This document shows positions 1 through 64,000 of a DNA stretch of 64,000 bases, one piece after another. The position numbers and the translations under genes are program-made. Positions within the stretch are counted from its first letter, which is position 1. Every line of letters begins with the position of its first letter. A model generated the notes under the pieces. The model ran no database searches and had not been told where the DNA came from. It was given only the letters and a program-made list of their open reading frames with translations. This DNA is from Calothrix sp. HK-06 (GTDB lineage: Bacteria > Cyanobacteriota > Cyanobacteriia > Cyanobacteriales > Nostocaceae), in the NCBI RefSeq assembly GCF_001904745.1, contig NZ_MRCD01000002.1, positions 137,938 to 201,937 of the forward strand, in the 5' to 3' direction.

Positions 1-2
1 TT

Positions 3-281
3 GATACAGTAAAAACAGCAGTGACTCCTGCGCGAAAGCCATATAGAGTCTTGCTTACCAAAGTAGATACACGAAGTTTAGGAGAAGCACTGGAAGCACA
101 AAACACTTTATTGCAATTAGGTATACCCGCTTGTAATGCGTTTGTGCGTATTTATAAAGCTCATGAACGCGCTGCACTCGAAGGTGTAGCAATTACAGAA
201 TGGCGGGGAAAAAATGGACGCGAGGCAGAATCAGACTACCGTCGCGTCGCGGAAGAAATACAGCGCGACTGGAGAAAATAA
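3..281 (+). CDS. ParA-family ATPase, C-terminal part (probable carboxysome-positioning McdA)
   Basis: The frame is open to the left edge, so only the last 92 residues are present; the Walker A region is outside the window. What remains (a VLLTKVDTRS strand, a LLQLGIPACN segment and a final helix ending QRDWRK) is typical of the C-terminal third of ParA/MinD-like partition ATPases. The stop overlaps the start of the next gene (TAATG), so the pair is translationally coupled. ParA proteins of this type move cargo on the nucleoid. The coupled partner and the nearby ccmK3-ccmK4 genes make McdA (carboxysome distribution) the best guess. A chromosome or plasmid ParA remains possible, since the deciding N-terminus is not visible. 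Confidence 0.75.
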   Translation, partial: DTVKTAVTPARKPYRVLLTKVDTRSLGEALEAQNTLLQLGIPACNAFVRIYKAHERAALEGVAITEWRGKNGREAESDYRRVAEEIQRDWRK

Positions 282-907
282 TGGCTAGAAAAAGACTTGC
301 TGACTTAGTACAAGAAGAAGCAAATAAAGATACTACCGATACTACAAAAGCATCAGTAATAGATGTGACTGCTACACCCGTAGAAGAATCATCAGAACAG
401 GAAAGTGCAAACGAAGAAAATAATACACAAGGAACTCATTTAAGCAAAGCTGACTTAGAAGTAACAATTCAAGAATTAAATCAATTAATAGCGCAAGTTC
501 ATCAAAGCGAGGCTAATCTACAAAACCAAGTTGAGCAGCTGCAATCTGCTTTATCCGAACAAAAAGAATTGTCTGAGCGTTCAGAAAAAGCTTTAGCCGA
601 ACAAAAAACAAAAGCAGACCGTTCCGAAAAAGAGCTTAAAGAAGCCAAAAAAGCCGCTTTGCAGCTAGCAGAAGCGAATTCACAGCTATCAGCAGAAATT
701 GAAGAACTCAAACAAACTGTAGCTTTATTAGAGCAACAAAAGCAACCTCAACAACAGCGTCCTCAAGTTAAAGAGAAACCACCTGCTATCACGAAGGCGC
801 CAATATCTTACAGAAAATCATATGGAACACTCGAAAGGTTACAAGTTCAACCATCAGTAGAACAAACACATTCCTCTGATACTTCACCAATGTGGTTACT
901 TGATTAG
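281..907 (+). CDS. Probable McdB-like partner of the ParA ATPase
   Basis: A 208-residue protein whose ATG overlaps the ParA stop. I chose this start over upstream in-frame codons because of the overlap and the MARKRL opening. It has a short basic N-terminus, an acidic low-complexity stretch, a long alanine/glutamate/glutamine-rich coiled coil (about residues 70-165), a Q-rich linker, and a C-terminus ending SPMWLLD with a single tryptophan at residue 205. Known McdB proteins share this plan: disordered charged N-terminus, Q-rich coiled coil and an invariant tryptophan near the C-terminus, encoded beside a ParA-type McdA. Family assignment is inference from architecture and context, because McdB sequences diverge strongly. 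It would link carboxysomes to nucleoid-bound McdA. Confidence 0.6.
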   Translation: MARKRLADLVQEEANKDTTDTTKASVIDVTATPVEESSEQESANEENNTQGTHLSKADLEVTIQELNQLIAQVHQSEANLQNQVEQLQSALSEQKELSERSEKALAEQKTKADRSEKELKEAKKAALQLAEANSQLSAEIEELKQTVALLEQQKQPQQQRPQVKEKPPAITKAPISYRKSYGTLERLQVQPSVEQTHSSDTSPMWLLD

Positions 908-919
908 TGGAAAGTGTAG

Positions 920-939
920 AGACGTGATTAATCACGTCT
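920..939. repeat. Perfect 20-bp palindrome, dispersed GAGACGTGATTAATCACG family
   Basis: AGACGTGATTAATCACGTCT lies 12 bases after the stop of the McdB-like gene. Related palindromes occur at 3328, 7881, 24330, 33907 and 42479. It could form a hairpin and act as a terminator, but no T-tract follows. Confidence 0.8.
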
Positions 940-1074
940 GTGCGAGTGCGGTTGTTTAGATAAGATTAAGCTATACTCTTTTAAATGTACAACTAAAGAT
1001 GTATTTTGAATATTACAGGCGTTTCAAATCGAGGCGCCTACTTGTTTTTTTTTAACTCAATAGCTATAGCTCTC

Positions 1075-1986
1075 ATGTACAATTTTTTACCAATTGCTTA
1101 CTTTGAAGATAATTTTATACCTTTTTCGGATGCAAAAATATCTATAGCCACACACGCACTACATTATGGGACAGGAGCATTAGGAGGACTACGTGGAATT
1201 CCTGACCCGCAAGATTCTACACGAATATTGCTATTTAGACTCGACCGTCATTGTCAAAGATTGAGTACTAGCGCAAAATTTCTCCATTACGATATATCAG
1301 CCGAAAAAATTGAAGAAACTATTGTTGAATTTATTAAGAAAAATCAACCATCAACATCATTTTATATCCGTCCTTTTGTATATACTGCTGATTTGGGAAT
1401 AGCTCCACGACTGCATAGTATTAAAAAAGACTTTTTTGTTTATGGTTTAGAACTAGGTGAATATTCATCACCTACAGGCGTTACATGTCGAATTAGTTCA
1501 TGGTATCGTCAAACAGACGTAAGTTTTCCATTGCGTGGAAAAATTAGCGCAGCTTATATTACTTCATCGCTGGCAAAAACCGAAGCTGTAGAATCTGGGT
1601 TTGACGAAGCAATTTTGATGAATTCCCAAGGCAAAGTTAGCGAAGCTTCGGGAATGAATATTTTTATTGTTAGAAATGGGCAAATATTTACACCTGGATT
1701 CGAGCAAGATATTTTAGAAGGTATCACCCGTGATAGCGTCATTAAATTAGCTACTGACTTAGGATTTAAGGTTATTGAAAGACCGATTGATAAATCGGAA
1801 CTATTTATCGCTGATGAAGTCTTTTTGTGTGGTACTGCTGCTAAAGTTTTACCTGTTATTCAAATAGAAAACTTCAAGCTACCAGAAAATAGACCAATAA
1901 CAGAAAAATTGCGCGAGAAGTTTACAGCAATTACCGAAAATCGCGACCCTAAATATCAAGATTGGATATTTCCTGTTTCTCTATAA
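1075..1986 (+). CDS. ilvE: Branched-chain amino acid aminotransferase (class IV, PLP)
   Basis: A 303-residue class IV aminotransferase that would exchange amino groups between glutamate and the 2-oxo acids of valine, leucine and isoleucine. The N-terminus YFEDNFIPFSDAKISIATHA followed by LHYGTG, the Schiff-base lysine at about residue 156 (in RGKISAAY) and the block SEASGMNIFIVRNG with TPG all fit the family. The end DPKYQDWIFPV is typical of cyanobacterial IlvE. I start at the ATG at 1075, because 23 more in-frame codons upstream (from 1006) encode a hydrophobic stretch absent from the family. D-amino-acid transaminase is the main alternative in this fold. It stands alone between the McdB-like gene and a convergent hydrolase gene. 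Confidence 0.88.
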   Translation: MYNFLPIAYFEDNFIPFSDAKISIATHALHYGTGALGGLRGIPDPQDSTRILLFRLDRHCQRLSTSAKFLHYDISAEKIEETIVEFIKKNQPSTSFYIRPFVYTADLGIAPRLHSIKKDFFVYGLELGEYSSPTGVTCRISSWYRQTDVSFPLRGKISAAYITSSLAKTEAVESGFDEAILMNSQGKVSEASGMNIFIVRNGQIFTPGFEQDILEGITRDSVIKLATDLGFKVIERPIDKSELFIADEVFLCGTAAKVLPVIQIENFKLPENRPITEKLREKFTAITENRDPKYQDWIFPVSL

Positions 1987-1993
1987 TTTGTAA

Positions 1994-2011
1994 GGTGGGC
2001 CAAAGCCCACC
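1994..2011. terminator. GGTGGGC hairpin between convergent genes
   Basis: GGTGGGC-CAAA-GCCCACC lies between the ends of ilvE (+) and the hydrolase (-). It belongs to a dispersed GC hairpin family also seen at 18457 and 19088. It probably works as a bidirectional terminator. Confidence 0.55.
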
Positions 2012-2016
2012 CTACT

Positions 2017-2919
2017 TTAGAAGTTTAATAAATGTTGTGCGACTATTTGCGGTTGTTCTAAATGTGGAACATGCCCAGAATCTTGAATCCAAATTAGTTT
2101 ACTATTGGGAATAGCGCGCTTAAATCTTTGAGCATCTTTTGTACCTAATATCTTATCGTCATCACCCCACAGTATAAGTGTAGGTTGTTGAATTTCTGAT
2201 AGCTTTGTAAATCTAAACGCACCATAGCCACCACTCTTTGTAAAAGCGATTAATGCAGTGTTCCAATTAGGCATTTCTAAGTGTAGGGTTGCACAAAGTT
2301 GAGCATCTATTGTTGCTAACTCTTTATTTTTGTAAGCTGCGCGAGAAATACTTTGGCGGACTTTTGGACTACGTAAGAAATTAGCAGCAAGTGTATCTAA
2401 AGGTGGGAACATAAATTTTACCAGTGGTGAATTACCCACTAAACCCGCGCTATCTATTAATACTAATTTTTCAACTGCTTCTGGGTAAGTCAACGTGAAG
2501 TCAAGTGCTGCGGCGCCACCCATTGAGGCGCCGACTAAAATTACTGGTTTATTAATTAAACTTTTCCAAAAGTGATATAAGTGAGTTTTTATCGCTACCT
2601 GGCTAAATTTTACACCCGAAAGTCTGTCAGTAAATCCGAATCCTAGTAAATCGACCGTCCAGGTTTCGTTTTTTTCGCTAAGAATAGGTAAAAGGCGCCG
2701 AAACTCTAGTGCCGAACTATCAAACCCGTGAATCAATAAAAAAGGAGTGCCTCCACTACCTTGATGTACGTAGGCAGTAGTGATTGGTTGATTACTCAAG
2801 GGAGTGATAATTTCTGCTTGTTCGATTTTTTGCGCTATAGCAATTGAAGCTGATTCGACTAACTGCTCAACTGTAGCGGGTAAAAATTTTGGAAATTGCT
2901 CTACACCAAAAGAAGACAT
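2017..2919 (-). CDS. Alpha/beta hydrolase
   Basis: A 300-residue alpha/beta hydrolase fold protein. An HG motif (LLIHGFDSS) forms the oxyanion region, the nucleophile elbow is GASMGG, an acid lies in the strand LILWGDDDKI, and the catalytic histidine is in SGHVPHLEQP. No signal peptide is seen, so it is probably cytoplasmic. The substrate cannot be told from the sequence; relatives are commonly annotated as haloalkane dehalogenase-like or esterase-like. It is transcribed toward ilvE and divergently from ccmK3, with about 96 bases between the two starts, so the two may share a regulatory region. Confidence 0.85.
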   Translation of the reverse strand: MSSFGVEQFPKFLPATVEQLVESASIAIAQKIEQAEIITPLSNQPITTAYVHQGSGGTPFLLIHGFDSSALEFRRLLPILSEKNETWTVDLLGFGFTDRLSGVKFSQVAIKTHLYHFWKSLINKPVILVGASMGGAAALDFTLTYPEAVEKLVLIDSAGLVGNSPLVKFMFPPLDTLAANFLRSPKVRQSISRAAYKNKELATIDAQLCATLHLEMPNWNTALIAFTKSGGYGAFRFTKLSEIQQPTLILWGDDDKILGTKDAQRFKRAIPNSKLIWIQDSGHVPHLEQPQIVAQHLLNF

Positions 2920-3015
2920 TTACGGTAAAAGCACATAAAAATTAACTATTGATTTATTTTACCACTACTCAACGTATAATTGTTTCACTTTCATTTTTGT
3001 GTAGTGGAGCGGGTA

Positions 3016-3327
3016 ATGCCACAGGCGGTTGGAGCAATTGAAACACTCGGTTTTCCTGCTGTACTAGCGGCAGCAGATGCTATGGTAAAATCTGCTGAAG
3101 TGGCTATTGTTTATTATGGTATAGCAGAAAGTGGGCGCCTAATAGTTGTGGTGCGTGGACAAGTAGCAGAAGTTCAGCGCGCTGTAAAGTCTGGTATAGA
3201 AGCAGGCAATCAAACTTTTGGAGGTGAAGTTATAACTTACTTTGTAATTCCAAACCCTCCAGAAAATATAGAAACCGTTTTGCCAATTCATTTTACTAGT
3301 AAATCTGAACCTTTCAGAATATTTTGA
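3016..3327 (+). CDS. ccmK3: Carboxysome shell protein CcmK3 (BMC domain)
   Basis: A single bacterial-microcompartment domain of 103 residues beginning MPQAVGAIETLGFPAVLAAA. The ATG at 3016 follows a GGAG ribosome site, and the family length fits this start better than the upstream in-frame codon at 2980. The loop facing the hexamer pore reads GIAESGR instead of the small GSAR-type loop of CcmK4, a difference expected for CcmK3. In model cyanobacteria CcmK3 is encoded beside CcmK4 away from the main ccm operon, and it forms mixed hexamers with CcmK4 that modulate shell permeability. Assignment as K3 rather than K4 rests on gene order and the divergent pore loop. Confidence 0.88.
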   Translation: MPQAVGAIETLGFPAVLAAADAMVKSAEVAIVYYGIAESGRLIVVVRGQVAEVQRAVKSGIEAGNQTFGGEVITYFVIPNPPENIETVLPIHFTSKSEPFRIF

Positions 3328-3357
3328 TGTAGAGACTGTATTAATGCAGTCTCTACA
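3328..3357. repeat. 30-bp imperfect palindrome abutting the ccmK3 stop
   Basis: TGTAGAGACTG and CAGTCTCTACA flank an 8-base centre immediately after the ccmK3 stop codon. It is a member of the dispersed GTAGAGAC palindrome family. In the ccmK3-ccmK4 gap it could attenuate transcription or protect the 3' end of the upstream message. Confidence 0.7.
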
Positions 3358-3412
3358 CGACGTACAATAAATTCCTAACGCTAAATAATTTTATTGATAT
3401 AGGAGATTATCA

Positions 3413-3754
3413 ATGCCACTACAGGCAGTTGGCGCACTAGAAACCAAGGGGTTTCCTGCTGTTCTTGCAGCAGCAGATGCAATGGTAAAGGCTGGACGAG
3501 TCACACTCGTTGGTTACATACGAGTTGGTAGCGCACGCTTTACAGTTAATATTCGTGGGGATGTGTCAGAAGTTAAAACAGCTATGGCTGCTGGTATTGA
3601 AGCAGCAGAAAGTTGTCACGGTGGAACTTTAGAGTCATGGGTGATTATTCCACGTCCTCATGAAAACGTCGAAGCTGTTCTGCCCATTGCCTACACCGAC
3701 CAGGTAGAGGAGTATCGACTGTCTGTAGAGAATCCAATAATACGTAGAAGTTAA
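3413..3754 (+). CDS. ccmK4: Carboxysome shell protein CcmK4 (BMC domain)
   Basis: A 113-residue BMC-domain protein with a clear AGGAG site 8 bases before the ATG. It starts MPLQAVGALETKGFPAVLAA and has the pore loop IRVGSARFTVNIRGD, then a short tail (EYRLSVENPIIRRS) past the hexamer domain, as in CcmK4. It shares most of its fold with the upstream ccmK3, 85 bases away, and the two form the typical satellite shell locus. The product tiles the carboxysome facets, and the pore passes bicarbonate and RuBP-type anions. A strong hairpin terminator follows the gene. Confidence 0.92.
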   Translation: MPLQAVGALETKGFPAVLAAADAMVKAGRVTLVGYIRVGSARFTVNIRGDVSEVKTAMAAGIEAAESCHGGTLESWVIIPRPHENVEAVLPIAYTDQVEEYRLSVENPIIRRS

Positions 3755-3803
3755 AAGACGGGCAAGCATCCGTACTTATTTAAGTTCGGAAAAGTTTGCA
3801 CAC

Positions 3804-3845
3804 AAAGTACCCGTAAGGGTACTTTTAAATTGCAACCTTTTTTTT
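3804..3845 (+). terminator. Rho-independent-type terminator after ccmK4
   Basis: Stem AAAGTACCC-GTAA-GGGTACTTT at 3804-3825, followed after a short gap by a run of eight or more T. It ends the ccmK3-ccmK4 unit. Confidence 0.7.
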
Positions 3846-4421
3846 AAGAATTATTGAAGTGAGCCATAAAAATTCCAAAACTGAACAGATTATGAACTTA
3901 TATACTGAGTTTGCTAAATCTTTGTTAATTAAATGAAGATTGGGCTACACAAGAGTTATATAGTATAAAAGCTATCACTCATTTTTTATCTACGCAGGTG
4001 AAGAAAGCGTGAAACATAAAGCGCTTCAACTTCGTCATGATATTGATGGCCTTTAAAATTAGAGAAACCGGGTTTATTTATTGACATTTTGTAATAAAAA
4101 TACGATTTGGCGTAGAAACCCAGTTTCTTTTGACACCTTGTAAAAACAATACGGTTTGGCGTAGAAACCGGGTTTCTTAATATATCAACAAAACTATGTT
4201 AACAAAGCTTAATATAACTACAAATCGTCAAAATATCTGGGATAAATCGAAGTATACACTTCCATGAAGGAGAAAAAAATCTAAAAATCTCCAAATCATT
4301 GCATAAATTACATAAGTCCGAACGTAATTAAAGTGTAGTGGTAAATCTAGTAATGTATATTATCTCTGGTTGGGTGCAACTGCCAGTTAAAAGACTCTAA
4401 GTGGGATAACAGGGGGTTGTG
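3846..4421. other. Non-coding stretch before hetZ-like gene
   Basis: No convincing reading frame is seen. It holds three AGAAACC(C/G)GGTTTCT-type repeats (about 4063, 4114 and 4163), the last two in a tandem duplication, and then AT-rich DNA that probably carries the promoter of the hetZ-like gene. I saw no good match to the HetR-bound GGGTCTAACCCC-type sequence. Confidence 0.5.
4081..4178. repeat. Two tandem 49-bp repeat units
   Basis: Units 4081-4129 and 4130-4178 share the plan TTGACA, TTGTAA, ATACG, TTTGGCGTAGAAACC and GTTTCTT with a few substitutions. Each unit ends in the dispersed AGAAACCGGGTTTCT palindrome. Confidence 0.8.
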
Positions 4422-5597
4422 ATGCAAACTTTAAGACAGGGTTTTGAGGAGCGCAATCTCGCAATGGAAACAATTGCGGAAAAACTGGCTTCATACTGGC
4501 ACTCACGCTTAGCTGCTGAGTGTTCAGAACAAAGCGTAGCAAATAAAGAAAGTATTGTTAATTGGTTGCTTGGAAGCGACAAAACACGCTATGAAGAACT
4601 AAGTCCCAAAGATTTAGATATTGCCAAGCAAGCAATGGAGTACCGCTTTAAAATTTTACAACAGCGCTACTTAGGTAAAGGTAGAGACGTTGCCTATCGT
4701 AACTTGATTACTCGCTTGGGTGGACTAGTTACTTTACGCAATAAAATTCAAACTTGGGTTTCGTTAAGTCGCGACCGTCAACGCTCAGTAGTTGACGTGT
4801 TACAGGAAGTCATTCAAGAATTGCTGCAAAGTGATAATTATATGCTTTCTCAGATGACTTTTATTTCCCAGTCTACGTCAGACCCAAGGTTAAAGAACGC
4901 GCTGTTATTTGCTAGCGTTGAAGAATATTGCCTACGTCCAATACGTAATCAACCGCTGCTTGTATATAGATTTGTAAACTATTTACGACGTACTTCACGC
5001 GGTGGCTTAACGCAGGTTCCGACGAGTGATTTAGTAAAATTAGTTTCAGAAGAAGTTTTAACCGACGACAGCGACAACCGAATCAACTTAGTAGACAACC
5101 AGGCAATTGCCGACTACCAAGAAGCACAAGATTTAGAAGAACAGCAAACCCTGCGAACCGATGTCAAGCAGGAATTTGAAAACTACCTAAAAGATAATCT
5201 TGGGGAAGATGCTGTACAGTGGTTACGGATGTACTTACAAGGCAAGTCACAAGATGCCATTGCCAAGAAATTAAATAAACCAATCAAAGAAATTTATCGA
5301 CTGCGAGAAAAAATCAGCTATCATGCTATCCGTGTTTTTGCGCTCAAAAATAAACCTGAACTAGTCGATACTTGGTTAGGAACTTCTTTAATTGAGCATA
5401 ATTTTGGCTTAACTCCTGTACAGTGGGAGCAGTTGTTAGAAAAACTGACTCCAACCCAAAGACAAATTCTAGAGTTACGTAAAGCTGGGGAATCTGTCGA
5501 AGCTATTGCACCAAAATTAAAACTAAAAGCGCACCAAGCAATGGGTGAATGGACGAAAGTTTACTTAGCTGCACAAGCGTTGCGAACAGAAGACTAG
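4422..5597 (+). CDS. hetZ: HetZ-family protein (heterocyst differentiation regulator-like)
   Basis: A soluble protein of about 391 residues. The middle part (YRFKILQQRYLG, LRNKIQTWVSLSRDRQRSVVD, EEYCLRPIRNQPLLVYRFVNYL) matches what I recall of the HetZ family. In Anabaena HetZ acts early in heterocyst differentiation and binds DNA. The C-terminal half holds two helix-turn-helix-like segments (SQDAIAKKLNKPIKEIYRLREKI and a second near the end), consistent with DNA binding. I use the ATG at 4422; the GTG just before it and an ATG at 4464 are alternatives. The following gene is patU, as in other cyanobacteria, which supports the call. Orthologue versus paralogue (HetZ-related protein) is not settled. 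Confidence 0.75.
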   Translation: MQTLRQGFEERNLAMETIAEKLASYWHSRLAAECSEQSVANKESIVNWLLGSDKTRYEELSPKDLDIAKQAMEYRFKILQQRYLGKGRDVAYRNLITRLGGLVTLRNKIQTWVSLSRDRQRSVVDVLQEVIQELLQSDNYMLSQMTFISQSTSDPRLKNALLFASVEEYCLRPIRNQPLLVYRFVNYLRRTSRGGLTQVPTSDLVKLVSEEVLTDDSDNRINLVDNQAIADYQEAQDLEEQQTLRTDVKQEFENYLKDNLGEDAVQWLRMYLQGKSQDAIAKKLNKPIKEIYRLREKISYHAIRVFALKNKPELVDTWLGTSLIEHNFGLTPVQWEQLLEKLTPTQRQILELRKAGESVEAIAPKLKLKAHQAMGEWTKVYLAAQALRTED

Positions 5598-5643
5598 ATG
5601 TTTAATAGTAAATAGATACTACTAGGATAATAATCAAACATAC

Positions 5644-5667
5644 AGGCGCCCTCTCGAAGTGGCGCCT
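5644..5667 (+). terminator. Hairpin built from two GGCGCC palindromes
   Basis: AGGCGCC and GGCGCCT form a 7-bp stem with a 10-base loop, followed by ATTTTAATTT, 46 bases after the hetZ stop. The iterated GGCGCC word is used here as both arms. Confidence 0.45.
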
Positions 5668-5761
5668 ATTTTAATTTGAGTAAAATTCAGTCGGCGCCTG
5701 TTAACTACACCCGAAGTTATGGGAAGAATAGAAAAGTAGGATATATTACTGCACGGGAACT

Positions 5762-6964
5762 ATGCTGTCTTCAGAGGACAAACCAATTGACACCGAGACA
5801 ATGACAAAGCAAGTGTCACCCGACACAGAGCTTGAATGGAACCAAGAGTCAGTAAGAACAGAAATATTTCAGCTTATTGAGAGTTTCTTATCTTTTGAAG
5901 CTTGCCTCTACCATCAAATATTGCCCCTACGGTTCGAGGCCAAGAGCTTAATCTTGGGAATGGTTAACTCAAGGGACGATGTAGCTCTCGATTACGTAAA
6001 TCGTATTTTGTCATATGTAAATTGTACGATGGTGATTCGGTCAATGGACGCTGAAACTCATCGCTCAATACTTTCGGCATATTTAAATTATAAAAATACT
6101 TCCCAATCCGTTAACAGACGAATTTCCTTACCTGAAGTATTTTCACAACAACCACACACCAGTTCAGAGAACCCGCAGCAAAATGTAACATATCTAGATA
6201 ATATATATACAGATAATTCAAGTAGTGCAAATGTATTAAATGCATCAGACAGCAATATAATTCATACAGAAACTAAAGTTGCGGCAACCAAAAAGGTAGA
6301 GGAAACAGCCACAGAGTCTACACCAATTACGAAAACACCATTTTTGTCAGTTCCTTCACCCGACGAGTTTACCCCTGTGGAGTTGTTAGCATCACTACCA
6401 CCCAAGAAATTTTTAGAAGAGTTGTTAGGCAGAGTAATTGTTGGGGGAATTGGAAGGCTTTATTTTGAACGACTACCTTATGAGGGTAAAATCCTTTGGA
6501 GTGAAAACGGTGTATTACAGTCAGTGTTAGAAAAATTACCTCTTTCAGTATTCCAAGGCGCCTTAAATGAACTGAAGCGATTCGCAAATATACGTGTAAC
6601 TACTCTATCGGAGCTAAAGCAAATAGAAAAAGAGTACATGTATCGAAATCAACGTATACTGCTGCGGTTGCGAGTCATGCCAGGAATGTATGGAGAGGAA
6701 GCAACGCTACAAGTATTAAAAGGAGCAGCCTTAAAATTTTATCAGCAGCAACAACTATCTCGTCTTAGTCGTGACGCATTAGGAATTTCCCAACAACTGA
6801 GTTTCAAGTTACATGAGATGCAAGATAGATTATTACAGAGTCATAACAGTAGTAGCGAGCAACTAGAAGCGTTAACAGTATTAAATCGTTTGTTAGGCAA
6901 CTTAGATAGTCAAATCAAAAACTTAACGATTCCGGAAAATAAAGGAACAGAGCATAAAGAATAA
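5762..6964 (+). CDS. patU: PatU-family protein (heterocyst pattern)
   Basis: A 400-residue protein downstream of the hetZ-like gene. The N-terminal domain (about residues 25-110) resembles the N-terminal domain of PilB/GspE-type ATPases. A low-complexity Ser/Thr/Asn linker follows (about 115-205), then a conserved C-terminal region with LLGRVIVGGIGRLYFERLPYEG and LRVMPGMYGEEATLQVLKG, and a glutamine-rich coiled end. No Walker motifs are present. In Anabaena PCC 7120 patU is split into patU5 and patU3 after hetZ; here it is one intact frame. The molecular function is poorly known; genetics links it to heterocyst spacing. Assignment depends on neighbour order plus recognised C-terminal motifs. 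Confidence 0.72.
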   Translation: MLSSEDKPIDTETMTKQVSPDTELEWNQESVRTEIFQLIESFLSFEACLYHQILPLRFEAKSLILGMVNSRDDVALDYVNRILSYVNCTMVIRSMDAETHRSILSAYLNYKNTSQSVNRRISLPEVFSQQPHTSSENPQQNVTYLDNIYTDNSSSANVLNASDSNIIHTETKVAATKKVEETATESTPITKTPFLSVPSPDEFTPVELLASLPPKKFLEELLGRVIVGGIGRLYFERLPYEGKILWSENGVLQSVLEKLPLSVFQGALNELKRFANIRVTTLSELKQIEKEYMYRNQRILLRLRVMPGMYGEEATLQVLKGAALKFYQQQQLSRLSRDALGISQQLSFKLHEMQDRLLQSHNSSSEQLEALTVLNRLLGNLDSQIKNLTIPENKGTEHKE

Positions 6965-7164
6965 AAGTAAAAATTTCCGTGAAACTTCCGATTTGACAAA
7001 TTGTTATTTGTGTTCTAATAGATACAAGACCAATACTATTTAAAAGCTGCGGTCAATATTCAAATCTATTTAACTTATTAATAAAGTCAGTTAATTTTTA
7101 TAACTTAATAAATTAGCAGCTTTTTAATTATCCTCCACCTATTTATTATCGTTTTTGCACGTTC

Positions 7165-7848
7165 ATGCTGACAGCAATTTTTAGTGAAACTTTTCCCCTA
7201 TTAAGTACAGCTAGTCCTCAAACAATAGAGTGGATGTTGAATGTTGCTACCGAACATGAATATCCGACCGGACGTGCTGTATTAATGGAAGATTCCTGGG
7301 GAAATGCAGTTTATTTTGTAATTTCGGGTTGGGTAAAAGTTCGACGTACTGCTGGTGAAGATTATCGCGCACTGGCAATTTTGGGTAGAGGTGACTTTTT
7401 TGGAGAAATGGCAATTCTCGATGAGTCTCCTCGTTCTACAGATGTAATTGCTTTAACCTCAGTAAAATTACTAAGTATTTCTAGAAACTGTTTTATTCAA
7501 ATTTTATTTAAAGACCCGCAACTACATCATCGCATGTTGCAGATGATGGTACGGCGCCTACGTCATGTTAACATGCGGTTGCAAATGCGACAGGCGCCTC
7601 CTGCTGTTAAACTTGCCTACACCTTAATTTCTCTGGGTGAAAATTATGGACAAGAATCAGAAAACGGTAGAGAAATATTTAATGTATCTTGCCAAGACTT
7701 TGCTGATGTGACTGAGATAGGTGTTGATGAAGCTGAAAAAATTATGGAAAAACTACATGAAAAAGGTTGGATAAATATCGATGCCAATAAACAAGTAATC
7801 AACTTAGTTAATTTAAATCAATTGATGAATTTAGCTAGAAAAGTATAA
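7165..7848 (+). CDS. Crp/Fnr-family transcriptional regulator
   Basis: A 227-residue protein with an N-terminal cyclic-nucleotide-binding fold (VLMEDSWGNAVYFVISGWVKV, then GDFFGEMAILDESPRSTDV) and a C-terminal winged helix. The phosphate-binding cassette is close to the cAMP type (FGEMA plus RST), so nucleotide binding is possible. The recognition helix region (FADVTEIGVDEAEKIMEKLHEKGWI) is a poor match to canonical Crp helices, so its target sequence may differ from the usual TGTGA half sites. It lies 200 bases after patU in the same direction but probably has its own promoter. Confidence 0.88.
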   Translation: MLTAIFSETFPLLSTASPQTIEWMLNVATEHEYPTGRAVLMEDSWGNAVYFVISGWVKVRRTAGEDYRALAILGRGDFFGEMAILDESPRSTDVIALTSVKLLSISRNCFIQILFKDPQLHHRMLQMMVRRLRHVNMRLQMRQAPPAVKLAYTLISLGENYGQESENGREIFNVSCQDFADVTEIGVDEAEKIMEKLHEKGWINIDANKQVINLVNLNQLMNLARKV

Positions 7849-7880
7849 TATTCTTGAATCATTGGTAAAATGTCAACGTC

Positions 7881-7926
7881 TAGAGACGTGATTAGTCACG
7901 TCTCTACTGATTAATCACGTCTCTAC
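7881..7926. repeat. Palindrome plus extra half-copy of the GTAGAGACGTGA family
   Basis: TAGAGACGTGA-TTAG-TCACGTCTCTA is followed at once by another right half (GATTAATCACGTCTCTAC). It lies 33 bases after the Crp-family gene. The duplicated arm suggests the repeat expands by partial copying. Confidence 0.75.
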
Positions 7927-7982
7927 ATTTACGCTAAACTAAATTATCTAGCCCCAAAGCAATTGTTACTCACTACTCAACA

Positions 7983-9791
7983 ATGACAGAACTTATCACA
8001 CCTCACGCAGGCGCCAGCAGTAAAGATAACAGCAAAGAACTTTCCCCTAGTATAATTCATTATTACGTGGCAATGCCGCAACCGCAAACTCACTTATATG
8101 AAGTTAGTTTGCTACTTCAAAATTGTCCATCACCTATTCTTGATTTAAAATTCCCTGTCTGGACACCAGGTTCTTATTTAGTACGAGAGTACTCTAAAAA
8201 TTTACAAGATTTTACTGCGTATTGTGATGATAAGCCTTTACAGGTGTGCAAAGTTAGTAAAAATCATTGGCAAATTAATACTAAAGATATTACTAATGTT
8301 TCATTAGTTACTATAAAATACCGTATTTTTGCGGCGGAGTTGTCGGTAAGAACTAACCATTTAGACTCTACACACGGTTACTTCAACGGCGCCGCATTAT
8401 TTTTTAGAATACCAAATTACGATAAACTCCCAATAGATATTACAATTGAGGCGCCTTCAAAGCAATGGCGTGTAACTACAGCACTACCACCTGTACCAGG
8501 AAAAGCTAATACTTTCCGTGCAGCCGATTTTGATACATTAGTTGATAGCCCGTTTGAAATAGGTACCCACGAAGTATATAAGTTTGAGGTATTGGGTAAA
8601 CCCCATGAACTCGCAATTTGGGGAAAAGGCAATTATCAAGTTGAACGGTTGATTACTGATATTAAGCGTATCATCGAAGTTGAAGCCGAGATGTTTGGCG
8701 GATTACCTTATTCTAAATACATATTTTTGTTACATTTGTTTGCTCAAGCTTATGGTGGATTAGAACATAAAGACTCATGCTCGCTAATATATCAAAGGTT
8801 TGGATTTAGAGATAAAGATAAGTATGAGCGATTTTTGCAGCTTGTAGCTCATGAATTTTTTCATTTGTGGAACGTAAAGCGAATTCGTCCTAAAGGTCTC
8901 GAAGTATTTAACTATGATGGAGAAAATTATACTCCTTCACTTTGGTTTTGTGAGGGAACGACAAGTTATTATGACTTGCTAATTCCTTTACGAGCAGGAA
9001 TTTATGATGCAACATCGTACCTATCACACTTAAGTCAAGAAATTACTAGGTATCAAAATACTCCCGGAAGAAAAGTTCAACCTTTATCTGAATCAAGTTT
9101 TGATGCGTGGATTAAACTATACCGTCCTGATGCAAACAGTGGTAATTCACAAATTTCTTACTACCTCAAAGGTGAAATGGTGTCGCTGTTACTCGATTTA
9201 ATGATTCGTGTTGGTCATCGTAATCAAAAGTCATTTGATAATGTTCTTGTCATTATGTGGGAGCAATTTGGTAAAGACGAAATAGGCTTTACTCCTGAAC
9301 AGCTACAATCTGTTATTGAATCAGTAGCAGGAACAGATTTATCTGATTTCTTTGAGCGTTATATTGACGGGTTAGAAGATTTACCTTTTAATAGCTTTCT
9401 TGAACCATTTGGTTTACAATTAGTCGGTGATAATAACGAAGAACCTTACTTGGGTGTGCGGGTTACTACCGAAAATGGTAGAGAAATAATTAAATTTGTC
9501 GAAGCTGGTTCACCCGCACAAATTGCTGGAATTGATGCTGGCGATGAACTACTAGCAATAGATGGTATTAAAGTTGGCGCCAACGGTTTAGCTGAACGTC
9601 TTAAAGATTACCAGCCTAATGACTGTATGCAAGTAACTGTTTTCCATCTAGACCAGTTAAATACACATACTGTTTCTCTCACTTCTCCAATTCCAACTAA
9701 GTATCAATTAAAACTTGTAGATAAATTAAACTCAAGCCAAAAAGATAATTTGATTGGTTGGTTAGGCACCTCTGCTAAAAAAATGTGGTAA
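7983..9791 (+). CDS. M61-family glycyl aminopeptidase with PDZ domain
   Basis: A 602-residue metallopeptidase. An N-terminal beta-rich domain (about 20-190) precedes a thermolysin-like catalytic domain with the zinc motif HEFFH at residues 290-294 and a downstream glutamate in CEGTTSYYD (Glu324). A PDZ domain follows near 490-570 ([27 protein letters not shown]). Family M61 enzymes cleave N-terminal glycine and sometimes alanine from peptides. The ATG at 7983 gives the family's usual length, and no signal peptide is seen. It is monocistronic between two repeat-containing gaps. Confidence 0.9.
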
Positions 9792-9793
9792 TC

Positions 9794-9823
9794 TTGGCAA
9801 CGGATATAACGGATGTAACGGAT
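9794..9823. repeat. Dispersed GGCAACGGAT-ACGGATGTAACGGAT repeat, copy 1
   Basis: A stretch with three spaced ACGGAT units follows the M61 gene stop. A close inverted copy lies at 55543-55575, where it overlaps the end of a glycosyltransferase gene. Confidence 0.6.
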
Positions 9824-10139
9824 GAGCTTGTTACATCCGAGTATTTTTTGGGGTTTCCATTGATAAAAAATCCTCTACCCAACGGACTATATGCAACAAA
9901 ACCAATTTCCAATTCTCGACAAGTAGCAAGAATTAAACTGGTGTTATTATCTTTGACAATGTTAATTACTATCTCTGTGTTATCTGCGTCTCTGTGGTAA
10001 ATAAAATTACATAACTACAAATTTATGACTTTGTGCTACAACTTAACAAAATTAATGATATAGAGTAGTAGATTCGCTCAAATGCGTCAAAAAAAGTTAG
10101 TGTGGTATTGTCCAGTTGTAATTGTATAGGGATTTCGCG

Positions 10140-11375
10140 TTGCGACCTTTAAGAATTATTGTAATTGGGGGAGGCGCCGCTGGTTTTTTTGGCGCCATTG
10201 CTGCTGCTAGGGCAAATTCTTTAGCAGAAATTATTTTGTTGGAAGCAGGTGGACAACTGCTGTCGAAAGTGCGTGTGTCGGGTGGTGGGAGATGTAACGT
10301 TACCCACGCTTGTTTTGACCCAAAAGTGCTGACACAAAACTATCCTAGGGGAAGTAAAGCTTTAATTGGCGCCTTTACTAAGTTTCAAGCTCAAGATACT
10401 GTAACTTGGTTTAATAGACACGGTGTTCAACTTAAAACTGAACCTGATGGACGAATGTTTCCGACTACCGATAATTCGGAGACTATTGTTGATTGTTTGA
10501 TACAAACTGCTAAATATGTAGGTATCAGAATTTGCACAGGTACACCCGTCGTGTCGGTAAATAAGTTAAGTAAAGGGTTTGAGGTGGTTTTCAAGTCGGG
10601 TGATACATTGGAAGCTGACCGTTTGTTAGTGGCGACTGGTAGTAATCCGGTAGGTTATAAAATTGCTCAGTCCTTTGGACATAATATCGAATCACCTGTT
10701 CCTTCACTATTCACTTTTAATGTTCGTGATGAAAGCTTACGCGAATTAGCAGGTGTAAGTGTTAACCCTGTTAAGTTACGCTTGACTGTTCCAGGAAATA
10801 ATCAATTAGAGCAAACTGGAGCATTGTTAATTACGCATTGGGGAGTTAGTGGCCCTGCTGTACTCAAACTCTCGGCATGGGGCGCCCGTGTATTACACTC
10901 TAGTAAATATCAGGCAAATTTATCTATTAATTGGTTGCCGCAATTTACTCAAGAAGAACTACGACAAAAATTACTCGCAGTCAAAGACGAAGTACCAAGA
11001 CGCGCAATTTTATTACATCGTGGTGTAGATATACCTCACCGTTTATGGCAATATATGGCAACACGTGCAGGAGTTGAGAACGAAACTCGCTGGGCAGAAC
11101 TTTCCAAAAAACAACTCAATTTACTCATTCAGGAACTTACTCAAGGACAATTTTCTGTAAACGGTAAAGGTGTATTTAAAGATGAGTTCGTCACTTGTGG
11201 TGGTGTCCAGCTTAAAGAAGTCAACTTCAAAACAATGGAAAGTAAGCTAGTTCCTGGATTACACTTTGCCGGAGAAGTACTAGATATCGATGGTGTAACT
11301 GGTGGTTTTAACTTTCAAAGCGCTTGGACAACCGGATATTTAGCTGGTTTAGCTGTCGCTAATGAAAGGCAATAA
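10140..11375 (+). CDS. NAD(P)/FAD-dependent oxidoreductase, HI0933/YhiN family
   Basis: A flavoprotein of about 411 residues. The N-terminal dinucleotide site is GGGAAGFFGAIAAA, followed by the family signature SGGGRCNVTH; a second FAD contact (GGFNFQSAWTTGYLAG) is at the C-terminus. Members bind FAD, and their physiological substrate is unknown. I prefer the TTG at 10140, which follows TAGGGA at a normal spacing and opens the protein just before the Rossmann strand. A TTG at 10122 would add six residues. It lies alone in a tandem series, with a coiled-coil gene converging from the other strand. Confidence 0.88.
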   Translation: MRPLRIIVIGGGAAGFFGAIAAARANSLAEIILLEAGGQLLSKVRVSGGGRCNVTHACFDPKVLTQNYPRGSKALIGAFTKFQAQDTVTWFNRHGVQLKTEPDGRMFPTTDNSETIVDCLIQTAKYVGIRICTGTPVVSVNKLSKGFEVVFKSGDTLEADRLLVATGSNPVGYKIAQSFGHNIESPVPSLFTFNVRDESLRELAGVSVNPVKLRLTVPGNNQLEQTGALLITHWGVSGPAVLKLSAWGARVLHSSKYQANLSINWLPQFTQEELRQKLLAVKDEVPRRAILLHRGVDIPHRLWQYMATRAGVENETRWAELSKKQLNLLIQELTQGQFSVNGKGVFKDEFVTCGGVQLKEVNFKTMESKLVPGLHFAGEVLDIDGVTGGFNFQSAWTTGYLAGLAVANERQ

Positions 11376-11397
11376 AAGTGTGAAAATTAACCCTAAA

Positions 11398-11745
11398 CTA
11401 GCAGTCAATGCCTTTTTGCTTTGACTGCTGGATAACCATTTTCTCTAAAATGATTCCAACTTTGTCTATAGCTTGATTCGTATTGCATTGAAACTTAGTG
11501 AGTTGAGAAATATCTTGCTTTTGCTGCTTTAACTCCTCAGCGACAAGTCCAAAATTCTTTTGCTGCTGTAAAGCTATGGACATTAAAGCTTCGACCTTAA
11601 ATCTCAAATCCGCAACAGTCGCTTGTAAAGATTCGTTCCGATTTTGCAATATCTCTACTGATGTTCGTAAATCAGCATTGACATCGACTTGTCTATCAAG
11701 TCCAGCTTCTGTCCAGTCCAAACGTTCGTTAGTTGTGTCGGTCAT
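11398..11745 (-). CDS. Small coiled-coil protein
   Basis: A 115-residue protein with heptad-like spacing from residue 25 to 105 (LRTSVEILQNRNESLQATVADLRFKVEAL and following, with IALQQQKN and ELKQQK segments). There is no signal peptide, membrane segment or catalytic motif. Proteins of this shape starting MTDTTNERLDWTE-like are common in cyanobacteria and uncharacterised. The end lies only 22 bases from the convergent flavoprotein gene. The function is unknown. Confidence 0.7.
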   Translation of the reverse strand: MTDTTNERLDWTEAGLDRQVDVNADLRTSVEILQNRNESLQATVADLRFKVEALMSIALQQQKNFGLVAEELKQQKQDISQLTKFQCNTNQAIDKVGIILEKMVIQQSKQKGIDC

Positions 11746-12041
11746 TGTAATTGTAGTATCTCTTAGACTGCCTAATTCTCTACTATCTTTTACTTATGCT
11801 ACTACATACTATAAAATTCCTGAATCAATTTTATCCATTCTTTGAAATTATTACTCACTGCACTATTCCAACTGCTGCTCGCTCAAAATAATTCGTCCGG
11901 TTTTTAATAAATCCTGTAATGGCAATATTGTTACACGCTAGCCTAAGTACTTTTGGTGAAGGATTGGCGCCCGACACATACAATTTATACTCTGAGTCTT
12001 TTTGTAATAAATATTTATAACACCCAAAACAGTATTTTCTG

Positions 12042-12887
12042 TTACCATCTTCCAAACTTATCGGCAACAGGTCTTTTAGTAAATTTATTTACAAACATTT
12101 TAAGCTTTCTTGCATTTGATGGTTTGAGAAAAAACCTAGCAGGTACTGCAAATAGTTCATTCACAACCCATGCAATATAAGCTTGACGTTGCTCTTTATG
12201 ATAGTTATATAAACAAGTATTAGTCTGCTGACTAATTAACCAAGATTCATATATCAACTTGGCACGTGTCCAAGGATTGGTCGATGAACTCATCCATTGA
12301 AGGGAATATGCAGCGAGTGAAGTGTTAATACAGTGAAACTTAAAGTTCAATAAGTACAACCGTAGTATCAAATCATAATCGGCAGCTATCGCATAACGTG
12401 TATTATATAACCCTGCTAATTCATATGCTGATTTCTTGATAAAGCACGAGGGATGATTTAATGTAAATCTAATTGGTAATTTATCTAAATTTCCTGGAAA
12501 AAATTTTGCAATGTACTCACCTTGATAATAATTGTCAATTGAAGAGTAAAAAACGTCTATATCAGGATTTGCTAGAAATTCTTGCTCGATTATTTGGACG
12601 GCGCCATAATTGTACCAATCATTGGAGTTGATAATGCCAATGATATCACCACTGGCAATATTTATACCTTTATTCATTGCATCGTAGGCGCCTTTATCTG
12701 GTTCAGAGATAAATTTATCTATATAATCAGAGTACTTTTTGATGATTTTACAAGTCTTATCGGTCGAACCACCATCTATCACAATATACTCTACATCAAA
12801 ATCGTGTGGCTGAGATATTACGCTTAAGATAGTTCTTTCAATGGTTTTTTCAGAATTGTAGGTTGGTGTAATAATAGATGTCTTCAT
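12042..12887 (-). CDS. Family 2 glycosyltransferase
   Basis: A 281-residue GT-A fold enzyme. It starts MKTSIITPTYNSEKTIERTI, has the nucleotide-sugar motif DGGSTDKT and a metal-binding region in IINSNDWYN, and then the acceptor half with AADYDLILRL. No transmembrane helix is obvious, so it is a peripheral or soluble transferase. It faces away from the Wzc-like gene 770 bases on, and both may serve extracellular polysaccharide synthesis. The donor and acceptor sugars cannot be predicted. Confidence 0.88.
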   Translation of the reverse strand: MKTSIITPTYNSEKTIERTILSVISQPHDFDVEYIVIDGGSTDKTCKIIKKYSDYIDKFISEPDKGAYDAMNKGINIASGDIIGIINSNDWYNYGAVQIIEQEFLANPDIDVFYSSIDNYYQGEYIAKFFPGNLDKLPIRFTLNHPSCFIKKSAYELAGLYNTRYAIAADYDLILRLYLLNFKFHCINTSLAAYSLQWMSSSTNPWTRAKLIYESWLISQQTNTCLYNYHKEQRQAYIAWVVNELFAVPARFFLKPSNARKLKMFVNKFTKRPVADKFGRW

Positions 12888-13656
12888 GTGTATTGTGTTG
12901 CTGAATGTTTAGAATGTAGTAATTTAGTATTATCTTTCACTGACATTAATAAAATATTTATAAATAAAAATGGTCAGATTCCTTGGAACCCACTATGTAA
13001 AAACAAACACAAGAAAAAATTATGAATAATTGCTCCAATTGGTCGAAACACAGATTCGTAATTGAATTAAAACTCTTACCTCTATAACATACTATCATTT
13101 ACATAGCGCTTATTCTACATATATTTCACTCTATAGTCCGTAATACTTCAGTCATCTTCACAAAATCTTTAACTTTTTACTATAAAAAATAATAATACTG
13201 CTACATAAATTATTTAAATAAAATATGAAAAAAATATAAATAATTTACGAACGTTTTGTAGCTTTCTGTGCGGAAGGGGTTAGGGGGATTCATTTAAATT
13301 TAACTAAACAAGGTCGTGTTTATTATAAACATAATTATACTATGAGCCGTTGAAAAATAAAATGAATGAAATCGCTGTTTTCCTTCTTCTGCTAGCTAAA
13401 AACTAAAAGCGCTCCCGCTTGGAGTATATGACAAGGTTAAACAATGGAGTTGGGAACATATAGCTAATGCAATAATAAGTATTTATATAAATAGGTATAA
13501 TTAGTATTATATCCATATACTGATGACATTTTAACAGTCAATATTATAATTAGATTCCATCTATGTTCAAAGCTGGAGTCTTATTAAGGTAAATAAAACT
13601 TTAATAATATACGTTTGGTTTCACCCAACCTACAAAAATTAAAAAGGGGTTTATTT
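12888..13656. other. Long AT-rich intergenic region between divergent genes
   Basis: About 770 bases with no supported gene. It separates the divergent GT2 and Wzc-like genes and must hold both promoters. A short GAAGGGGTTAGGGGGATT stretch near 13275 resembles the C/G-run repeats at 39287. Nothing else is recognised. Confidence 0.5.
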
Positions 13657-15900
13657 GTGGCTATTAATAATGTTCAAAAAGAACGAGTACATACAGTTGA
13701 TATCAGGCAATTATTCAAAATTATACTCCGGCGCCGCATTTTAATTTTGGGTGTAGCAAGTGCAGTAATGTCAACCGCAGGTATTTTGGCGTTTCTTACA
13801 AAACCGAATTATCAAAGCTCGATGCAACTACTTATCAAGTCAAATTTATATACCACAAAATTATCTAATTACTCAACTGATGCGAATAGCGACTTTACAG
13901 ACTCAAATGTAGAGGTAGTAGACTATACCGTGCAGTTACAATTAATGCTAAGTAATCAGTTGATAGAAAAAGCAGTTGTAATACTACGTCCTGATTATCC
14001 TGATATTAAAATTGAAGACATAAAAGGCAAAAAAGGTAAAGAGTCACCTCTCAGTGTTGCACGTGTAGAGTCAGGGACTGGAATAAATCGCACCCCTAGT
14101 CAAGTATTTGAAATCAAGTATAAAAATCATGACCCTATCAAAACACAACGGGTACTACAAACGTTACTTAAAGTATACCAAGATTATAATATTGAACAGC
14201 AAAAACAGCAACTAACTAAAGAAATGGCTTTTGTTAACGAACGTTTACCAAAAGTAAAAAGTAGTGTTGTAACTGCCGAAAGCAATTTAGAAGCTTTCCG
14301 TAAAAAACATAATATACTTGACCCAGAAGCACAATCAAAAATTGTTTTAGAAAACCTGGCAGATACTCAGAAGCAGTTACAAACTACACGCGCACAATTA
14401 CAAGATGTGCAAGCTAGATATACAGCGTTGCTTTATAAGCTAGCAGCATCACCAAGTAGTGCCATAATTTCGTCGCGCTTAAGTCAATCTACAAAGTATC
14501 AAACATTACTTAATGAAATTAAAAAAACAGAGCTAAGTCTAGCGCGAGAGCGAATTCGCTACACCGATGACTCTCCAGTAGTACAGAAATTAGTCCAACA
14601 ACGAGAAAGTCAATTAGCATTGCTCAAACAAGAAGTTACCCGTGCGTTAGCTTTCCAAACAGGGAAAAAAGCTTCGCAACTAAAAAATTCAGAAATTGAC
14701 GCAGCAATAAATCAAGCTTTAAAGCAATCTGCTTCTAATGAGTCATTATTAGCTGAAGGGCAAATGGCAGAAGTTGATATTAAGTTAGTAGAAGAAGTGA
14801 CACAGGTGCAAACAACTGCACTTGGTTTAGAAGCGAACGAAAAAAGTTTATCAAGTTCAGAAAAGCGTTTACAAGCTGAATTAGCTAAATATCCTAGTTT
14901 GATAGCAGAATATAATCGTTTGCTACCTGAAGTTGAAACCAACCGTAAAACTCTCGAACAACTAATGCAAATGCAGCAGTCGCTAAGTTTGAAACTTGCT
15001 CAAGGTGGTTTTGACTGGCAAACACTCTTAGCGCCAGGACGTGGAATATATACTGGTAGCGGTCGCTCATTAATACTGGGTGGAGGTGCTATTGCGGCGC
15101 CGATAATTGGTATTGTTGTAGCACTAATCTTAGAACTGCTCAACGACTCAATTTACACATCGTATGAACTGCAACGAATTACTAACTTACGTTTATTAGG
15201 AATAGTCCCTAAACTAGCTAAGAATTATAGACGTAAGCGAACATTATTAACGGGGCGTAGTACTAAAGTACTGATTGCGGATTCGTCAGCTGCGGTAGCT
15301 TCCTTGCCATCGCACGAAAACCTGGATATGGCATATCAAAATATCAACATTCTCAACTCACCTTTGCCATATAAATCATTGATGGTAACGTCAGCTAACT
15401 TCGGTGAGGGAAAATCAACAGTAACATTAGGACTTGCCGTAAGTTCTGCACGAACACACCATCGAGTATTAATCATCGACGCAAACCTACGCGAACCTAG
15501 TTTACATAAATACCTCGACCTACAAAACGAATGGGGACTATCACTTTTACTAGTTGATGAAGCATACTCAACATTGAAAGACTACATTCAACCAATCCAT
15601 CCATCAATAGATGTACTAACCGCAGGTCCCCCAGAACTCGAAGATACAGTCAAACTACTAAGTTCGCGACGCATGAAAGAACTACTAAACGAATTCGAGC
15701 AAAGTTACGACCTCATATTAGTAGACGCTCCACCAATACTTAATACAGTAGATGCAAGAATTTTAGCAACGCTATGTAACGCTATAGTAATAATCGCCCG
15801 TTTAGGTCAAATAACTCGTGCCGAACTTACCCAAACCAAAGAAATTCTAGAAAACCTCAACTTAATAGGCATTATAGCCAATCAAGCCACCAATACTTAA
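13657..15900 (+). CDS. Polysaccharide chain-length / tyrosine-kinase-like protein (Wzc/ExoP type)
   Basis: About 747 residues. A Wzz-type domain has a first membrane helix (about 27-47), a long periplasmic coiled coil (about 180-440), and a second helix near 472-494. A cytoplasmic BY-kinase-like ATPase follows, with Walker A GEGKS around residue 583, Walker A' LIIDANLREPS near 607 and Walker B LILVDAPP near 688. I chose the GTG at 13657 because AAAGGGG precedes it; a TTG at 13615 lacks a ribosome site. The protein ends NLIGIIANQATNT with no tyrosine cluster, so classical C-terminal autophosphorylation looks absent. It probably controls export and length of an extracellular polysaccharide. Confidence 0.85.
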   Translation: MAINNVQKERVHTVDIRQLFKIILRRRILILGVASAVMSTAGILAFLTKPNYQSSMQLLIKSNLYTTKLSNYSTDANSDFTDSNVEVVDYTVQLQLMLSNQLIEKAVVILRPDYPDIKIEDIKGKKGKESPLSVARVESGTGINRTPSQVFEIKYKNHDPIKTQRVLQTLLKVYQDYNIEQQKQQLTKEMAFVNERLPKVKSSVVTAESNLEAFRKKHNILDPEAQSKIVLENLADTQKQLQTTRAQLQDVQARYTALLYKLAASPSSAIISSRLSQSTKYQTLLNEIKKTELSLARERIRYTDDSPVVQKLVQQRESQLALLKQEVTRALAFQTGKKASQLKNSEIDAAINQALKQSASNESLLAEGQMAEVDIKLVEEVTQVQTTALGLEANEKSLSSSEKRLQAELAKYPSLIAEYNRLLPEVETNRKTLEQLMQMQQSLSLKLAQGGFDWQTLLAPGRGIYTGSGRSLILGGGAIAAPIIGIVVALILELLNDSIYTSYELQRITNLRLLGIVPKLAKNYRRKRTLLTGRSTKVLIADSSAAVASLPSHENLDMAYQNINILNSPLPYKSLMVTSANFGEGKSTVTLGLAVSSARTHHRVLIIDANLREPSLHKYLDLQNEWGLSLLLVDEAYSTLKDYIQPIHPSIDVLTAGPPELEDTVKLLSSRRMKELLNEFEQSYDLILVDAPPILNTVDARILATLCNAIVIIARLGQITRAELTQTKEILENLNLIGIIANQATNT

Positions 15901-16074
15901 TCGGTATGTAACAAAAAAATATGTGAAAACCGTAATAGTTCTTAAAATTTTCGGGAAAAAGTAACTTTGCCTTCAGATTTGGGAACTCTACCAATATGGT
16001 TCAGTAAGTGCTTTTTGTTACTTCACTGAACTTAATTGTGAAAGTAAAGACTTTTGAGGTTTTGAGAATTGGCT

Positions 16075-16215
16075 ATGGAAAAATCAATTATTCAATTGGT
16101 TGACGAATTACCGAATGACAATATTACCGTTAAAGTATTAAAAGCTCTCGATTTTATGGCGCCAGGTCAGTGGAGTAATTTAACTGAGTTTGATAAAAGC
16201 CGAAATCAAATCTGA
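16075..16215 (+). CDS. Short reading frame overlapping the Tudor-like gene; possible 5' part of a frameshifted gene
   Basis: ATG at 16075 gives 46 residues (MEKSIIQLVDELPNDN, then VLKALDFMAPGQWSNL) that read like real coding sequence. It stops 26 bases inside the Tudor-like frame, in the other register. The Tudor-like frame has no ATG and only a weak TTG start. The simplest reading is one ancestral gene of about 168 codons broken by a one-base shift near the AAAA at 16195-16198. A genuine overlapping small gene is the alternative. Confidence 0.4.
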   Translation: MEKSIIQLVDELPNDNITVKVLKALDFMAPGQWSNLTEFDKSRNQI

Positions 16216-16579
16216 AAATTTAGCTACAAGTGATAAATACACAGTAGGTCAAACAATAGAAGTCTGGGACGGTGAAGAAGAAGATTGGTACCGAGCAACA
16301 ATTGACAAAATTGAAAAAAATAGATTGTTTGTAAATTACGTTGGTCAAGGTTCATCGAATAATGAATGGGTTGATGAAGAAGATGTATGTATTCGCGACC
16401 GCAATAATTCCTCAGACGAAAATGGATATGCGATTGGTCATAAAGTCAAAGTTTGGGATGACGACGAAGAATGGTATTCGGCAATTATTGGAAACATTCA
16501 AAATCAGCAATACTTAGTGCAATATATAGGTTACGACTCATCCTATGATGAATGGGTTGACATAGAGGATATTTGTTAA
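16190..16579 (+). CDS. Tandem Tudor/chromo-knot-like domain protein
   Basis: About 129 residues made of two homologous units (about 18-70 and 80-129). Each follows the pattern G-x-x-V-x-V-W-D, then acidic residues, W-Y-x-A-x-I, a strand ending V-x-Y-x-G, and E-W-V-D-x-E-D-x-C. This is the plan of the small beta-barrel Tudor-knot/agenet/MBT folds, which in eukaryotes bind methylated histone tails or RNA. Such domains occur sporadically in bacteria with unknown ligands. The protein is very acidic. The start is uncertain: a TTG at 16190 overlaps a shorter upstream frame. The function is unknown. Confidence 0.7.
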   Translation: MIKAEIKSENLATSDKYTVGQTIEVWDGEEEDWYRATIDKIEKNRLFVNYVGQGSSNNEWVDEEDVCIRDRNNSSDENGYAIGHKVKVWDDDEEWYSAIIGNIQNQQYLVQYIGYDSSYDEWVDIEDIC

Positions 16580-16737
16580 CTATATAAAAATATCCTAACT
16601 TTTTTGTGGGATAGGCTTTATCTTGCCCCGTCCCAATATTAGCCTACAATTCCGCCTAAAGATATATATGTACTCTCAAAAATGAAAATAGAATAAATTC
16701 AAATTTATCTCCAAAACTTCATCTAAACCCGAACAAT

Positions 16738-17076
16738 ATGCTTGGACGGTTGATGGTGGTACTATTTTTAGCCATCATGCTTTGGAGCGGTTTATTTGCC
16801 CAAACCGCTTCATCACAGCTTATCGAATCTCGCTTAAATAACCTACAAGCAGATTTTAACCGCTTAGAATCTCGTTTAGCTAACCTTGAAGCCCAAACAA
16901 ATCGTACACTTCCTTCACCAGGACGTACTTCACCAACCTTACCAGCACCCGCGCGTCGAACAACAACGCAATCACAGCGTGACCAAATGTTTGATAGGTT
17001 AGCAACTTTAGTAGTTGAACTCAAACAGCAAGTAAATACTTTAGAGCAGCGCGTCAAAAAGTTAGAATCGCGTTGA
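16738..17076 (+). CDS. Small secreted or membrane-anchored coiled-coil protein
   Basis: 112 residues. An N-terminal hydrophobic helix (MLGRLMVVLFLAIMLWSGLFAQ) looks like a signal peptide or anchor. It is followed by a coiled coil (about 28-52), a proline/threonine linker and a second coiled coil to the end (LVVELKQQVNTLEQRVKKLE). An antisense frame of the same length covers this stretch, but only this strand gives a sensible protein. It lies 81 bases before the next membrane-protein gene in the same direction. No family is recognised. Confidence 0.68.
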   Translation: MLGRLMVVLFLAIMLWSGLFAQTASSQLIESRLNNLQADFNRLESRLANLEAQTNRTLPSPGRTSPTLPAPARRTTTQSQRDQMFDRLATLVVELKQQVNTLEQRVKKLESR

Positions 17077-17157
17077 TGCTATGTAGCAACTACCCAACAC
17101 TATTGAAAATCAAACTTTATACTTAAAATAGAGTTAATTTTAACAGGAGACCAAAAA

Positions 17158-18420
17158 ATGGCTCCCAATCCTTCGATAATGCGGGCTGTTGAACAATTAG
17201 GGTATCGTGTCACCGTTGGTGATGTGGCTACCCAAGTTGGTTTAAACGTTGGACAAGCCAATCAAAGCTTGTTAGCCCTTGCATCCGATGCTGGAGGTCA
17301 CTTACAAGTTGCTGATACTGGTGATATTGTATTTTTATTTCCTAAAAACTTCCGTGATATCCTACGCGACAAGTATTTTAAGCTTAAGTTGCAGGAATGG
17401 TGGAGTAAAGTTTGGAGTATTTTATTTTACATAATTAGAATTTCTTTCGGTATTTTTCTGGTTGCTTCGATTGCTTTAATAACTATTGCTATATTTTTGA
17501 TAATTACTGCCATGTCAAACCGCGATAATGGCGGTGGTGGAGGTGGTGATTGGGGTTCTAGTGGAGGAAGTTTCTTTTACTTCCCTGATTTTTGGTGGTT
17601 TCTCAGTCCTGATTACGATAGTCATTATCGGGAACGGCGCCGTGAGAAGCGCGAGCTAAATTTCTTCGAGGCTGTTTTCTCATTCCTATTTGGTGATGGT
17701 AATCCAAATGCGAATTTAGAGGAACGTCGCTGGCAGGAGATTGCTACAGTTATAGGTGAAAATCGCGGCGCCGTTGTGGCAGAGCAAATATCACCATACC
17801 TAGATAATATTGGCGAAAAGTACCAGCAAGAATACGAAGATTACATGCTTCCAACGTTGACACGGTTCAACGGTCAACCTCAAGTTAGTCCCTCTGGAGA
17901 AATAGTTTATTACTTTCCTGAGTTACAAGTAAGTGCAGTTAAAAAACGGCGCCATGCTATAGCATCTTACCTTGAAGAGTTTAAATGGAAGTTTAGCGCC
18001 GCAACTTCTGGACAAATTATGCTAAGTGCTGGTTTGGGTATTGCTAACTTTGTAGGTGCCTTAATTCTTGGTAGTTTACTACGTGGTGGTGTAGTTGCCG
18101 CCAAGTTAGGCGGACTTGTCGGATTTGTTCAAGGTATTTACTGGCTGCTGTTAGCTTACGGTACCGGATTTTTAGTGATACCTTTAATCCGATACTTTTG
18201 GATTCAGTGGCGTAATACTAAAATCACTCAAAGAAACTCCGAACGAATTTCTCGTGCCAAACTGCTATCTAGCATTAGCCAAGAGTTACAAAATAAAATC
18301 AACTTTGCTCAACAGTTTGCCGCTAACAAGTTTATCGGTAATGAAAATCTAGCTTATTCTACAGAAACCGATTTACTCGACCAAGAAGTCAAACGTCTAG
18401 AAGAAGGTAATCAAAATTAA
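17158..18420 (+). CDS. Conserved cyanobacterial membrane protein with winged-helix-like N-terminus
   Basis: 420 residues, with AGGAG 8 bases before the ATG. The first 60 residues (YRVTVGDVATQVGLNVGQANQSLLALASDAGGHLQV) resemble a winged helix. A membrane helix (about 90-120), a glycine-rich loop with aromatic residues, a soluble middle (about 170-280), two further membrane segments (about 285-345) and a charged C-terminal helix follow. I recognise the layout from uncharacterised proteins widespread in cyanobacteria but cannot name a function. It may be co-transcribed with the small coiled-coil gene upstream. A GC hairpin follows. Confidence 0.78.
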   Translation: MAPNPSIMRAVEQLGYRVTVGDVATQVGLNVGQANQSLLALASDAGGHLQVADTGDIVFLFPKNFRDILRDKYFKLKLQEWWSKVWSILFYIIRISFGIFLVASIALITIAIFLIITAMSNRDNGGGGGGDWGSSGGSFFYFPDFWWFLSPDYDSHYRERRREKRELNFFEAVFSFLFGDGNPNANLEERRWQEIATVIGENRGAVVAEQISPYLDNIGEKYQQEYEDYMLPTLTRFNGQPQVSPSGEIVYYFPELQVSAVKKRRHAIASYLEEFKWKFSAATSGQIMLSAGLGIANFVGALILGSLLRGGVVAAKLGGLVGFVQGIYWLLLAYGTGFLVIPLIRYFWIQWRNTKITQRNSERISRAKLLSSISQELQNKINFAQQFAANKFIGNENLAYSTETDLLDQEVKRLEEGNQN

Positions 18421-18456
18421 ATCAACAACCTTGTAGGAAACATAACAATCTTGTGG

Positions 18457-18477
18457 GGTGGGCATCCTTGCCCGCCC
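18457..18477 (+). terminator. GGTGGGC-type hairpin after the membrane-protein gene
   Basis: GGTGGGC and GCCCGCC pair around ATCCTT and are followed by TTTC, 36 bases after the stop. It carries the TTGTGG leader shared by several copies of this repeat. Confidence 0.5.
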
Positions 18478-18617
18478 TTTCATCTAATGTAGCTATGTTT
18501 CGGCAAAAACTCGTCAAACAATATTTTCACATCACATGAGCGAAGTTTGGCCAGTTGAATCAATGCCCCCACACGTTCAGAATCTTGTTGCTCTACGCGA
18601 TCAACATATAAAAGGAG

Positions 18618-18797
18618 TTATTGATGCTCTACGTCTGTAATTTCTTCGTCCTCGTTTCGTGGACGCAAGTAAGCTATTCTGTCTTGTTCTTCTGGTGACA
18701 AACGTTTTTGAATTACTTGAAGCAAAGCTTCATGAGAAAGAGCTTCTAAAAATTCAACTGCCCTTCCTAAAAATTCTCCTGGTAATTTCTCGTTCAC
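18618..18797 (-). CDS. Possible small acidic protein (59 residues)
   Basis: A GTG start at 18797 gives a 59-residue frame opening VNEKLPGEFLGRAVEFLEAL and ending EDEEITDVEHQ, with an internal LLQVIQKRLSPEEQDRIAYL segment. The amphipathic helices and acidic tail look like a real protein, whereas the overlapping plus-strand frame (from about 18659) does not. The ribosome site is weak, and the real start or an upstream part may be lost. It is perhaps a remnant or an antitoxin-like small protein; no family is recognised. Confidence 0.42.
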   Translation of the reverse strand: MNEKLPGEFLGRAVEFLEALSHEALLQVIQKRLSPEEQDRIAYLRPRNEDEEITDVEHQ

Positions 18798-18920
18798 GAA
18801 TTTCTCTATGTGCAGTCATAGTAAATGGGAACGAATCTCACCTGCTCTTATTTTAAGGCTCTTTCAAAGCTTTATACTATAAACGGGTTAGAACTGTTAA
18901 ATATTAAGATGCTACCCTAC

Positions 18921-19042
18921 CTCACATCTTGCACGCCTGCCTAGAAACCGGGCTTCTTGACAAAAACTTTGCTATAAAACGTTGATTTTTCGTACAGAAG
19001 CCCGGTTTCTTTAAGCTTATTGAGAATGCTGCAAGATGTGAG
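18921..19042. repeat. Nested inverted repeat (122 bp)
   Basis: The outer arms CTCACATCTTGCA (18921-18933) and TGCAAGATGTGAG (19030-19042) are exact complements. The inner arms AGAAACCGGGCTTCT (18943-18957) and AGAAGCCCGGTTTCT (18996-19010) are also exact complements. The inner arms belong to the dispersed AGAAACCGGG family. Confidence 0.85.
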
Positions 19043-19087
19043 CTACGGGAAAAATTACTCTATGCCAAAAGTTTTGGAAGGTTGTAA

Positions 19088-19104
19088 GGTGGGCATTGCC
19101 CACC
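19088..19104. terminator. GGTGGGC-ATT-GCCCACC hairpin
   Basis: A 7-bp stem with a 3-base loop, 43 bases downstream of the SpoIID gene stop. It is the same family as the hairpins at 1994 and 18457. Confidence 0.5.
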
Positions 19105-19146
19105 CTATACTTGGTGCCAACCAGACAAAATTAATGACACAGACCC

Positions 19147-20295
19147 CTATCTTGCTCTGATAGGCGAAAGTGCTACACCTCGGAAGTAATAAGCTAGTAT
19201 TTGCAGGTGATTCGCGCGTTGTAATGCCAAATTATAGGCGCCCCATTGGCTCATGCCTACACCGTGACCGTAACCTCTGCCTTGGAGTAAAAAGCTACCA
19301 TCGGGTGCATTAGTAACAGTAAAACGGGTGCTTCTAAGTTTGAGTGCTGTACGTACATCTTCACCACGTAATACTTTGGTACCTTTATCACCGACAATAC
19401 GTAATGACCTGACGCTACCAAAGGACGATACTGTTTCTATTGCCATTTGCTTGGCTTTACCAATTTCGGGAAAACGTTGACCAATTTCTGCTGCTGTAAA
19501 AGTTCTTTGCCAACTGCACTCAGGAATATTTTGGTCAAAGTCTGGTACTGCCCGCAGGTAAGGTTCTTTACTTCCCCAAACATCTTCAACGTTTTCAGTA
19601 TGTCCACCTGAACAAGCATGAAATACCGACAAAATTATTCGGTTGTTGTAAGTTAATACCTGTCCTGCTGTTTTATCAACCGCATCCACAGTACTAGGAG
19701 ATTCGCTCACTACTCCTTTATATATTTGCCATTTGTCTGGACTGTCTCCTAAATCGAACACTGGGTCATTGCGACGCTTTTCACGCTCGAAAATTGCAAA
19801 GGTACGTGCGGCAATAGCTTGTGCTTTGAGTGCTTCTTGGGGCCAGCGTGCGTCCATCTCACCACCAATTACGCTGTAGAGATACTCTTCTAAATCAATC
19901 CAATTAACTGCTGTTAAACCTTGACCTGTTGGAACTACTAAAGTTCTGCCTCTATACCATTTGTCACCAATATAAACAAATCCTTTGCCACTTGGTTCAA
20001 TCCAAAACAAACCTGAACGCCATTTATCAAGTGCAACTCCACCTCCAGGTACAGGTTGAGCAAAATATGCGCTCATTGCTGGTAATTCTCCCAGCGTCCG
20101 ACCACTACCATCCTTTACAACCGCTTTTGTGGAACTACCGACTCTGACTTGGTTAACATTCTGCTCAATTGCAATACGCAAAATTACTGATGCTTGAGCA
20201 GGAGCGGCCATTGCTATCGATAGCAAAATCCCAAACCACCAGTGACGGGCTTTAAACTGGGACAATAATGAAGCAAAGTTAACTTGGATTCTCAT
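19147..20295 (-). CDS. SpoIID/LytB-domain protein
   Basis: 382 residues from the ATG at 20295, which opens a signal-peptide-like N-terminus (basic start, hydrophobic core, AQAS cleavage site around residue 35). Longer in-frame starts upstream add repeat-derived sequence. The SpoIID core shows LEEYLYSVIGGEM, ALKAQAIAARTFA, the cysteine/glycine segment HACSGGHTENVEDVW and the late motif GRGYGHGVGMSQWGA. SpoIID enzymes strip peptidoglycan glycan strands lacking peptide stems. Cyanobacterial members are exported and probably act on cell-wall remodelling. It is transcribed after the DHH gene, separated by a repeat-filled gap. Confidence 0.9.
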   Translation of the reverse strand: MRIQVNFASLLSQFKARHWWFGILLSIAMAAPAQASVILRIAIEQNVNQVRVGSSTKAVVKDGSGRTLGELPAMSAYFAQPVPGGGVALDKWRSGLFWIEPSGKGFVYIGDKWYRGRTLVVPTGQGLTAVNWIDLEEYLYSVIGGEMDARWPQEALKAQAIAARTFAIFEREKRRNDPVFDLGDSPDKWQIYKGVVSESPSTVDAVDKTAGQVLTYNNRIILSVFHACSGGHTENVEDVWGSKEPYLRAVPDFDQNIPECSWQRTFTAAEIGQRFPEIGKAKQMAIETVSSFGSVRSLRIVGDKGTKVLRGEDVRTALKLRSTRFTVTNAPDGSFLLQGRGYGHGVGMSQWGAYNLALQRANHLQILAYYFRGVALSPIRAR

Positions 20296-20350
20296 GTTTA
20301 TATAATAATATTTTCCTACTCCTCTATATATATATACATTTCCAATTACA

Positions 20351-20447
20351 TGTAGAGACGCGTTCACGGAGTGTACCGCAGGTAAATTTTCCTACCCTTC
20401 GGGATATCCTTCGGATAACGGAGAAACTTCGCTTGCGCGTCTTTACA
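20351..20447. repeat. Long imperfect palindrome bounded by TGTAGAGACGCG / CGCGTCTTTACA
   Basis: The arms at 20351-20362 and 20436-20447 enclose smaller hairpins (CCTACCCTTCGGGATATCC, then CTTCGGATAACGGAG). It lies between the SpoIID start and the DHH gene end. It is an expanded relative of the GTAGAGACG palindrome family. Confidence 0.65.
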
Positions 20448-20454
20448 AAAAATG

Positions 20455-21726
20455 TTATTCAGACTGAATTGGATTATCCTTTGGGTTTACTAGTCTCAAC
20501 AACTTCTGCTTGATTTGCGAGTCGTAAACTTCCCATTTCATTCTGGCATAAGCAGAGTTTTCGTTCCCTCCCGACAAAAAGCCCATTGGAATTTCAAATC
20601 CACCTGCACTGGTACGTCCACCACCAAAAAATCTACCGCTACTGTCTTGCCCAAATGCTTCTTTTATAAATTCGTCGGGGTCTAAAGTCAGTTTGCTTGT
20701 TCGCAACGAACCAATAACTACTTCGAGTTCTTCGTCTTCGTCATGAACTATACCATACACCACAGCAGTATGGACATTCTCTTCTGTCACTAGAAAATCT
20801 GCTGCTTGTGGAATTGCGTCACGGTCGTCATAACGTAAATACCCAACTCCAGCTATCGAAAAGTTGTTTTGAACGATTCGATTTTTTAATGACCGCTCAA
20901 TTACATCCATCACCCGTTTTGAGCGATTCGCTTGTAATACAGCGTTTAAAAGTTGAGCATCGTAAAACCTACTCAAATATGCTGCTGCCATAAAATCTTC
21001 CTCCTGCGCTTGCATTAACCGATTGGTATCAGAACGCAAGCCGTGCATTAAGGCAGTGGCACATTTAACATGTTGACTGACGCTATTGTCAAGGGTTAGT
21101 AACCCTGTTTGTAAGTACTGAGTAAAAATTGTTGCGGTTGCTCGTACCGAAGGACGTATATCTGTAAACTCTGACTTAAGTTCTCCTTGCAAACTATGAT
21201 GGTCGATAACTGCTACAAGCGGCAATTTTGCTTGGACAACCGCCGATAATAACTGCGAGGTGGTTCCTTGGTTATCGATTAATACAAAGCCATTGTACAG
21301 TGATAAATCTTTTGTTTTTAGCGTTGGTGGAGTCCAACGTTGTGCTGGTAAACCCGTTAACTTGACTAATGCAATGTTTTCTTGGTGACTTAACGTACCG
21401 CCGTAAATTATTTCACACTTGATATCGTATTGCTGGGCTATTAGCTGGTAAGTCCAAGCTGATGACAACGCATCTGGGTCAGGAAAATCTTGCAATACTA
21501 TTAAATGACGCTCGTGTCGGCGCCCCATTAGCATCTGCTGTAGTTCTTCTGATTTCTGGTACGCTAAGTAGTTATTACGCTGCTGTCCGACAAAAGGACT
21601 TTCGCCGTTTGCTCCATTTGTCGGTTGCCTTACCAGGGGTTCTATGTCTAGGTCTGTCTCTTCAAAATGTGAATCGTTCGTCAAGGTTAGACTCTCAAGC
21701 TGAGAAAGGGAAGAGTTTAGTTGCAT
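20455..21726 (-). CDS. DHH-family phosphoesterase (NrnA/oligoribonuclease-like)
   Basis: About 423 residues from the ATG at 21726; an ATG at 21834 would add 36 residues without family likeness. The DHH domain shows DFPDPDALSSA (metal ligands), a FVLIDNQG strand and the signature VIDHHS. The DHHA1 domain at the C-terminus has the glycine-rich substrate site GGGRTSAGGFEIP. Relatives hydrolyse short RNA (nanoRNA) or pAp and cyclic-di-nucleotide linear products. The roughly 85-residue N-terminal extension before the DHH domain is low complexity. Which substrate this enzyme prefers cannot be read from the sequence. Confidence 0.87.
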   Translation of the reverse strand: MQLNSSLSQLESLTLTNDSHFEETDLDIEPLVRQPTNGANGESPFVGQQRNNYLAYQKSEELQQMLMGRRHERHLIVLQDFPDPDALSSAWTYQLIAQQYDIKCEIIYGGTLSHQENIALVKLTGLPAQRWTPPTLKTKDLSLYNGFVLIDNQGTTSQLLSAVVQAKLPLVAVIDHHSLQGELKSEFTDIRPSVRATATIFTQYLQTGLLTLDNSVSQHVKCATALMHGLRSDTNRLMQAQEEDFMAAAYLSRFYDAQLLNAVLQANRSKRVMDVIERSLKNRIVQNNFSIAGVGYLRYDDRDAIPQAADFLVTEENVHTAVVYGIVHDEDEELEVVIGSLRTSKLTLDPDEFIKEAFGQDSSGRFFGGGRTSAGGFEIPMGFLSGGNENSAYARMKWEVYDSQIKQKLLRLVNPKDNPIQSE

Positions 21727-22205
21727 ATAAAATTTGTTTTTGATTGGGTGAGGCTCCTTATCTTCATGAATAAAATAATTACCACCAGTAACACCGTCAG
21801 TCACCGGAATCGCCACACACTTTAATTTTCGCAAAAATTTCTAAGCTTGGCACCATCTATTATGCCTGTCTTATACATCACTGCGCTTGAGTTAAATATA
21901 CATTTAGACTGACGTTTTTATGCAATATCGCTCGGCAGCACTATACAGCACTATGCGTATCGCGCCAAACTTAAGCACGATAACCCTTTAAGATATATTT
22001 CAGGCAATGAATCAATCACAATAGTGAACTGGGCGCCTCTAAAAGACGCGCCAAATATCGCCAAAGTAAAAATATTTCAACACAGCACTTGCCTACGACG
22101 ATTTTCTCTGCTAGACTCTAAAAGTTCGTCGCCCAACTCGCATTCTGTGCGAACGTTATCGATTGCTCTCCACTACTTTACATTTATTAACAAAGTATTG
22201 TAGTA
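21727..22205. other. Intergenic region between DHH and HNH genes
   Basis: No gene is supported. It contains GGGCGCCTCTAAAAGACGCGCC near 22030, a possible hairpin using the iterated GGCGCC word, and the promoter region for the DHH gene. Confidence 0.4.
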
Positions 22206-22703
22206 TTAGAGACCGATTACATATTTTTGCCATTCCTTATGCGTTCCTGTTTTAAGGTGTTTACTCACCTCAAAATAAAGACTGCTGTAAGGTCTTCGTG
22301 GTGTATGCCGTAAAGGCATATTAGCTTCTTGTGGTGTACGACTGCCTTTTCTAACATTGCAGCGAACACACGCCGTTACAATGTTTTCCCAACTGTCTCC
22401 ACCACCACGAGAGCGCGGAATAACGTGGTCTAACGTCAATTCATCTCCGGAATAACCGCAGTATTGACAGCAGTGACCATCGCGATGTAATAAGTTCCGA
22501 CGAGTAAGGGGAATTTCTTTGTAAGGTACGCGGACATAGTGCCTCAACCGAATGACGGTAGGCAGTGGGAAGTCAGCGTAAAGAAATTTACCATTATGCT
22601 CAACCTGTTCCGCTTTGCCCTTGATAAGCAAGATAGCAGCGCGGCGCCAGCTTGTGATGTTAAGCGGTTCGTAAGAGGCGTTTAATACTAAGACCTTCCC
22701 CAT
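22206..22703 (-). CDS. HNH endonuclease family protein
   Basis: 165 residues. An N-terminal region (VLVLNASYEPLNITSWRRAAILLIKGKAE) typical of the cyanobacterial/actinobacterial HNH subfamily precedes the nuclease core. The core has zinc cysteines CQYCG and CVRCN and the HNH residues in LTLDHVIPRSRGGGDSWENIV. These small proteins are very common in cyanobacteria. Their function is not established; they look like housekeeping nucleases rather than restriction or homing enzymes, since there is no intron or modification gene nearby. It is divergent from alr. Confidence 0.9.
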   Translation of the reverse strand: MGKVLVLNASYEPLNITSWRRAAILLIKGKAEQVEHNGKFLYADFPLPTVIRLRHYVRVPYKEIPLTRRNLLHRDGHCCQYCGYSGDELTLDHVIPRSRGGGDSWENIVTACVRCNVRKGSRTPQEANMPLRHTPRRPYSSLYFEVSKHLKTGTHKEWQKYVIGL

Positions 22704-23150
22704 TGATCAAAGCTCAAGGTATTAGTTTTACATATATTAACACAAATATAACCCAGTTTGCCAGAGTAACACAATTTATACATACGACAAGTGACTATAA
22801 AAGCTGGGAAAGACTGTTGTTAGATTTAAAGATTAAGATATTTTAGATACAACTTTAGCCCCATAGTGTTCATTGCCTTTAGCTTCAACATTCGCAGTCA
22901 CGCGACTTGTTACGCAATTATCAATAAAAATTTTATGTAATTTTTGTTACATGTATTGTCGTAAAAATATTTTTATATAGATTGAGGATTTGTCACAGTT
23001 TGTTACACTTATATACCCCTCTGCTCTTGCCCGAATTTAGTTTTGAGGGTTAAACTTCCAAATTATTCGGAGTTACTAAGAGTGATTTGTATATTCAAGT
23101 AATATTCATTCACTTTTGGTGAAGTCCGCTGTGTGGTGTGTAGGAGTTAT
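22704..23150. other. Divergent promoter region between HNH gene and alr
   Basis: About 450 AT-rich bases without a gene. It contains a GTA-N8-TAC candidate at 22937-22950 with a -10-like TATATA downstream. No riboswitch fold is recognised. Confidence 0.5.
22937..22979 (+). promoter_or_regulatory. Candidate NtcA-type site with -10 box
   Basis: GTA-ATTTTTGT-TAC at 22937-22950 fits the NtcA consensus GTAN8TAC. A TATATA hexamer begins at 22974, 23 bases after the TAC, which is the spacing of NtcA-activated promoters. The site would start transcription about 160 bases before alr. Such a six-base match is expected by chance several times in this much AT-rich DNA. Confidence 0.25.
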
Positions 23151-24341
23151 ATGGATATGTTGAGTAATGAGCAGTTTCTGGGTATTGCTCATCAGGAAAG
23201 AGATACTTATTCTTGGATGCAGCAACGCGCTTGGGTGGAAATTGATTTAGGCGCCGTAGAGCATAATGTTAAGCAGTTAAAGAAGTTGCTGGCACCACAG
23301 ACACAGTTAATGGCGGTCGTTAAAGCTGATGCTTATGGTCATGGAGCAGTTACTATAGCTAAAGTCGCGTTATCATCTGGCGCCACTTGGTTAGGAGTTG
23401 CGACAGTTCCAGAAGGTATTCAACTGCGTGAAGCAGGGATTACTGCACCAATTTTACTATTAGGCGCCGCACAAACCTTTGAACAAATACACGCAATTGC
23501 AAATTGGCAACTTCAGCCAACGTTATGTAGTCCCAGACAAGCTTTAGTTTTTTCTGATACTTTAGAAGCGATTAATTATAATTCTTCATTACCTGTACAT
23601 ATCAAGCTAGATACGGGAATGTCGCGTCTAGGAACTAATTGGCAAGAAGCTGGGGAATTTGTCAAGTTGGTAACTCGCTTACCTCGCTTACGTATCGCGA
23701 GTATTTATTCGCATTTAGCAACTGCTGATAGTCCAGACCCTACCATTATGAACCTTCAGCATGAACGGTTTGAAGCTGCAATTGCCCAAATTGAAGCTAG
23801 TGGTATTACAATACCGTGTTTGCACTTTGCCAATAGTGCAGCAACACTCGTTAGTAAGAAATTACATTACGATATGGTGCGAGTAGGGTTAGCTATTTAT
23901 GGACATTACCCAGCAGAGCATTTGCATAATGTAAATCTTAAACCTGTTCTACAAGTCAAAGCCCGCGTTACCCAAGTCAAAACTATCGAGGCTGGAACTG
24001 GTGTAAGCTACGGCTATAAATATGTAGCTTCTCGCGATATGCGTATTGCCGTGGTTGGTATTGGTTACGCTGACGGTATTCCTCGTAATTTGTCTAACAA
24101 GATGCAGGTGATAATCAGAGGACAGCGCGTTCCTCAAATAGGCGCCATTACGATGGATCAAATTATGCTTGATATCAGCAGCATCCCAGATATTCAAGAA
24201 AACGAAATCGTTACCATATTGGGTAAAGACCAAGACGAACAAATTACTGCCGACGACTGGGCAAACGAGCTTTCGACCATATCTTGGGAAATTCTCTGCT
24301 CCTTCAAACACCGCTTGCCTCGTGTTGCAGTAGAGACGTGA
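23151..24341 (+). CDS. alr: Alanine racemase
   Basis: 396 residues from the ATG at 23151, preceded by TAGGAG; a GTG at 23133 lies upstream of that site. PLP lysine 58 sits in VVKADAYGHG. The TIM-barrel motifs HIKLDTGMSRLG and YSHLATAD and the second-subunit tyrosine region GTGVSYGYKY are present. The enzyme makes D-alanine for peptidoglycan. The last three codons and the stop (GTA GAG ACG TGA) are supplied by a dispersed palindrome, so the natural C-terminus was rewritten by repeat insertion. This is unlikely to harm activity, because the domain end (FKHRLPRV) is intact. Confidence 0.95.
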   Translation: MDMLSNEQFLGIAHQERDTYSWMQQRAWVEIDLGAVEHNVKQLKKLLAPQTQLMAVVKADAYGHGAVTIAKVALSSGATWLGVATVPEGIQLREAGITAPILLLGAAQTFEQIHAIANWQLQPTLCSPRQALVFSDTLEAINYNSSLPVHIKLDTGMSRLGTNWQEAGEFVKLVTRLPRLRIASIYSHLATADSPDPTIMNLQHERFEAAIAQIEASGITIPCLHFANSAATLVSKKLHYDMVRVGLAIYGHYPAEHLHNVNLKPVLQVKARVTQVKTIEAGTGVSYGYKYVASRDMRIAVVGIGYADGIPRNLSNKMQVIIRGQRVPQIGAITMDQIMLDISSIPDIQENEIVTILGKDQDEQITADDWANELSTISWEILCSFKHRLPRVAVET

Positions 24342-24357
24342 TTAATTACGTCTCTAC
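24330..24357. repeat. 28-bp palindrome overlapping the alr stop codon
   Basis: GTAGAGACGTGA followed by TTAATTACGTCTCTAC. The left arm is read in frame as Val-Glu-Thr-stop of alr. The whole palindrome could also serve as the terminator hairpin (CTCTACTTTGGG follows). Confidence 0.85.
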
Positions 24358-24420
24358 TTTGGGAAATTTGTAATTTACTATTCCCATTTCATTTTTATTG
24401 TGTTATTGTTTATAACTGAT

Positions 24421-24502
24421 GCGGATGTGGCGGAATTGGCAGACGCGCTAGATTTAGGTTCTAGTATCGTAAGGTGTGAAGGTTCAAGTCCTTTCATCCG
24501 CA
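24421..24502 (+). tRNA. tRNA-Leu (anticodon UAG)
   Basis: 82 nt class II tRNA. The acceptor arms GCGGATG and CATCCGC pair, with discriminator A. The D-arm region is TGGCGGAATTGGCAGACGCG, the anticodon stem CTAGA/TCTAG holds the loop TTTAGGT with anticodon TAG, a long variable arm follows, and the T-arm is GGTTCAAGTCC. CCA is not encoded. It reads CUA-type leucine codons and lies 80 bases after alr. Confidence 0.95.
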
Positions 24503-24575
24503 TTTCGTTAAAAAACTCTGAAACCTGGCAATATTAACTGCCAGGTTTTATTGTAACTAGCTTCATTTCAAGCAT

Positions 24576-24643
24576 AGAAACCCGGTTTTTATGCAAAATT
24601 GTTATTTTTATTACAGATTTTACTAAAGAAACCGGGTTTCTAA
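24576..24643. repeat. Inverted pair of AGAAACCCGGTTT repeats
   Basis: TAGAAACCCGGTTTTT and AAGAAACCGGGTTTCT are separated by about 36 AT-rich bases. They are the same family as the repeats at 4163, 18943, 34006 and 61614. Confidence 0.7.
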
Positions 24644-25405
24644 GACTTTATTACACCTGACTAAAGAAAATAACAAGTAGCAAAGTTTATACAAATACAG
24701 AAAATATTGTCTGAAAAAACACAAACAGATGTTAAGTCAACTCTAGACGATTGATTATAATTTTGATATAAGCATTATTTCTTAATTGATACTCAATGCT
24801 TGTTAACTTTGAACAGTAACTTAACCTAAGCAACGCAGTATTTTTTATATTGTATAAAATAGAACTTTACATTTATTTAAATTCCATAGTCTTTAATTTT
24901 ACTAGATAAAAACCTCTAGAAAATAAATATACAAAGGTAAACATGACTAAGTGCTGTAAAAATAAAAACATATATAGTAAAAGTGCCTATGGTTTATAAA
25001 AAGGAAGGAAGTGTTTGCATTGTTAGATAATGATGCTTTATACTTAAGTACTAACACTGAAAAAGTAGCTTTCATCACTGCGACTTGATACAGTGTTATT
25101 ACGAAAACATCTAACTAAAGTTTACATAGAGGAGAGTGACTTCATTTAGTCTTTACAGATTTTTTAGCAACTGTGTTCAAATGTTTGGTAGGCTCAGTAT
25201 AGATAACTAGATAATTCACTCAGGCAGATAAATTATTATCATGCTGCGTCGGGTGAGAAGGTTACGGGTAGAGAGTTCTACCACTTTTCCCCAATAAGGA
25301 TATTTGTAGTTTAATATACAAACAGTCCAAATTTACTGAAGTAGTGGGTGCGATGATTAAAAATTTCGATTATACCTATCAAATGAAGTTTAGGTAGCAG
25401 ATACA
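24644..25405. other. Long leader region upstream of the taxis operon
   Basis: About 760 bases without a supported gene. A 25-codon GTG frame near 25011 has a good GGAAGGAAG site but no other support. A short hairpin (GGTAGAGAGTTCTACC) near 25267 precedes ACTTTTCCCC. The operon promoter probably lies here, and a long untranslated leader is plausible. Confidence 0.45.
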
Positions 25406-26509
25406 ATGAGTACAACTCCTCTCGATAGTTATAGGGTATTTCAGAAGCTACACCCACTATCGTTGCTAGCGCAGTTAACTAGTCGCCGTGCAACTGGCTG
25501 TTTGAAAGTATTGACTGGTGCGATTTCTTGGTCGCTTTATCTTGAGGAGGGTAAACTTACCTATGCCTCATACTCAAATCAACTGTTTGATTGGCTTGAT
25601 GGACACTTAGAACGTTTGGCTCGACAAATACCTACTTTGAATCGCTCGACTCGAATGCAGATGCGACTGTTATTCGAGCCGAAACACATTAATCAATCGA
25701 TTGTACAAGCTGACTATCAAGCTATTTGTTGGTTGGTTAATCGTGATTACATGATAAAAGAGCAAGCATCTGTATTAATTGAGGAATTAGCGCTCGAAGT
25801 ATTAGAGTCGTTTCTAACGTTGAAAGAGGGTAGTTACGAATTTAGTCGCGAAACAGCTTTAGATGACCTTCCTAAGTTTTGTCGTCTAGATTTAAGAACT
25901 TTGGTTGAACAATGTCAAAGACAATTACGAAGTCGCTACAGCTATTCTGCTCCTGATGTAATTACCCACATTGAGGAGCGAAATGAGGCGCCACAATATG
26001 ATGAGTCAAAAAACGAAGATAGCCAGCAAGTATCTAGCAGCATTCATACTACAGATACTTATGACAAGAATGACAATAATATAAATGTAGAAATTAACAC
26101 TATAGGAGGTAATAAGCAGTATTCAACCAAGCAACTTCGTAAAAAAGTGTACACAGTTGCTTGTATCGATGACAGTCTAACCGTTTTAAGCTCCATTAAG
26201 CGGTTTTTGGATGAAAGTACTTTTGCGGTGGTGATGATAAATGACCCAGTGAAAGCTTTAATGCAAATTCTTCGCAGTAAGCCCGATTTAATCTTACTGG
26301 ATGTGGAAATGCCGAATTTAGATGGGTATGAGTTGTGTTCGCTTTTGCGAAGACATTCATCATTTAAGGATATACCAATAGTAATGGTTACAGGTCGAAC
26401 GGGCTTTATTGACCGCGCCAAAGCCAAGATGGTACGTTCTAGTGGTTATTTGACAAAGCCATTTACTCAATCTGAGTTATTGAAAATGGTTTTCAAACAC
26501 ATAACTTAG
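25406..26509 (+). CDS. PatA/PixG-type response regulator (PATAN + receiver)
   Basis: 367 residues. The N-terminal PATAN-like domain (about 1-180) has PLSLLAQLTSRRATGCLKVL and SWSLYLEEGKLTYAS. A polar linker rich in Asn/Asp follows (about 190-245), then a CheY-type receiver with phospho-acceptor Asp299 in LILLDVEMPNLDGYE and the lysine in LTKPFTQ. This is the architecture of PatA, PixG and the first regulator of cyanobacterial pilus-taxis operons (pix, pil, hmp). It heads an operon with CheY, CheW, MCP and CheA genes, so a role in phototaxis or hormogonium motility through type IV pili is likely. Choice among pixG, pilG or hmpA names needs a tree. Confidence 0.88.
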   Translation: MSTTPLDSYRVFQKLHPLSLLAQLTSRRATGCLKVLTGAISWSLYLEEGKLTYASYSNQLFDWLDGHLERLARQIPTLNRSTRMQMRLLFEPKHINQSIVQADYQAICWLVNRDYMIKEQASVLIEELALEVLESFLTLKEGSYEFSRETALDDLPKFCRLDLRTLVEQCQRQLRSRYSYSAPDVITHIEERNEAPQYDESKNEDSQQVSSSIHTTDTYDKNDNNINVEINTIGGNKQYSTKQLRKKVYTVACIDDSLTVLSSIKRFLDESTFAVVMINDPVKALMQILRSKPDLILLDVEMPNLDGYELCSLLRRHSSFKDIPIVMVTGRTGFIDRAKAKMVRSSGYLTKPFTQSELLKMVFKHIT

Positions 26510-26611
26510 ATTTAATTTTTAAGCTTTAGCTATTTGGGATTTATTCCCAAATATAAATTAAATTTATCAAATTTGTTTATACAATTCGATTATTATTTGA
26601 GGGAATTTAAT

Positions 26612-26989
26612 ATGACTCTTACAATGTTAAGCACAATTTTAATAGTCGAAGATTCTCCTAGTGAATTAGAGTTAATGAGTCACTATCTCAAAGAAAGTGG
26701 CTACGAAGTTATTCAAGCGACAGGCGCCAAAGAAGCTTTGGAAAAAGCCTCGATAGAAAAGCCTGATGTGATAGTAACCGATGTTGTAATGCCTGGAATG
26801 AGTGGATTTGAACTGTGCCGTGCGCTCAAGCGAAATCCTAACACAGAAAACGTACCAATTGTTGTTTGCAGTTCCAAAAACCAAGAGATTGACCGTTTAT
26901 GGGCAATGCGACAAGGTGCAGATGCTTATTTGACTAAACCTTACACGCGCGACGAACTACTGCTAGCTATCAAATCACTTGCAATGTAA
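26612..26989 (+). CDS. CheY-like response regulator (PixH/PilH type)
   Basis: 125 residues from the ATG at 26612, preceded by GAGGG; an upstream in-frame start at 26534 adds a hydrophobic stretch with no family match. It is a stand-alone receiver with acidic pocket EDS, phospho-acceptor Asp57 in VIVTDVVMPGMSG, a serine in VCSSKNQ and the lysine in LTKPYTRDE. As the second gene of the taxis operon it is the expected phosphate shuttle or sink for the CheA hybrid. It ends 10 bases before the CheW gene. Confidence 0.9.
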   Translation: MTLTMLSTILIVEDSPSELELMSHYLKESGYEVIQATGAKEALEKASIEKPDVIVTDVVMPGMSGFELCRALKRNPNTENVPIVVCSSKNQEIDRLWAMRQGADAYLTKPYTRDELLLAIKSLAM

Positions 26990-26999
26990 TTATTAATAT

Positions 27000-27497
27000 A
27001 TGAACAATCCGAAACTTCCACTCTCGACAATAGAAAACTTAACTAGCTTGGGAGACGGCTATCTCAAGTTTCACATTAACCAGCAAACTACTGCGGTTAT
27101 TTCGATGCTTCATACCCAAGAAGCTATTGTAGTGCCTGTTGAGTCAGTAACTTCGATGCCGGGAATGCGAGAGTGTATTTTGGGGTTGATGAATTGGCGC
27201 AGTCGCATAGTTTGGGTAGTTGATTTACCAAGAATACTCAATTTAGAGTCTATAGAAACTCGATTGCGTCAGTACAGCGTAATTATTATACGAGTTGATT
27301 CGCTATTATTAGGCTTAGTTGTTGATGAGATTATTGGCACGGTTAAATTTATTCCTGATGAGATTCATTCGCCAATTGGACAAGTTGCATCAAGCTTAGT
27401 TCCATATTTACGCGGTTGCGTTATACAACAGCAAGAAACGCTATTAGTGTTAGATGCTCACGCAATTGTACATTCTTCTGCGTTAAAAGCAGATTAA
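27000..27497 (+). CDS. CheW-like adaptor (PixI/PilI type)
   Basis: 165 residues with the CheW fold: AVVPVESV-like strand (AIVVPVESVTSMPGM), CILGLMNWRSRIVWVVDLPRIL and LLGLVVDEIIGTVKF. CheW proteins bridge chemoreceptors and CheA in the signalling array. It is 10 bases from the CheY gene and upstream of two receptors. There is no extra domain, and the length is typical for the cyanobacterial taxis loci. Confidence 0.9.
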   Translation: MNNPKLPLSTIENLTSLGDGYLKFHINQQTTAVISMLHTQEAIVVPVESVTSMPGMRECILGLMNWRSRIVWVVDLPRILNLESIETRLRQYSVIIIRVDSLLLGLVVDEIIGTVKFIPDEIHSPIGQVASSLVPYLRGCVIQQQETLLVLDAHAIVHSSALKAD

Positions 27498-27662
27498 TTT
27501 AATTAATAATTTTGTTGTGGGGGAGAAAGGAGAAGCCTTTACTCCCTTTCCCTCACTTCATACTTAATAAAATGTGCGTCTATTGTAATGAACGGCTAGT
27601 TTGTAAAATGATTGGTTTTCAAGATTCGGTGTTCTCGATAATTTACTTGAGGGAAATTATTT

Positions 27663-30437
27663 ATGTTTAATAAAACTGAGCCTGCAAAGAGCAGCGATAC
27701 TCAAAATAAACCGTTAATGCCTACAGAATCTAACAAAGGCACAGATAAGAATAATAAAATCATTTTGTATTCTCAGGAATCTAATTTTTCTAATCATAAT
27801 ATTAATAACTCTGTGGCAGGAAAATTTCGACAGCTAAGTTTGCGGACAAAGGCAACAATTATTGCAATTGCAATTAGTACTCTTCCTGTTTTGGGGTTTG
27901 GAATTTTATCTTATTTAATCGCGAGTAAATCAATTGAGAATAAGTTTACTCAGTCGCAGCAATCAGAAACTGAAGGTTTAGCCGATAAAGTCAGCCGCTT
28001 TATGGTTGAACGTTATTCTAATGTTCAAGTATTGGCAAACCTACCAATTTCTACAAATCGAAGAATTAGCGAATCAGTTTCTACTCAAGAAAAACAAGTT
28101 GTTCTAGATAAAATTGCTGAGACGAGTAAAGTCTATGACAGCATCGCCGTTGTCGATTTAGACGGCAACGTCATTGTACAATCTAAAGGCAGTGTAATAC
28201 CATCAAATATTGGTGACAGAGATTACATCAAAGCTGTTAAACGAGAAGACCGTCCTTATATAAGCCAACCTCAATTATCCCCATCATCAAATAAAGTCAG
28301 TATTTATACTGTGTCTCCTGTCAAGGATCATGTAAGTAATGAAACGGTTGCAATTTTAAGAGCAAGAATGCCTGTCGAATCATTAGAGAGTGTGATTCAA
28401 AACTATGGGGGGGTAGGTAGAAAGTATAGTATTGCTGACGCAAATGGAAAAGTTTTTGTCGCAAGCAAAAAAGACCAAGTTGGCAAAAATGTTAATACTC
28501 AGAAATCAGATGGAGACGAAGTTGTTAGCTCTGCTTCTACAACAACCGTTCAAGGTTTACCCGATTTAAAATGGAAAGCAGTGTTGGCAACCAACAAAGC
28601 AACAGCATTTGATGCACAGCGTCAGTTATTATTAACTACCGTTATTGGTACTGGGTTAACTGCATTGCTTGTAGCAATGCTTGCTTACTTACTCGCAAAA
28701 CGTGCAACGGAACCAATATTAAATGCAACTGCTGCGGTTGCCAGGTTAGGAGAAGGGCAACTAGATACACGCTTGGAAGTTGAGCGTGGTGATGAATTAG
28801 GTGTTTTAGGCGCCAATATTAATCAAATGGCAGAGCAAATGCAAGCTCTGTTGAAAAGGCAAGAGTTGGATGCTGAACGGGCAAAACTTTTGGTTGAAAT
28901 TACATTACGAATGCGGCAAACACTTAAATACGATGAAATTACAAAAACCGCAGTTAGAGAAATTCGTCAAGCATTATTAGTTGACCGAGTGGTTTTTTAT
29001 AAGTTCGACTTACAAACTTTAGAAGGAGAAATTATTTCTGAGTCTGTTGTGGCAGGTTATCCAAAAATGATGGGTGTAGAAATTGATGACCCTTGTTTCC
29101 GCGAGAGACATGCAGAAACTTATAAAGATGGACGAGTTCGGGTCATTAATAATATCTACCAAGACTCAAGTTTGAAAAATGCTGCTTGCTACATTAAAAT
29201 GCTTGAGAAATTCGCAGTCAAAGCTAACTTAATTGTACCCGTAATTAAGCAAGGTAAATTGATTGGGTTGCTTATCGCTCACCACTGTGACAGTCCTCGT
29301 CAATGGCAAGCATCAGAAGTTGAATTGTTTAAGCAACTTGGTATTCAAATTGGCTATGCTCTTGAACAAGCCCAACTTCTAGAAACCGTCGAAAAAGGTA
29401 AAATGGTTGCCGAACAAAGCACTGAAGACGAACGCCATCAAAAAGAAGCCTTACAAATGCAACTTCTAGAACTACTTAGCGAAGTTGAAGGCGCCGCGAG
29501 CGGTGATTTAACTGTACGTGCGGATGTTACTGCTGGCGAAATTGGCACCGTCGCCGACTTCTTTAACTCGATTGTTGAGAGTTTGCGTGAGATTGTTACC
29601 CAAGTTCAACAAACAGCAATAAAAGTTAACGATTCAATTAACGTTAATTCTGGCGCCATTAACCAACTCGCTGACGAAGCACTCGAACAAGCAGCTGAAA
29701 TCAATCGTACTCTCAGTGCAGTTGATAGCATGACAAAAGACATGCAAGCAGTCGCCCAAAACGCTCAAAAGGCCGCGCATGTAACTAACACAGCGCGAAA
29801 CACAGCTTCAAAGAGTGGCATGGCGATGGATATGACGGTGCAAAATATCTTGAGCTTACGCGAAACAGTCGGAGAAACAGCGAAAAAAGTTAAGCGTTTG
29901 GGTGAGTCAACGCAGCAAATTTCGCGAGTTGTGGCACTTATTAACCAAATTTCAATGCAAACGAACTTACTTGCCATCAATGCTGGTATCGAAGCAGCTC
30001 GCGCCGGAGAAGAGGGTCAAGGATTTATTGTTGTAGCTGAAGAGGTGGGAGAGCTAGCGGCACGTTCGGCAGCAGCAACAAAAGAAATTGAGCAAATTGT
30101 CGAAAATATTCAGCGCGAAACCAGTGAGGTTGTACAGGCAATGGAACTGGGAACCACACAAGTTGTAGAAGGGACTCATATTGTAGAAGATGCTAAATCA
30201 AGCTTGAATCAAATTTTAGAGGTATCACGTCAAATCGATGCTTTGGTACAATCTATATCAAATGCTACGGCATCGCAGTTAGAAACTTCCAGCACGGTTA
30301 GCGAACTAATGAAGCAAATTGCTGCATCTTCGCAACGTACTAGTACTTCCTCACGCCAAGTTTCCCAGTCATTACAGCAAACAGTGGCAATATCTGAGCA
30401 ACTACAATCAACCGTCGGAACCTTCAAAGTCAATTAG
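27663..30437 (+). CDS. Methyl-accepting chemoreceptor with Cache, HAMP and cyanobacteriochrome-like GAF
   Basis: 924 residues. A polar cytoplasmic start precedes membrane helix 1 (about 62-88), an extracellular Cache-type sensor (about 95-310), helix 2 (about 320-345) and HAMP. A GAF domain (about 400-570) and then the signalling coiled coil (about 590-924) follow, with hairpin tip [27 protein letters not shown]. The GAF holds DPCF with Cys478 (DXCF motif) and a second cysteine, Cys509, where canonical cyanobacteriochromes attach bilin; the usual next residue His is Tyr510. It resembles PixJ-type phototaxis receptors. A photoreceptor role is plausible but unproven. Confidence 0.88.
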
Positions 30438-30763
30438 TTAATGGTTAATAGTCAGCATCCGCTTGTAACAGGCGCTTTAGGTTAGTCTTTGACTAAGGAA
30501 CAAATGTAGCAAGAGATTATGTGTAGTAACAAAAAATAATAGTTTGTAGTTGATAGTTCTTGCATCCCTGTTAGTATTAGCTATTAACTAGTAAATAAGA
30601 TATGTTACTCACTATAACCTTTTACACAAATAACCCAAAGCTAGCTAATGCTTCAAACCATTAGCTAGGCTAAATTAATTAGCCAATACCAGTTACTTAT
30701 TATCCGAAAAAAAAATAAACAGATAACAAAAAACCAATAACTAATGACTAAGGGCTAGTAATC
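30438..30763. other. Gap inside the taxis operon
   Basis: About 325 AT-rich bases between the receptor and CheA genes with many short direct repeats such as TAGTTAATGG and TTAGCTA. No gene is seen. It may hold an internal promoter. Confidence 0.4.
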
Positions 30764-33700
30764 ATGTCACAGGATAAAGAGCATGAAATCCAGATGCAGT
30801 TTCTGGAAGAAGCGACGGATTATCTGAATACGCTCGAAGGAGTTCTTCTTGAAATCGACAGCAACCGAATTGATATTGATAAAATCAATGCGGCACTAAG
30901 AGCTGCCCACTCAATTAAAGGTGGAGCAGGAATGATGGGGTTTCGTGTGTTAAGCGATTTGGCACACCGAATCGAAGATTCGTTTAAAGTTTTAAAAACA
31001 AAACGAAATTCTGTTTTGGTTGATACCGAGCTTCAAAGTTTGTTGTTAACAAGTGTTGATTGGCTGCGTCAAATCGTCGATTTACATTCGCAGGGCACTA
31101 CTTTAGATCCAGAATGGCTAGCAACTTTTTGTAACCCTGTTTTCGATGAGTTGCACGAGCGTTTAGGTGACCCAAGCGAAGAAGATGCTTCCACTATCCT
31201 GTCATCGGAAGATGGGCAAGATATAATTCCCCTATTATTTCAAACTGAGGTTGAAGGCTGTTTAGAGCGTCTTGAGTCAATGTTGGCAGACAACCAACCC
31301 GAAAGCTTATTAGAAGAAGTCAGCATTATGGCTGCGGAGTTGGGTGGGTTAGGGGAGATGTTACAACTCGAACCTTTTAGCCGTTTATGCGAGTCAGTGG
31401 CACATCATTTAGAATACGCCGACCCTGCCCATATTCCTACTGTTGCCCGTGCTGCACTTTCATCATGGCGCCGTTCGCAAGCGTTAGTTTTAACGAATCA
31501 ACTCGATAGTTTACCCTACGAACTTGATTTAGAAGAAGTTACCCCTGCTAGCACTACTGCCGTTACAGTTATAAATGATACAGAGCATATCGAGTTAACT
31601 CCAGAAGAAATATCTATAGAAATTCCAGACCACATAGGCGCCGCAGAAACAGCAGTTAGTAAAATAGAGTCAAATTGGCTAAACGACGAAATTTTACATA
31701 CTGATTTTGAGGCATTAGAAGCAGCGTTTGCAATTGAAAGTGCAGCAGCAGAATTTGAGGAAGTGCAATTAATCGAAACCGCAGATGCATCTAGTGTTAT
31801 CGGTGACGAATATCAAGATTACCAGCTACACACCGAGCGTGAGAGTACAGAGCGTAAAGTTGAGCAACCCGAAAAAGCTAGAGAACGTGACCAAGAAAAC
31901 ACAGTACGTGTTCCTAGTAAGCAACTTGAACAAATCAACGATTTGTTTGGGGAACTAGTTATTCAAAGAAATGGTTTAAATTTACAACTCGAACGTTTAC
32001 GTAAATTAGTTCGTAACCTCAACCAGCGAGTTCAAGTACTAGAGCGTGAAAACCAGTACTTACGTGCAGCATACGATAAAATTTCCACAAGAGCATCTGA
32101 GTACTTTAATACATCGCCGACAGTAATATCCGAAGTCCCTTCTTACTTTGTTGCCAGTCAAGAACTCGAAGACAGTTTGGAATTTGCAGATGGAACAGAG
32201 GTGCAAAGTATTGAACATCGCTTTGATGCTTTGGAAATGGACCGTTACAACGAGCTGAATCTATTATCGCAAGAGGTAATGGAAACTATAGTTCAGGTGC
32301 AAGAAGTTACAACTGACTTACAGTTAAGTCTTGATGATACAGATAATATTTCTCGTAAACTCAATAAAACTTCTAAACAACTCCAACGAAAACTAACTCA
32401 AGTGCGGATGCGTCCACTTTCGGACGTATTAGACCGTTTTCCGCGTGCGTTGCGGGACTTGTGCATTGAATATAGTAAAAACGTTCAACTAAAAATTGAA
32501 GGTGGAAACACTTTAATTGAGCGTAGCATACTAGAAGCGTTAAACGACCCCTTAATGCACTTAGTTAGAAACGCTTTCGACCACGGTATTGAAGACCCTG
32601 CTTCGAGGGTAGCAGCTGGAAAATCTGAGCAGGGAACAATCGAAATTAAAGCTACACACCAAGGCAACCGTACTATTATTACAGTACGTGATGATGGTCG
32701 CGGTATTCCACTTTCTAAAATTCGCAATCGCGCTTTAGCGATGGGATTAGATGAAGCATTACTTACTGCTGCCACTGAAGAAGAGTTACTATCATTAATT
32801 TTTGAACCTGGTTTTAGTACTTCCGAGCAAGTTACCGCTCTTTCGGGTCGCGGTGTTGGCATGGATGTAGTTAGAAACAACCTCAAGCAGGTTCGAGGCG
32901 ATGTTAAAGTTAATACAAGTTTAGGTGAGGGAACTACTTTTAGTCTCTCAGTACCATTTACCCTTTCCGTCGCACGAGTGCTGCTTGTAGAAAGTAACCG
33001 TATGTTATTAGCATTCCCTACCGATATAGTAGAAGAAATTTTCTTGTCACAAGAAGACCTAGTATATCCAATGGGAAATGGAGAAGTTCTTAACTGGCAG
33101 GGTAACATGCTGCCATTAGTGCGTCTGGGTAGATATTTAGAGTTTAACTGTCCTCGCTTTGATAACCCTAACTTAGAAACGGCGCCTGCAATTAATGCGG
33201 AGTCAGTATTAATTATTCGGGGTAACAACCAACCTGTAGCTGTACAGCTAGACAAAACGTGGGGAGAACAAGAAGTTGCGATACGTTTGGTCGAAGGAAA
33301 TATTCCATTACCTCCAGGTTTCAACAACTGTACAATTTTAGGCGATGGAAGAGTAGTGCCTTTAGTCAACGCCAGTGAGCTATTATATGCCATTGCAGCG
33401 AGTGAGCGTACACCTAGGAACCAACAGTTACCATCCGCACGGTTAAAAACTCCTTTCTTGAATTCAGTTGAAGAAAAACCCATACCACCAAAAAACCAAA
33501 AAGGTACAATTTTAATTGTCGATGACTCAATAAACGTGCGTCGTTTTCTTGCCTTAACTCTTGAAAAAGCTGGATACAAAGTAGAACAAGCAAAAGACGG
33601 GCAAGATGCAATTGAAAAACTCCAAACAGGTTTAAGAGTTCAAGCTGTAATTTGCGACATTGAAATGCCACGTGTTGACGGTTATGGGTTCTTAGGACGT

Positions 33701-33886
33701 GTAAAAGCCAATACTGATTTTAAAGGTATACCTGTAGCGATGTTGACATCGCGCAGTAGCGATAAACACCGTCAACTAGCAATTCAATTAGGTGCCCGTG
33801 CTTACTTTTCAAAACCATACAACGAGCAAGAATTACTAAGAACTTTGGAAGAAATTATCTTTCCAATGGCGGGTGCAACTAAATAG
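30764..33886 (+). CDS. CheA-type hybrid histidine kinase with receiver domain (PixL/PilL/HmpE type)
   Basis: 1040 residues. An N-terminal Hpt domain carries the phospho-acceptor His49 in LRAAHSIKGGAGMMGF. An acidic linker follows, then a dimerisation helix region (about 375-540) and an HATPase domain with the N box LMHLVRNAFDHGIEDPASR and glycine boxes DDGRGIP and GRGVGMDVV. A CheW-like regulatory domain and a C-terminal receiver with Asp965 in VICDIEMPRVDGY complete it. It phosphorylates the operon's CheY and PatA-type regulators in response to the two receptors. The single Hpt distinguishes it from multi-Hpt ChpA proteins. An antisense frame of 364 codons in this gene is only a shadow. Confidence 0.93.
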   Translation: MSQDKEHEIQMQFLEEATDYLNTLEGVLLEIDSNRIDIDKINAALRAAHSIKGGAGMMGFRVLSDLAHRIEDSFKVLKTKRNSVLVDTELQSLLLTSVDWLRQIVDLHSQGTTLDPEWLATFCNPVFDELHERLGDPSEEDASTILSSEDGQDIIPLLFQTEVEGCLERLESMLADNQPESLLEEVSIMAAELGGLGEMLQLEPFSRLCESVAHHLEYADPAHIPTVARAALSSWRRSQALVLTNQLDSLPYELDLEEVTPASTTAVTVINDTEHIELTPEEISIEIPDHIGAAETAVSKIESNWLNDEILHTDFEALEAAFAIESAAAEFEEVQLIETADASSVIGDEYQDYQLHTERESTERKVEQPEKARERDQENTVRVPSKQLEQINDLFGELVIQRNGLNLQLERLRKLVRNLNQRVQVLERENQYLRAAYDKISTRASEYFNTSPTVISEVPSYFVASQELEDSLEFADGTEVQSIEHRFDALEMDRYNELNLLSQEVMETIVQVQEVTTDLQLSLDDTDNISRKLNKTSKQLQRKLTQVRMRPLSDVLDRFPRALRDLCIEYSKNVQLKIEGGNTLIERSILEALNDPLMHLVRNAFDHGIEDPASRVAAGKSEQGTIEIKATHQGNRTIITVRDDGRGIPLSKIRNRALAMGLDEALLTAATEEELLSLIFEPGFSTSEQVTALSGRGVGMDVVRNNLKQVRGDVKVNTSLGEGTTFSLSVPFTLSVARVLLVESNRMLLAFPTDIVEEIFLSQEDLVYPMGNGEVLNWQGNMLPLVRLGRYLEFNCPRFDNPNLETAPAINAESVLIIRGNNQPVAVQLDKTWGEQEVAIRLVEGNIPLPPGFNNCTILGDGRVVPLVNASELLYAIAASERTPRNQQLPSARLKTPFLNSVEEKPIPPKNQKGTILIVDDSINVRRFLALTLEKAGYKVEQAKDGQDAIEKLQTGLRVQAVICDIEMPRVDGYGFLGRVKANTDFKGIPVAMLTSRSSDKHRQLAIQLGARAYFSKPYNEQELLRTLEEIIFPMAGATK

Positions 33887-33906
33887 TTAATAACATCCCA
33901 AATTGT

Positions 33907-33934
33907 GTAGGGACGTTACATGTAACGTCTCTAC
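33907..33934. repeat. 28-bp palindrome of the GTAGAGACG family, terminator-like
   Basis: GTAGGGACGTTA and TAACGTCTCTAC flank the CATG centre and are followed by ATTTTTCTTT, 20 bases after the cheA stop. It is the copy most like a rho-independent terminator. An AGAAACCCGGTTTCT repeat follows at 34006. Confidence 0.7.
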
Positions 33935-34044
33935 ATTTTTCTTTGTATGGGTTATCATCAATACATCATTTTTAGGGTAATTACGGTAAATTAGTAGTCA
34001 ACATTAGAAACCCGGTTTCTTCGCGTAATTAATATTACTATAAT

Positions 34045-36933
34045 ATGTATAAACAAGAACTATCATTAAATAAAAAACGATCACCTATTTTAGAATATTT
34101 CTATAATTTTCCTATTAGCCGTAAGCAAATGATAGCTTTAATAGCTTGCGAAATGGTATCTATCCTAGGTATAGGAATGGGCGCCACGCTAATAATTACT
34201 CAAGGATTACGAAACCAAATACTCGAACAAGCGAAATCAGAAATTGCCGTTACAGACATAAACTATAATATCAAAGTTAATCAAATGGGGTTTGGGTTTC
34301 GTGGACAATCAGATAATCAAGCATTAATTCGTGCAACTAAATTTCATAATTCCAGTAGATCATTAAATCGAATTTCTCGGTCGGAAGTAAAGCAAATTTT
34401 AATAAATGAAGTCAAAGCTAGACAAATTGAATATGCAACCTTGGTAGGTAAAGATTTAAAGATTATTGCAAATGCCAATACTGACCGAACAGGTGAAGAA
34501 TTTAACCCAGATAATTTAGTTAGCGAAGTTTTAAATAATCCTAAACAGATTAAAGCATCTCGTGTTGTGAGTTGGAGTGAACTAAGCAAAGAAGCACCAC
34601 CCCTACCAACAGGGTTTAGTAATCAAGATGCTCTCATTCGTTATACAATTACACCTGTAAAAGACCCAGTGAATCAAGCTGTTATAGGTGCTTTAGTATC
34701 AGGAGATATTGTCAATGGCAAAAGTGTAATTGCGAAACAAACTCTACAAGCAACTAGAGGTGGTTATAGCGCGGTTTATTTTTACAAAGCGAATGGAAAT
34801 TTTGCTTTAGCTAGTTCGCTTCATCAAGGAGAGTCTCAAGATATTAACCAAGCTTTATCGAATGTTGAACTGCCTATTGAGAGTAAGTCATTACTTACTG
34901 CTGCTGCAAAATCTGCCAACGGTCAAGTTATAACTGAAAGGATGAATCTAGGCGCCCAAAGTTATACAATGGCTTTTAAAGCGATTCCTAGTAAAATTAT
35001 TGAAAATACAGACGAACAGCAAGCTATTTACGATAAAACTTCAACAGCTATTTTAGTTAGAGGAACACCAGAGTCATCGCTGAATAACTTGCTAATGCAA
35101 AGTTTATTCCAGCAAATGCTAACAGTGTTTATTGCTTTAATACTAGTTGGCGCCTGTATAGTAATATTACGACGCTCAATAGTGAAGCCAGTTGATAACC
35201 TTAAAAATGCTGCTCAAAAATTTGCAGATAGTGTAACTACTGGAAATCATAGAGATATTCAAACATCGCGAGCGCAAATTTTTGCAAAAGATGAAATTGG
35301 CGAATTAGCAGTCAGCTTTAATACAATGGCTGACACAATTTATACACAAATTCAACAAAGAGAAAACGAAGCACATTTAGCATTACAACTTAATGCGATT
35401 ACAGCAGTAATACGCGAATCACTCGATAGTGAGAAAATTATAAAAGTCGCTGTAATAAATACACGTAAAGCGATGCAAGTTGCAAGAACGCTGTTTTACA
35501 GTTTAAATGAATGCCAAAGTCAAGTGGTTGCAGAGTCAGTTGACTACAAATCTAACACACTTTTAGGAACAAATATCAAAAATCCTTATGATATTAAGGA
35601 GAATATAGAAGATTTACCAATTGGTAGCATTAAGACCGTTAATAATATAGATATTGCTTCTAATACACTGCGCTTGAGTCAGACTTGTATCAATTACTTA
35701 CAAAAATTTAACGTTCAAGCATACTTATTGGCGCCTATATTTGTGAATAAAGAGCTATATGGTTTATTCATAGCACACCAATGTGAAGATGCACGTCCGT
35801 GGCAAGACAGCGAAATAAATCTATTTAAACAAGTTGCGGTTCAAATTGGTTATGCGTTAGAACAATCTCAACTACTACTACAAGTTCAACAAGGACGAAT
35901 AATAGCAGAAACAGTCTCTGTTGAAGAACGACGACAAAAAGAAAATCTTCAGATGCAGCTTATGGAACTTCTTCAAGATGTTGAAGGTGCAGTCAGTGGA
36001 GATTTAACCGTGCGTGCTGATGTAAGCGTTGGTGAAATTGGAACTGTCGCTGACTTTTTTAACTCTATCGTCGAAAGTTTACGTGATATTGTCACGAAAG
36101 TAAAAGCAACAGCAACCCAAGTCAATGAAGCAATCGGTTCCAACTCAGGAGAAATTCGACAGCTAGCAGAAGAAGCACTTGAACAAACAGCAGAAATTAA
36201 TATCACACTTGAAACAGTTGATAGCATGACGATAGAAATGCAAAATGTCGCTGTTTCAGCACGTCAAGCATCAACAGTAGCTTCATTAGCAGCGCAAAAC
36301 GCAGAAGAAAGCGAAAAAGCAATTGACCGTACAGTTCAAAAAATAATGCACTTACGAGAAACAGTAGGTGAGACAGCCAAAAAAGTGAAGCGCTTAGGAG
36401 AATCAACGCAGCAAATCTCGCGTGTAGTGTCATTAATCAATCAAATTGCCGTACAAACAAATCTTTTAGCTATTAATGCGGGTATTGAAGCAGCACGTGC
36501 AGGTGAAGAAGGACAAGGTTTTGCGGTGGTAGCAGAAGAAGTTAGTGAACTTGCTGCACGTTCATCGTCTGCGACCAAAGAAATAGAGAACATTTTAGAA
36601 AACGTTCAAAGAGAAGCGACCGAACTAGTGCAGGTTATCGAATTAGAAACAACGCAGGTCGTAGAGGGTACGCAAGTAGTAGAAGACGCAAAATACAGTC
36701 TTGCCCAGATTTTGGAAGTATCGCGTCAAGTAAACTTACTAGTCAACTCTATCTCTAATGCTACAGATTCGCAATTAGAAATATCACAAATAGTAAGTAC
36801 ACTAGTCAAGCAAATCGCCGTAACATCGCAGCGTACAACAACATCATCGCAAAAAGTATCACAATCATTACAACAAACAGTAGCAATTTCGCAACAACTA
36901 CAGAAAACTGTTGGCGCCTTTAAAATTAGTTAA
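34045..36933 (+). CDS. Second methyl-accepting chemoreceptor with Cache, HAMP and GAF domains
   Basis: 962 residues with the same order as the receptor upstream of cheA: helix 1 (about 28-55), extracellular sensor, helix 2 (about 350-372), HAMP, GAF (about 445-610) and a signalling domain. The hairpin tip is [27 protein letters not shown]. The C-terminal half is very close to the first receptor, so the two arose by duplication, while the extracellular parts have diverged. In the GAF the DXCF site is lost (KNPYD) and the second cysteine is kept (Cys548) but followed by Ile. It is probably not photoactive. It likely shares the operon's CheA and CheW in mixed arrays. Confidence 0.9.
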
Positions 36934-36973
36934 GAGTTAGGAGTTAAAACTGATAACTCCTAACTTCTAACTC

Positions 36974-37258
36974 CTAACTTTCGACTTTGACACCGCGCCA
37001 GAAAGCTACATATCCTTCTATTTGTTTGGCTTTGTCCTTCGCACTGGGGTAGTACCAGGCAGCATCTTTGTTAACTTGCCCGTCAACTTCAATGCTGTAA
37101 TAGCTTGCGACACCTTTCCACGGACAAGTTGTGTGAGTATCGCTGTCTTTAAAATATTCTTTGTTAATTGCGTCAGCAGGAAAATAATGATTATTTTCAA
37201 CGACTACAGTTTTGTCGCTTTCCGCAAGAACGGCGCCGTTCCAAATTGCTTTTGCCAT
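36974..37258 (-). CDS. DUF427-family protein
   Basis: 94 residues covering one complete DUF427 domain: AIWNGAVLAESDKTVVVENNHYFP, the conserved TTCPWKG stretch and the C-terminal AAWYYPSAKDKAKQIEGYVAFW. This small beta-rich family is widespread in bacteria and fungi with no assigned reaction. It converges with the second chemoreceptor gene, 40 bases apart, and is unlikely to be part of that operon. Confidence 0.9.
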   Translation of the reverse strand: MAKAIWNGAVLAESDKTVVVENNHYFPADAINKEYFKDSDTHTTCPWKGVASYYSIEVDGQVNKDAAWYYPSAKDKAKQIEGYVAFWRGVKVES

Positions 37259-37534
37259 GAGTAGTTATGGTTATACTGAGAATTTACACTTATTTTACTT
37301 TATATATCTTTACACAACAGCAATTATTAGGCAGCAACATGCCAGGATGGCACCAACGTCGTTTGTATTTACTCTTCCCCTAGAATGATAATACTTATCA
37401 CCCTCAGATGTCCTACATGTATTTATTGCTACAAACAACAGCTATAATTTAAGATTTATTATCAAAGGTTAACAATTTACCCATAAAGACGTGTTATTGT
37501 TTGGGAAATGTGAGTTGAAAAATCATCCTAAGGT

Positions 37535-38470
37535 ATGATGCCAAATTCTTTTAAGTTGTCTCTAAACCTGGAAGCAGAGTTTTTTTTCCAGCAAGGACTG
37601 CGTCGTAACAAGACAGAAAAGTTTGAAGCAGCTATAGCTAGTTTTGACAAAGCACTGCGATGTAAACCAGAATATCCCGAAGCCTTATTCCAAAAGGGTT
37701 TCGCATTAGGGTCTTTAGGTAAACACGAACAAGCTATTCTTTGTTTTGACCAAATGTTAACTTTCAAAAGCGATGATTGCTGGGTTTGGCATAACCGAGC
37801 CATAGCTCTTGGTAAGTTAGAACGTTATAACGAAGCACTCAATAGTTTTGAGCGTGCAATCGAGTTTAATCCGAACGGAACAACCGCATGGCACAATCGT
37901 GGTTTGACGTTATGTGATTTAGGGAAGTATGAGAAAGCAGTTCTCAGCTTTGACCGTGCGTTAAAGTTACAGCCAGATGCTTATTGGGCATGGTATAACC
38001 GAGGTAATGCGCTCAAACAGCTCGAGCGTTACGAAGATGCGCTGAATAGCTATGACCGTGCTATTGAGTTCAGTCCTAAAAACTTGCTGGCTTGGTACTA
38101 TCGAGGTGTAAATTTGAGTGAATGGGGGCGCTATGAAAAAGCGATTCTTAGCTTTGACCGTGCCTTAACAATTCAGCCTCAATATTATAAGGCTTGGTTA
38201 CACAAAGGCTTTGCTTGGGAACAGTTGAAAAACTACGAAAATGCGATTATATCTTACAACCAAGCTTTGGAACTGGCACCTAGTGATGACGCTGTTTGGT
38301 ATAACAGAGGTCGTTGCTACATGGTACTACAGAATATCGACCGCGCGGTAGAAAACTTCCGTCAAGCGATAAGCATTCATCCAGATAAATATTTACAAAT
38401 TATCCAAACAGACGCTCAATTTGACTCATTACGTCAAGACGAACGCTTTCAAGCTCTACTCAAGTGCTAG
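37535..38470 (+). CDS. Tetratricopeptide repeat protein
   Basis: 311 residues almost entirely built of 34-residue TPR units, about seven or eight, with recurring W-x-N-R-G, Y-E-x-A-x-x-S-(F/Y)-D-R-A and P-x-x-x-x-A-W motifs. There is no signal peptide or extra domain. The repeats are very regular, like the cyanobacterial proteins built as protein-protein scaffolds. The start is one of two adjacent ATG codons. The partner is unknown, and the gene is isolated. Confidence 0.9.
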   Translation: MMPNSFKLSLNLEAEFFFQQGLRRNKTEKFEAAIASFDKALRCKPEYPEALFQKGFALGSLGKHEQAILCFDQMLTFKSDDCWVWHNRAIALGKLERYNEALNSFERAIEFNPNGTTAWHNRGLTLCDLGKYEKAVLSFDRALKLQPDAYWAWYNRGNALKQLERYEDALNSYDRAIEFSPKNLLAWYYRGVNLSEWGRYEKAILSFDRALTIQPQYYKAWLHKGFAWEQLKNYENAIISYNQALELAPSDDAVWYNRGRCYMVLQNIDRAVENFRQAISIHPDKYLQIIQTDAQFDSLRQDERFQALLKC

Positions 38471-38586
38471 CCATAAATGCTAGACGGTATTATAAGCGCG
38501 TTTATTATTACGCATAAAGTGGGTGTGGGTTCAAGTCAAAATTATTTTATAATTGCGCGTATTTAATACCGATTAGCCATATACAA

Positions 38587-39282
38587 TTAGCGAACAACTA
38601 AATATAACTTTGACCACCTTTGTTGTAGGATGCTAGCTAGGGTATGTAAACCCCATTTTTCACAGCGATAGTGCCCAACAGCAATTACAGACATTTGAGT
38701 ATCAATAACTGTCTGTGCAGCTGGTTGTCTAAGTTGTCCTGTTATGTAAACATTAACACCGTGTGATGCGGCTTCTCGTACCAGCAAATCTGTCATGGCG
38801 CCAACCACCGCAACTTTTTTAACTTCGTTTTCACTTGCCGCCCGTATTTGCTCGTACCCATTAAATACTTCTTTTACACAATCACATATATCAGTAAACG
38901 TTTGATTAGGCGCCTGTCCAGTCATCCCAATAGGTCTATTTTGCTTTTCTCCAAATACTTCTAAATTAGACAAGCTTAATACATCAGCCAAGCGAGTATT
39001 AAATCCTAGTGTCAAGGATTCATCAAACGGCAAATGATAAGAAATTACTCCTATATCGGGTGGGAGTTGTTCAAGTTCAAGCTTCCAAGGTCGATGTAGA
39101 AATAATGCATCAATATGTTGATTTTTTACCCAGTTATATAAACCGTCCCAAGGTTCTAATGCTAAACCTAAACGTTTAATAGAGCGCGTGGAGGGTAGAT
39201 ATATACCACCTTGTTCATCTTCGTTATAGCGCTCAACCTGGAAAAATGTGTTGAGAAATTTAGTAATTGTGTCTAATTGCAT
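38587..39282 (-). CDS. Nif3-like dinuclear metal centre protein
   Basis: 231 residues from the ATG at 39282. The fold matches the Nif3/YbgI family (DUF34): the N-terminal SIKRLGLALEP strand, metal-site region LFLHRPW, SYHLPFD, the central VAVVGAMTD segment and the C-terminal GHYRCEKWG holding the late His/Glu pair. The usual HHP metal motif reads HRP here, so one canonical ligand is replaced. Family members bind two metals and may act as hydrolases; the substrate is unsettled. The upstream start region overlaps a C/G-rich repeat. Confidence 0.82.
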   Translation of the reverse strand: MQLDTITKFLNTFFQVERYNEDEQGGIYLPSTRSIKRLGLALEPWDGLYNWVKNQHIDALFLHRPWKLELEQLPPDIGVISYHLPFDESLTLGFNTRLADVLSLSNLEVFGEKQNRPIGMTGQAPNQTFTDICDCVKEVFNGYEQIRAASENEVKKVAVVGAMTDLLVREAASHGVNVYITGQLRQPAAQTVIDTQMSVIAVGHYRCEKWGLHTLASILQQRWSKLYLVVR

Positions 39283-39286
39283 GTTG

Positions 39287-39414
39287 ATCCCCCCCAACCC
39301 CCCCCCTTAATAAGGGGGGGCTTAAAATCTTTCTTTTTCCCCCTAATTAAGTAAGTTGAAAAATTACTCTTTTCCCCCCTTATTAACGGGGGTTAGGGGG
39401 GATTTTAACAATAT
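39287..39414. repeat. Inverted repeat of C-runs and G-runs
   Basis: ATCCCCCCCCAACCC at the left and GGGGGTTAGGGGGGAT at the right are complementary. Between them are further runs (CCTTAATAAGGGGGGG, TTCCCCCTAATTAAG, CCCCCCTTATTAA). It may form a large cruciform, and the G-runs could form quadruplexes. It lies just upstream of the Nif3-like gene start. Confidence 0.7.
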
Positions 39415-39444
39415 TACAGATAATGAATTTTTAAAAAATATATC

Positions 39445-40848
39445 TTAATACTGATTATTTTCAATAAATATCCTAATCTCCTCTATGAGCCATACTTTTT
39501 CATCCCGACTCAAAAACAGTCCAAACTTAACTTTCCTTGAACCAGTTTTTAAAGCGCAGTAATAATTCGGAAACTTCCAAAATAAAAACTTATATTGCTC
39601 TAACCGCACTTCTGATATATTTTGGTCAGCAGTAAATTCGCTTTTGATATTCCAGAAATTCAATAAACTTTTTACTACTTGAATCTCTTGCCAAGACATT
39701 ATTTGAATGCGAGTATGAAAAATGCCACTAAAAAGTAAACTTTTTGTAGCAGCAATCCAGATACTAGCAGCCATTTGGAAACTAAGCATCACCATTAGTG
39801 TGCGAAAATATACTTCTACTTCTTGTTGTGGTCGAAGTCCTGGTTCTACTACTTTAAAAATCAAATCATATATAACTACTAAGCTAAAAACACTTCCAAA
39901 AAGCGGTGCCATTCCAAGCCAAAAGCTCTGCGGGCTATTTAAAAGAGTGCTGGGAATATCAACAATGAATTTATTGTTTATTTGTGTTAATTGAATTGCA
40001 GTGTTTTTAGGACGCTTATGAATTAAAGGACGTGGAGGCAAAGATTTTCCAAGTAAAGCTTCTAAAGCTTGTTGGGCAGAAGTAAATCTTGCTGCACTAA
40101 CAGGTTCAATCATCCGCTCTAACCAATCTGCATAATGTTTTGACAATTGAATTGCTGATTTAAAATTAATTTTTAGCTGACGTTGTGGTAAATCTGCTGG
40201 AGATTGACCTGTAAGTAAAAATAAAAGCGTTGTTCCAAGTCCGTACAAATCAGTTGACAATACAGCTTGACCCCGAAATTGTTCAGGCGCCATATATCCA
40301 AAAGTTCCTACAATGGTACTTCCACCAGTCACGGTATTTTGATATGTATCTTGAACGGCGCCGAAGTCTACAAGAAATATTTTGCCGTCGTCAAAGCGAA
40401 TAATATTTTGTGGTTTGATATCGCGATGAATAACCGCAGGAGTCAACTGTTGTAAATAAACAAGAATTTCTAGAACTTGAGCCGCGATAATTAGCACTTC
40501 TTTGATAGTTGGGTGCCAACCTTGATTTATCCAATCAAATAAAGATTTTCCTGGTGCTAGTTGTTGAACAAGATAGAAAGCTTTTTCTTCTTCAGTTTCA
40601 ACTTGAAAATAATCTATATATTGAGGAATACTAGAATGTTCAAGGTTTGCGAGGATTTTGGCTTCTCGTTCAAATAGCTCTAGTACTTTCCAATCATTGA
40701 TTCGATGTAAAGAAAGGACTTTCAGTGCTACAGGTTTTCCAAGTTGTAAATCATTTGCAGCATAAGTAATACTAGTTCCACCATGTCCTAAAATCTTGAT
40801 GATTTGGTAACGCCCTGCAATTATATCAGCAGTATTTAAGGTGTTCAT
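39445..40848 (-). CDS. Eukaryotic-type Ser/Thr protein kinase with C-terminal membrane segments
   Basis: 467 residues. The kinase domain (about 12-275) has glycine loop ILGHGGTSITYAA, lysine VALKVL, catalytic loop VIHRDIKPQN, DFG in LVDFGAVQD and APE in MAPEQFRG. After about residue 300 come two hydrophobic segments (LGMAPLFGSVFSLVVIYDLI and a second near 345-370) and a cytoplasmic tail. The kinase is therefore membrane-anchored with a small cytoplasmic sensor-like tail. All catalytic residues are present. The start of this gene lies 17 bases after the end of the upstream kinase, which it closely resembles. Confidence 0.92.
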   Translation of the reverse strand: MNTLNTADIIAGRYQIIKILGHGGTSITYAANDLQLGKPVALKVLSLHRINDWKVLELFEREAKILANLEHSSIPQYIDYFQVETEEEKAFYLVQQLAPGKSLFDWINQGWHPTIKEVLIIAAQVLEILVYLQQLTPAVIHRDIKPQNIIRFDDGKIFLVDFGAVQDTYQNTVTGGSTIVGTFGYMAPEQFRGQAVLSTDLYGLGTTLLFLLTGQSPADLPQRQLKINFKSAIQLSKHYADWLERMIEPVSAARFTSAQQALEALLGKSLPPRPLIHKRPKNTAIQLTQINNKFIVDIPSTLLNSPQSFWLGMAPLFGSVFSLVVIYDLIFKVVEPGLRPQQEVEVYFRTLMVMLSFQMAASIWIAATKSLLFSGIFHTRIQIMSWQEIQVVKSLLNFWNIKSEFTADQNISEVRLEQYKFLFWKFPNYYCALKTGSRKVKFGLFLSRDEKVWLIEEIRIFIENNQY

Positions 40849-40865
40849 GCTTATCTTTTACTAAT

Positions 40866-42371
40866 TTATTGCTGCAATTCACGAATGCGTTGAGAACTTG
40901 ACTGTAACTTGGCAAGTGCCCCTTTTGATAAAAGCATTTGCCCAGCTTTTATTTGATAAGCTGCTGCTGCAATATCAAGCGCTGTATAGCCTTCTGTGTC
41001 TTTCGCGTTAATGTCGGCGCCACTGCTTATAAGTAGTTCTGCAATTTCAATTTGACCATATTGAATTGCCTCGTGCAGTATAGGGTACTCGTAAAGTGGT
41101 TTCACTTTCTGAATGATTTTAGTGTTAGGATCGGCACCGTATTTTAATAGCAATTTTACTAAGCTTAAGTCATTGGATTTGATTGCTGTAAAAAGTATCG
41201 GTTCGCCCAATTCTCTAATATTCGGATTGGCACCATGCTTTAGTAGTAGCTTTACACCATCAGGAGAAACACAAAATAATAATGGATATTTGCTGTCTCC
41301 TTTTTCGTTAAATGGCGAATAAGTAAAGTTTCTAAAGTAATAAGTGCGAGTATCAGGATTACCACCTTGATTAAGGTAATTTTGTAACACAGTTATATTT
41401 TCACAAATTCCGCTTGGCGTAAATCCAAACGCACTTAATACTTTCCACTTAAATGCGTTACCTGCCCATAATGCAACAAGTGTTACCAGCACTCCTCCAA
41501 TTATTGTGTCAGATGGTTTGAATTTAGTTGAAGTATAAAGATTTTTTTGCTGTTGACGTAAAGCTGTTAGCGCTGCTTGTGCTGATACAAATCGTTCATT
41601 CGCATCAGGTTCGAGCATTTTTTCTAACCAATTAGCAAAGCTCTCTATAACTTGAACTCGCGAACGAAAATCGATAGCTAAACCATCTGTTGGTAAGTCT
41701 TTTGGTTCACGGTGTGTCAATAAAAATAGTAGCGTTGCTGCTAACCCATATAAATCAGTTGCTGGTACTGCTTGACCGCGAAACTGTTCGGGCGCCATAT
41801 ATCCATATGTACCAACCACTGTACTACCTCGCATCAAAGTGCTGTAATATGTATCTCGAACGGCGCCGAAATCTACCAAAGCTAAAGAACCATCTTCACC
41901 ACGAATAATATTTTGCGGTTTAATATCACGGTGAATAACAGGAGGATTAAATTTTTGTAAATAAATTAAAATTACTAGTATTTGCTGGGCAATTTGCCGC
42001 ACAGTGGCTTCCGAAGCGTGCCATCCTTGTTCTACCCAAGAGAAGAGCGATTTTCCTTTTGCCAACTCTTGGACTATATAAAATTTGCGGTCTTTTTCTG
42101 TATCAACGTAAAAAGAATGTAGATAACGGGGAATTCCTTTGTGCTGGAGTTGTGCTAGTACTTTTGCCTCACGCTCAAACAACTCTAACGTTTTCCAATC
42201 ACTAGTATGCTGAAGCGATAAGACTTTCAGCGCAACAGTTACACCAGACTGGGTGGTATTTTCCGCAGCATAAGTAACACCACTCGAACCTTCTCCTAAG
42301 ATACCCACAACACGGTACTGTTGCTGGGTATCACTAATAATATCGCCGACTTGATGCAATGGCGCCTGCAT
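40866..42371 (-). CDS. Ser/Thr protein kinase with C-terminal ankyrin repeats
   Basis: 501 residues from the ATG at 42371, which follows GGGGA; an in-frame start at 42428 adds 19 residues. The kinase domain (about 12-275) has ILGEGSSGVTYAA, VALKVL, VIHRDIKPQN, LVDFGAVRD and MAPEQFRG. A hydrophobic helix (about 295-315) precedes four ankyrin-like units at the end (LLLKHGANPNIRE, LLLKYGADPNTK, LLISSGADINAKD, GYTALDIAAAAYQ). The kinase part is a tandem duplicate of the downstream gene. The ankyrin tail probably selects partner proteins. Confidence 0.92.
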   Translation of the reverse strand: MQAPLHQVGDIISDTQQQYRVVGILGEGSSGVTYAAENTTQSGVTVALKVLSLQHTSDWKTLELFEREAKVLAQLQHKGIPRYLHSFYVDTEKDRKFYIVQELAKGKSLFSWVEQGWHASEATVRQIAQQILVILIYLQKFNPPVIHRDIKPQNIIRGEDGSLALVDFGAVRDTYYSTLMRGSTVVGTYGYMAPEQFRGQAVPATDLYGLAATLLFLLTHREPKDLPTDGLAIDFRSRVQVIESFANWLEKMLEPDANERFVSAQAALTALRQQQKNLYTSTKFKPSDTIIGGVLVTLVALWAGNAFKWKVLSAFGFTPSGICENITVLQNYLNQGGNPDTRTYYFRNFTYSPFNEKGDSKYPLLFCVSPDGVKLLLKHGANPNIRELGEPILFTAIKSNDLSLVKLLLKYGADPNTKIIQKVKPLYEYPILHEAIQYGQIEIAELLISSGADINAKDTEGYTALDIAAAAYQIKAGQMLLSKGALAKLQSSSQRIRELQQ

Positions 42372-42437
42372 TTCGAGTCCCCATAAATCAACCCTAATTC
42401 TATGGTTCCCAAATTTGAGGCTTAACACATCATTGTG

Positions 42438-42459
42438 GCACAGGCCGAAAAGCCTGTGC
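42438..42459. repeat. GCACAGGC-type hairpin
   Basis: GCACAGGC and GCCTGTGC pair around CGAAAA. A near copy with a different loop lies at 55236. It is upstream of the ankyrin kinase, so it is not an obvious terminator for that gene. Confidence 0.65.
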
Positions 42460-42478
42460 AGTGATTAATTATTTGATA

Positions 42479-42504
42479 TAGAGACGCGATTAATTGCGCC
42501 TCTA
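42479..42504. repeat. Degenerate palindrome of the GTAGAGACG family
   Basis: TAGAGACGCGATTAATTGCG followed by CCTCTA. It has the same centre as the copies at 920 and 24330. It lies 24 bases downstream of the DUF4058 gene fragment on the minus strand. Confidence 0.65.
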
Positions 42505-42527
42505 CAATGTGCGAATTTTTATACCAT

Positions 42528-42662
42528 TCATCTTAAGCCTTGCCCACGTAATAAAATATCTGCCCAGGCGCCATCATTTTTAGCTAGTTGTGGAACTGGC
42601 GGTTTATTATAATCAATGACTAAATCGTAACCTGATACATTACTGGCTAAGTATCTTAGGGC
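42528..42662 (-). pseudogene. C-terminal remnant of a DUF4058-family gene
   Basis: About 44 in-frame codons on the minus strand ending at a TGA at 42528. They include YDLVIDYNKPPVPQL and GAWADILLRGQGLR, which match my memory of the end of DUF4058 proteins. There is no start, and an in-frame stop lies just upstream (42663-42665). The rest of the gene is missing. Confidence 0.55.
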
Positions 42663-42675
42663 TTATTCTGTGATT

Positions 42676-42810
42676 ATGAATGACCAAAAGAAAAAATGGC
42701 TGAGAGAATACTATTATATAGATGCTTTTGCTGGTTCTATTCGACCAAGGGCAAAAGAAGATGAACAACGATATATTGATGGTTCTTCCTGCTCAAATTT
42801 TAAAAACTGA
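42676..42810 (+). pseudogene. N-terminal fragment of a three-Cys-motif partner protein (TcmP-like)
   Basis: A 44-codon frame containing KKWLREYYYIDAFAGSI and EDEQRYIDGSS, which resembles the start of TcmP proteins. It ends at a stop at 42810 where DUF262 similarity begins in another frame. The remainder of TcmP is absent, so this is a deletion remnant. Confidence 0.5.
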
Positions 42811-43825
42811 AGATAGAGCAATTGTTGCTATTGTTTTTGAGAGAGTTAACAGACTAGGAATGAAACTAGATACTCTTCAATTACTAGCAGCATGGACATG
42901 GAATGAAGATTTTGATTTGCTAGAAAATTTTAAGAGTTTGAAAGAAGAACTTGAAGAATTTGGATTTTCAGAGGTGGGTGAAGATTCAGACTTTGTTTTG
43001 AGATGTGCCGCTGCTATTTTAAAGGGAGAACCAACTCCAGACCGACTATTGGAATTGAGTGGTCAGCAAGTTAGGGGAGCTTTTCCAAAAATTAGAAATG
43101 GAATTTTAGGTGCAGTTGACTTTATGAGAAAGCAATTAAAAATTGCTTCTATAAAGAATCTTCCGTATTCAGGTCTTATAGTTCCCTTAGCTGCCTTTTT
43201 TGCAGAACCTGATGGAAAAGAAGTTTCTTATAATTCAATAGTATATATTAAGTTAAAACAATGGTTTTGGCGTTCATGCTTTACAAATCGTTATGCGAGT
43301 AGAACTAGGCAAACTACCATTACAGACATTGGAGAAGTAATTAAACTAAAAGATGGTGGGAATAGCAATTTTGGAGAAATGAACTGTAATGTGGATAAAA
43401 CTTTTTTTGTTGAAAATCAGTTCAGATTAGGTACTGCAAATACAAAAACGTTTATACTAATGTTGGCGAATTACAATCCAAAAACTTTCTTATCAGGCTC
43501 ATCAATAGATTTAGACAAAGTTTTACAGAAATATAATAGAGCGGAGTTCCATCATATTTACCCCAAAGCTTATCTTCAAGATATGAAACTATCTGATGAC
43601 AAAATCAATTGTTTAGCTAATTTTTGCTTTATCAGCGCTTCAGAAAATAAAAAAATTGGCAGGAAAAAACCCTCCGAATACATCACAATTATGCCTAAAG
43701 AAGAAGTACTACAAGATATTTTAGAACGTTCATTCTGTCCTTTCAATACTTTTGAAGACGATTTTGAACAATTTATTATTAGTCGCTCTGAATTGCTAAC
43801 TGAATTTGCCAAAAGACTAATTTAG
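42761..43825 (+). pseudogene. Truncated DUF262/HNH (GmrSD-like) protein
   Basis: About 354 codons. Family likeness starts near 42790 (IVAIVFERVNRLGMKLDTLQ). It continues through a helical middle to a C-terminal HNH-like part (EFHHIYPKAYL, CLANFCFISASENKKIG, KPSEYI). The first roughly 200 residues of DUF262, including the DGQQR nucleotide-binding motif, are missing and replaced by out-of-frame TcmP sequence. Full-length relatives are type IV-like restriction or defence proteins that cut modified DNA. The open frame is long, so an isolated nuclease fragment could still be made, but loss of function is more likely. Confidence 0.7.
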
Positions 43826-43921
43826 TATATTAATTTTGAATTAGTAGTTTGTCAATGGCTATTTGAATAACAGGGCTTACATATTTAAATAAATCCTAAA
43901 AATCCGGTTTATTTGTCAATA

Positions 43922-44131
43922 TCCCTCTTCTGTGACTCTCCGGTTTCTCCTATTATTAATATTTTCCGAACAGAAGGTATATTAGGCAATGAGCGCGTTT
44001 GCTCATCTAATTTTTGACAAATTCCATGCTCTCAAGAGTTTATATAAAGAAAAAAGCCTGTAATCACCTACTGTATAATAACTCTAGAATTCAGAAAAGA
44101 TAAAACTTTTCGGAGAGTGAGAGAAGAGGGA
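43922..44131. mobile_element. MITE-like element with 21-bp terminal inverted repeats flanked by TA
   Basis: The left end 43922-43942 begins TCCCTCTTCTGTGACTCTCC. The right end 44111-44131 is its complement at 19 of 21 positions. TA lies directly outside both ends (43920-43921 and 44132-44133). The 210-bp length, absence of a transposase and TA flanks fit a MITE mobilised by an IS630/Tc1-mariner-type transposase. It sits between the broken DUF262 gene and the S9 peptidase gene. Confidence 0.75.
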
Positions 44132-44209
44132 TATCTGGAAGCGAGGACGCCCATTCCACAATTGCGGTCTAGAATATAAAGGTCAAAATCTAGGGATGCA
44201 TATAAAGCG

Positions 44210-46135
44210 ATGACACCTAAAGTAGCGCCATACGGGTCTTGGAAATCACCTATTACTACTGATTTGATTACGGGGGCAACTATTGGACTAGGGCAAATAT
44301 CACTTGATGGTGAGGATATTTACTGGACTGAGTTACGACCGACTGAGAAGGGACGCAATGTGATTGTAAAACAGGCGCCCAATGGTACTATTCACGATGT
44401 TACTCCAGATGGTTTTAATGTGCGTACTCGTGTTCATGAGTATGGTGGAGGCGCCTATTTTGCCGCAAACGGAACAGTATATTTTTCCAATTTTGCCGAC
44501 CAGCGTTTATATTATCAAAGTGGTGAAAATGCTGTTGCTTTAACTCCTGATGTTGCCATGCGTTACGGTGACGGTATATTAGATGGCCAGAGAAACAGAA
44601 TTATTTGCGTATGTGAAGACCATACCGCAGGTGAGCATGAGCCTGTTAATAAGCTTGTGGCTATTAATTTGGATAATGGAGATATACAAACTTTAGTTTC
44701 TGGTAATGATTTTTATACATCGCCTCGTCTTAGTCCTGATGGTTCGCAGTTAGCTTGGTTAACTTGGAATCATCCTAAAATGCCTTGGGATAGTGCTGAG
44801 TTATGGGTGGGAGATGTACAAAGTGATGGTTCGATAGGTAATACGAAAAAAATTGCAGGTGGCGCCGAGGAGTCTGTATGTCAGCCAGAATGGTCGAAAG
44901 ATGGAAAATTATACTTTATTTTAGATAGAACTGGTTGGTGGAATATTTACCGTACTACAGATGATAGTATTGAAAATTTAACGCCTATATCCGCAGAATT
45001 TGGTAAACCACAATGGATTTTAGGTACTTGTACATACGGTATTGAATCTGATAATCGAATTATTTGTAGTTATACCCAGCAGGGAACTTGGAAGTTAGCT
45101 AGTCTTGATATGACTTCACGTCAACTAGAAACTTTTGATTTGCCTTATACAGAAATTAGCTCGTTACAAGTGGCGCCTGGTAAGGTAGTGTTTAATGGTG
45201 GCGCCCCTACTCAACCTACAGAACTCGTTTTATTAGATTTAGCTACTCTTCAACGCACAGTTTTAAGACGTGCCAGTGAAGTTAATGTTGATAGTGGTTA
45301 TCTTTCACAAGCACAAGGAATTGAATTTCCTACAACAAATGGAAAAACTGCATTTGCAATATTTTACCCACCAAAAAACGAAGATTACAAGGCGCCTGAA
45401 GGTGAAAAACCACCATTATTAGTCAAAAGTCATGGAGGTCCAACTGCTGCAACTTCCACAAGCTTAAGTTTAAGCATTCAATATTGGACAAGTCGCGGAA
45501 TTGCAGTTCTTGATGTAAATTATGGTGGTAGTACCGGATATGGTCGCGAATATCGTCAGCGTTTAGAAGGTACTTGGGGTATTGTTGATGTTGACGACTG
45601 TGCAAATGGTGCGAAATATTTAGTTGAACAAGGGTTAGTAGATGGAAACCGTCTAGCTATTGCTGGTGGAAGTGCTGGTGGATATACTACTTTATGCGCG
45701 TTGACTTTTCGTGATACTTTCAAAGCAGGCGCCAGTTATTATGGTGTAAGCGACTTAGAAGCATTAGCACGAGATACACACAAATTTGAGTCACGCTATC
45801 TAGACGGTTTGATAGGCGCTTATCCAGAAAGAAAAGACTTGTATATTGAGCGTTCTCCTGTCCACTTTACAGAAAATCTTGCCTGTCCTGTAATTTTCTT
45901 CCAAGGTTTAGAAGATAAAATTGTACCTCCTAACCAAGCCGAAATCATGGTAGAAGCATTACAGCAAAAAGGTTTACCCGTTGCATACGTCGCTTTCCCT
46001 GGAGAGCAACACGGGTTTCGCAGCGCAGAAAATATCAAAAGCGCACTCGAAGGAGAAATCTATTTTTACTCTCGCGTCTTTAAATTTGAACTAGCAGACA
46101 ATGTACAAACAGTCCAAATAGACAATTTGCAATAA
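44210..46135 (+). CDS. S9-family (prolyl oligopeptidase-type) peptidase
   Basis: 641 residues. An N-terminal seven-bladed beta-propeller (about 20-370; recurring DGSQLAWLTWNHP-like blades) precedes an alpha/beta hydrolase domain. Catalytic Ser488 lies in GGSAGGYT, Asp569 in GLEDKIVPP and His601 in GEQHGF. No signal peptide is visible. The layout fits acylaminoacyl/dipeptidyl-type S9C peptidases that trim short peptides in the cytoplasm. The ATG at 44210 lies about 80 bases after a MITE-like element, so the gene's promoter may lie partly inside that element. Confidence 0.93.
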   Translation: MTPKVAPYGSWKSPITTDLITGATIGLGQISLDGEDIYWTELRPTEKGRNVIVKQAPNGTIHDVTPDGFNVRTRVHEYGGGAYFAANGTVYFSNFADQRLYYQSGENAVALTPDVAMRYGDGILDGQRNRIICVCEDHTAGEHEPVNKLVAINLDNGDIQTLVSGNDFYTSPRLSPDGSQLAWLTWNHPKMPWDSAELWVGDVQSDGSIGNTKKIAGGAEESVCQPEWSKDGKLYFILDRTGWWNIYRTTDDSIENLTPISAEFGKPQWILGTCTYGIESDNRIICSYTQQGTWKLASLDMTSRQLETFDLPYTEISSLQVAPGKVVFNGGAPTQPTELVLLDLATLQRTVLRRASEVNVDSGYLSQAQGIEFPTTNGKTAFAIFYPPKNEDYKAPEGEKPPLLVKSHGGPTAATSTSLSLSIQYWTSRGIAVLDVNYGGSTGYGREYRQRLEGTWGIVDVDDCANGAKYLVEQGLVDGNRLAIAGGSAGGYTTLCALTFRDTFKAGASYYGVSDLEALARDTHKFESRYLDGLIGAYPERKDLYIERSPVHFTENLACPVIFFQGLEDKIVPPNQAEIMVEALQQKGLPVAYVAFPGEQHGFRSAENIKSALEGEIYFYSRVFKFELADNVQTVQIDNLQ

Positions 46136-46146
46136 CATCTTGTGGA

Positions 46147-46164
46147 ACAGGCATCCCTGCCTGT
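46147..46164. terminator. ACAGGC-ATCCCT-GCCTGT hairpin between convergent genes
   Basis: It lies between the S9 peptidase stop and the plsY stop, 11 bases after the former. It shares the TTGTGG leader with the GGTGGGC hairpin at 18457. Confidence 0.5.
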
Positions 46165-46195
46165 CCTGTTAGTACTATTGTGGTGCCTTGATGTA

Positions 46196-46885
46196 TCAAA
46201 TAGCTGTAGAAGGCGGTGTCTCACTTGCTTCAATACTTTTCTGTCCTAACTTCGGTTCAGTACCCGCTAATATACGTTGTATATTACTACGATGCCGAAT
46301 AATTACATACAGTCCACCAGCCACACCGAACAACACATAAGCCAGTGGTTGATGAAATAAAACCATTAATATAGATACTGCAACGGCGCCGAAGCAGGAA
46401 CTGAGCGAAACAATACGCGATATTGTGACAACAATAACGAAAACACCAAACGTTGCCAAACCAACTTGCCAATTCATCGCTAGCAATATACCCAAACTTG
46501 TAGCAACAGATTTACCTCCAGTAAAACCCAGGAATATTGATTTACTGTGACCAAGTACAGCACACATTCCTGCAAGCGTCACCATCCAAGGTTCCCATGC
46601 AAAGTTTACACTTTGAGGAATTAAATTCTGACTAGTTGCAAATTCAAAAAACCAATGCACTAATAATATTGATAAAACTCCCTTCAAACAATCCACCAAC
46701 AATACAAAAGCCCCTGGTCCTTTACCCAAAGCTCTTAGCACATTAGTGGCGCCAGTCGAACCAGAACCAACTTCTCTAATATCAATACCCTTTAAAATTT
46801 TTACTGCTGTATAACCCGTAGGTATTGAACCCAACAAATAAGTAACAAACAGAACAGTTCCACACAGACTTAACCAAATAGCCAT
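46196..46885 (-). CDS. plsY: Glycerol-3-phosphate acyltransferase PlsY
   Basis: 229 residues, about five membrane helices. It carries the three PlsY motifs: GSIPTGY near residue 19 with VGSGSTGATNVLRALGK shortly after, LGHSKSIFLGFTGGKSVATSLG in the middle, and RHRSNIQRILAGTEPKLG at the end. It transfers acyl groups from acyl-phosphate to glycerol-3-phosphate, the first step of membrane glycerolipid synthesis. It is last of a minus-strand run of lipid and envelope genes (mlaE-like, DUF3119, DUF3086), although a 190-base repeat-filled gap separates it from DUF3086. Confidence 0.95.
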   Translation of the reverse strand: MAIWLSLCGTVLFVTYLLGSIPTGYTAVKILKGIDIREVGSGSTGATNVLRALGKGPGAFVLLVDCLKGVLSILLVHWFFEFATSQNLIPQSVNFAWEPWMVTLAGMCAVLGHSKSIFLGFTGGKSVATSLGILLAMNWQVGLATFGVFVIVVTISRIVSLSSCFGAVAVSILMVLFHQPLAYVLFGVAGGLYVIIRHRSNIQRILAGTEPKLGQKSIEASETPPSTAI

Positions 46886-46889
46886 AAAA

Positions 46890-47059
46890 GTAGGGTGCGT
46901 GACGCCATCACAATCTTACAACGAAGCCAATAACCCAGTAGTGTCACGCACCTGAATCATGATATGTGTTTACCCCATAAAAGCATGATAAGGTGGTGCG
47001 TGAAAGCACTTGAATCTTGCATTACATTGTTGGATTTTAATAGCTTTCACGCACCCTAC
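46890..47059. repeat. Double inverted repeat of GTGCGTGA units
   Basis: GTAGGGTGCGTGA at 46890 is complementary to TCACGCACCCTAC at 47047. Inside are a second pair, GTGTCACGCAC and GGTGCGTGAAAGC, with GCTTTCACGCACC. The whole plsY-DUF3086 gap is made of these units. Confidence 0.75.
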
Positions 47060-47073
47060 CATTTCTATGCTAT

Positions 47074-48237
47074 TTAAAAGTCATCATCGGAGTTATTTCG
47101 CATCATGCGGGGGTCAGGAGCAAACGCTAACCATAAAGGAAATTGCAACAATCCAAGGCTAATTTGGTCTTCCGAATCATCAATGATAATAAAGGGCATT
47201 TGATTTGCCTTTACAAGTCTATCCGCTCTTTGAGCTACAACATCGGCTGTCTCAAATATTACTACCCCTCCATCGCGTCCAAAATCTGGGCGCCCAATGC
47301 CTAAACAATCTTGTAAACCGCGTCGCCACTCTCCTAACCTTTCTGGGGTGCTTGTTAATACTATTGTGCGAACTCGCTCGCCATAAAGCTGGTGTAATAT
47401 AGATATTGCTGCGGATGAGATTAGTATGTTTTGTAACCTACTGCCCATTGTCCGAATGGCGCCGCGTCCACCTTGAGTAAAAAACCAGTTTGAGACGCGC
47501 TCGGCATGAATAGGTTCAAATGTACGGCGAAGTTGCCAAGGTGGGCCGTAGTAGTCGGGTTTTGTACGATATTGGTCAATTAGGCGCCGAATTTGCTTGC
47601 TAGTGTCTTGAAACTGTTGCGGAGCAAATTGGATATTTCCTGAATTTTCGGAATTTCCTGAAGGTTCGCGATATTTTGGTTGACGTACTGGTTCGTCTTC
47701 TATTTCGACTTTTTCTTTTCTAGCAGGTTTTACGAGCGGAAGTTGTTCGGCTGCTGCCGCTAAATCTTGCAAGCTACCTGTAAGATAATCTTTAAACCCT
47801 TGAACTCGAATTGCTAAATCTTGCGAGGCGCCTGCAAAAGTGGTTCGCATTTCGTTACGAATACGCTCTTGACGACGTTCGAGTTGTTCAATTGAAAGTT
47901 GCAGGGCATTTTTTTTGGCTTCGAGTTGTGCTAAAGCTTCTTGCACAACTTTACCCATTGCCATTTGGGTATCGCTTACTTGTGCTTGTAAGTCCGCTAT
48001 TTGTCGCTTTAAAGCAGCTTCGGTTTGCTTTAGTTCGTTTATTCTTTGAGTAATTTCTGTCTGCTCATCTGGTTTTGGTGGAGCGTCTAATTGTGCCAAA
48101 ATTTCAGCAACAGCTTCTTCGCTTTGCGGTTTTAATTCTTCGGGCTGCAAATCGTGTTGTTCCATAGAGCTACGAGTCCCGGTTTGCCCAAGATATTCAA
48201 CTTTTGCTTCTGGGTTTTGAGATTCTTCTCCGGTCAT
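47074..48237 (-). CDS. DUF3086-type cyanobacterial protein
   Basis: 387 residues. A coiled coil (about 55-135, ITQRINELKQTEAALKRQI and onward) is followed by a basic/proline linker. A globular C-terminal domain (about 205-370) opens with YRTKPDYYGPPWQLRRTFEPIHAERV and contains RTMGSRLQNILISSAAISILHQLYGERV and FIIIDDSEDQI. I recognise this as the cyanobacterial DUF3086 family, whose function is unknown. Its position between DUF3119 and plsY on the same strand suggests an envelope or lipid role, which is inference only. Confidence 0.75.
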   Translation of the reverse strand: MTGEESQNPEAKVEYLGQTGTRSSMEQHDLQPEELKPQSEEAVAEILAQLDAPPKPDEQTEITQRINELKQTEAALKRQIADLQAQVSDTQMAMGKVVQEALAQLEAKKNALQLSIEQLERRQERIRNEMRTTFAGASQDLAIRVQGFKDYLTGSLQDLAAAAEQLPLVKPARKEKVEIEDEPVRQPKYREPSGNSENSGNIQFAPQQFQDTSKQIRRLIDQYRTKPDYYGPPWQLRRTFEPIHAERVSNWFFTQGGRGAIRTMGSRLQNILISSAAISILHQLYGERVRTIVLTSTPERLGEWRRGLQDCLGIGRPDFGRDGGVVIFETADVVAQRADRLVKANQMPFIIIDDSEDQISLGLLQFPLWLAFAPDPRMMRNNSDDDF

Positions 48238-48318
48238 ATATAGTAACGGTTAATGGTTAATGAATAATCGCATATATTATCAAAATACAGGTAAGCAGAA
48301 AATTTGCGTGCTTTGATG

Positions 48319-48702
48319 CTATATTCTGGGGCAACGTTGCTCTAGACAAGCTTTTAGGGTGTTGGTGTCAAAAATAATAGGTAGAAAGTGAATGCTTTTA
48401 ACTTCTTTAAAATAAAATAATATCGGAACTGGAGACCAAAATATCCGCCAATTGACCCATTCTTGGTAAGGAAACCGTCGAAGTAGCTTTTCGCCACGGT
48501 AAACATCTAAATCTGTAGCTGTGAACTGTAAGCGTATTGTTACTGCTTGCACCATTAGAAACATGCCTAGTATTGCACAAATGCCTCCAATAATTGGTTG
48601 TACAAATAGGAGTGGAACTGCTGCAATTACCAAAACAAGAGGGATATTGTAACTCGGTTTTAGTTCAACCGTTGACAGTCTATCGGCTGTTGTCGAAGTC
48701 AT
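48319..48702 (-). CDS. DUF3119-family membrane protein
   Basis: 127 residues. Two membrane segments (about 20-38 and 40-58, IPLVLVIAAVPLLFVQPIIGG then AILGMFLMVQAVTI) precede a soluble domain with LQFTATDLDVYRGEKLLRRFPYQEWVNWRIFW and a closing strand VKSIHFLPIIFD. The layout resembles a PH-like membrane protein, and the family is restricted to cyanobacteria and plastids. The function is unknown. It lies 81 bases after mlaE and 81 before DUF3086 on the same strand. Confidence 0.8.
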   Translation of the reverse strand: MTSTTADRLSTVELKPSYNIPLVLVIAAVPLLFVQPIIGGICAILGMFLMVQAVTIRLQFTATDLDVYRGEKLLRRFPYQEWVNWRIFWSPVPILFYFKEVKSIHFLPIIFDTNTLKACLEQRCPRI

Positions 48703-48783
48703 AAGATTTTAAATCCTGCATTTATTAATAGATATTTTATATTTTACGTGAGAGTGGGAGTGTCTATCTCCCACCCTCTGTTT

Positions 48784-49581
48784 TTAAGCTCCTTGCTGGA
48801 AAGCGCTGCCTTGTCCTTGGAACATTACCGCTGATAAGAAAAAGTTGAAGACAAAAATTAACAACAGTGCGGTTACAACCGCTGTCGTCGTCGATTGTCC
48901 CACACCTTTGGCACCTCCTGTCGTCGTTAGTCCCCAGTTACAGCCAATTATGGCTATCAAAGCACCAAAAAAACCAGCTTTAACTAAAGAGCTAACAATG
49001 TCCCATATCGAAAGAAAGCTACGGGCAGAGTCTAAAAATACTGTGTCAGCCAAGTTGTACACGTTGGTCGCGATTATTAAACCCCCTAACATCCCTGTCA
49101 CTAACGATAGTAATGTCAGAATGGGAACCATTACTAAGCAAGCAATGGTACGAGGAATTACAAGATAATCGATAGGGTCAGTTTTTAAAATCAATAGCGC
49201 ATCAATTTGTTCTGTGACACGCATAGTCCCAATTTCCGCAGCAAATGCCGAACCAATTCGTCCAGCTATAATAACTGCGGTTAATACAGGTGTTAACTCT
49301 CGCGTCAGAGCTATTGCCAGTACTCCACCAACTATATTACCGGCGCCAAAGTTAATAAATTCCCGCGCGACTTGAATTGTAAATACTGCACCTACAAACA
49401 CAGCAGTAACTAGCGCAATAAACAGCGAGTCGGGTCCTACTGCTGCCATTTGTTCAAGCGTGTTACGTCGGTGAATTTTTCCCCTCAACAAATGAACTAT
49501 CACCTGTCCAGCAAGGAAAACTGCCGATAGTAACCGTTGACCCCACGCTCCTAAACCTGATTTAGATATACTTTCGCTCAA
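48784..49581 (-). CDS. MlaE-family lipid ABC transporter permease
   Basis: 265 residues with five or six membrane helices. The MlaE signature is clear: FIALVTAVFVGAVFTIQVARE, RELTPVLTAVIIAGRIGSAFAAEIGTM, VTEQIDALLILKTDP and a GGAKGVGQSTTTAVV end. Such permeases, with an MlaF ATPase and an MCE-domain protein, move lipids between membranes. In plastids the equivalent (TGD1) imports lipid into the chloroplast. No ATPase or MCE gene is adjacent in this window. It heads a minus-strand run through DUF3119 and DUF3086 toward plsY. Confidence 0.92.
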   Translation of the reverse strand: MSESISKSGLGAWGQRLLSAVFLAGQVIVHLLRGKIHRRNTLEQMAAVGPDSLFIALVTAVFVGAVFTIQVAREFINFGAGNIVGGVLAIALTRELTPVLTAVIIAGRIGSAFAAEIGTMRVTEQIDALLILKTDPIDYLVIPRTIACLVMVPILTLLSLVTGMLGGLIIATNVYNLADTVFLDSARSFLSIWDIVSSLVKAGFFGALIAIIGCNWGLTTTGGAKGVGQSTTTAVVTALLLIFVFNFFLSAVMFQGQGSAFQQGA

Positions 49582-49970
49582 TGTTTAAATGTACGCGCGA
49601 TAGCTTAACTTACTGCCGTCATCTTAGCGAATTTAAGCATATTTTTTTTGTAGCCTTCGCGATTAACAAGCAATTACAAGCTTTTTATTAACTTAGGTTA
49701 AAGCTATTCTCATAAAGATAAATTTCTTAATATTGTCTTGTGACATTAAGCAAGAGGGTACAGACCCTCATTATCCTTTGTACATCAAGCGTCTGCTTAG
49801 TTTATACCAGGCTTAGAAAACACCATATTCTGAAAAAAAGTATGTAGGTATTTTAATGAAAACTTAAGATTTTTAAATTATCGCCTAATTCCGGTCAATC
49901 CAAATTATTGTAGTAAATGACAGGCGCTTGTACTTGACTGCTTTGTATTTAATCCACGGAGCTTATAGTC
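49582..49970. other. Divergent intergenic region upstream of mlaE-like gene
   Basis: About 390 AT-rich bases without a gene. A small hairpin GAGGGT-ACAG-ACCCTC near 49751 is the only structure noticed. Confidence 0.4.
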
Positions 49971-50267
49971 GTGACTATTTTAATTAACTTTCTCCGCTCG
50001 CTACTGCTGACTGTTGTTTTTGGTTTTACGGCGCCCATGCTATTCGTTGGCGCCTTACTTGCGAGTTTTATGCTGATTGGGTATGTACCCGGTCTACAAA
50101 CCATAGCTAGCGCATTCGCAAATCTGATTTTGCAGTTTCTGGCGACCTTTGGTAGTGGCGCCCCAATACGCGGACTAATTACCATCGCTTTAACTTGCAG
50201 CTTTGTTGCAGCATTATTTGATACTTATGTTCATTATCGCTACCAAATATTAAGACTTGATTCTTAA
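49971..50267 (+). CDS. Small hydrophobic membrane protein
   Basis: 98 residues starting at a GTG, with two or three predicted membrane helices (about 6-40 and 66-85) and a short basic C-terminus. Similar small proteins are found across cyanobacteria without a known role. The antisense frame over the same stretch lacks any coding character. It is monocistronic, 267 bases before sppA. Confidence that it is a gene is fairly good because the helices are well formed, but no family name is recalled. Confidence 0.65.
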   Translation: MTILINFLRSLLLTVVFGFTAPMLFVGALLASFMLIGYVPGLQTIASAFANLILQFLATFGSGAPIRGLITIALTCSFVAALFDTYVHYRYQILRLDS

Positions 50268-50534
50268 TAATTATTCTACACTTAAAATTAGTAAGTAACA
50301 AATAATACTAGCTATTAGTTTATAACATTTTTGAAGTGGCGCGCTATGAATAGCGCTCAGATAAGGCTTTTCGATTTAATTTTAATATAAAAATAAGAGG
50401 TAATGCAGCGAGTCGCATCATGACCTCATACTGGCGTTACACGCAAAAAATGAAAAGTCAATTAAGATTGTATTGTTAGTAGTTAATCACTATGGCTACT
50501 AACGTTATTTATAATTAAGGTGTTTTGACTGCTC

Positions 50535-51386
50535 ATGGTTTGGCCTTTTAAGCCTAGATTTAGCAAACAGATTGCTCGAATAGAAATTAATGGTGCTATT
50601 GCTGGCGCCACACGTAAACAGGTGTTGGAAGCTCTTAAAACTGTTGAAGAGAAAAAATTTCCAGCACTCTTACTTCGCATTGATAGTCCTGGCGGAACTG
50701 TTGGAGACTCACAGGAAATTTACAGCGCATTAAAACGACTAGGCGAAAAAATCAAAATTGTTGCAAGTTTTGGTAATATTTCTGCTTCCGGCGGTGTATA
50801 TATTGGCATGGGAGCGCAGCATATCATGGCAAACCCTGGCACTATCACTGGCAGCATTGGTGTAATACTGCGTGGTAATAACTTAGAAAGATTGCTTGAA
50901 AAAGTTGGAGTTTCCTTCAAAGTTATCAAGTCGGGCCCCTACAAAGATATTTTGTCGTTCGACCGTCAACTAACTCAACCTGAAGAACACATTCTGCAAG
51001 AACTTATAGATACTAGCTATAGCCAGTTCGTTCAAACTGTCGCTTTATCACGAAATCTTTCTGAAGAAACTGTGAGAAGCTTTGCTGATGGTCGTATCTT
51101 TACAGGGCAGCAAGCTGTTGATTTGGGTGTAGTAGACCGTTTGGGTACTGAAGAAGACGCACGTCGCTGGACTTGCGAACTCGTTGGACTCGACCAAGAA
51201 AAAACTCCATGCTTTACTTTAGAAGAACGTAAGCCTTTATTAAACCGCATTTTATCCCGCGAGCAAGCTCAAAGTAGTTTGTTATCTAACAGTTTACTCT
51301 CGAACAGGTTGCTGTCAACAGGCGCCGATTGGTTGGAATTTGAAATATCTACCAGTGGCTTGCCTCTATGGCTATATCGTCCTTAA
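50535..51386 (+). CDS. sppA: Signal peptide peptidase SppA (short form)
   Basis: 283 residues of the 36K-type SppA family with a ClpP-like fold. Nucleophile Ser85 lies in ISASGGVYIGMGA. The general base Lys132 lies in VIKSGPYKDILS. Supporting strands are LLLRIDSPGGTVGDSQEIY and NPGTITGSIGV. Unlike the standard enzyme there is no clear N-terminal membrane helix, so it may be peripheral. It digests leftover signal peptides; cyanobacterial homologues also take part in trimming thylakoid proteins under light stress. It is followed 123 bases on by chorismate mutase. Confidence 0.93.
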   Translation: MVWPFKPRFSKQIARIEINGAIAGATRKQVLEALKTVEEKKFPALLLRIDSPGGTVGDSQEIYSALKRLGEKIKIVASFGNISASGGVYIGMGAQHIMANPGTITGSIGVILRGNNLERLLEKVGVSFKVIKSGPYKDILSFDRQLTQPEEHILQELIDTSYSQFVQTVALSRNLSEETVRSFADGRIFTGQQAVDLGVVDRLGTEEDARRWTCELVGLDQEKTPCFTLEERKPLLNRILSREQAQSSLLSNSLLSNRLLSTGADWLEFEISTSGLPLWLYRP

Positions 51387-51509
51387 TTACTACTTGTTTT
51401 TACAATAAACAGAAAGATTGTGCAATTATTGTGCGATTACAGATTTGTACGATTCTTATTTCTGAGGAATAATAGCAAGTGGTAACTTCAGACAACGGAG
51501 GATATTTTC

Positions 51510-51929
51510 GTGGAGGGAGAGTGGCGGATGCGAGCAATACGTGGTGCAACGACGGTACCTTCTAATACGGTGGAAGCAATGCGCGAAGCTGTTACAGAGC
51601 TTATAGACGAACTCGAAGGACGTAATCAATTACATCCTACAGATATAATTAGCGTTACTTTCTCTGTAACACGTGATTTAGACGCAATATTTCCTGCTGC
51701 AATTGCCAGAAGTCGTCCTTATTGGGACTCTGTACCAATGCTTGATGTGCAGCAAATGTTTGTTGAAGGTAGTTTAGAGCGTTGCATCCGTTTTTTAATC
51801 CACGTCTATGTCAATGCGTCAACCCCTATCCATCACATTTATCTTCGAGAAGCGGCAAACTTAAGACCCGATTGGAGTTTACCACAGTCGTTACAGGCAT
51901 CACATTCAGTCATGAAATCAAAAGTCTAG
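51510..51929 (+). CDS. aroH: Chorismate mutase, AroH class
   Basis: 139 residues of the trimeric AroH fold. It opens with the RAIRGATTV strand carrying the active-site arginine, then TVEAMREAVTELIDEL, the strand SVTFSVTRDLDAIFPAAIAR and ends with RCIRFLIHVYVN plus HIYLREAANLRPDW. It converts chorismate to prephenate for phenylalanine and tyrosine. Both a GTG at 51510 (GGAGG 8 bases upstream) and an ATG at 51528 (GGAGGG upstream) are possible starts. I keep the longer form because cyanobacterial homologues I recall have a short EW-R lead before the first strand. Confidence 0.93.
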   Translation: MEGEWRMRAIRGATTVPSNTVEAMREAVTELIDELEGRNQLHPTDIISVTFSVTRDLDAIFPAAIARSRPYWDSVPMLDVQQMFVEGSLERCIRFLIHVYVNASTPIHHIYLREAANLRPDWSLPQSLQASHSVMKSKV

Positions 51930-51965
51930 AATGCGTATGTAGACCGTGGGAATACTTAAGAAAAT

Positions 51966-52256
51966 ATGAAGTTTGACGGTGGAGACAACGGCATTGCGCA
52001 ATTTGGTGGGATTTCAGGTAGAGTATTCAGCGACCGTGGTACAGGTGTTAGGGTGCGGTGCGAAGACTTCCTGAATATTCTTTCTCGAAATCCTGAACCT
52101 TTAGTTATTGTGACAGCAGAAGGTTTTTTTACAAAACTTTATAAATATGCCACTGCGTATAAAGGTTTTGTTTTTTTTACCGAATCACTCGATAAGCTTG
52201 AACTCAGCAGCAATATTGAGGTTATTCAAGCTACGAGCATCTCATCTGAAATATAA
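51966..52256 (+). CDS. Conserved cyanobacterial hypothetical protein
   Basis: 96 residues starting MKFDGGDNGIAQFGGISGRVFSD, 36 bases after the chorismate mutase stop on the same strand. It has alternating short strands and a helix (PLVIVTAEGFFTKLYKYATAYKGFVFF), and no cysteines beyond one, no signal peptide and no catalytic motif. It appears to be a small soluble alpha/beta protein. I do not recognise a named family. Co-transcription with aroH is likely from the spacing. Confidence 0.7.
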   Translation: MKFDGGDNGIAQFGGISGRVFSDRGTGVRVRCEDFLNILSRNPEPLVIVTAEGFFTKLYKYATAYKGFVFFTESLDKLELSSNIEVIQATSISSEI

Positions 52257-52259
52257 TTT

Positions 52260-52333
52260 GTAGGTTGGGTGTAGTGGAGTGTAACCCAACAAGAGTAAGG
52301 AAATGTTGGGTTCCGTGCCTCCACCCAACCTAC
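52260..52333. repeat. Inverted repeat GTAGGTTGGGTG overlapping the crtR stop
   Basis: GTAGGTTGGGTG (52260-52271) and CACCCAACCTAC (52322-52333) are exact complements, with an inner AACCCAAC/GTTGGGTT pair. The right arm contains the crtR stop codon. It separates two convergent genes and may be a bidirectional terminator. Confidence 0.8.
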
Positions 52334-53217
52334 GCTTTTCTGTGAAATCGAATTCCTAGAAAAATATCGTATAAAAATCCTAGGAAGTCTTTTTTGGTGA
52401 GTAATCCTAATGATTGAGGTGAACCTTTTTCATCAAGTCTGGGCTTCATTAAATAGTACGTAGGTTGATATTTATACCAAGGTACTGATGGCCAGAGGTG
52501 ATGAACGAGATGATAGTTCTGTCCCAAAATTAAAATGTTGATTATAGGGCTAGCATAAACGCGCGCATTTTTCCAGCGGTCTCGCTCATTAAATGGGCGA
52601 TGAGGTAGATAATCGAAGAATAAACCTAATGTAACGCCTACAACAGCTGATGGAATGAACCAAAAATTTAGGACGTAGCCCAAGAAATGATGCTGAACTG
52701 AAATATATACTATTACGGCGACAAACAGGCGGCTTAAGAACCATTCCAGTAGTTCATTATTACGCCACAGGCGCCGTTTAAAGAAAAATATTTCGTGATA
52801 GAGAAAGCGCACAGCAATTAACCACAAAGGTCCACCAGTTGATACATAGTGGTCTGGGTCATTGTCTGGGTCATTAACGTTACTATGATGCTGTAAATGC
52901 ACCCGTGTAAATACAGGGAAGGCAAAAACTAACATCAGCGCGCTGCAATGACCGAGTACGGCATTAATAATTCGGTTGCTGTGGGCAGACTGATGACATG
53001 CATCATGAATAACCGTGCCTGAAATATGAAGGGCAAGGACATTTAGACTAAAGCACACCCAGTGTTGCCATTCCCAAACCCAGTAACCAAAGCCAGATAT
53101 AATAACAATTCCCACTGCTCCTAAAAAAAGTAGCAGGGTTGGATTAAAACCACCAGGAGGCGCTAGTAAATCCTTCGGCGGGATTGTCAGTTGCTTTGGT
53201 GCCTCCGACGTTAGCAT
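52330..53217 (-). CDS. crtR: Beta-carotene hydroxylase CrtR
   Basis: 295 residues from the ATG at 53217, preceded by AAGGAG; the in-frame extension to 53295 has no family match. It is a fatty-acid-desaturase-fold membrane enzyme with three di-iron histidine boxes: HDACHQSAH, HLQHHSN and HLVHH. The stretches FAFPVFTRVHLQHH, NDPDHYVSTGGPLWLI and HEIFFFKRRLWR match cyanobacterial CrtR closely as I recall it. It adds 3-hydroxyl groups to beta-carotene or related carotenoids, giving zeaxanthin or myxoxanthophyll precursors. Its stop codon lies inside a repeat arm. Confidence 0.93.
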   Translation of the reverse strand: MLTSEAPKQLTIPPKDLLAPPGGFNPTLLLFLGAVGIVIISGFGYWVWEWQHWVCFSLNVLALHISGTVIHDACHQSAHSNRIINAVLGHCSALMLVFAFPVFTRVHLQHHSNVNDPDNDPDHYVSTGGPLWLIAVRFLYHEIFFFKRRLWRNNELLEWFLSRLFVAVIVYISVQHHFLGYVLNFWFIPSAVVGVTLGLFFDYLPHRPFNERDRWKNARVYASPIINILILGQNYHLVHHLWPSVPWYKYQPTYYLMKPRLDEKGSPQSLGLLTKKDFLGFLYDIFLGIRFHRKA

Positions 53218-53432
53218 TGTAAACTCCTTAACTTTCAAACAATCAAATTGAAATATAGGACACAAAATCACGAACAATAAAGTTTTGTGTACCAAGATTA
53301 ATTTATCTCATGATACATCAGCACCTCAATAAACGATATGATGCCAATCGAGTCAAAATATCGGCACTAACAGACACGTTGTGCAGTTCGATTTTACGAT
53401 GATTCCCAGAAGCCTCTTTTCTACTACCCTCT

Positions 53433-55217
53433 ATGCAATTTAAAGACTCAATCCGCCGGACTAAAATTGTCGCCACAATTGGTCCTGCTACTAGCAGCCC
53501 AGAAATGCTCAAAGCTATTATCGAAGCAGGCGCCACCACGCTAAGACTAAATTTTTCTCATGGTTCTCATGCGGATCATCAGCGTAACATACGTTTGATT
53601 CGGCAAACGGCATTTGAGCTAAATCAGCCGGTTGCTATATTACAGGATTTACAAGGTCCGAAAATCCGCTTGGGTAAATTTGAGAATGGGTCGATAGTTT
53701 TAGGAAAAGGTGACCGCTTTACATTGACGAACCGTCCTGTAGTTGGAACTCAAACCTCAAGCTGCGTTACTTATGATTATCTCGCCGACGAAGTTCCCAC
53801 AGGCGCCCGAATTATGCTTGACGATGGACGTGTAGAAATGGTCGTCGAAGAGGTTGAGCGAGAAAAAGGCGATTTACACTGCCGTGTTACTGTTGGAGGT
53901 ACGCTGTCTAATAATAAGGGCGTAAACTTTCCGGGTGTGTACTTATCGATTAAAGCGATGACCGATAAAGACCGCGAAGATTTGATGTTCGGTCTTGACC
54001 AGGGAGTTGATTGGGTCGCGCTATCATTCGTTCGTAACCCTCAAGATATTATTGAGATTAAAGAATTAATTGGAAGCACTGGTAAACAAGTACCAGTAGT
54101 TGCCAAAATCGAAAAACACGAAGCTATTGAACAAATGGAAGCAGTTCTAGCTTTGTGTGATGGCGTAATGGTGGCACGTGGTGACTTAGGGGTTGAATTA
54201 CCTGCTGAAGATGTCCCAGTGTTACAAAAACGTTTGATTGCCACTGCTAACCGTTTAGGCATTCCAATTATTACAGCTACTCAAATGCTCGATAGCATGG
54301 TAAATAACCCTCGTCCTACACGCGCTGAAGTCTCAGACGTGGCAAATGCCATTTTAGACGGTACTGATGCCGTTATGCTTTCAAATGAGACGGCTGTAGG
54401 TAAATTTCCAGTCGAGGCAGTAGCAACTATGGCACGTATTGCCGAACGGATGGAACAAGAAGCAGCAGAAAACCCCAATGCTTTAAAAGTAAGAGATGCA
54501 CGTCGTTCGATACCTAACGCAATTAGCCAAGCAGTTGGACAAATTGCCGAACAGTTAGGTGCTAGTGCGATTATGTCACTCACTCAAACTGGAGCAACAG
54601 CGCGTAACGTTTCTAAGTTCCGTCCGCAAACTCCAATTTTAGCCATCACTCCCCATGTTAACGTTGCGCGTCAATTACAAATGGTGTGGGGTGTCAAACC
54701 ATTACTTGTACTCGAATTACCTTCTACTGGTCAAACTTTCCAAGCGGCATTAAACGTAGCATTAGAAAATAAGTTACTATCTGAAGGTGATTTAGTTGTA
54801 ATGACCGCAGGAACGCTACAGGGTGTTTCTGGTTCTACCGATTTAATTAAAGTAGAAGTTGTCACATCAGTAGTTGGACATGGCATTGGGTTAGGAGGGC
54901 AAGGTTCAGTTAGTGGACGTGCGCGTGTCGCCCATAGCGGTATGGATGTTGGTAATTTTAATCATGGTGATATTTTAGTTGCATCGCGCACTAGCGCTGA
55001 TTTTGTAGATGCTATTCGCAAAGCAGCAGGTATTATTACTGAAGAAGAAAGTCTAACAAGTCATGCAGCTGTTATTGGTTCACGTTTAGGAGTACCTGTA
55101 ATTGTCGGTGTTAAAGACGCAACGCAAGTTATTCGCGACGGCTTAATTTTAACAATGGACATGCAACGCGGCTTAGTTTATTCAGGTGCCGTCAACGGTA
55201 CTGTAGTAACAACCTAA
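53433..55217 (+). CDS. pyk: Pyruvate kinase with C-terminal PEP-utiliser domain
   Basis: 594 residues. The barrel has RRTKIVATIGPATSS, LRLNFSHGSH, a metal/substrate site in VVAKIEKHEAIE, VMVARGDLGVELP and the signature ITATQMLDSMVNNPRPTRAEVSDVANAI. After the regulatory domain an extra domain of about 100 residues follows (SVSGRARVAHSG to GLVYSGAV), with the TSHAAVIGSRLGVP phosphohistidine-type motif of PEP-utilising enzymes, here with His retained. This long form is usual in cyanobacteria and bacilli. It makes pyruvate and ATP from PEP and ADP. Confidence 0.96.
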   Translation: MQFKDSIRRTKIVATIGPATSSPEMLKAIIEAGATTLRLNFSHGSHADHQRNIRLIRQTAFELNQPVAILQDLQGPKIRLGKFENGSIVLGKGDRFTLTNRPVVGTQTSSCVTYDYLADEVPTGARIMLDDGRVEMVVEEVEREKGDLHCRVTVGGTLSNNKGVNFPGVYLSIKAMTDKDREDLMFGLDQGVDWVALSFVRNPQDIIEIKELIGSTGKQVPVVAKIEKHEAIEQMEAVLALCDGVMVARGDLGVELPAEDVPVLQKRLIATANRLGIPIITATQMLDSMVNNPRPTRAEVSDVANAILDGTDAVMLSNETAVGKFPVEAVATMARIAERMEQEAAENPNALKVRDARRSIPNAISQAVGQIAEQLGASAIMSLTQTGATARNVSKFRPQTPILAITPHVNVARQLQMVWGVKPLLVLELPSTGQTFQAALNVALENKLLSEGDLVVMTAGTLQGVSGSTDLIKVEVVTSVVGHGIGLGGQGSVSGRARVAHSGMDVGNFNHGDILVASRTSADFVDAIRKAAGIITEEESLTSHAAVIGSRLGVPVIVGVKDATQVIRDGLILTMDMQRGLVYSGAVNGTVVTT

Positions 55218-55547
55218 TAATTTTTATACCTTGTAGCACAGGCCTTCTTCGCCTGTGCAGTGATATATTTTTTACCAAAGAGATACAGAGTCTACAGAGT
55301 AGGAATTAACTCAGCATCGCTTTTAGACAGTAATCAATATGTATAAAAAATCATTTAAATATACAAATTTATCTTGTAAAATAGCGCTTTTTTTGCAATA
55401 AATACTTAAGTGATTAAGCAACCAAGTAGCAATATTAACATTTAACTTATCAGTTTGATAATATTGTAAATTCGAGTATAGAAAAACGAACTATTAGCAG
55501 ACTACTAGTAATAAATAAAAGCTCAATTGTTAAAAATAATCTATCCG
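55218..55547. other. Intergenic region after pyruvate kinase
   Basis: 330 bases without a gene, AT-rich after the hairpin at 55236. The ACGGAT-type repeat at the right end runs into the convergent glycosyltransferase gene. Confidence 0.5.
55236..55258. terminator. GCACAGGC-CTTCTTC-GCCTGTGC hairpin
   Basis: An 8-bp perfect stem 18 bases after the pyruvate kinase stop, with ATATTTTTTACC shortly downstream. It is the same repeat family as 42438. Confidence 0.65.
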
Positions 55548-55575
55548 TTACATCCGTTTATCATCCGTTGCCAAT
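55543..55575. repeat. ACGGAT-type dispersed repeat, copy 2 (inverted)
   Basis: The complement reads ATTGGCAACGGATGATAAAC, then GGATGTAACGGAT, nearly the copy at 9794. Here it encodes the last residues (ATDDKRM) and stop of the glycosyltransferase. Confidence 0.65.
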
Positions 55576-56753
55576 ATTTCTACACAAGTTCGCAAAACAG
55601 GTTGTTTAGGCTGATTTGATTCCAGCAAGTCTTTGTACAAACGCAAATGTTCAGCACTAATACGTTCCCAACTATAATACGTTTTCACATGGTTTTGAGC
55701 ATTCAGTGCTAATTTACTAAGTTCTCGATAATTCTGAATAGCCCATTCAAGCTTATTAGCACAAGAATCGATACTACCATTACGAAAAAGAATTCCTCTA
55801 TTTGTACCAATTAACTGTTGATGAGGTGCAATATCGCTTGCAACAACAGGAATACCCTCACGCATTGCTTCCAACATGGCTAGCGGTAATCCTTCCACAT
55901 TAGAAGGTAAAACAAATAATCCTGCACCCCGAATAATCTCAGCTTTACGCGCTCCCCATAATTCTCCAGTCATAAGAATATCAGAATTCGCTGAAACTGT
56001 TTTGAGAAGCGAAGCAGTGAATTCTTTTGTATCACTAATTCCACCAACTAATACAAGTTTCCATCCAGGAGACTTCAGTTGCAGAAAAGCTTTAACTAAC
56101 AAGTCTGGACACTTCTCTGGTACGAGTCTGCCCAGAAACACAATGTAACTTCCCTCAAATAATCCCAATGCCTTGCCATAGTTAAAATTTGGGTCAGAAT
56201 TTAAATAACTAGCAGGGGCGCCGGGAATGTAAATAGTATTGCGGTTATAAGTGTGAGAGAAATGCTGCTTGAGTGCTTCAGATACAACAATTATTTGGTC
56301 AGCGAATTTAACAGATGCTCTTTCACCAGAAAGAATAATTTTTCTAGATAAATTTCCCCACTTACTGCGTTGCCAATCTAAACCATGACAAGTAACAACA
56401 ATCTTGGCTTTGGATACAACCTTGGACAGTCCTGTGAATAACGAAGGACCGCTAGCATGAAAATGAATAATATCGTAACGTTTACCTGATGCGGCAATGA
56501 CTGCTAAAGCCGACGTTACAAGAGCATCGGCGCCTTTTATATTTAATCCAGGTAGGTTCTTTACTTGCACACCCTCAAAATCATACGGTTGCCTACCTTG
56601 AAAATCTGTATATGAATTCCGAGCAAATAAATCTACCGAATGCCCTTGTTTAATAATACGAGGGTACAACTCTGCACAATAATGCTCTATTCCACCCTGC
56701 TTTGGTGGTAGTCCCTTGGCACCAATAACTGTAAGTTTTTGCGATTTTATCAA
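55548..56753 (-). CDS. Family 4 glycosyltransferase
   Basis: 401 residues, GT-B fold. The N-terminal half starts KLTVIGAKGLPPKQGGIEHY with HFHASGPS and VVTCHGLDWQ. The C-terminal half has YIVFLGRLVPEKCPDLLVKAF, GLFVLPSNVEGLPLAMLEAM (EX7E region) and VASDIAPHQQL. The GGIEHYCAEL start resembles glycosyltransferases of exopolysaccharide and lipopolysaccharide clusters. The last seven residues come from a dispersed repeat. It is the first-read of a minus-strand group of three glycosyltransferases only in map order: it is transcribed last, 230 bases after the next one. Confidence 0.9.
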   Translation of the reverse strand: MIKSQKLTVIGAKGLPPKQGGIEHYCAELYPRIIKQGHSVDLFARNSYTDFQGRQPYDFEGVQVKNLPGLNIKGADALVTSALAVIAASGKRYDIIHFHASGPSLFTGLSKVVSKAKIVVTCHGLDWQRSKWGNLSRKIILSGERASVKFADQIIVVSEALKQHFSHTYNRNTIYIPGAPASYLNSDPNFNYGKALGLFEGSYIVFLGRLVPEKCPDLLVKAFLQLKSPGWKLVLVGGISDTKEFTASLLKTVSANSDILMTGELWGARKAEIIRGAGLFVLPSNVEGLPLAMLEAMREGIPVVASDIAPHQQLIGTNRGILFRNGSIDSCANKLEWAIQNYRELSKLALNAQNHVKTYYSWERISAEHLRLYKDLLESNQPKQPVLRTCVEILATDDKRM

Positions 56754-56983
56754 TGCTCACACATTAATCAACTAAGAATTATTTTTATTAAAATAAAATA
56801 TTTAGTTAATAATTATATGTGTGGAATATTTATAACATATTAGATTTCACTATATTAAGGTAATTAAAACAGACTATACGTATAAATTTAAATATAAGTA
56901 AAAACAATATAGCTAAAAAAGCTTAATTATCAAGTAACTTGATTTCTGCTAGCTTTTCTCTAAGTGATAAAATATAACATTTA

Positions 56984-58072
56984 TTATAGAAATTTTTTAA
57001 ATATTTCCACGGTAGCTAATCCTGTTTTTTCCCAACTAAATTCTTTGGCTCTAGAAAGACCTAGTTGAGCGAGTTTATCGTGTAATCTTGCGTCACCTGC
57101 AATTTCCTGCATTGCTGCTGTTATTTCTTGTACATTGTATGGATTAATTAAAATGGCAGCATTAGAGGTAACTTCTGGTAGTGAAGATAAATTAGAGGTA
57201 ATTACAGGTGTACCACATGCCATTGCTTCAAGAACAGGAAACCCAAACCCTTCCCATAAGCTTGGAAATACAAATGCAAGCGCGTTGCTAATTATTTTAG
57301 GTAACTCACCATAATTTACGTAGTCTAAAATTTTAACTTGGTCTGTAATTCCTAACTCGGCTATTTGTAGCCTTAAATGTGGTGTGAAACGTTTATCGGT
57401 TGGCCCAGCTAACCATAACTCGTAATCTTGATTATTTTGTAAAGCTGCAAACGCTGTCACTAGTCGATTGATATTTTTATATTTATCATGGCGCCCCAAA
57501 TAAAGAAAGTAAGGCTTGCGATTAATATCTTTAGCTAACTTTTCTGGAAATGGTCGAAAATGATTACTATCATACCCAAGTAGTACAGATGTAATTTTGT
57601 TTGCTGGTATTCCATAAAATTCAGTAATATCTTTAGCCGTAGAATCTGAGTTACAAATGATATGTTGCGCTTGAGCCAGAATTTGCGGTACATAATAGCG
57701 TGCGTAGTTAGTTAAAGGAGAGCGCCAATTTGGGAACCGCAATGGAATCAAATCGTGAACTTGAATTATATAACGACAGTTTGTAAATAGCGGCGCTTCT
57801 GGTAAAGGAGAAAATAAAAGTTTTGCAGCTAGTTTTTGATAGATTTGCGGTAGCTGTAACTGTGTCCAAATCAATCGCCGTAAATGTCCTTTAGAGCCTT
57901 GAGCAGGTGTAAGATTATCGGGAACAGTGTAGCATTGGAACTCTGGATAGTCCTTTGCTGTTAAAAGTGTCGGTGTTAAAGGTTTTAAATGCGGAAATAA
58001 ATTTAGAGCATAATTACTTATACCTGTTGGCTGAGAAAACAGCATCGATAAATTAACTAATAGTTCGTTCAT
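56984..58072 (-). CDS. Family 4 glycosyltransferase (mannosyltransferase-like)
   Basis: 362 residues of the GT-B fold. The N-terminal part begins ELLVNLSMLFSQPTGISNYA with QVHDLIPLRFP. The donor domain has YFLYLGRHDKYKNINRLVTAF, a GLWLAGPTDK-type strand (ELWLAGPTDKRF), ALAFVFPSLWEGFGFPVLEAMACGTPVITS and SLPEVTSNAAILINPY. The pattern matches WbaZ/mannosyltransferase-type enzymes. It lies 38 bases after the upstream GT2 gene, so the two probably form one transcript. Confidence 0.92.
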   Translation of the reverse strand: MNELLVNLSMLFSQPTGISNYALNLFPHLKPLTPTLLTAKDYPEFQCYTVPDNLTPAQGSKGHLRRLIWTQLQLPQIYQKLAAKLLFSPLPEAPLFTNCRYIIQVHDLIPLRFPNWRSPLTNYARYYVPQILAQAQHIICNSDSTAKDITEFYGIPANKITSVLLGYDSNHFRPFPEKLAKDINRKPYFLYLGRHDKYKNINRLVTAFAALQNNQDYELWLAGPTDKRFTPHLRLQIAELGITDQVKILDYVNYGELPKIISNALAFVFPSLWEGFGFPVLEAMACGTPVITSNLSSLPEVTSNAAILINPYNVQEITAAMQEIAGDARLHDKLAQLGLSRAKEFSWEKTGLATVEIFKKFL

Positions 58073-58110
58073 TTGATTAATTTGATGAATTGAATTTTAT
58101 ATTCATATTA

Positions 58111-59010
58111 TTAAAGTATCCAGGGTAAATTAAATTGGGAATGGTTAAGCCAATATGTAAATACAGCCTGAATTTTACCAATCGCCATTTTTGGTTTGAT
58201 GAAAAGAAAAATTAAAGCAAAACCAAGCAATCGAATTAATCGAAAAGTAAAAACAACTTTGTTAGTATATCGTTGTAAAGTGATAAAATAACTATAAGTA
58301 CTGTAAAAAATCTTTTTCCTTGTATAACGATTTGTTATAGAAGAAGGTTGATGAATAACAGAGAATTTTTTTGTTACAGCAACTTTATGACCTTTTTGAA
58401 TATACCGTTTGCAAAAATCGAAATCTTCATAGTACAAAAAATATTCTGGGTCAAATAAAGGACATTCATAAAAATTACGAAACTGAATTATTAAACTGCA
58501 ACCCGAAACCCAATCGCATTCAACATAATCAGCATCACAATTAGTTATCAAATCAATACTCTTTAAACTTCCTGTATTTTTCAAAAAACGGCCCCCGGCA
58601 AACCACACTTCATGACTAGGAGTGTGAATAATTGTTCCTAGTATAGAAATTTCTGGGTATAAAGTAAAAAATGCCTTAATATCAAACTGTGATTTTTCAG
58701 CGAAATACGCATCAGGATTAATAATCCATACTAGTGCATTAGTATCCTGAGTATAAATCCATTTTAGACCTAAGTTACATGCACTACCAAAACCGAGATT
58801 ACATCCAGCATCAATTATCAAGATATTCTGGCAAGCCAGATTTTCTATACTCTTGTCATCAGGAGAGTTATTGATGATAACTAATTTGTAATTTAAATCT
58901 ACGGCGCCAGGGAGTGAATTAATTAGTTGAGTAATAAGTACAGTAGAATAGTAATTAACAGTTATAAAATATATCACGTTAAACAACTTTTGAGTAACAA
59001 TTTTTTCCAA
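58111..59010 (-). CDS. Family 2 glycosyltransferase (rhamnosyltransferase-like)
   Basis: 299 residues. The GT-A core shows IYFITVNYYSTVLITQLI, LVIINNSPDDKSI, a NLGFGSACNLGLKW segment and WIINPDAYF in place of the DXD motif. The acceptor region WVSGCSLIIQF with LYYEDFDFCKRYIQKGHKV matches rhamnosyltransferase/WbbL-like enzymes. A hydrophobic stretch near residue 265 may anchor it to the membrane. It is the first gene of the minus-strand pair with the following GT4. Confidence 0.9.
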   Translation of the reverse strand: MEKIVTQKLFNVIYFITVNYYSTVLITQLINSLPGAVDLNYKLVIINNSPDDKSIENLACQNILIIDAGCNLGFGSACNLGLKWIYTQDTNALVWIINPDAYFAEKSQFDIKAFFTLYPEISILGTIIHTPSHEVWFAGGRFLKNTGSLKSIDLITNCDADYVECDWVSGCSLIIQFRNFYECPLFDPEYFLYYEDFDFCKRYIQKGHKVAVTKKFSVIHQPSSITNRYTRKKIFYSTYSYFITLQRYTNKVVFTFRLIRLLGFALIFLFIKPKMAIGKIQAVFTYWLNHSQFNLPWIL

Positions 59011-59758
59011 AATAACGGAATATCGAATTTACTAGAGTTGAGTTTTTTCGATGTAACTCGCCTCGTTATTTGAGAAGCAAAATAGATTTTTATCACATTT
59101 CTGTTAAAGTTTGGCGCCAATGTGGCAGGTGATTTTGTCGCATAGCCGATATTTTGGCAGAAGCTAGGACTCATTGCCCTTGCGGTGAGTAGCACCAAGC
59201 ACAAATATTCGAGGTTGTGATTGGTATCACCGCGCTCACTCTTTGATGGTGATAATTTAAGGTTTAGGGCCTCACAGCCGGAGCGCACTTATAAGCAAAG
59301 TTGATTGAGCCGTTATGCAATTGCAATAGTTAAAGCTGCACATTATGACACTTTTTGCGCTCAAGTACATTAGATATTAATAAAAATTAAAGCTGTAACA
59401 TTTCTTAACAATTCGGTGAAATCACCAGCACGTCAGCATAAAATTAACTCATAAGACATTCTTATACAATGTTTGTGGTTTTTCTACTGAAAAGATTATT
59501 TTATTTTGTAACATTTCACAATATTTTTCTCATAAATGTAGGCAGATTTATGAGAATTTGGGATTTCGGGAACTATTTTTGTTTCTCTATCTAAAGGTAG
59601 AGGAGCCAGAATCTATAAGCACTAAAGATTTCACGGTTACGTAATTGTGTTAAATAAGCTTTACATGACTATGTGTATTTATTTTGATATAATCTCTACG
59701 TGTGTTCCCATCTCGTAGTTTTTGAATATTCAGTTATGATGCTATTCATCATGGCTGG
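59011..59758. other. Intergenic region between GT2 and CAP-domain gene
   Basis: About 750 bases. A 104-codon minus-strand frame at 58974-59288 overlaps the GT2 start but has no protein-like composition. The remainder is AT-rich and must hold the divergent promoters. No hairpin or repeat family was recognised. Confidence 0.45.
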
Positions 59759-61036
59759 ATGCCGTATTGGCATAGGGAATACCAAGTGCAAACCTTATCC
59801 AGTAAATCTGGAAACATACCTATGCCCGTAAATTTATTTGACGCAAATTATTATAGTGGTGTTAATTTAAACCAACGCGGTTTGAATGATGCAAGCGCAC
59901 TATCCGATTTTCAGACAACTGGCTTAAGTCAGGGGTTAGCTTTTTCACCCATCGTCGATTTATCTTATTACCGTTCTAGTAACAGTGATTTAGCTGGTTT
60001 AACGAATCAACAGCTTTTCGATAATTTATCAAATACAGGAATTGCAGAAGGTCGAAAATTTTCGCAAGTTTTCGACCTCAAATTTTATAAGGATAATAAC
60101 CCTGATTTAGCAAGCTTTAATAACGAGCAGCTATTTAATCATTATATTTCTACAGGTTTACGTGAAGGTCGCAGCGCCAGTCCGTACACCGCTTATGATG
60201 GCGTATCTGATAGATTCAAGTCTGCGACTTCGGTTTATCCTAGCTCGACTCCGGTTATTTTGCGGGATGCGGTTGGAGACAATGACCAGGGGGACATGTA
60301 CAAGTTACAGTTAGACTCACCAAGTACAAATTTAAATCTTGTGCTGAATGGATTGAGTGCGAACGCTGGTCTTGAGCTACTCGACCGCAAGGGCAATCTT
60401 CTAAGTAGTTCCAATAATGCTGGAAATGCCTCGGAATTGATTAGCTACGATAACCTGAATAGCGGTATTTATTACGTTCGAGTATATCAGCCAGAAGGCG
60501 GTCAAAACACTAACTATAACTTGAGTGTGTCAACTAAACTGCTATCCAATGAAGCTAGTGTTTCTAATTCACAACCTGTCATACCTGTCGCTGAAACTCC
60601 TGCGGCGCCACTATTGCCGCGCAATAGTTTTCTAGATGAAGTCTTGAGACTGGTAAATGTAGAGCGTGCGAATGCTAACACTGGGTTACAACCGCTTGTA
60701 TTGAGCGACAAATTGAATCAAGTTGCTTACACTCATAGTCAAGACATGGCGTTGAGTGATTACTTCAGTCATACCGGAGCAAATGGTTCTAGTCCTCAAG
60801 ACCGGGCATATCAAGCGGGTTATCAGTACTCGCGCTTCGGTGAAAACATAGCTGCTGGCTACGTTACACCAGAAGAAGTTGTTGCTGCTTGGATGACTAG
60901 TCAAGGTCATCGTGCCAATATACTGAATCCGAACTATAAGGAAATGGGAGTTGGCTATTACTATTTAGAAAGCGATACAGGCAATGTTAACTACAACTAT
61001 TATTGGACACAGGATTTTGGCACCTTAGCATCATAA
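59759..61036 (+). CDS. CAP/SCP-domain protein with YxxxNxDL repeats and PPC-like domain
   Basis: 425 residues. Three N-terminal units of about 35 residues (e.g. FDLKFYKDNNPDLAS, then QLFNHYISTGLREGR) repeat the motif seen in cyanobacterial haemolysin-like and adhesin proteins. A beta-rich bacterial pre-peptidase-like domain (about 155-262) follows. Then comes a CAP domain (about 290-425) with YTHSQDMALSDYFSHTG, FGENIAAGY and GHRANILNPNYKEMGVG. No standard signal peptide is seen, so export may use another route. The start may be the ATG at 59822 (MPVNLFDANYYSG) instead. Confidence 0.85.
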   Translation: MPYWHREYQVQTLSSKSGNIPMPVNLFDANYYSGVNLNQRGLNDASALSDFQTTGLSQGLAFSPIVDLSYYRSSNSDLAGLTNQQLFDNLSNTGIAEGRKFSQVFDLKFYKDNNPDLASFNNEQLFNHYISTGLREGRSASPYTAYDGVSDRFKSATSVYPSSTPVILRDAVGDNDQGDMYKLQLDSPSTNLNLVLNGLSANAGLELLDRKGNLLSSSNNAGNASELISYDNLNSGIYYVRVYQPEGGQNTNYNLSVSTKLLSNEASVSNSQPVIPVAETPAAPLLPRNSFLDEVLRLVNVERANANTGLQPLVLSDKLNQVAYTHSQDMALSDYFSHTGANGSSPQDRAYQAGYQYSRFGENIAAGYVTPEEVVAAWMTSQGHRANILNPNYKEMGVGYYYLESDTGNVNYNYYWTQDFGTLAS

Positions 61037-61080
61037 GGGGGTAAAAGGAAAAGGGGTTTTAGACTCTTCCCTTTTTCGCC

Positions 61081-61536
61081 TTATTCATTTATGTGTGTGG
61101 GTATCATTGACTCTAAGAGCTTGGACATCCAGGGTAGTATCACAAAAAGGGCGCCTAAAACAACCAAAAATAAGGAAATACCCACAAGTTGTTCGCTTTT
61201 GACTTCAAGAACACCTTTTAATATCACTTCTCGTAGAGATGAAACAATAGAAATTTCTACTGCGGCCCCTACAGAGATGCGATGTTCTTGCAAATAATCA
61301 GCCAGCAAGCGAAACAACTCTACTAAAATTAAAATAAATAAAATATCTGATGTGACTTGTCGAACTTCAAGAGGTTGAAAAAAGTGAATAAATAAGTCAA
61401 CAAGTCGTAACACCATTACACAGAATAGACTGATACATAGCGAAATAATAATAATATCTTGAAATACTTCCAAATTGCGTACAATTTGTCCGCGTTGGAA
61501 CCAGTCGGTTAATTTCCCTTTGAGGTTCGTAAACAT
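61081..61536 (-). CDS. PsiE-family phosphate-starvation-type membrane protein
   Basis: 151 residues with four membrane helices (about 28-50, 63-82, 95-113 and 120-140). Features of the PsiE family are LEVFQDIIIISLCISLF, FILILVELFRLLADYLQEH and the loop SVGAAVEISIVSSLREVILKG. PsiE in E. coli is induced by phosphate limitation and its function is unknown. Regulation here is not visible. It converges with the CAP-domain gene, and the histidine kinase upstream on the same strand ends in a perfect hairpin. Confidence 0.85.
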   Translation of the reverse strand: MFTNLKGKLTDWFQRGQIVRNLEVFQDIIIISLCISLFCVMVLRLVDLFIHFFQPLEVRQVTSDILFILILVELFRLLADYLQEHRISVGAAVEISIVSSLREVILKGVLEVKSEQLVGISLFLVVLGALFVILPWMSKLLESMIPTHINE

Positions 61537-61613
61537 GGTACCTCAAGCAACACAATTAATTTTCAACTTCATCATAAATAATTCATAAAATGCAAAAAGT
61601 TAGCGGTACACAT

Positions 61614-61645
61614 AAACCTGGTTTCTTTATTTAGAAACCAGGTTT
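61614..61645. terminator. Perfect 13-bp hairpin of the AGAAACC repeat family abutting the kinase stop
   Basis: AAACCTGGTTTCT (61614-61626) and AGAAACCAGGTTT (61633-61645) pair exactly around a 6-base loop. The kinase stop codon begins at the next base (61646-61648). It probably terminates the minus-strand kinase transcript. Confidence 0.65.
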
Positions 61646-64000
61646 CTATGTGGAAATCATTATGTGTTTAATTGGAATTTCAATCCAAAATTCTGTACCT
61701 TTATCAGGTTCACAGAAACACTCAATTTTACCTCCATGTTTTTCGACAATAATTTGGTAACTAATTGATAATCCTAACCCAGTACCTTTACCAGGTTCTT
61801 TTGTTGTAAAGAAGGGGTCAAATATACGCGATACCACATCATCAGGAATACCACAACCGTTATCATGTATACGAATTAATACTCTGTCGTTGTGTACAAC
61901 TTGAGAATGAATGATTATTTGTGGTAACTGTAATTTTGTACTATTCTCTTTTTGATGCTGTTTATATCCAATTTCAATTGCGTCTATAGCGTTGCTTAAA
62001 ATATTCATGAATACTTGATTCAATAAGGCAGCATAACATTCAACAAGTGGTAAGTCTCCATATTTTTTAATAACATCTATTGGTGGAGTGTTGACAGATG
62101 AACGCAAACGGTGCTGTAAAATTAGTAATGCACTATCAATTCCTCCATGAATATCTACATGTTTTATTTCTGCATGGTCAAGACGCGAAAATGTACGTAG
62201 TGACTCAACTAATTGTAATATCCTTTCGGCGCCTGAGTGCATTGATAAAATTGTTTTGGGTAGGTCTTCGATGATGTAATCTAAATCAATTTTAGATGCT
62301 TGTGCTTGAATTTTTTGTACTGGCTCTGGATATTGATGCTGATAAATTTTCATTAATTGTAGTATACTTTGAGTGTATTCGCTTACATGAGATAAATTAC
62401 CGTAGATAAAATTAATCGGATTGTTAATTTCATGAGCAATACCAGCAACTAGCTGTCCTAAACCAGCCATTTTTTCACCTTGAATTAGCTGAGTTTGGGT
62501 TCGCTGTAATTCTTTGAGTGCTTCGTTGAGTTTTTCTTTTTGAAGTCGAGTTTGCTTGAGTAACTCTGCTTGCTGTAATGCTACAGCTAACTGTAAACCA
62601 ATTTGTGCAAGTAAACTTACTTCATCTTCCATCCACTCGCGCGGTTTAGTATTTTGATATGCAGCAAGTAACCCCCATAAATTATCACCTTGAAAAATTG
62701 GCACCATTACATATGCACGTGCTTGAATTTGTTCGAGAAATACTAATTGCAGGTCAGAATACTGTTGTTTATAAATATCATCAACCGTTATGGTTTTCTG
62801 AAGCGGCGTATTGAGTTCGCCTAATGCTTTTTGTATAAAAGTATTCATTGTCAAAAATGAATTTCCAATTAATGGCATCCATTCTGAAGCTACTGACTCT
62901 GCCACAAAATCACCACTGCCATCGGTATATAAACTATAAATAGCTACTCGTTCAACTTTTAATAAATTCCTAACTTCTTGTGTTGTGGTAGCAAAAATTG
63001 TATTTAAGTCAAGCGATTGACGAATTTTTTCTACCGTAGTGGCTAATGCTTTTTCGCGTTCTGCTGCTCTTGTGAGTTGTGCGGCTTGTGCTTGAACTTG
63101 TTTGAGGGTTTCTGCTTGTTGAAGTGCCACACCCAACTGTACTCCAACTTGTGCAAGTAAGTTAACTTCTTCTTCTTCCCAATAACGCGGTTGAGAATTT
63201 TGATACGCGACTAGTAACCCCCAGAGCTTTTCACCTTGTAAAATGGGAACAAAAGTTTCGTTACGTGGATACTTTCCTGTTTTTGCTGCTTCTAAAAATG
63301 TCTTTTCAATCGTTGGTTGGCTTTTTCCAACAGGTGTCCAACCATCAAGAATTGAATCAGCGACAAATTCCCCACTCCAATCAGGATAAAATCTATAAAT
63401 TGCCACACGTTCGACATTTAACAAACGTCGAACTTCTTGTGTAGTTGCTTGAAAAATACTCTCTATATCTAACGATTGTCGAATTTTATCAACTGTTGTT
63501 GCTAAAGCACGCTGACGTTCTGCTGCTTTTTCTAGCTGCGCTGCTTGTGAAGAAACTTGTTGAAAGTACTCAGCTTGTTGAAAAGCTGTACCAAGTTGAG
63601 TACTAATTTGTGTAAGTAAGCAAATTTCGTCATCTTCCCACTTTCGCGGCGCCGAGTTTTGGAAAACAGCTAATAGTCCCCAAAGTTTGTTACCATGATA
63701 AATAGCAACAATTGCATATGCTCGTGCTTGATAACTTTCTAAGACGCGAATGTAACAGTCACTAAATCCAGCATTGTAAATATCATCGCAAGTTCGGAAA
63801 ATTTCACCACGCATAAACCTTCCACCCTGAGTTTCTTGAAGGTAGGTATCAGGAATTCGAGCATTTACTAATAACTTTATACTACATTCGCTAATATTTG
63901 CACGTAATTCTGGTTGTTGTAATTGTTTATCTAGTAAAGAATTCCAACCCGTTTCAATAGATTCAACAACAAAATCTCCACTCCAGTCAGGGTTAAACCG
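61646..64000 (-). CDS. Multi-GAF sensor histidine kinase, N-terminus beyond the window
   Basis: The frame stays open to the right edge, so at least 784 residues are read and the true start is outside. It has three tandem GAF-like domains, each with a [12 protein letters not shown] strand, a [11 protein letters not shown] or similar segment, and a W-G-L-L-x-A-Y-Q-N strand. A coiled linker and a kinase core follow: H box [20 protein letters not shown] box [15 protein letters not shown], and glycine boxes [10 protein letters not shown] and [11 protein letters not shown]. No cysteine is in the phytochrome position, so bilin binding is unlikely for these GAFs. No response regulator is adjacent. 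An internal ATG at 63814 is not the real start. Confidence 0.92.

Follow-up and report, generated by a model that had tools for sequence, protein, structure and literature searches.

The window, a 64,000-nucleotide stretch of the Calothrix sp. HK-06 genome, carries six tandem plus-strand genes that form a pix-type operon (Table 1). The fourth of them encodes a membrane receptor that joins a cyanobacteriochrome (CBCR) GAF domain to an MCP output, as in the PixJ/tax1 system, and both the content and the order of a pixGHIJL-type (tax1) cluster are complete at the locus. We take this order to be that of Synechocystis tax1, pixGHIJL, as well. In content, the first five genes here match the Synechocystis tax1/pix cluster: PATAN-REC, CheY, CheW, MCP-CBCR and CheA (PMC5812497). 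The two systems differ in that the window receptor, whose role in phototaxis is putative, has one GAF and not the two of PixJ1, and in that cheA is followed, in the window, by another receptor whose GAF is degenerate. The order PATAN-REC, CheY, CheW, MCP, CheA is kept across 80 ortholog loci with few weak or truncated exceptions; the nearest orthologs of the receptor (91-94%) belong to Calothrix sp. PCC 7716, PCC 7103 and FI2-JRJ7 and to Dulcicalothrix PCC 7102. Upstream of the operon lies a tRNA gene (24421-24502, Rfam), and a plasmid search gave no match. At the far end of the window, positions 62552-64000 belong to a minus-strand frame of 1215 aa that encodes part of a large protein with several GAFs; one of these, past the window end, has DHCF with Cys-His (L004).

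Table 1. Features of the pix-type operon and of its receptor, in window coordinates
Feature	Position	Strand	Basis
pixG-like PATAN (DUF4388)-receiver response regulator	25406..26509	+	Pfam, synteny
pixH-like CheY	26534..26989	+	Pfam, synteny
pixI-like CheW	27000..27497	+	Pfam, synteny
PixJ-type receptor gene, 924 aa, dCache-HAMP-GAF(CBCR)-MCP	27663..30437	+	ORF and Pfam; ATG start
dCache_1 sensor domain, aa 90-285, presumably periplasmic	27930..28517	+	Pfam 1.7e-14
HAMP domain, aa 343-394	28689..28844	+	Pfam
CBCR GAF domain, aa 407-575	28881..29387	+	sequence match, conservation, predicted structure
Cys478, the Cys of the DXCF motif (DPCF)	29094..29096	+	sequence, ortholog alignment
aa 482-495 (R482, Y487, G490, R491, R493, I495), decaying upon cysteine loss	29106..29147	+	ortholog alignment
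Canonical bilin Cys (Cys509) with Tyr510; the loop before them exceeds that of TePixJ by about 3 residues	29187..29192	+	alignment
MCPsignal domain, aa 706-882	29778..30308	+	Pfam
pixL-like CheA with C-terminal receiver	30764..33886	+	Pfam, synteny
Second HAMP-GAF-MCP receptor, GAF without DXCF (NPYDI), degenerate bilin site	34045..36933	+	Pfam, alignment

A preliminary description of this DNA had reported a receptor frame with DPCF at Cys478 and a second cysteine, Cys509, followed by Tyr510, and the open reading frame and its translation confirm all of this; the reverse complement in the same register holds many stops. Asp476-Pro477-Cys478-Phe479 makes up the Asp-Xaa-Cys-Phe motif, with Cys478 within IDDPCF, and Cys509 stands within NAACY, where Tyr510 takes the place of the His that usually follows the canonical cysteine. 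The third and last cysteine of the protein is Cys542, in AHHC. The Pfam GAF match is shorter than the domain as we delimit it, spanning aa 424-567. The preliminary description also saw in the Cache domain and the GAF a receptor that may join a chemical and a light input. Both domains are indeed present, but the architecture is that of an ordinary PixJ and no new combination; we rejected the idea of an unusual pairing because it is identical in L031, L035 and L044. Among PixJ relatives, L035, which is close to TePixJ, has the dCache-HAMP-GAF layout. UirS/SynEtr1 likewise place a two-cysteine CBCR in a receptor with a chemical-sensing membrane domain (PMC3546692), but theirs has a histidine kinase output and a domain of the ethylene-binding type.

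Is this GAF a cyanobacteriochrome? By sequence, its closest solved structures are RcaE (6e-35), PPHK (1e-33) and TePixJ (2e-30). An AlphaFold2 model of the GAF, built with 48 orthologs, reached a pLDDT of 88.7, and Foldseek placed CBCRs at the top of its list (TePixJ 4glq, rmsd 1.3 over 146 columns, TMt 0.91). VIA-align gives CBCRs and phytochromes equal scores (Z about 22-24), so the fold by itself cannot tell the two apart. The separation comes from a phytochrome-rooted GAF tree, in which the window clade together with L050 is sister to the TePixJ-type DXCF clade (supports 97/85 and 98/85); the outgroup consists of two Cph2-like phytochrome GAFs from the same genome, assigned from their DPCH motif, and the root position is the weak point of the tree. 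A first tree, rooted on a distant non-CBCR GAF, had put the window clade basal to all CBCRs. We rejected this placement as a long-branch root because it changed with the Cph2-type phytochrome outgroup, and we trust the phytochrome root over the distant one. Thus, the GAF falls inside the CBCRs, beside the TePixJ clade, and the preliminary assignment to a DXCF type related to PixJ stands; a tree position outside the CBCRs, which the preliminary description had named as a refutation, is not what the phytochrome-rooted tree shows.

By tree position and predicted structure, then, the receptor has a CBCR domain that belongs to the DXCF/PixJ lineage, and because of this kinship its GAF is likely to carry a covalent bilin. 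The supply exists, since the genome encodes two heme oxygenases and one ferredoxin-dependent bilin reductase. TePixJ (Thermosynechococcus, blue/green) and its relatives share with the window protein the DXCF GAF lineage, DPCF with a canonical cysteine and the MCP output; the window GAF differs in its Cys-Tyr instead of Cys-His and is about 38% identical to that of TePixJ, and alignment places the longer loop before the canonical cysteine throughout the window clade. GAF domains are so abundant and diverse that the cysteines of DPCF and Cys-Tyr might have arisen by chance in an ordinary GAF that binds no bilin, but we give this almost no credence: the tree position inside the CBCRs, the fold match to TePixJ and conservation in 41 of 41 orthologs stand against it. 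In fact, the motif is no accident, because the GAF matches solved CBCRs and because both cysteines and the tyrosine are invariant in 41 orthologs whose mean GAF identity is about 67%.

These 41 orthologs are defined by the presence of both cysteines and take in every ortholog outside a single Nostoc-group clade. Tyr510 is found in all 41 and also in all 37 cysteine-less orthologs (78 ortholog GAFs, across Nostocales), and it is a signature of the clade because it is kept with and without the cysteines. The preliminary description had entertained that Tyr for His marks a light-insensitive domain. This does not hold, since the tyrosine is fixed clade-wide alongside both cysteines; insensitivity would appear as cysteine loss, which is seen in Nostoc and not in the window. 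For the same reason, its invariance with intact cysteines in the 41 orthologs, we rejected Tyr510 as a sign of decay. L033_g1 and the two GAFs of L049, which group on the TePixJ side, also combine DPCF with Cys-Tyr. So does an ETR1-like ethylene-receptor histidine kinase of the same genome as the window (L002, C111:251239), whose GAF lies near RcaE in the tree, apart from the window clade. L134, of the red/green type, has Cys-Tyr without DXCF. At the post-cysteine position, the GAF tree requires seven changes between Tyr, His and further residues; by this sequence comparison, Cys-Tyr arises repeatedly among CBCRs that keep their cysteines. RcaE (PMC9415938) and also CcaS have Leu there. His is thus usual, not defining, and because the position varies among CBCRs it is plausibly a tuning site. 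With these observations, the question of the likelier reading of Cys-Tyr is settled.

The engineered biliverdin-binding AnPixJ BV4 was considered as a Cys-Tyr precedent and rejected: the solved structure, 5zoh, keeps Cys-His and is changed elsewhere. Among the DXCF domains characterised in the literature searched, which covers few subscription papers, none has Cys-Tyr, and the photocycle given below is extrapolated for this reason. An imidazole after the canonical cysteine is reported to hold back adduct formation and to aid cleavage of the 15E thioether (PMC9415938). The absence of His could disturb the two-cysteine cycle. Tyr510 may also be structural, with no tuning role, because it is invariant in the cysteine-less orthologs too.

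Of our new results, the most useful is that the Nostoc orthologs have lost their bilin site jointly. These keep the architecture, the synteny and the tyrosine, as well as the operon and the fold family, but they have lost both cysteines and other residues of the bilin region. Both cysteines are gone in Nostoc, Desmonostoc, Komarekiella, Cylindrospermum and relatives (37 orthologs, among L084-L128), which mostly show DPYF with Gly, Ser, Ala or Thr before the Tyr. In a tree of the protein without its GAF, the joint loss maps to one branch (SH-aLRT 98). In L123 (Nostoc sp. PA-18-2419), a cysteine does fill the DXCF site, though its surroundings are altered (YEPCLW) and the canonical cysteine is missing. 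Of the sites that are conserved where both cysteines are present and relaxed where they are lost, the GAF has more than its share (10/55, against 10/241 elsewhere; p=9e-4, or p=0.007 with the two cysteines left out), the loss being a single event, so that the co-decay has one independent replicate; an independent-pairs test of the joint cysteine loss yielded 3 pairs, too few events for significance. Besides the cysteines, the co-decaying GAF sites include the six of the 482-495 stretch (Table 1) and N522. R482 aligns with H498 of TePixJ, a contact of the B-ring propionate (PMC6955287).

Rates of change tell the same two sets apart. In the two-cysteine orthologs, mean identity is 67% in the GAF and 47% in the dCache domain, and the GAF-to-dCache divergence ratio, taken from identities, rises from about 0.63 in this set to 1.03 in the cysteine-less one. 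For the GAF, the pairs sampled gave dN/dS values of 0.11-0.21 among two-cysteine orthologs and of 0.20-0.28 among cysteine-less ones; purifying selection acts in both sets, so the Nostoc ortholog is no pseudogene. We infer from these sequences that selection for bilin binding acts in the window clade and ceased in Nostoc, whose PixJ orthologs are probably no longer light sensors. The co-decay in Nostoc argues that the window protein binds bilin.

The second receptor of the operon has the GAF motifs NPYDI and QTCIN, and among its orthologs sampled only L153 and L154 keep DPCF and Cys-His, the others having decayed. In the eight cysteine-less Nostoc-group genomes checked, we found no full-length ortholog of this second receptor. 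All eight encode a multi-GAF receptor with 64-87% identity to L169 (1369-3966, minus strand), which like L170, L171 and L172 is a PixJ-like multi-GAF receptor and whose GAFs have DPCF and Cys-His. Such a receptor is also present in seven two-cysteine genomes (59-66% identity to L169); no close match to L169 was found in the window genome or its Calothrix/Rivularia relatives. A redundant light receptor may have permitted the loss in Nostoc, a suggestion drawn from one event.

How would the window receptor work? We consider it probable that it is a working PixJ (tax1)-type photoreceptor, probably blue-absorbing in the dark; the candidate rests on its two cysteines, its PixJ-lineage GAF of CBCR fold, the MCP/Che/PATAN context and purifying selection. 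DXCF CBCRs attach phycocyanobilin (PCB), all or part of which they turn into PVB, and their DXCF cysteine forms a reversible adduct at C10 that gives the blue dark state (PMC4223177). By analogy, we expect the same frame in the window GAF. PCB would join Cys509 at ring A, and Cys478 would bond C10 reversibly. The resulting 15Z dark state would absorb blue and, on illumination, turn into a longer-wavelength 15E state (green/teal to orange). The MCP coiled coil would then carry the signal to CheA, from where it would reach the PATAN and CheY regulators, which would set type IV pilus activity in hormogonia; this output through PixL and the PATAN regulators follows the tax1 model (PMC5812497). Tyr510 and the longer loop would most likely tune the breakage and re-formation of the second thioether or the conversion of PCB to PVB, a role we favour over abolished bilin binding. 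Given the part reported for His (PMC9415938), Tyr may be expected to alter the balance or kinetics of the adduct.

That same part of His in thioether cleavage gives weight to another photocycle, in which the domain binds bilin and is photoactive but the second thioether, lacking His, is permanent or never formed, leaving a single-cysteine cycle (for example in the green or red region) or a locked violet/blue cycle unlike that of TePixJ. The Leu of green/red RcaE speaks in its favour. We nevertheless find it unlikely, because Cys478 is conserved as strictly as Cys509 (41/41) in an intact DPCF and is therefore under selection; moreover, the sister PixJ-lineage GAFs L049 and L033_g1 carry DPCF with Cys-Tyr. 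Much less probable still is a light-blind GAF, structural or bound to a small ligand, in a chemoreceptor read through its dCache domain. The Nostoc orthologs probably went that way and the second operon receptor largely did too, but in the window protein the bilin cysteines are present; they and the bilin-region sites are invariant in its clade, decaying only where the cysteines are lost, and its GAF is under purifying selection. The reading as a working photoreceptor is the one we retain.

We tentatively envision, at slightly less than even confidence, that Nostocales hold a distinct DXCF lineage, with Cys-Tyr, a long pre-cysteine loop and perhaps a photocycle of its own, and that in the common ancestor of Nostoc and its allies this light sensor became a light-independent receptor through joint loss of its cysteines while the operon was kept whole. 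If true, this would provide a natural before/after pair for the rewiring of a photoreceptor to another input. The orthologs of this one operon, about 40 with both cysteines and about 40 with neither, form a test set with which the role of Tyr510 and the light input of the pix system in filamentous cyanobacteria can be probed directly. Light sensing through the PixJ ortholog should not be assumed for a pix-type operon in Nostoc.
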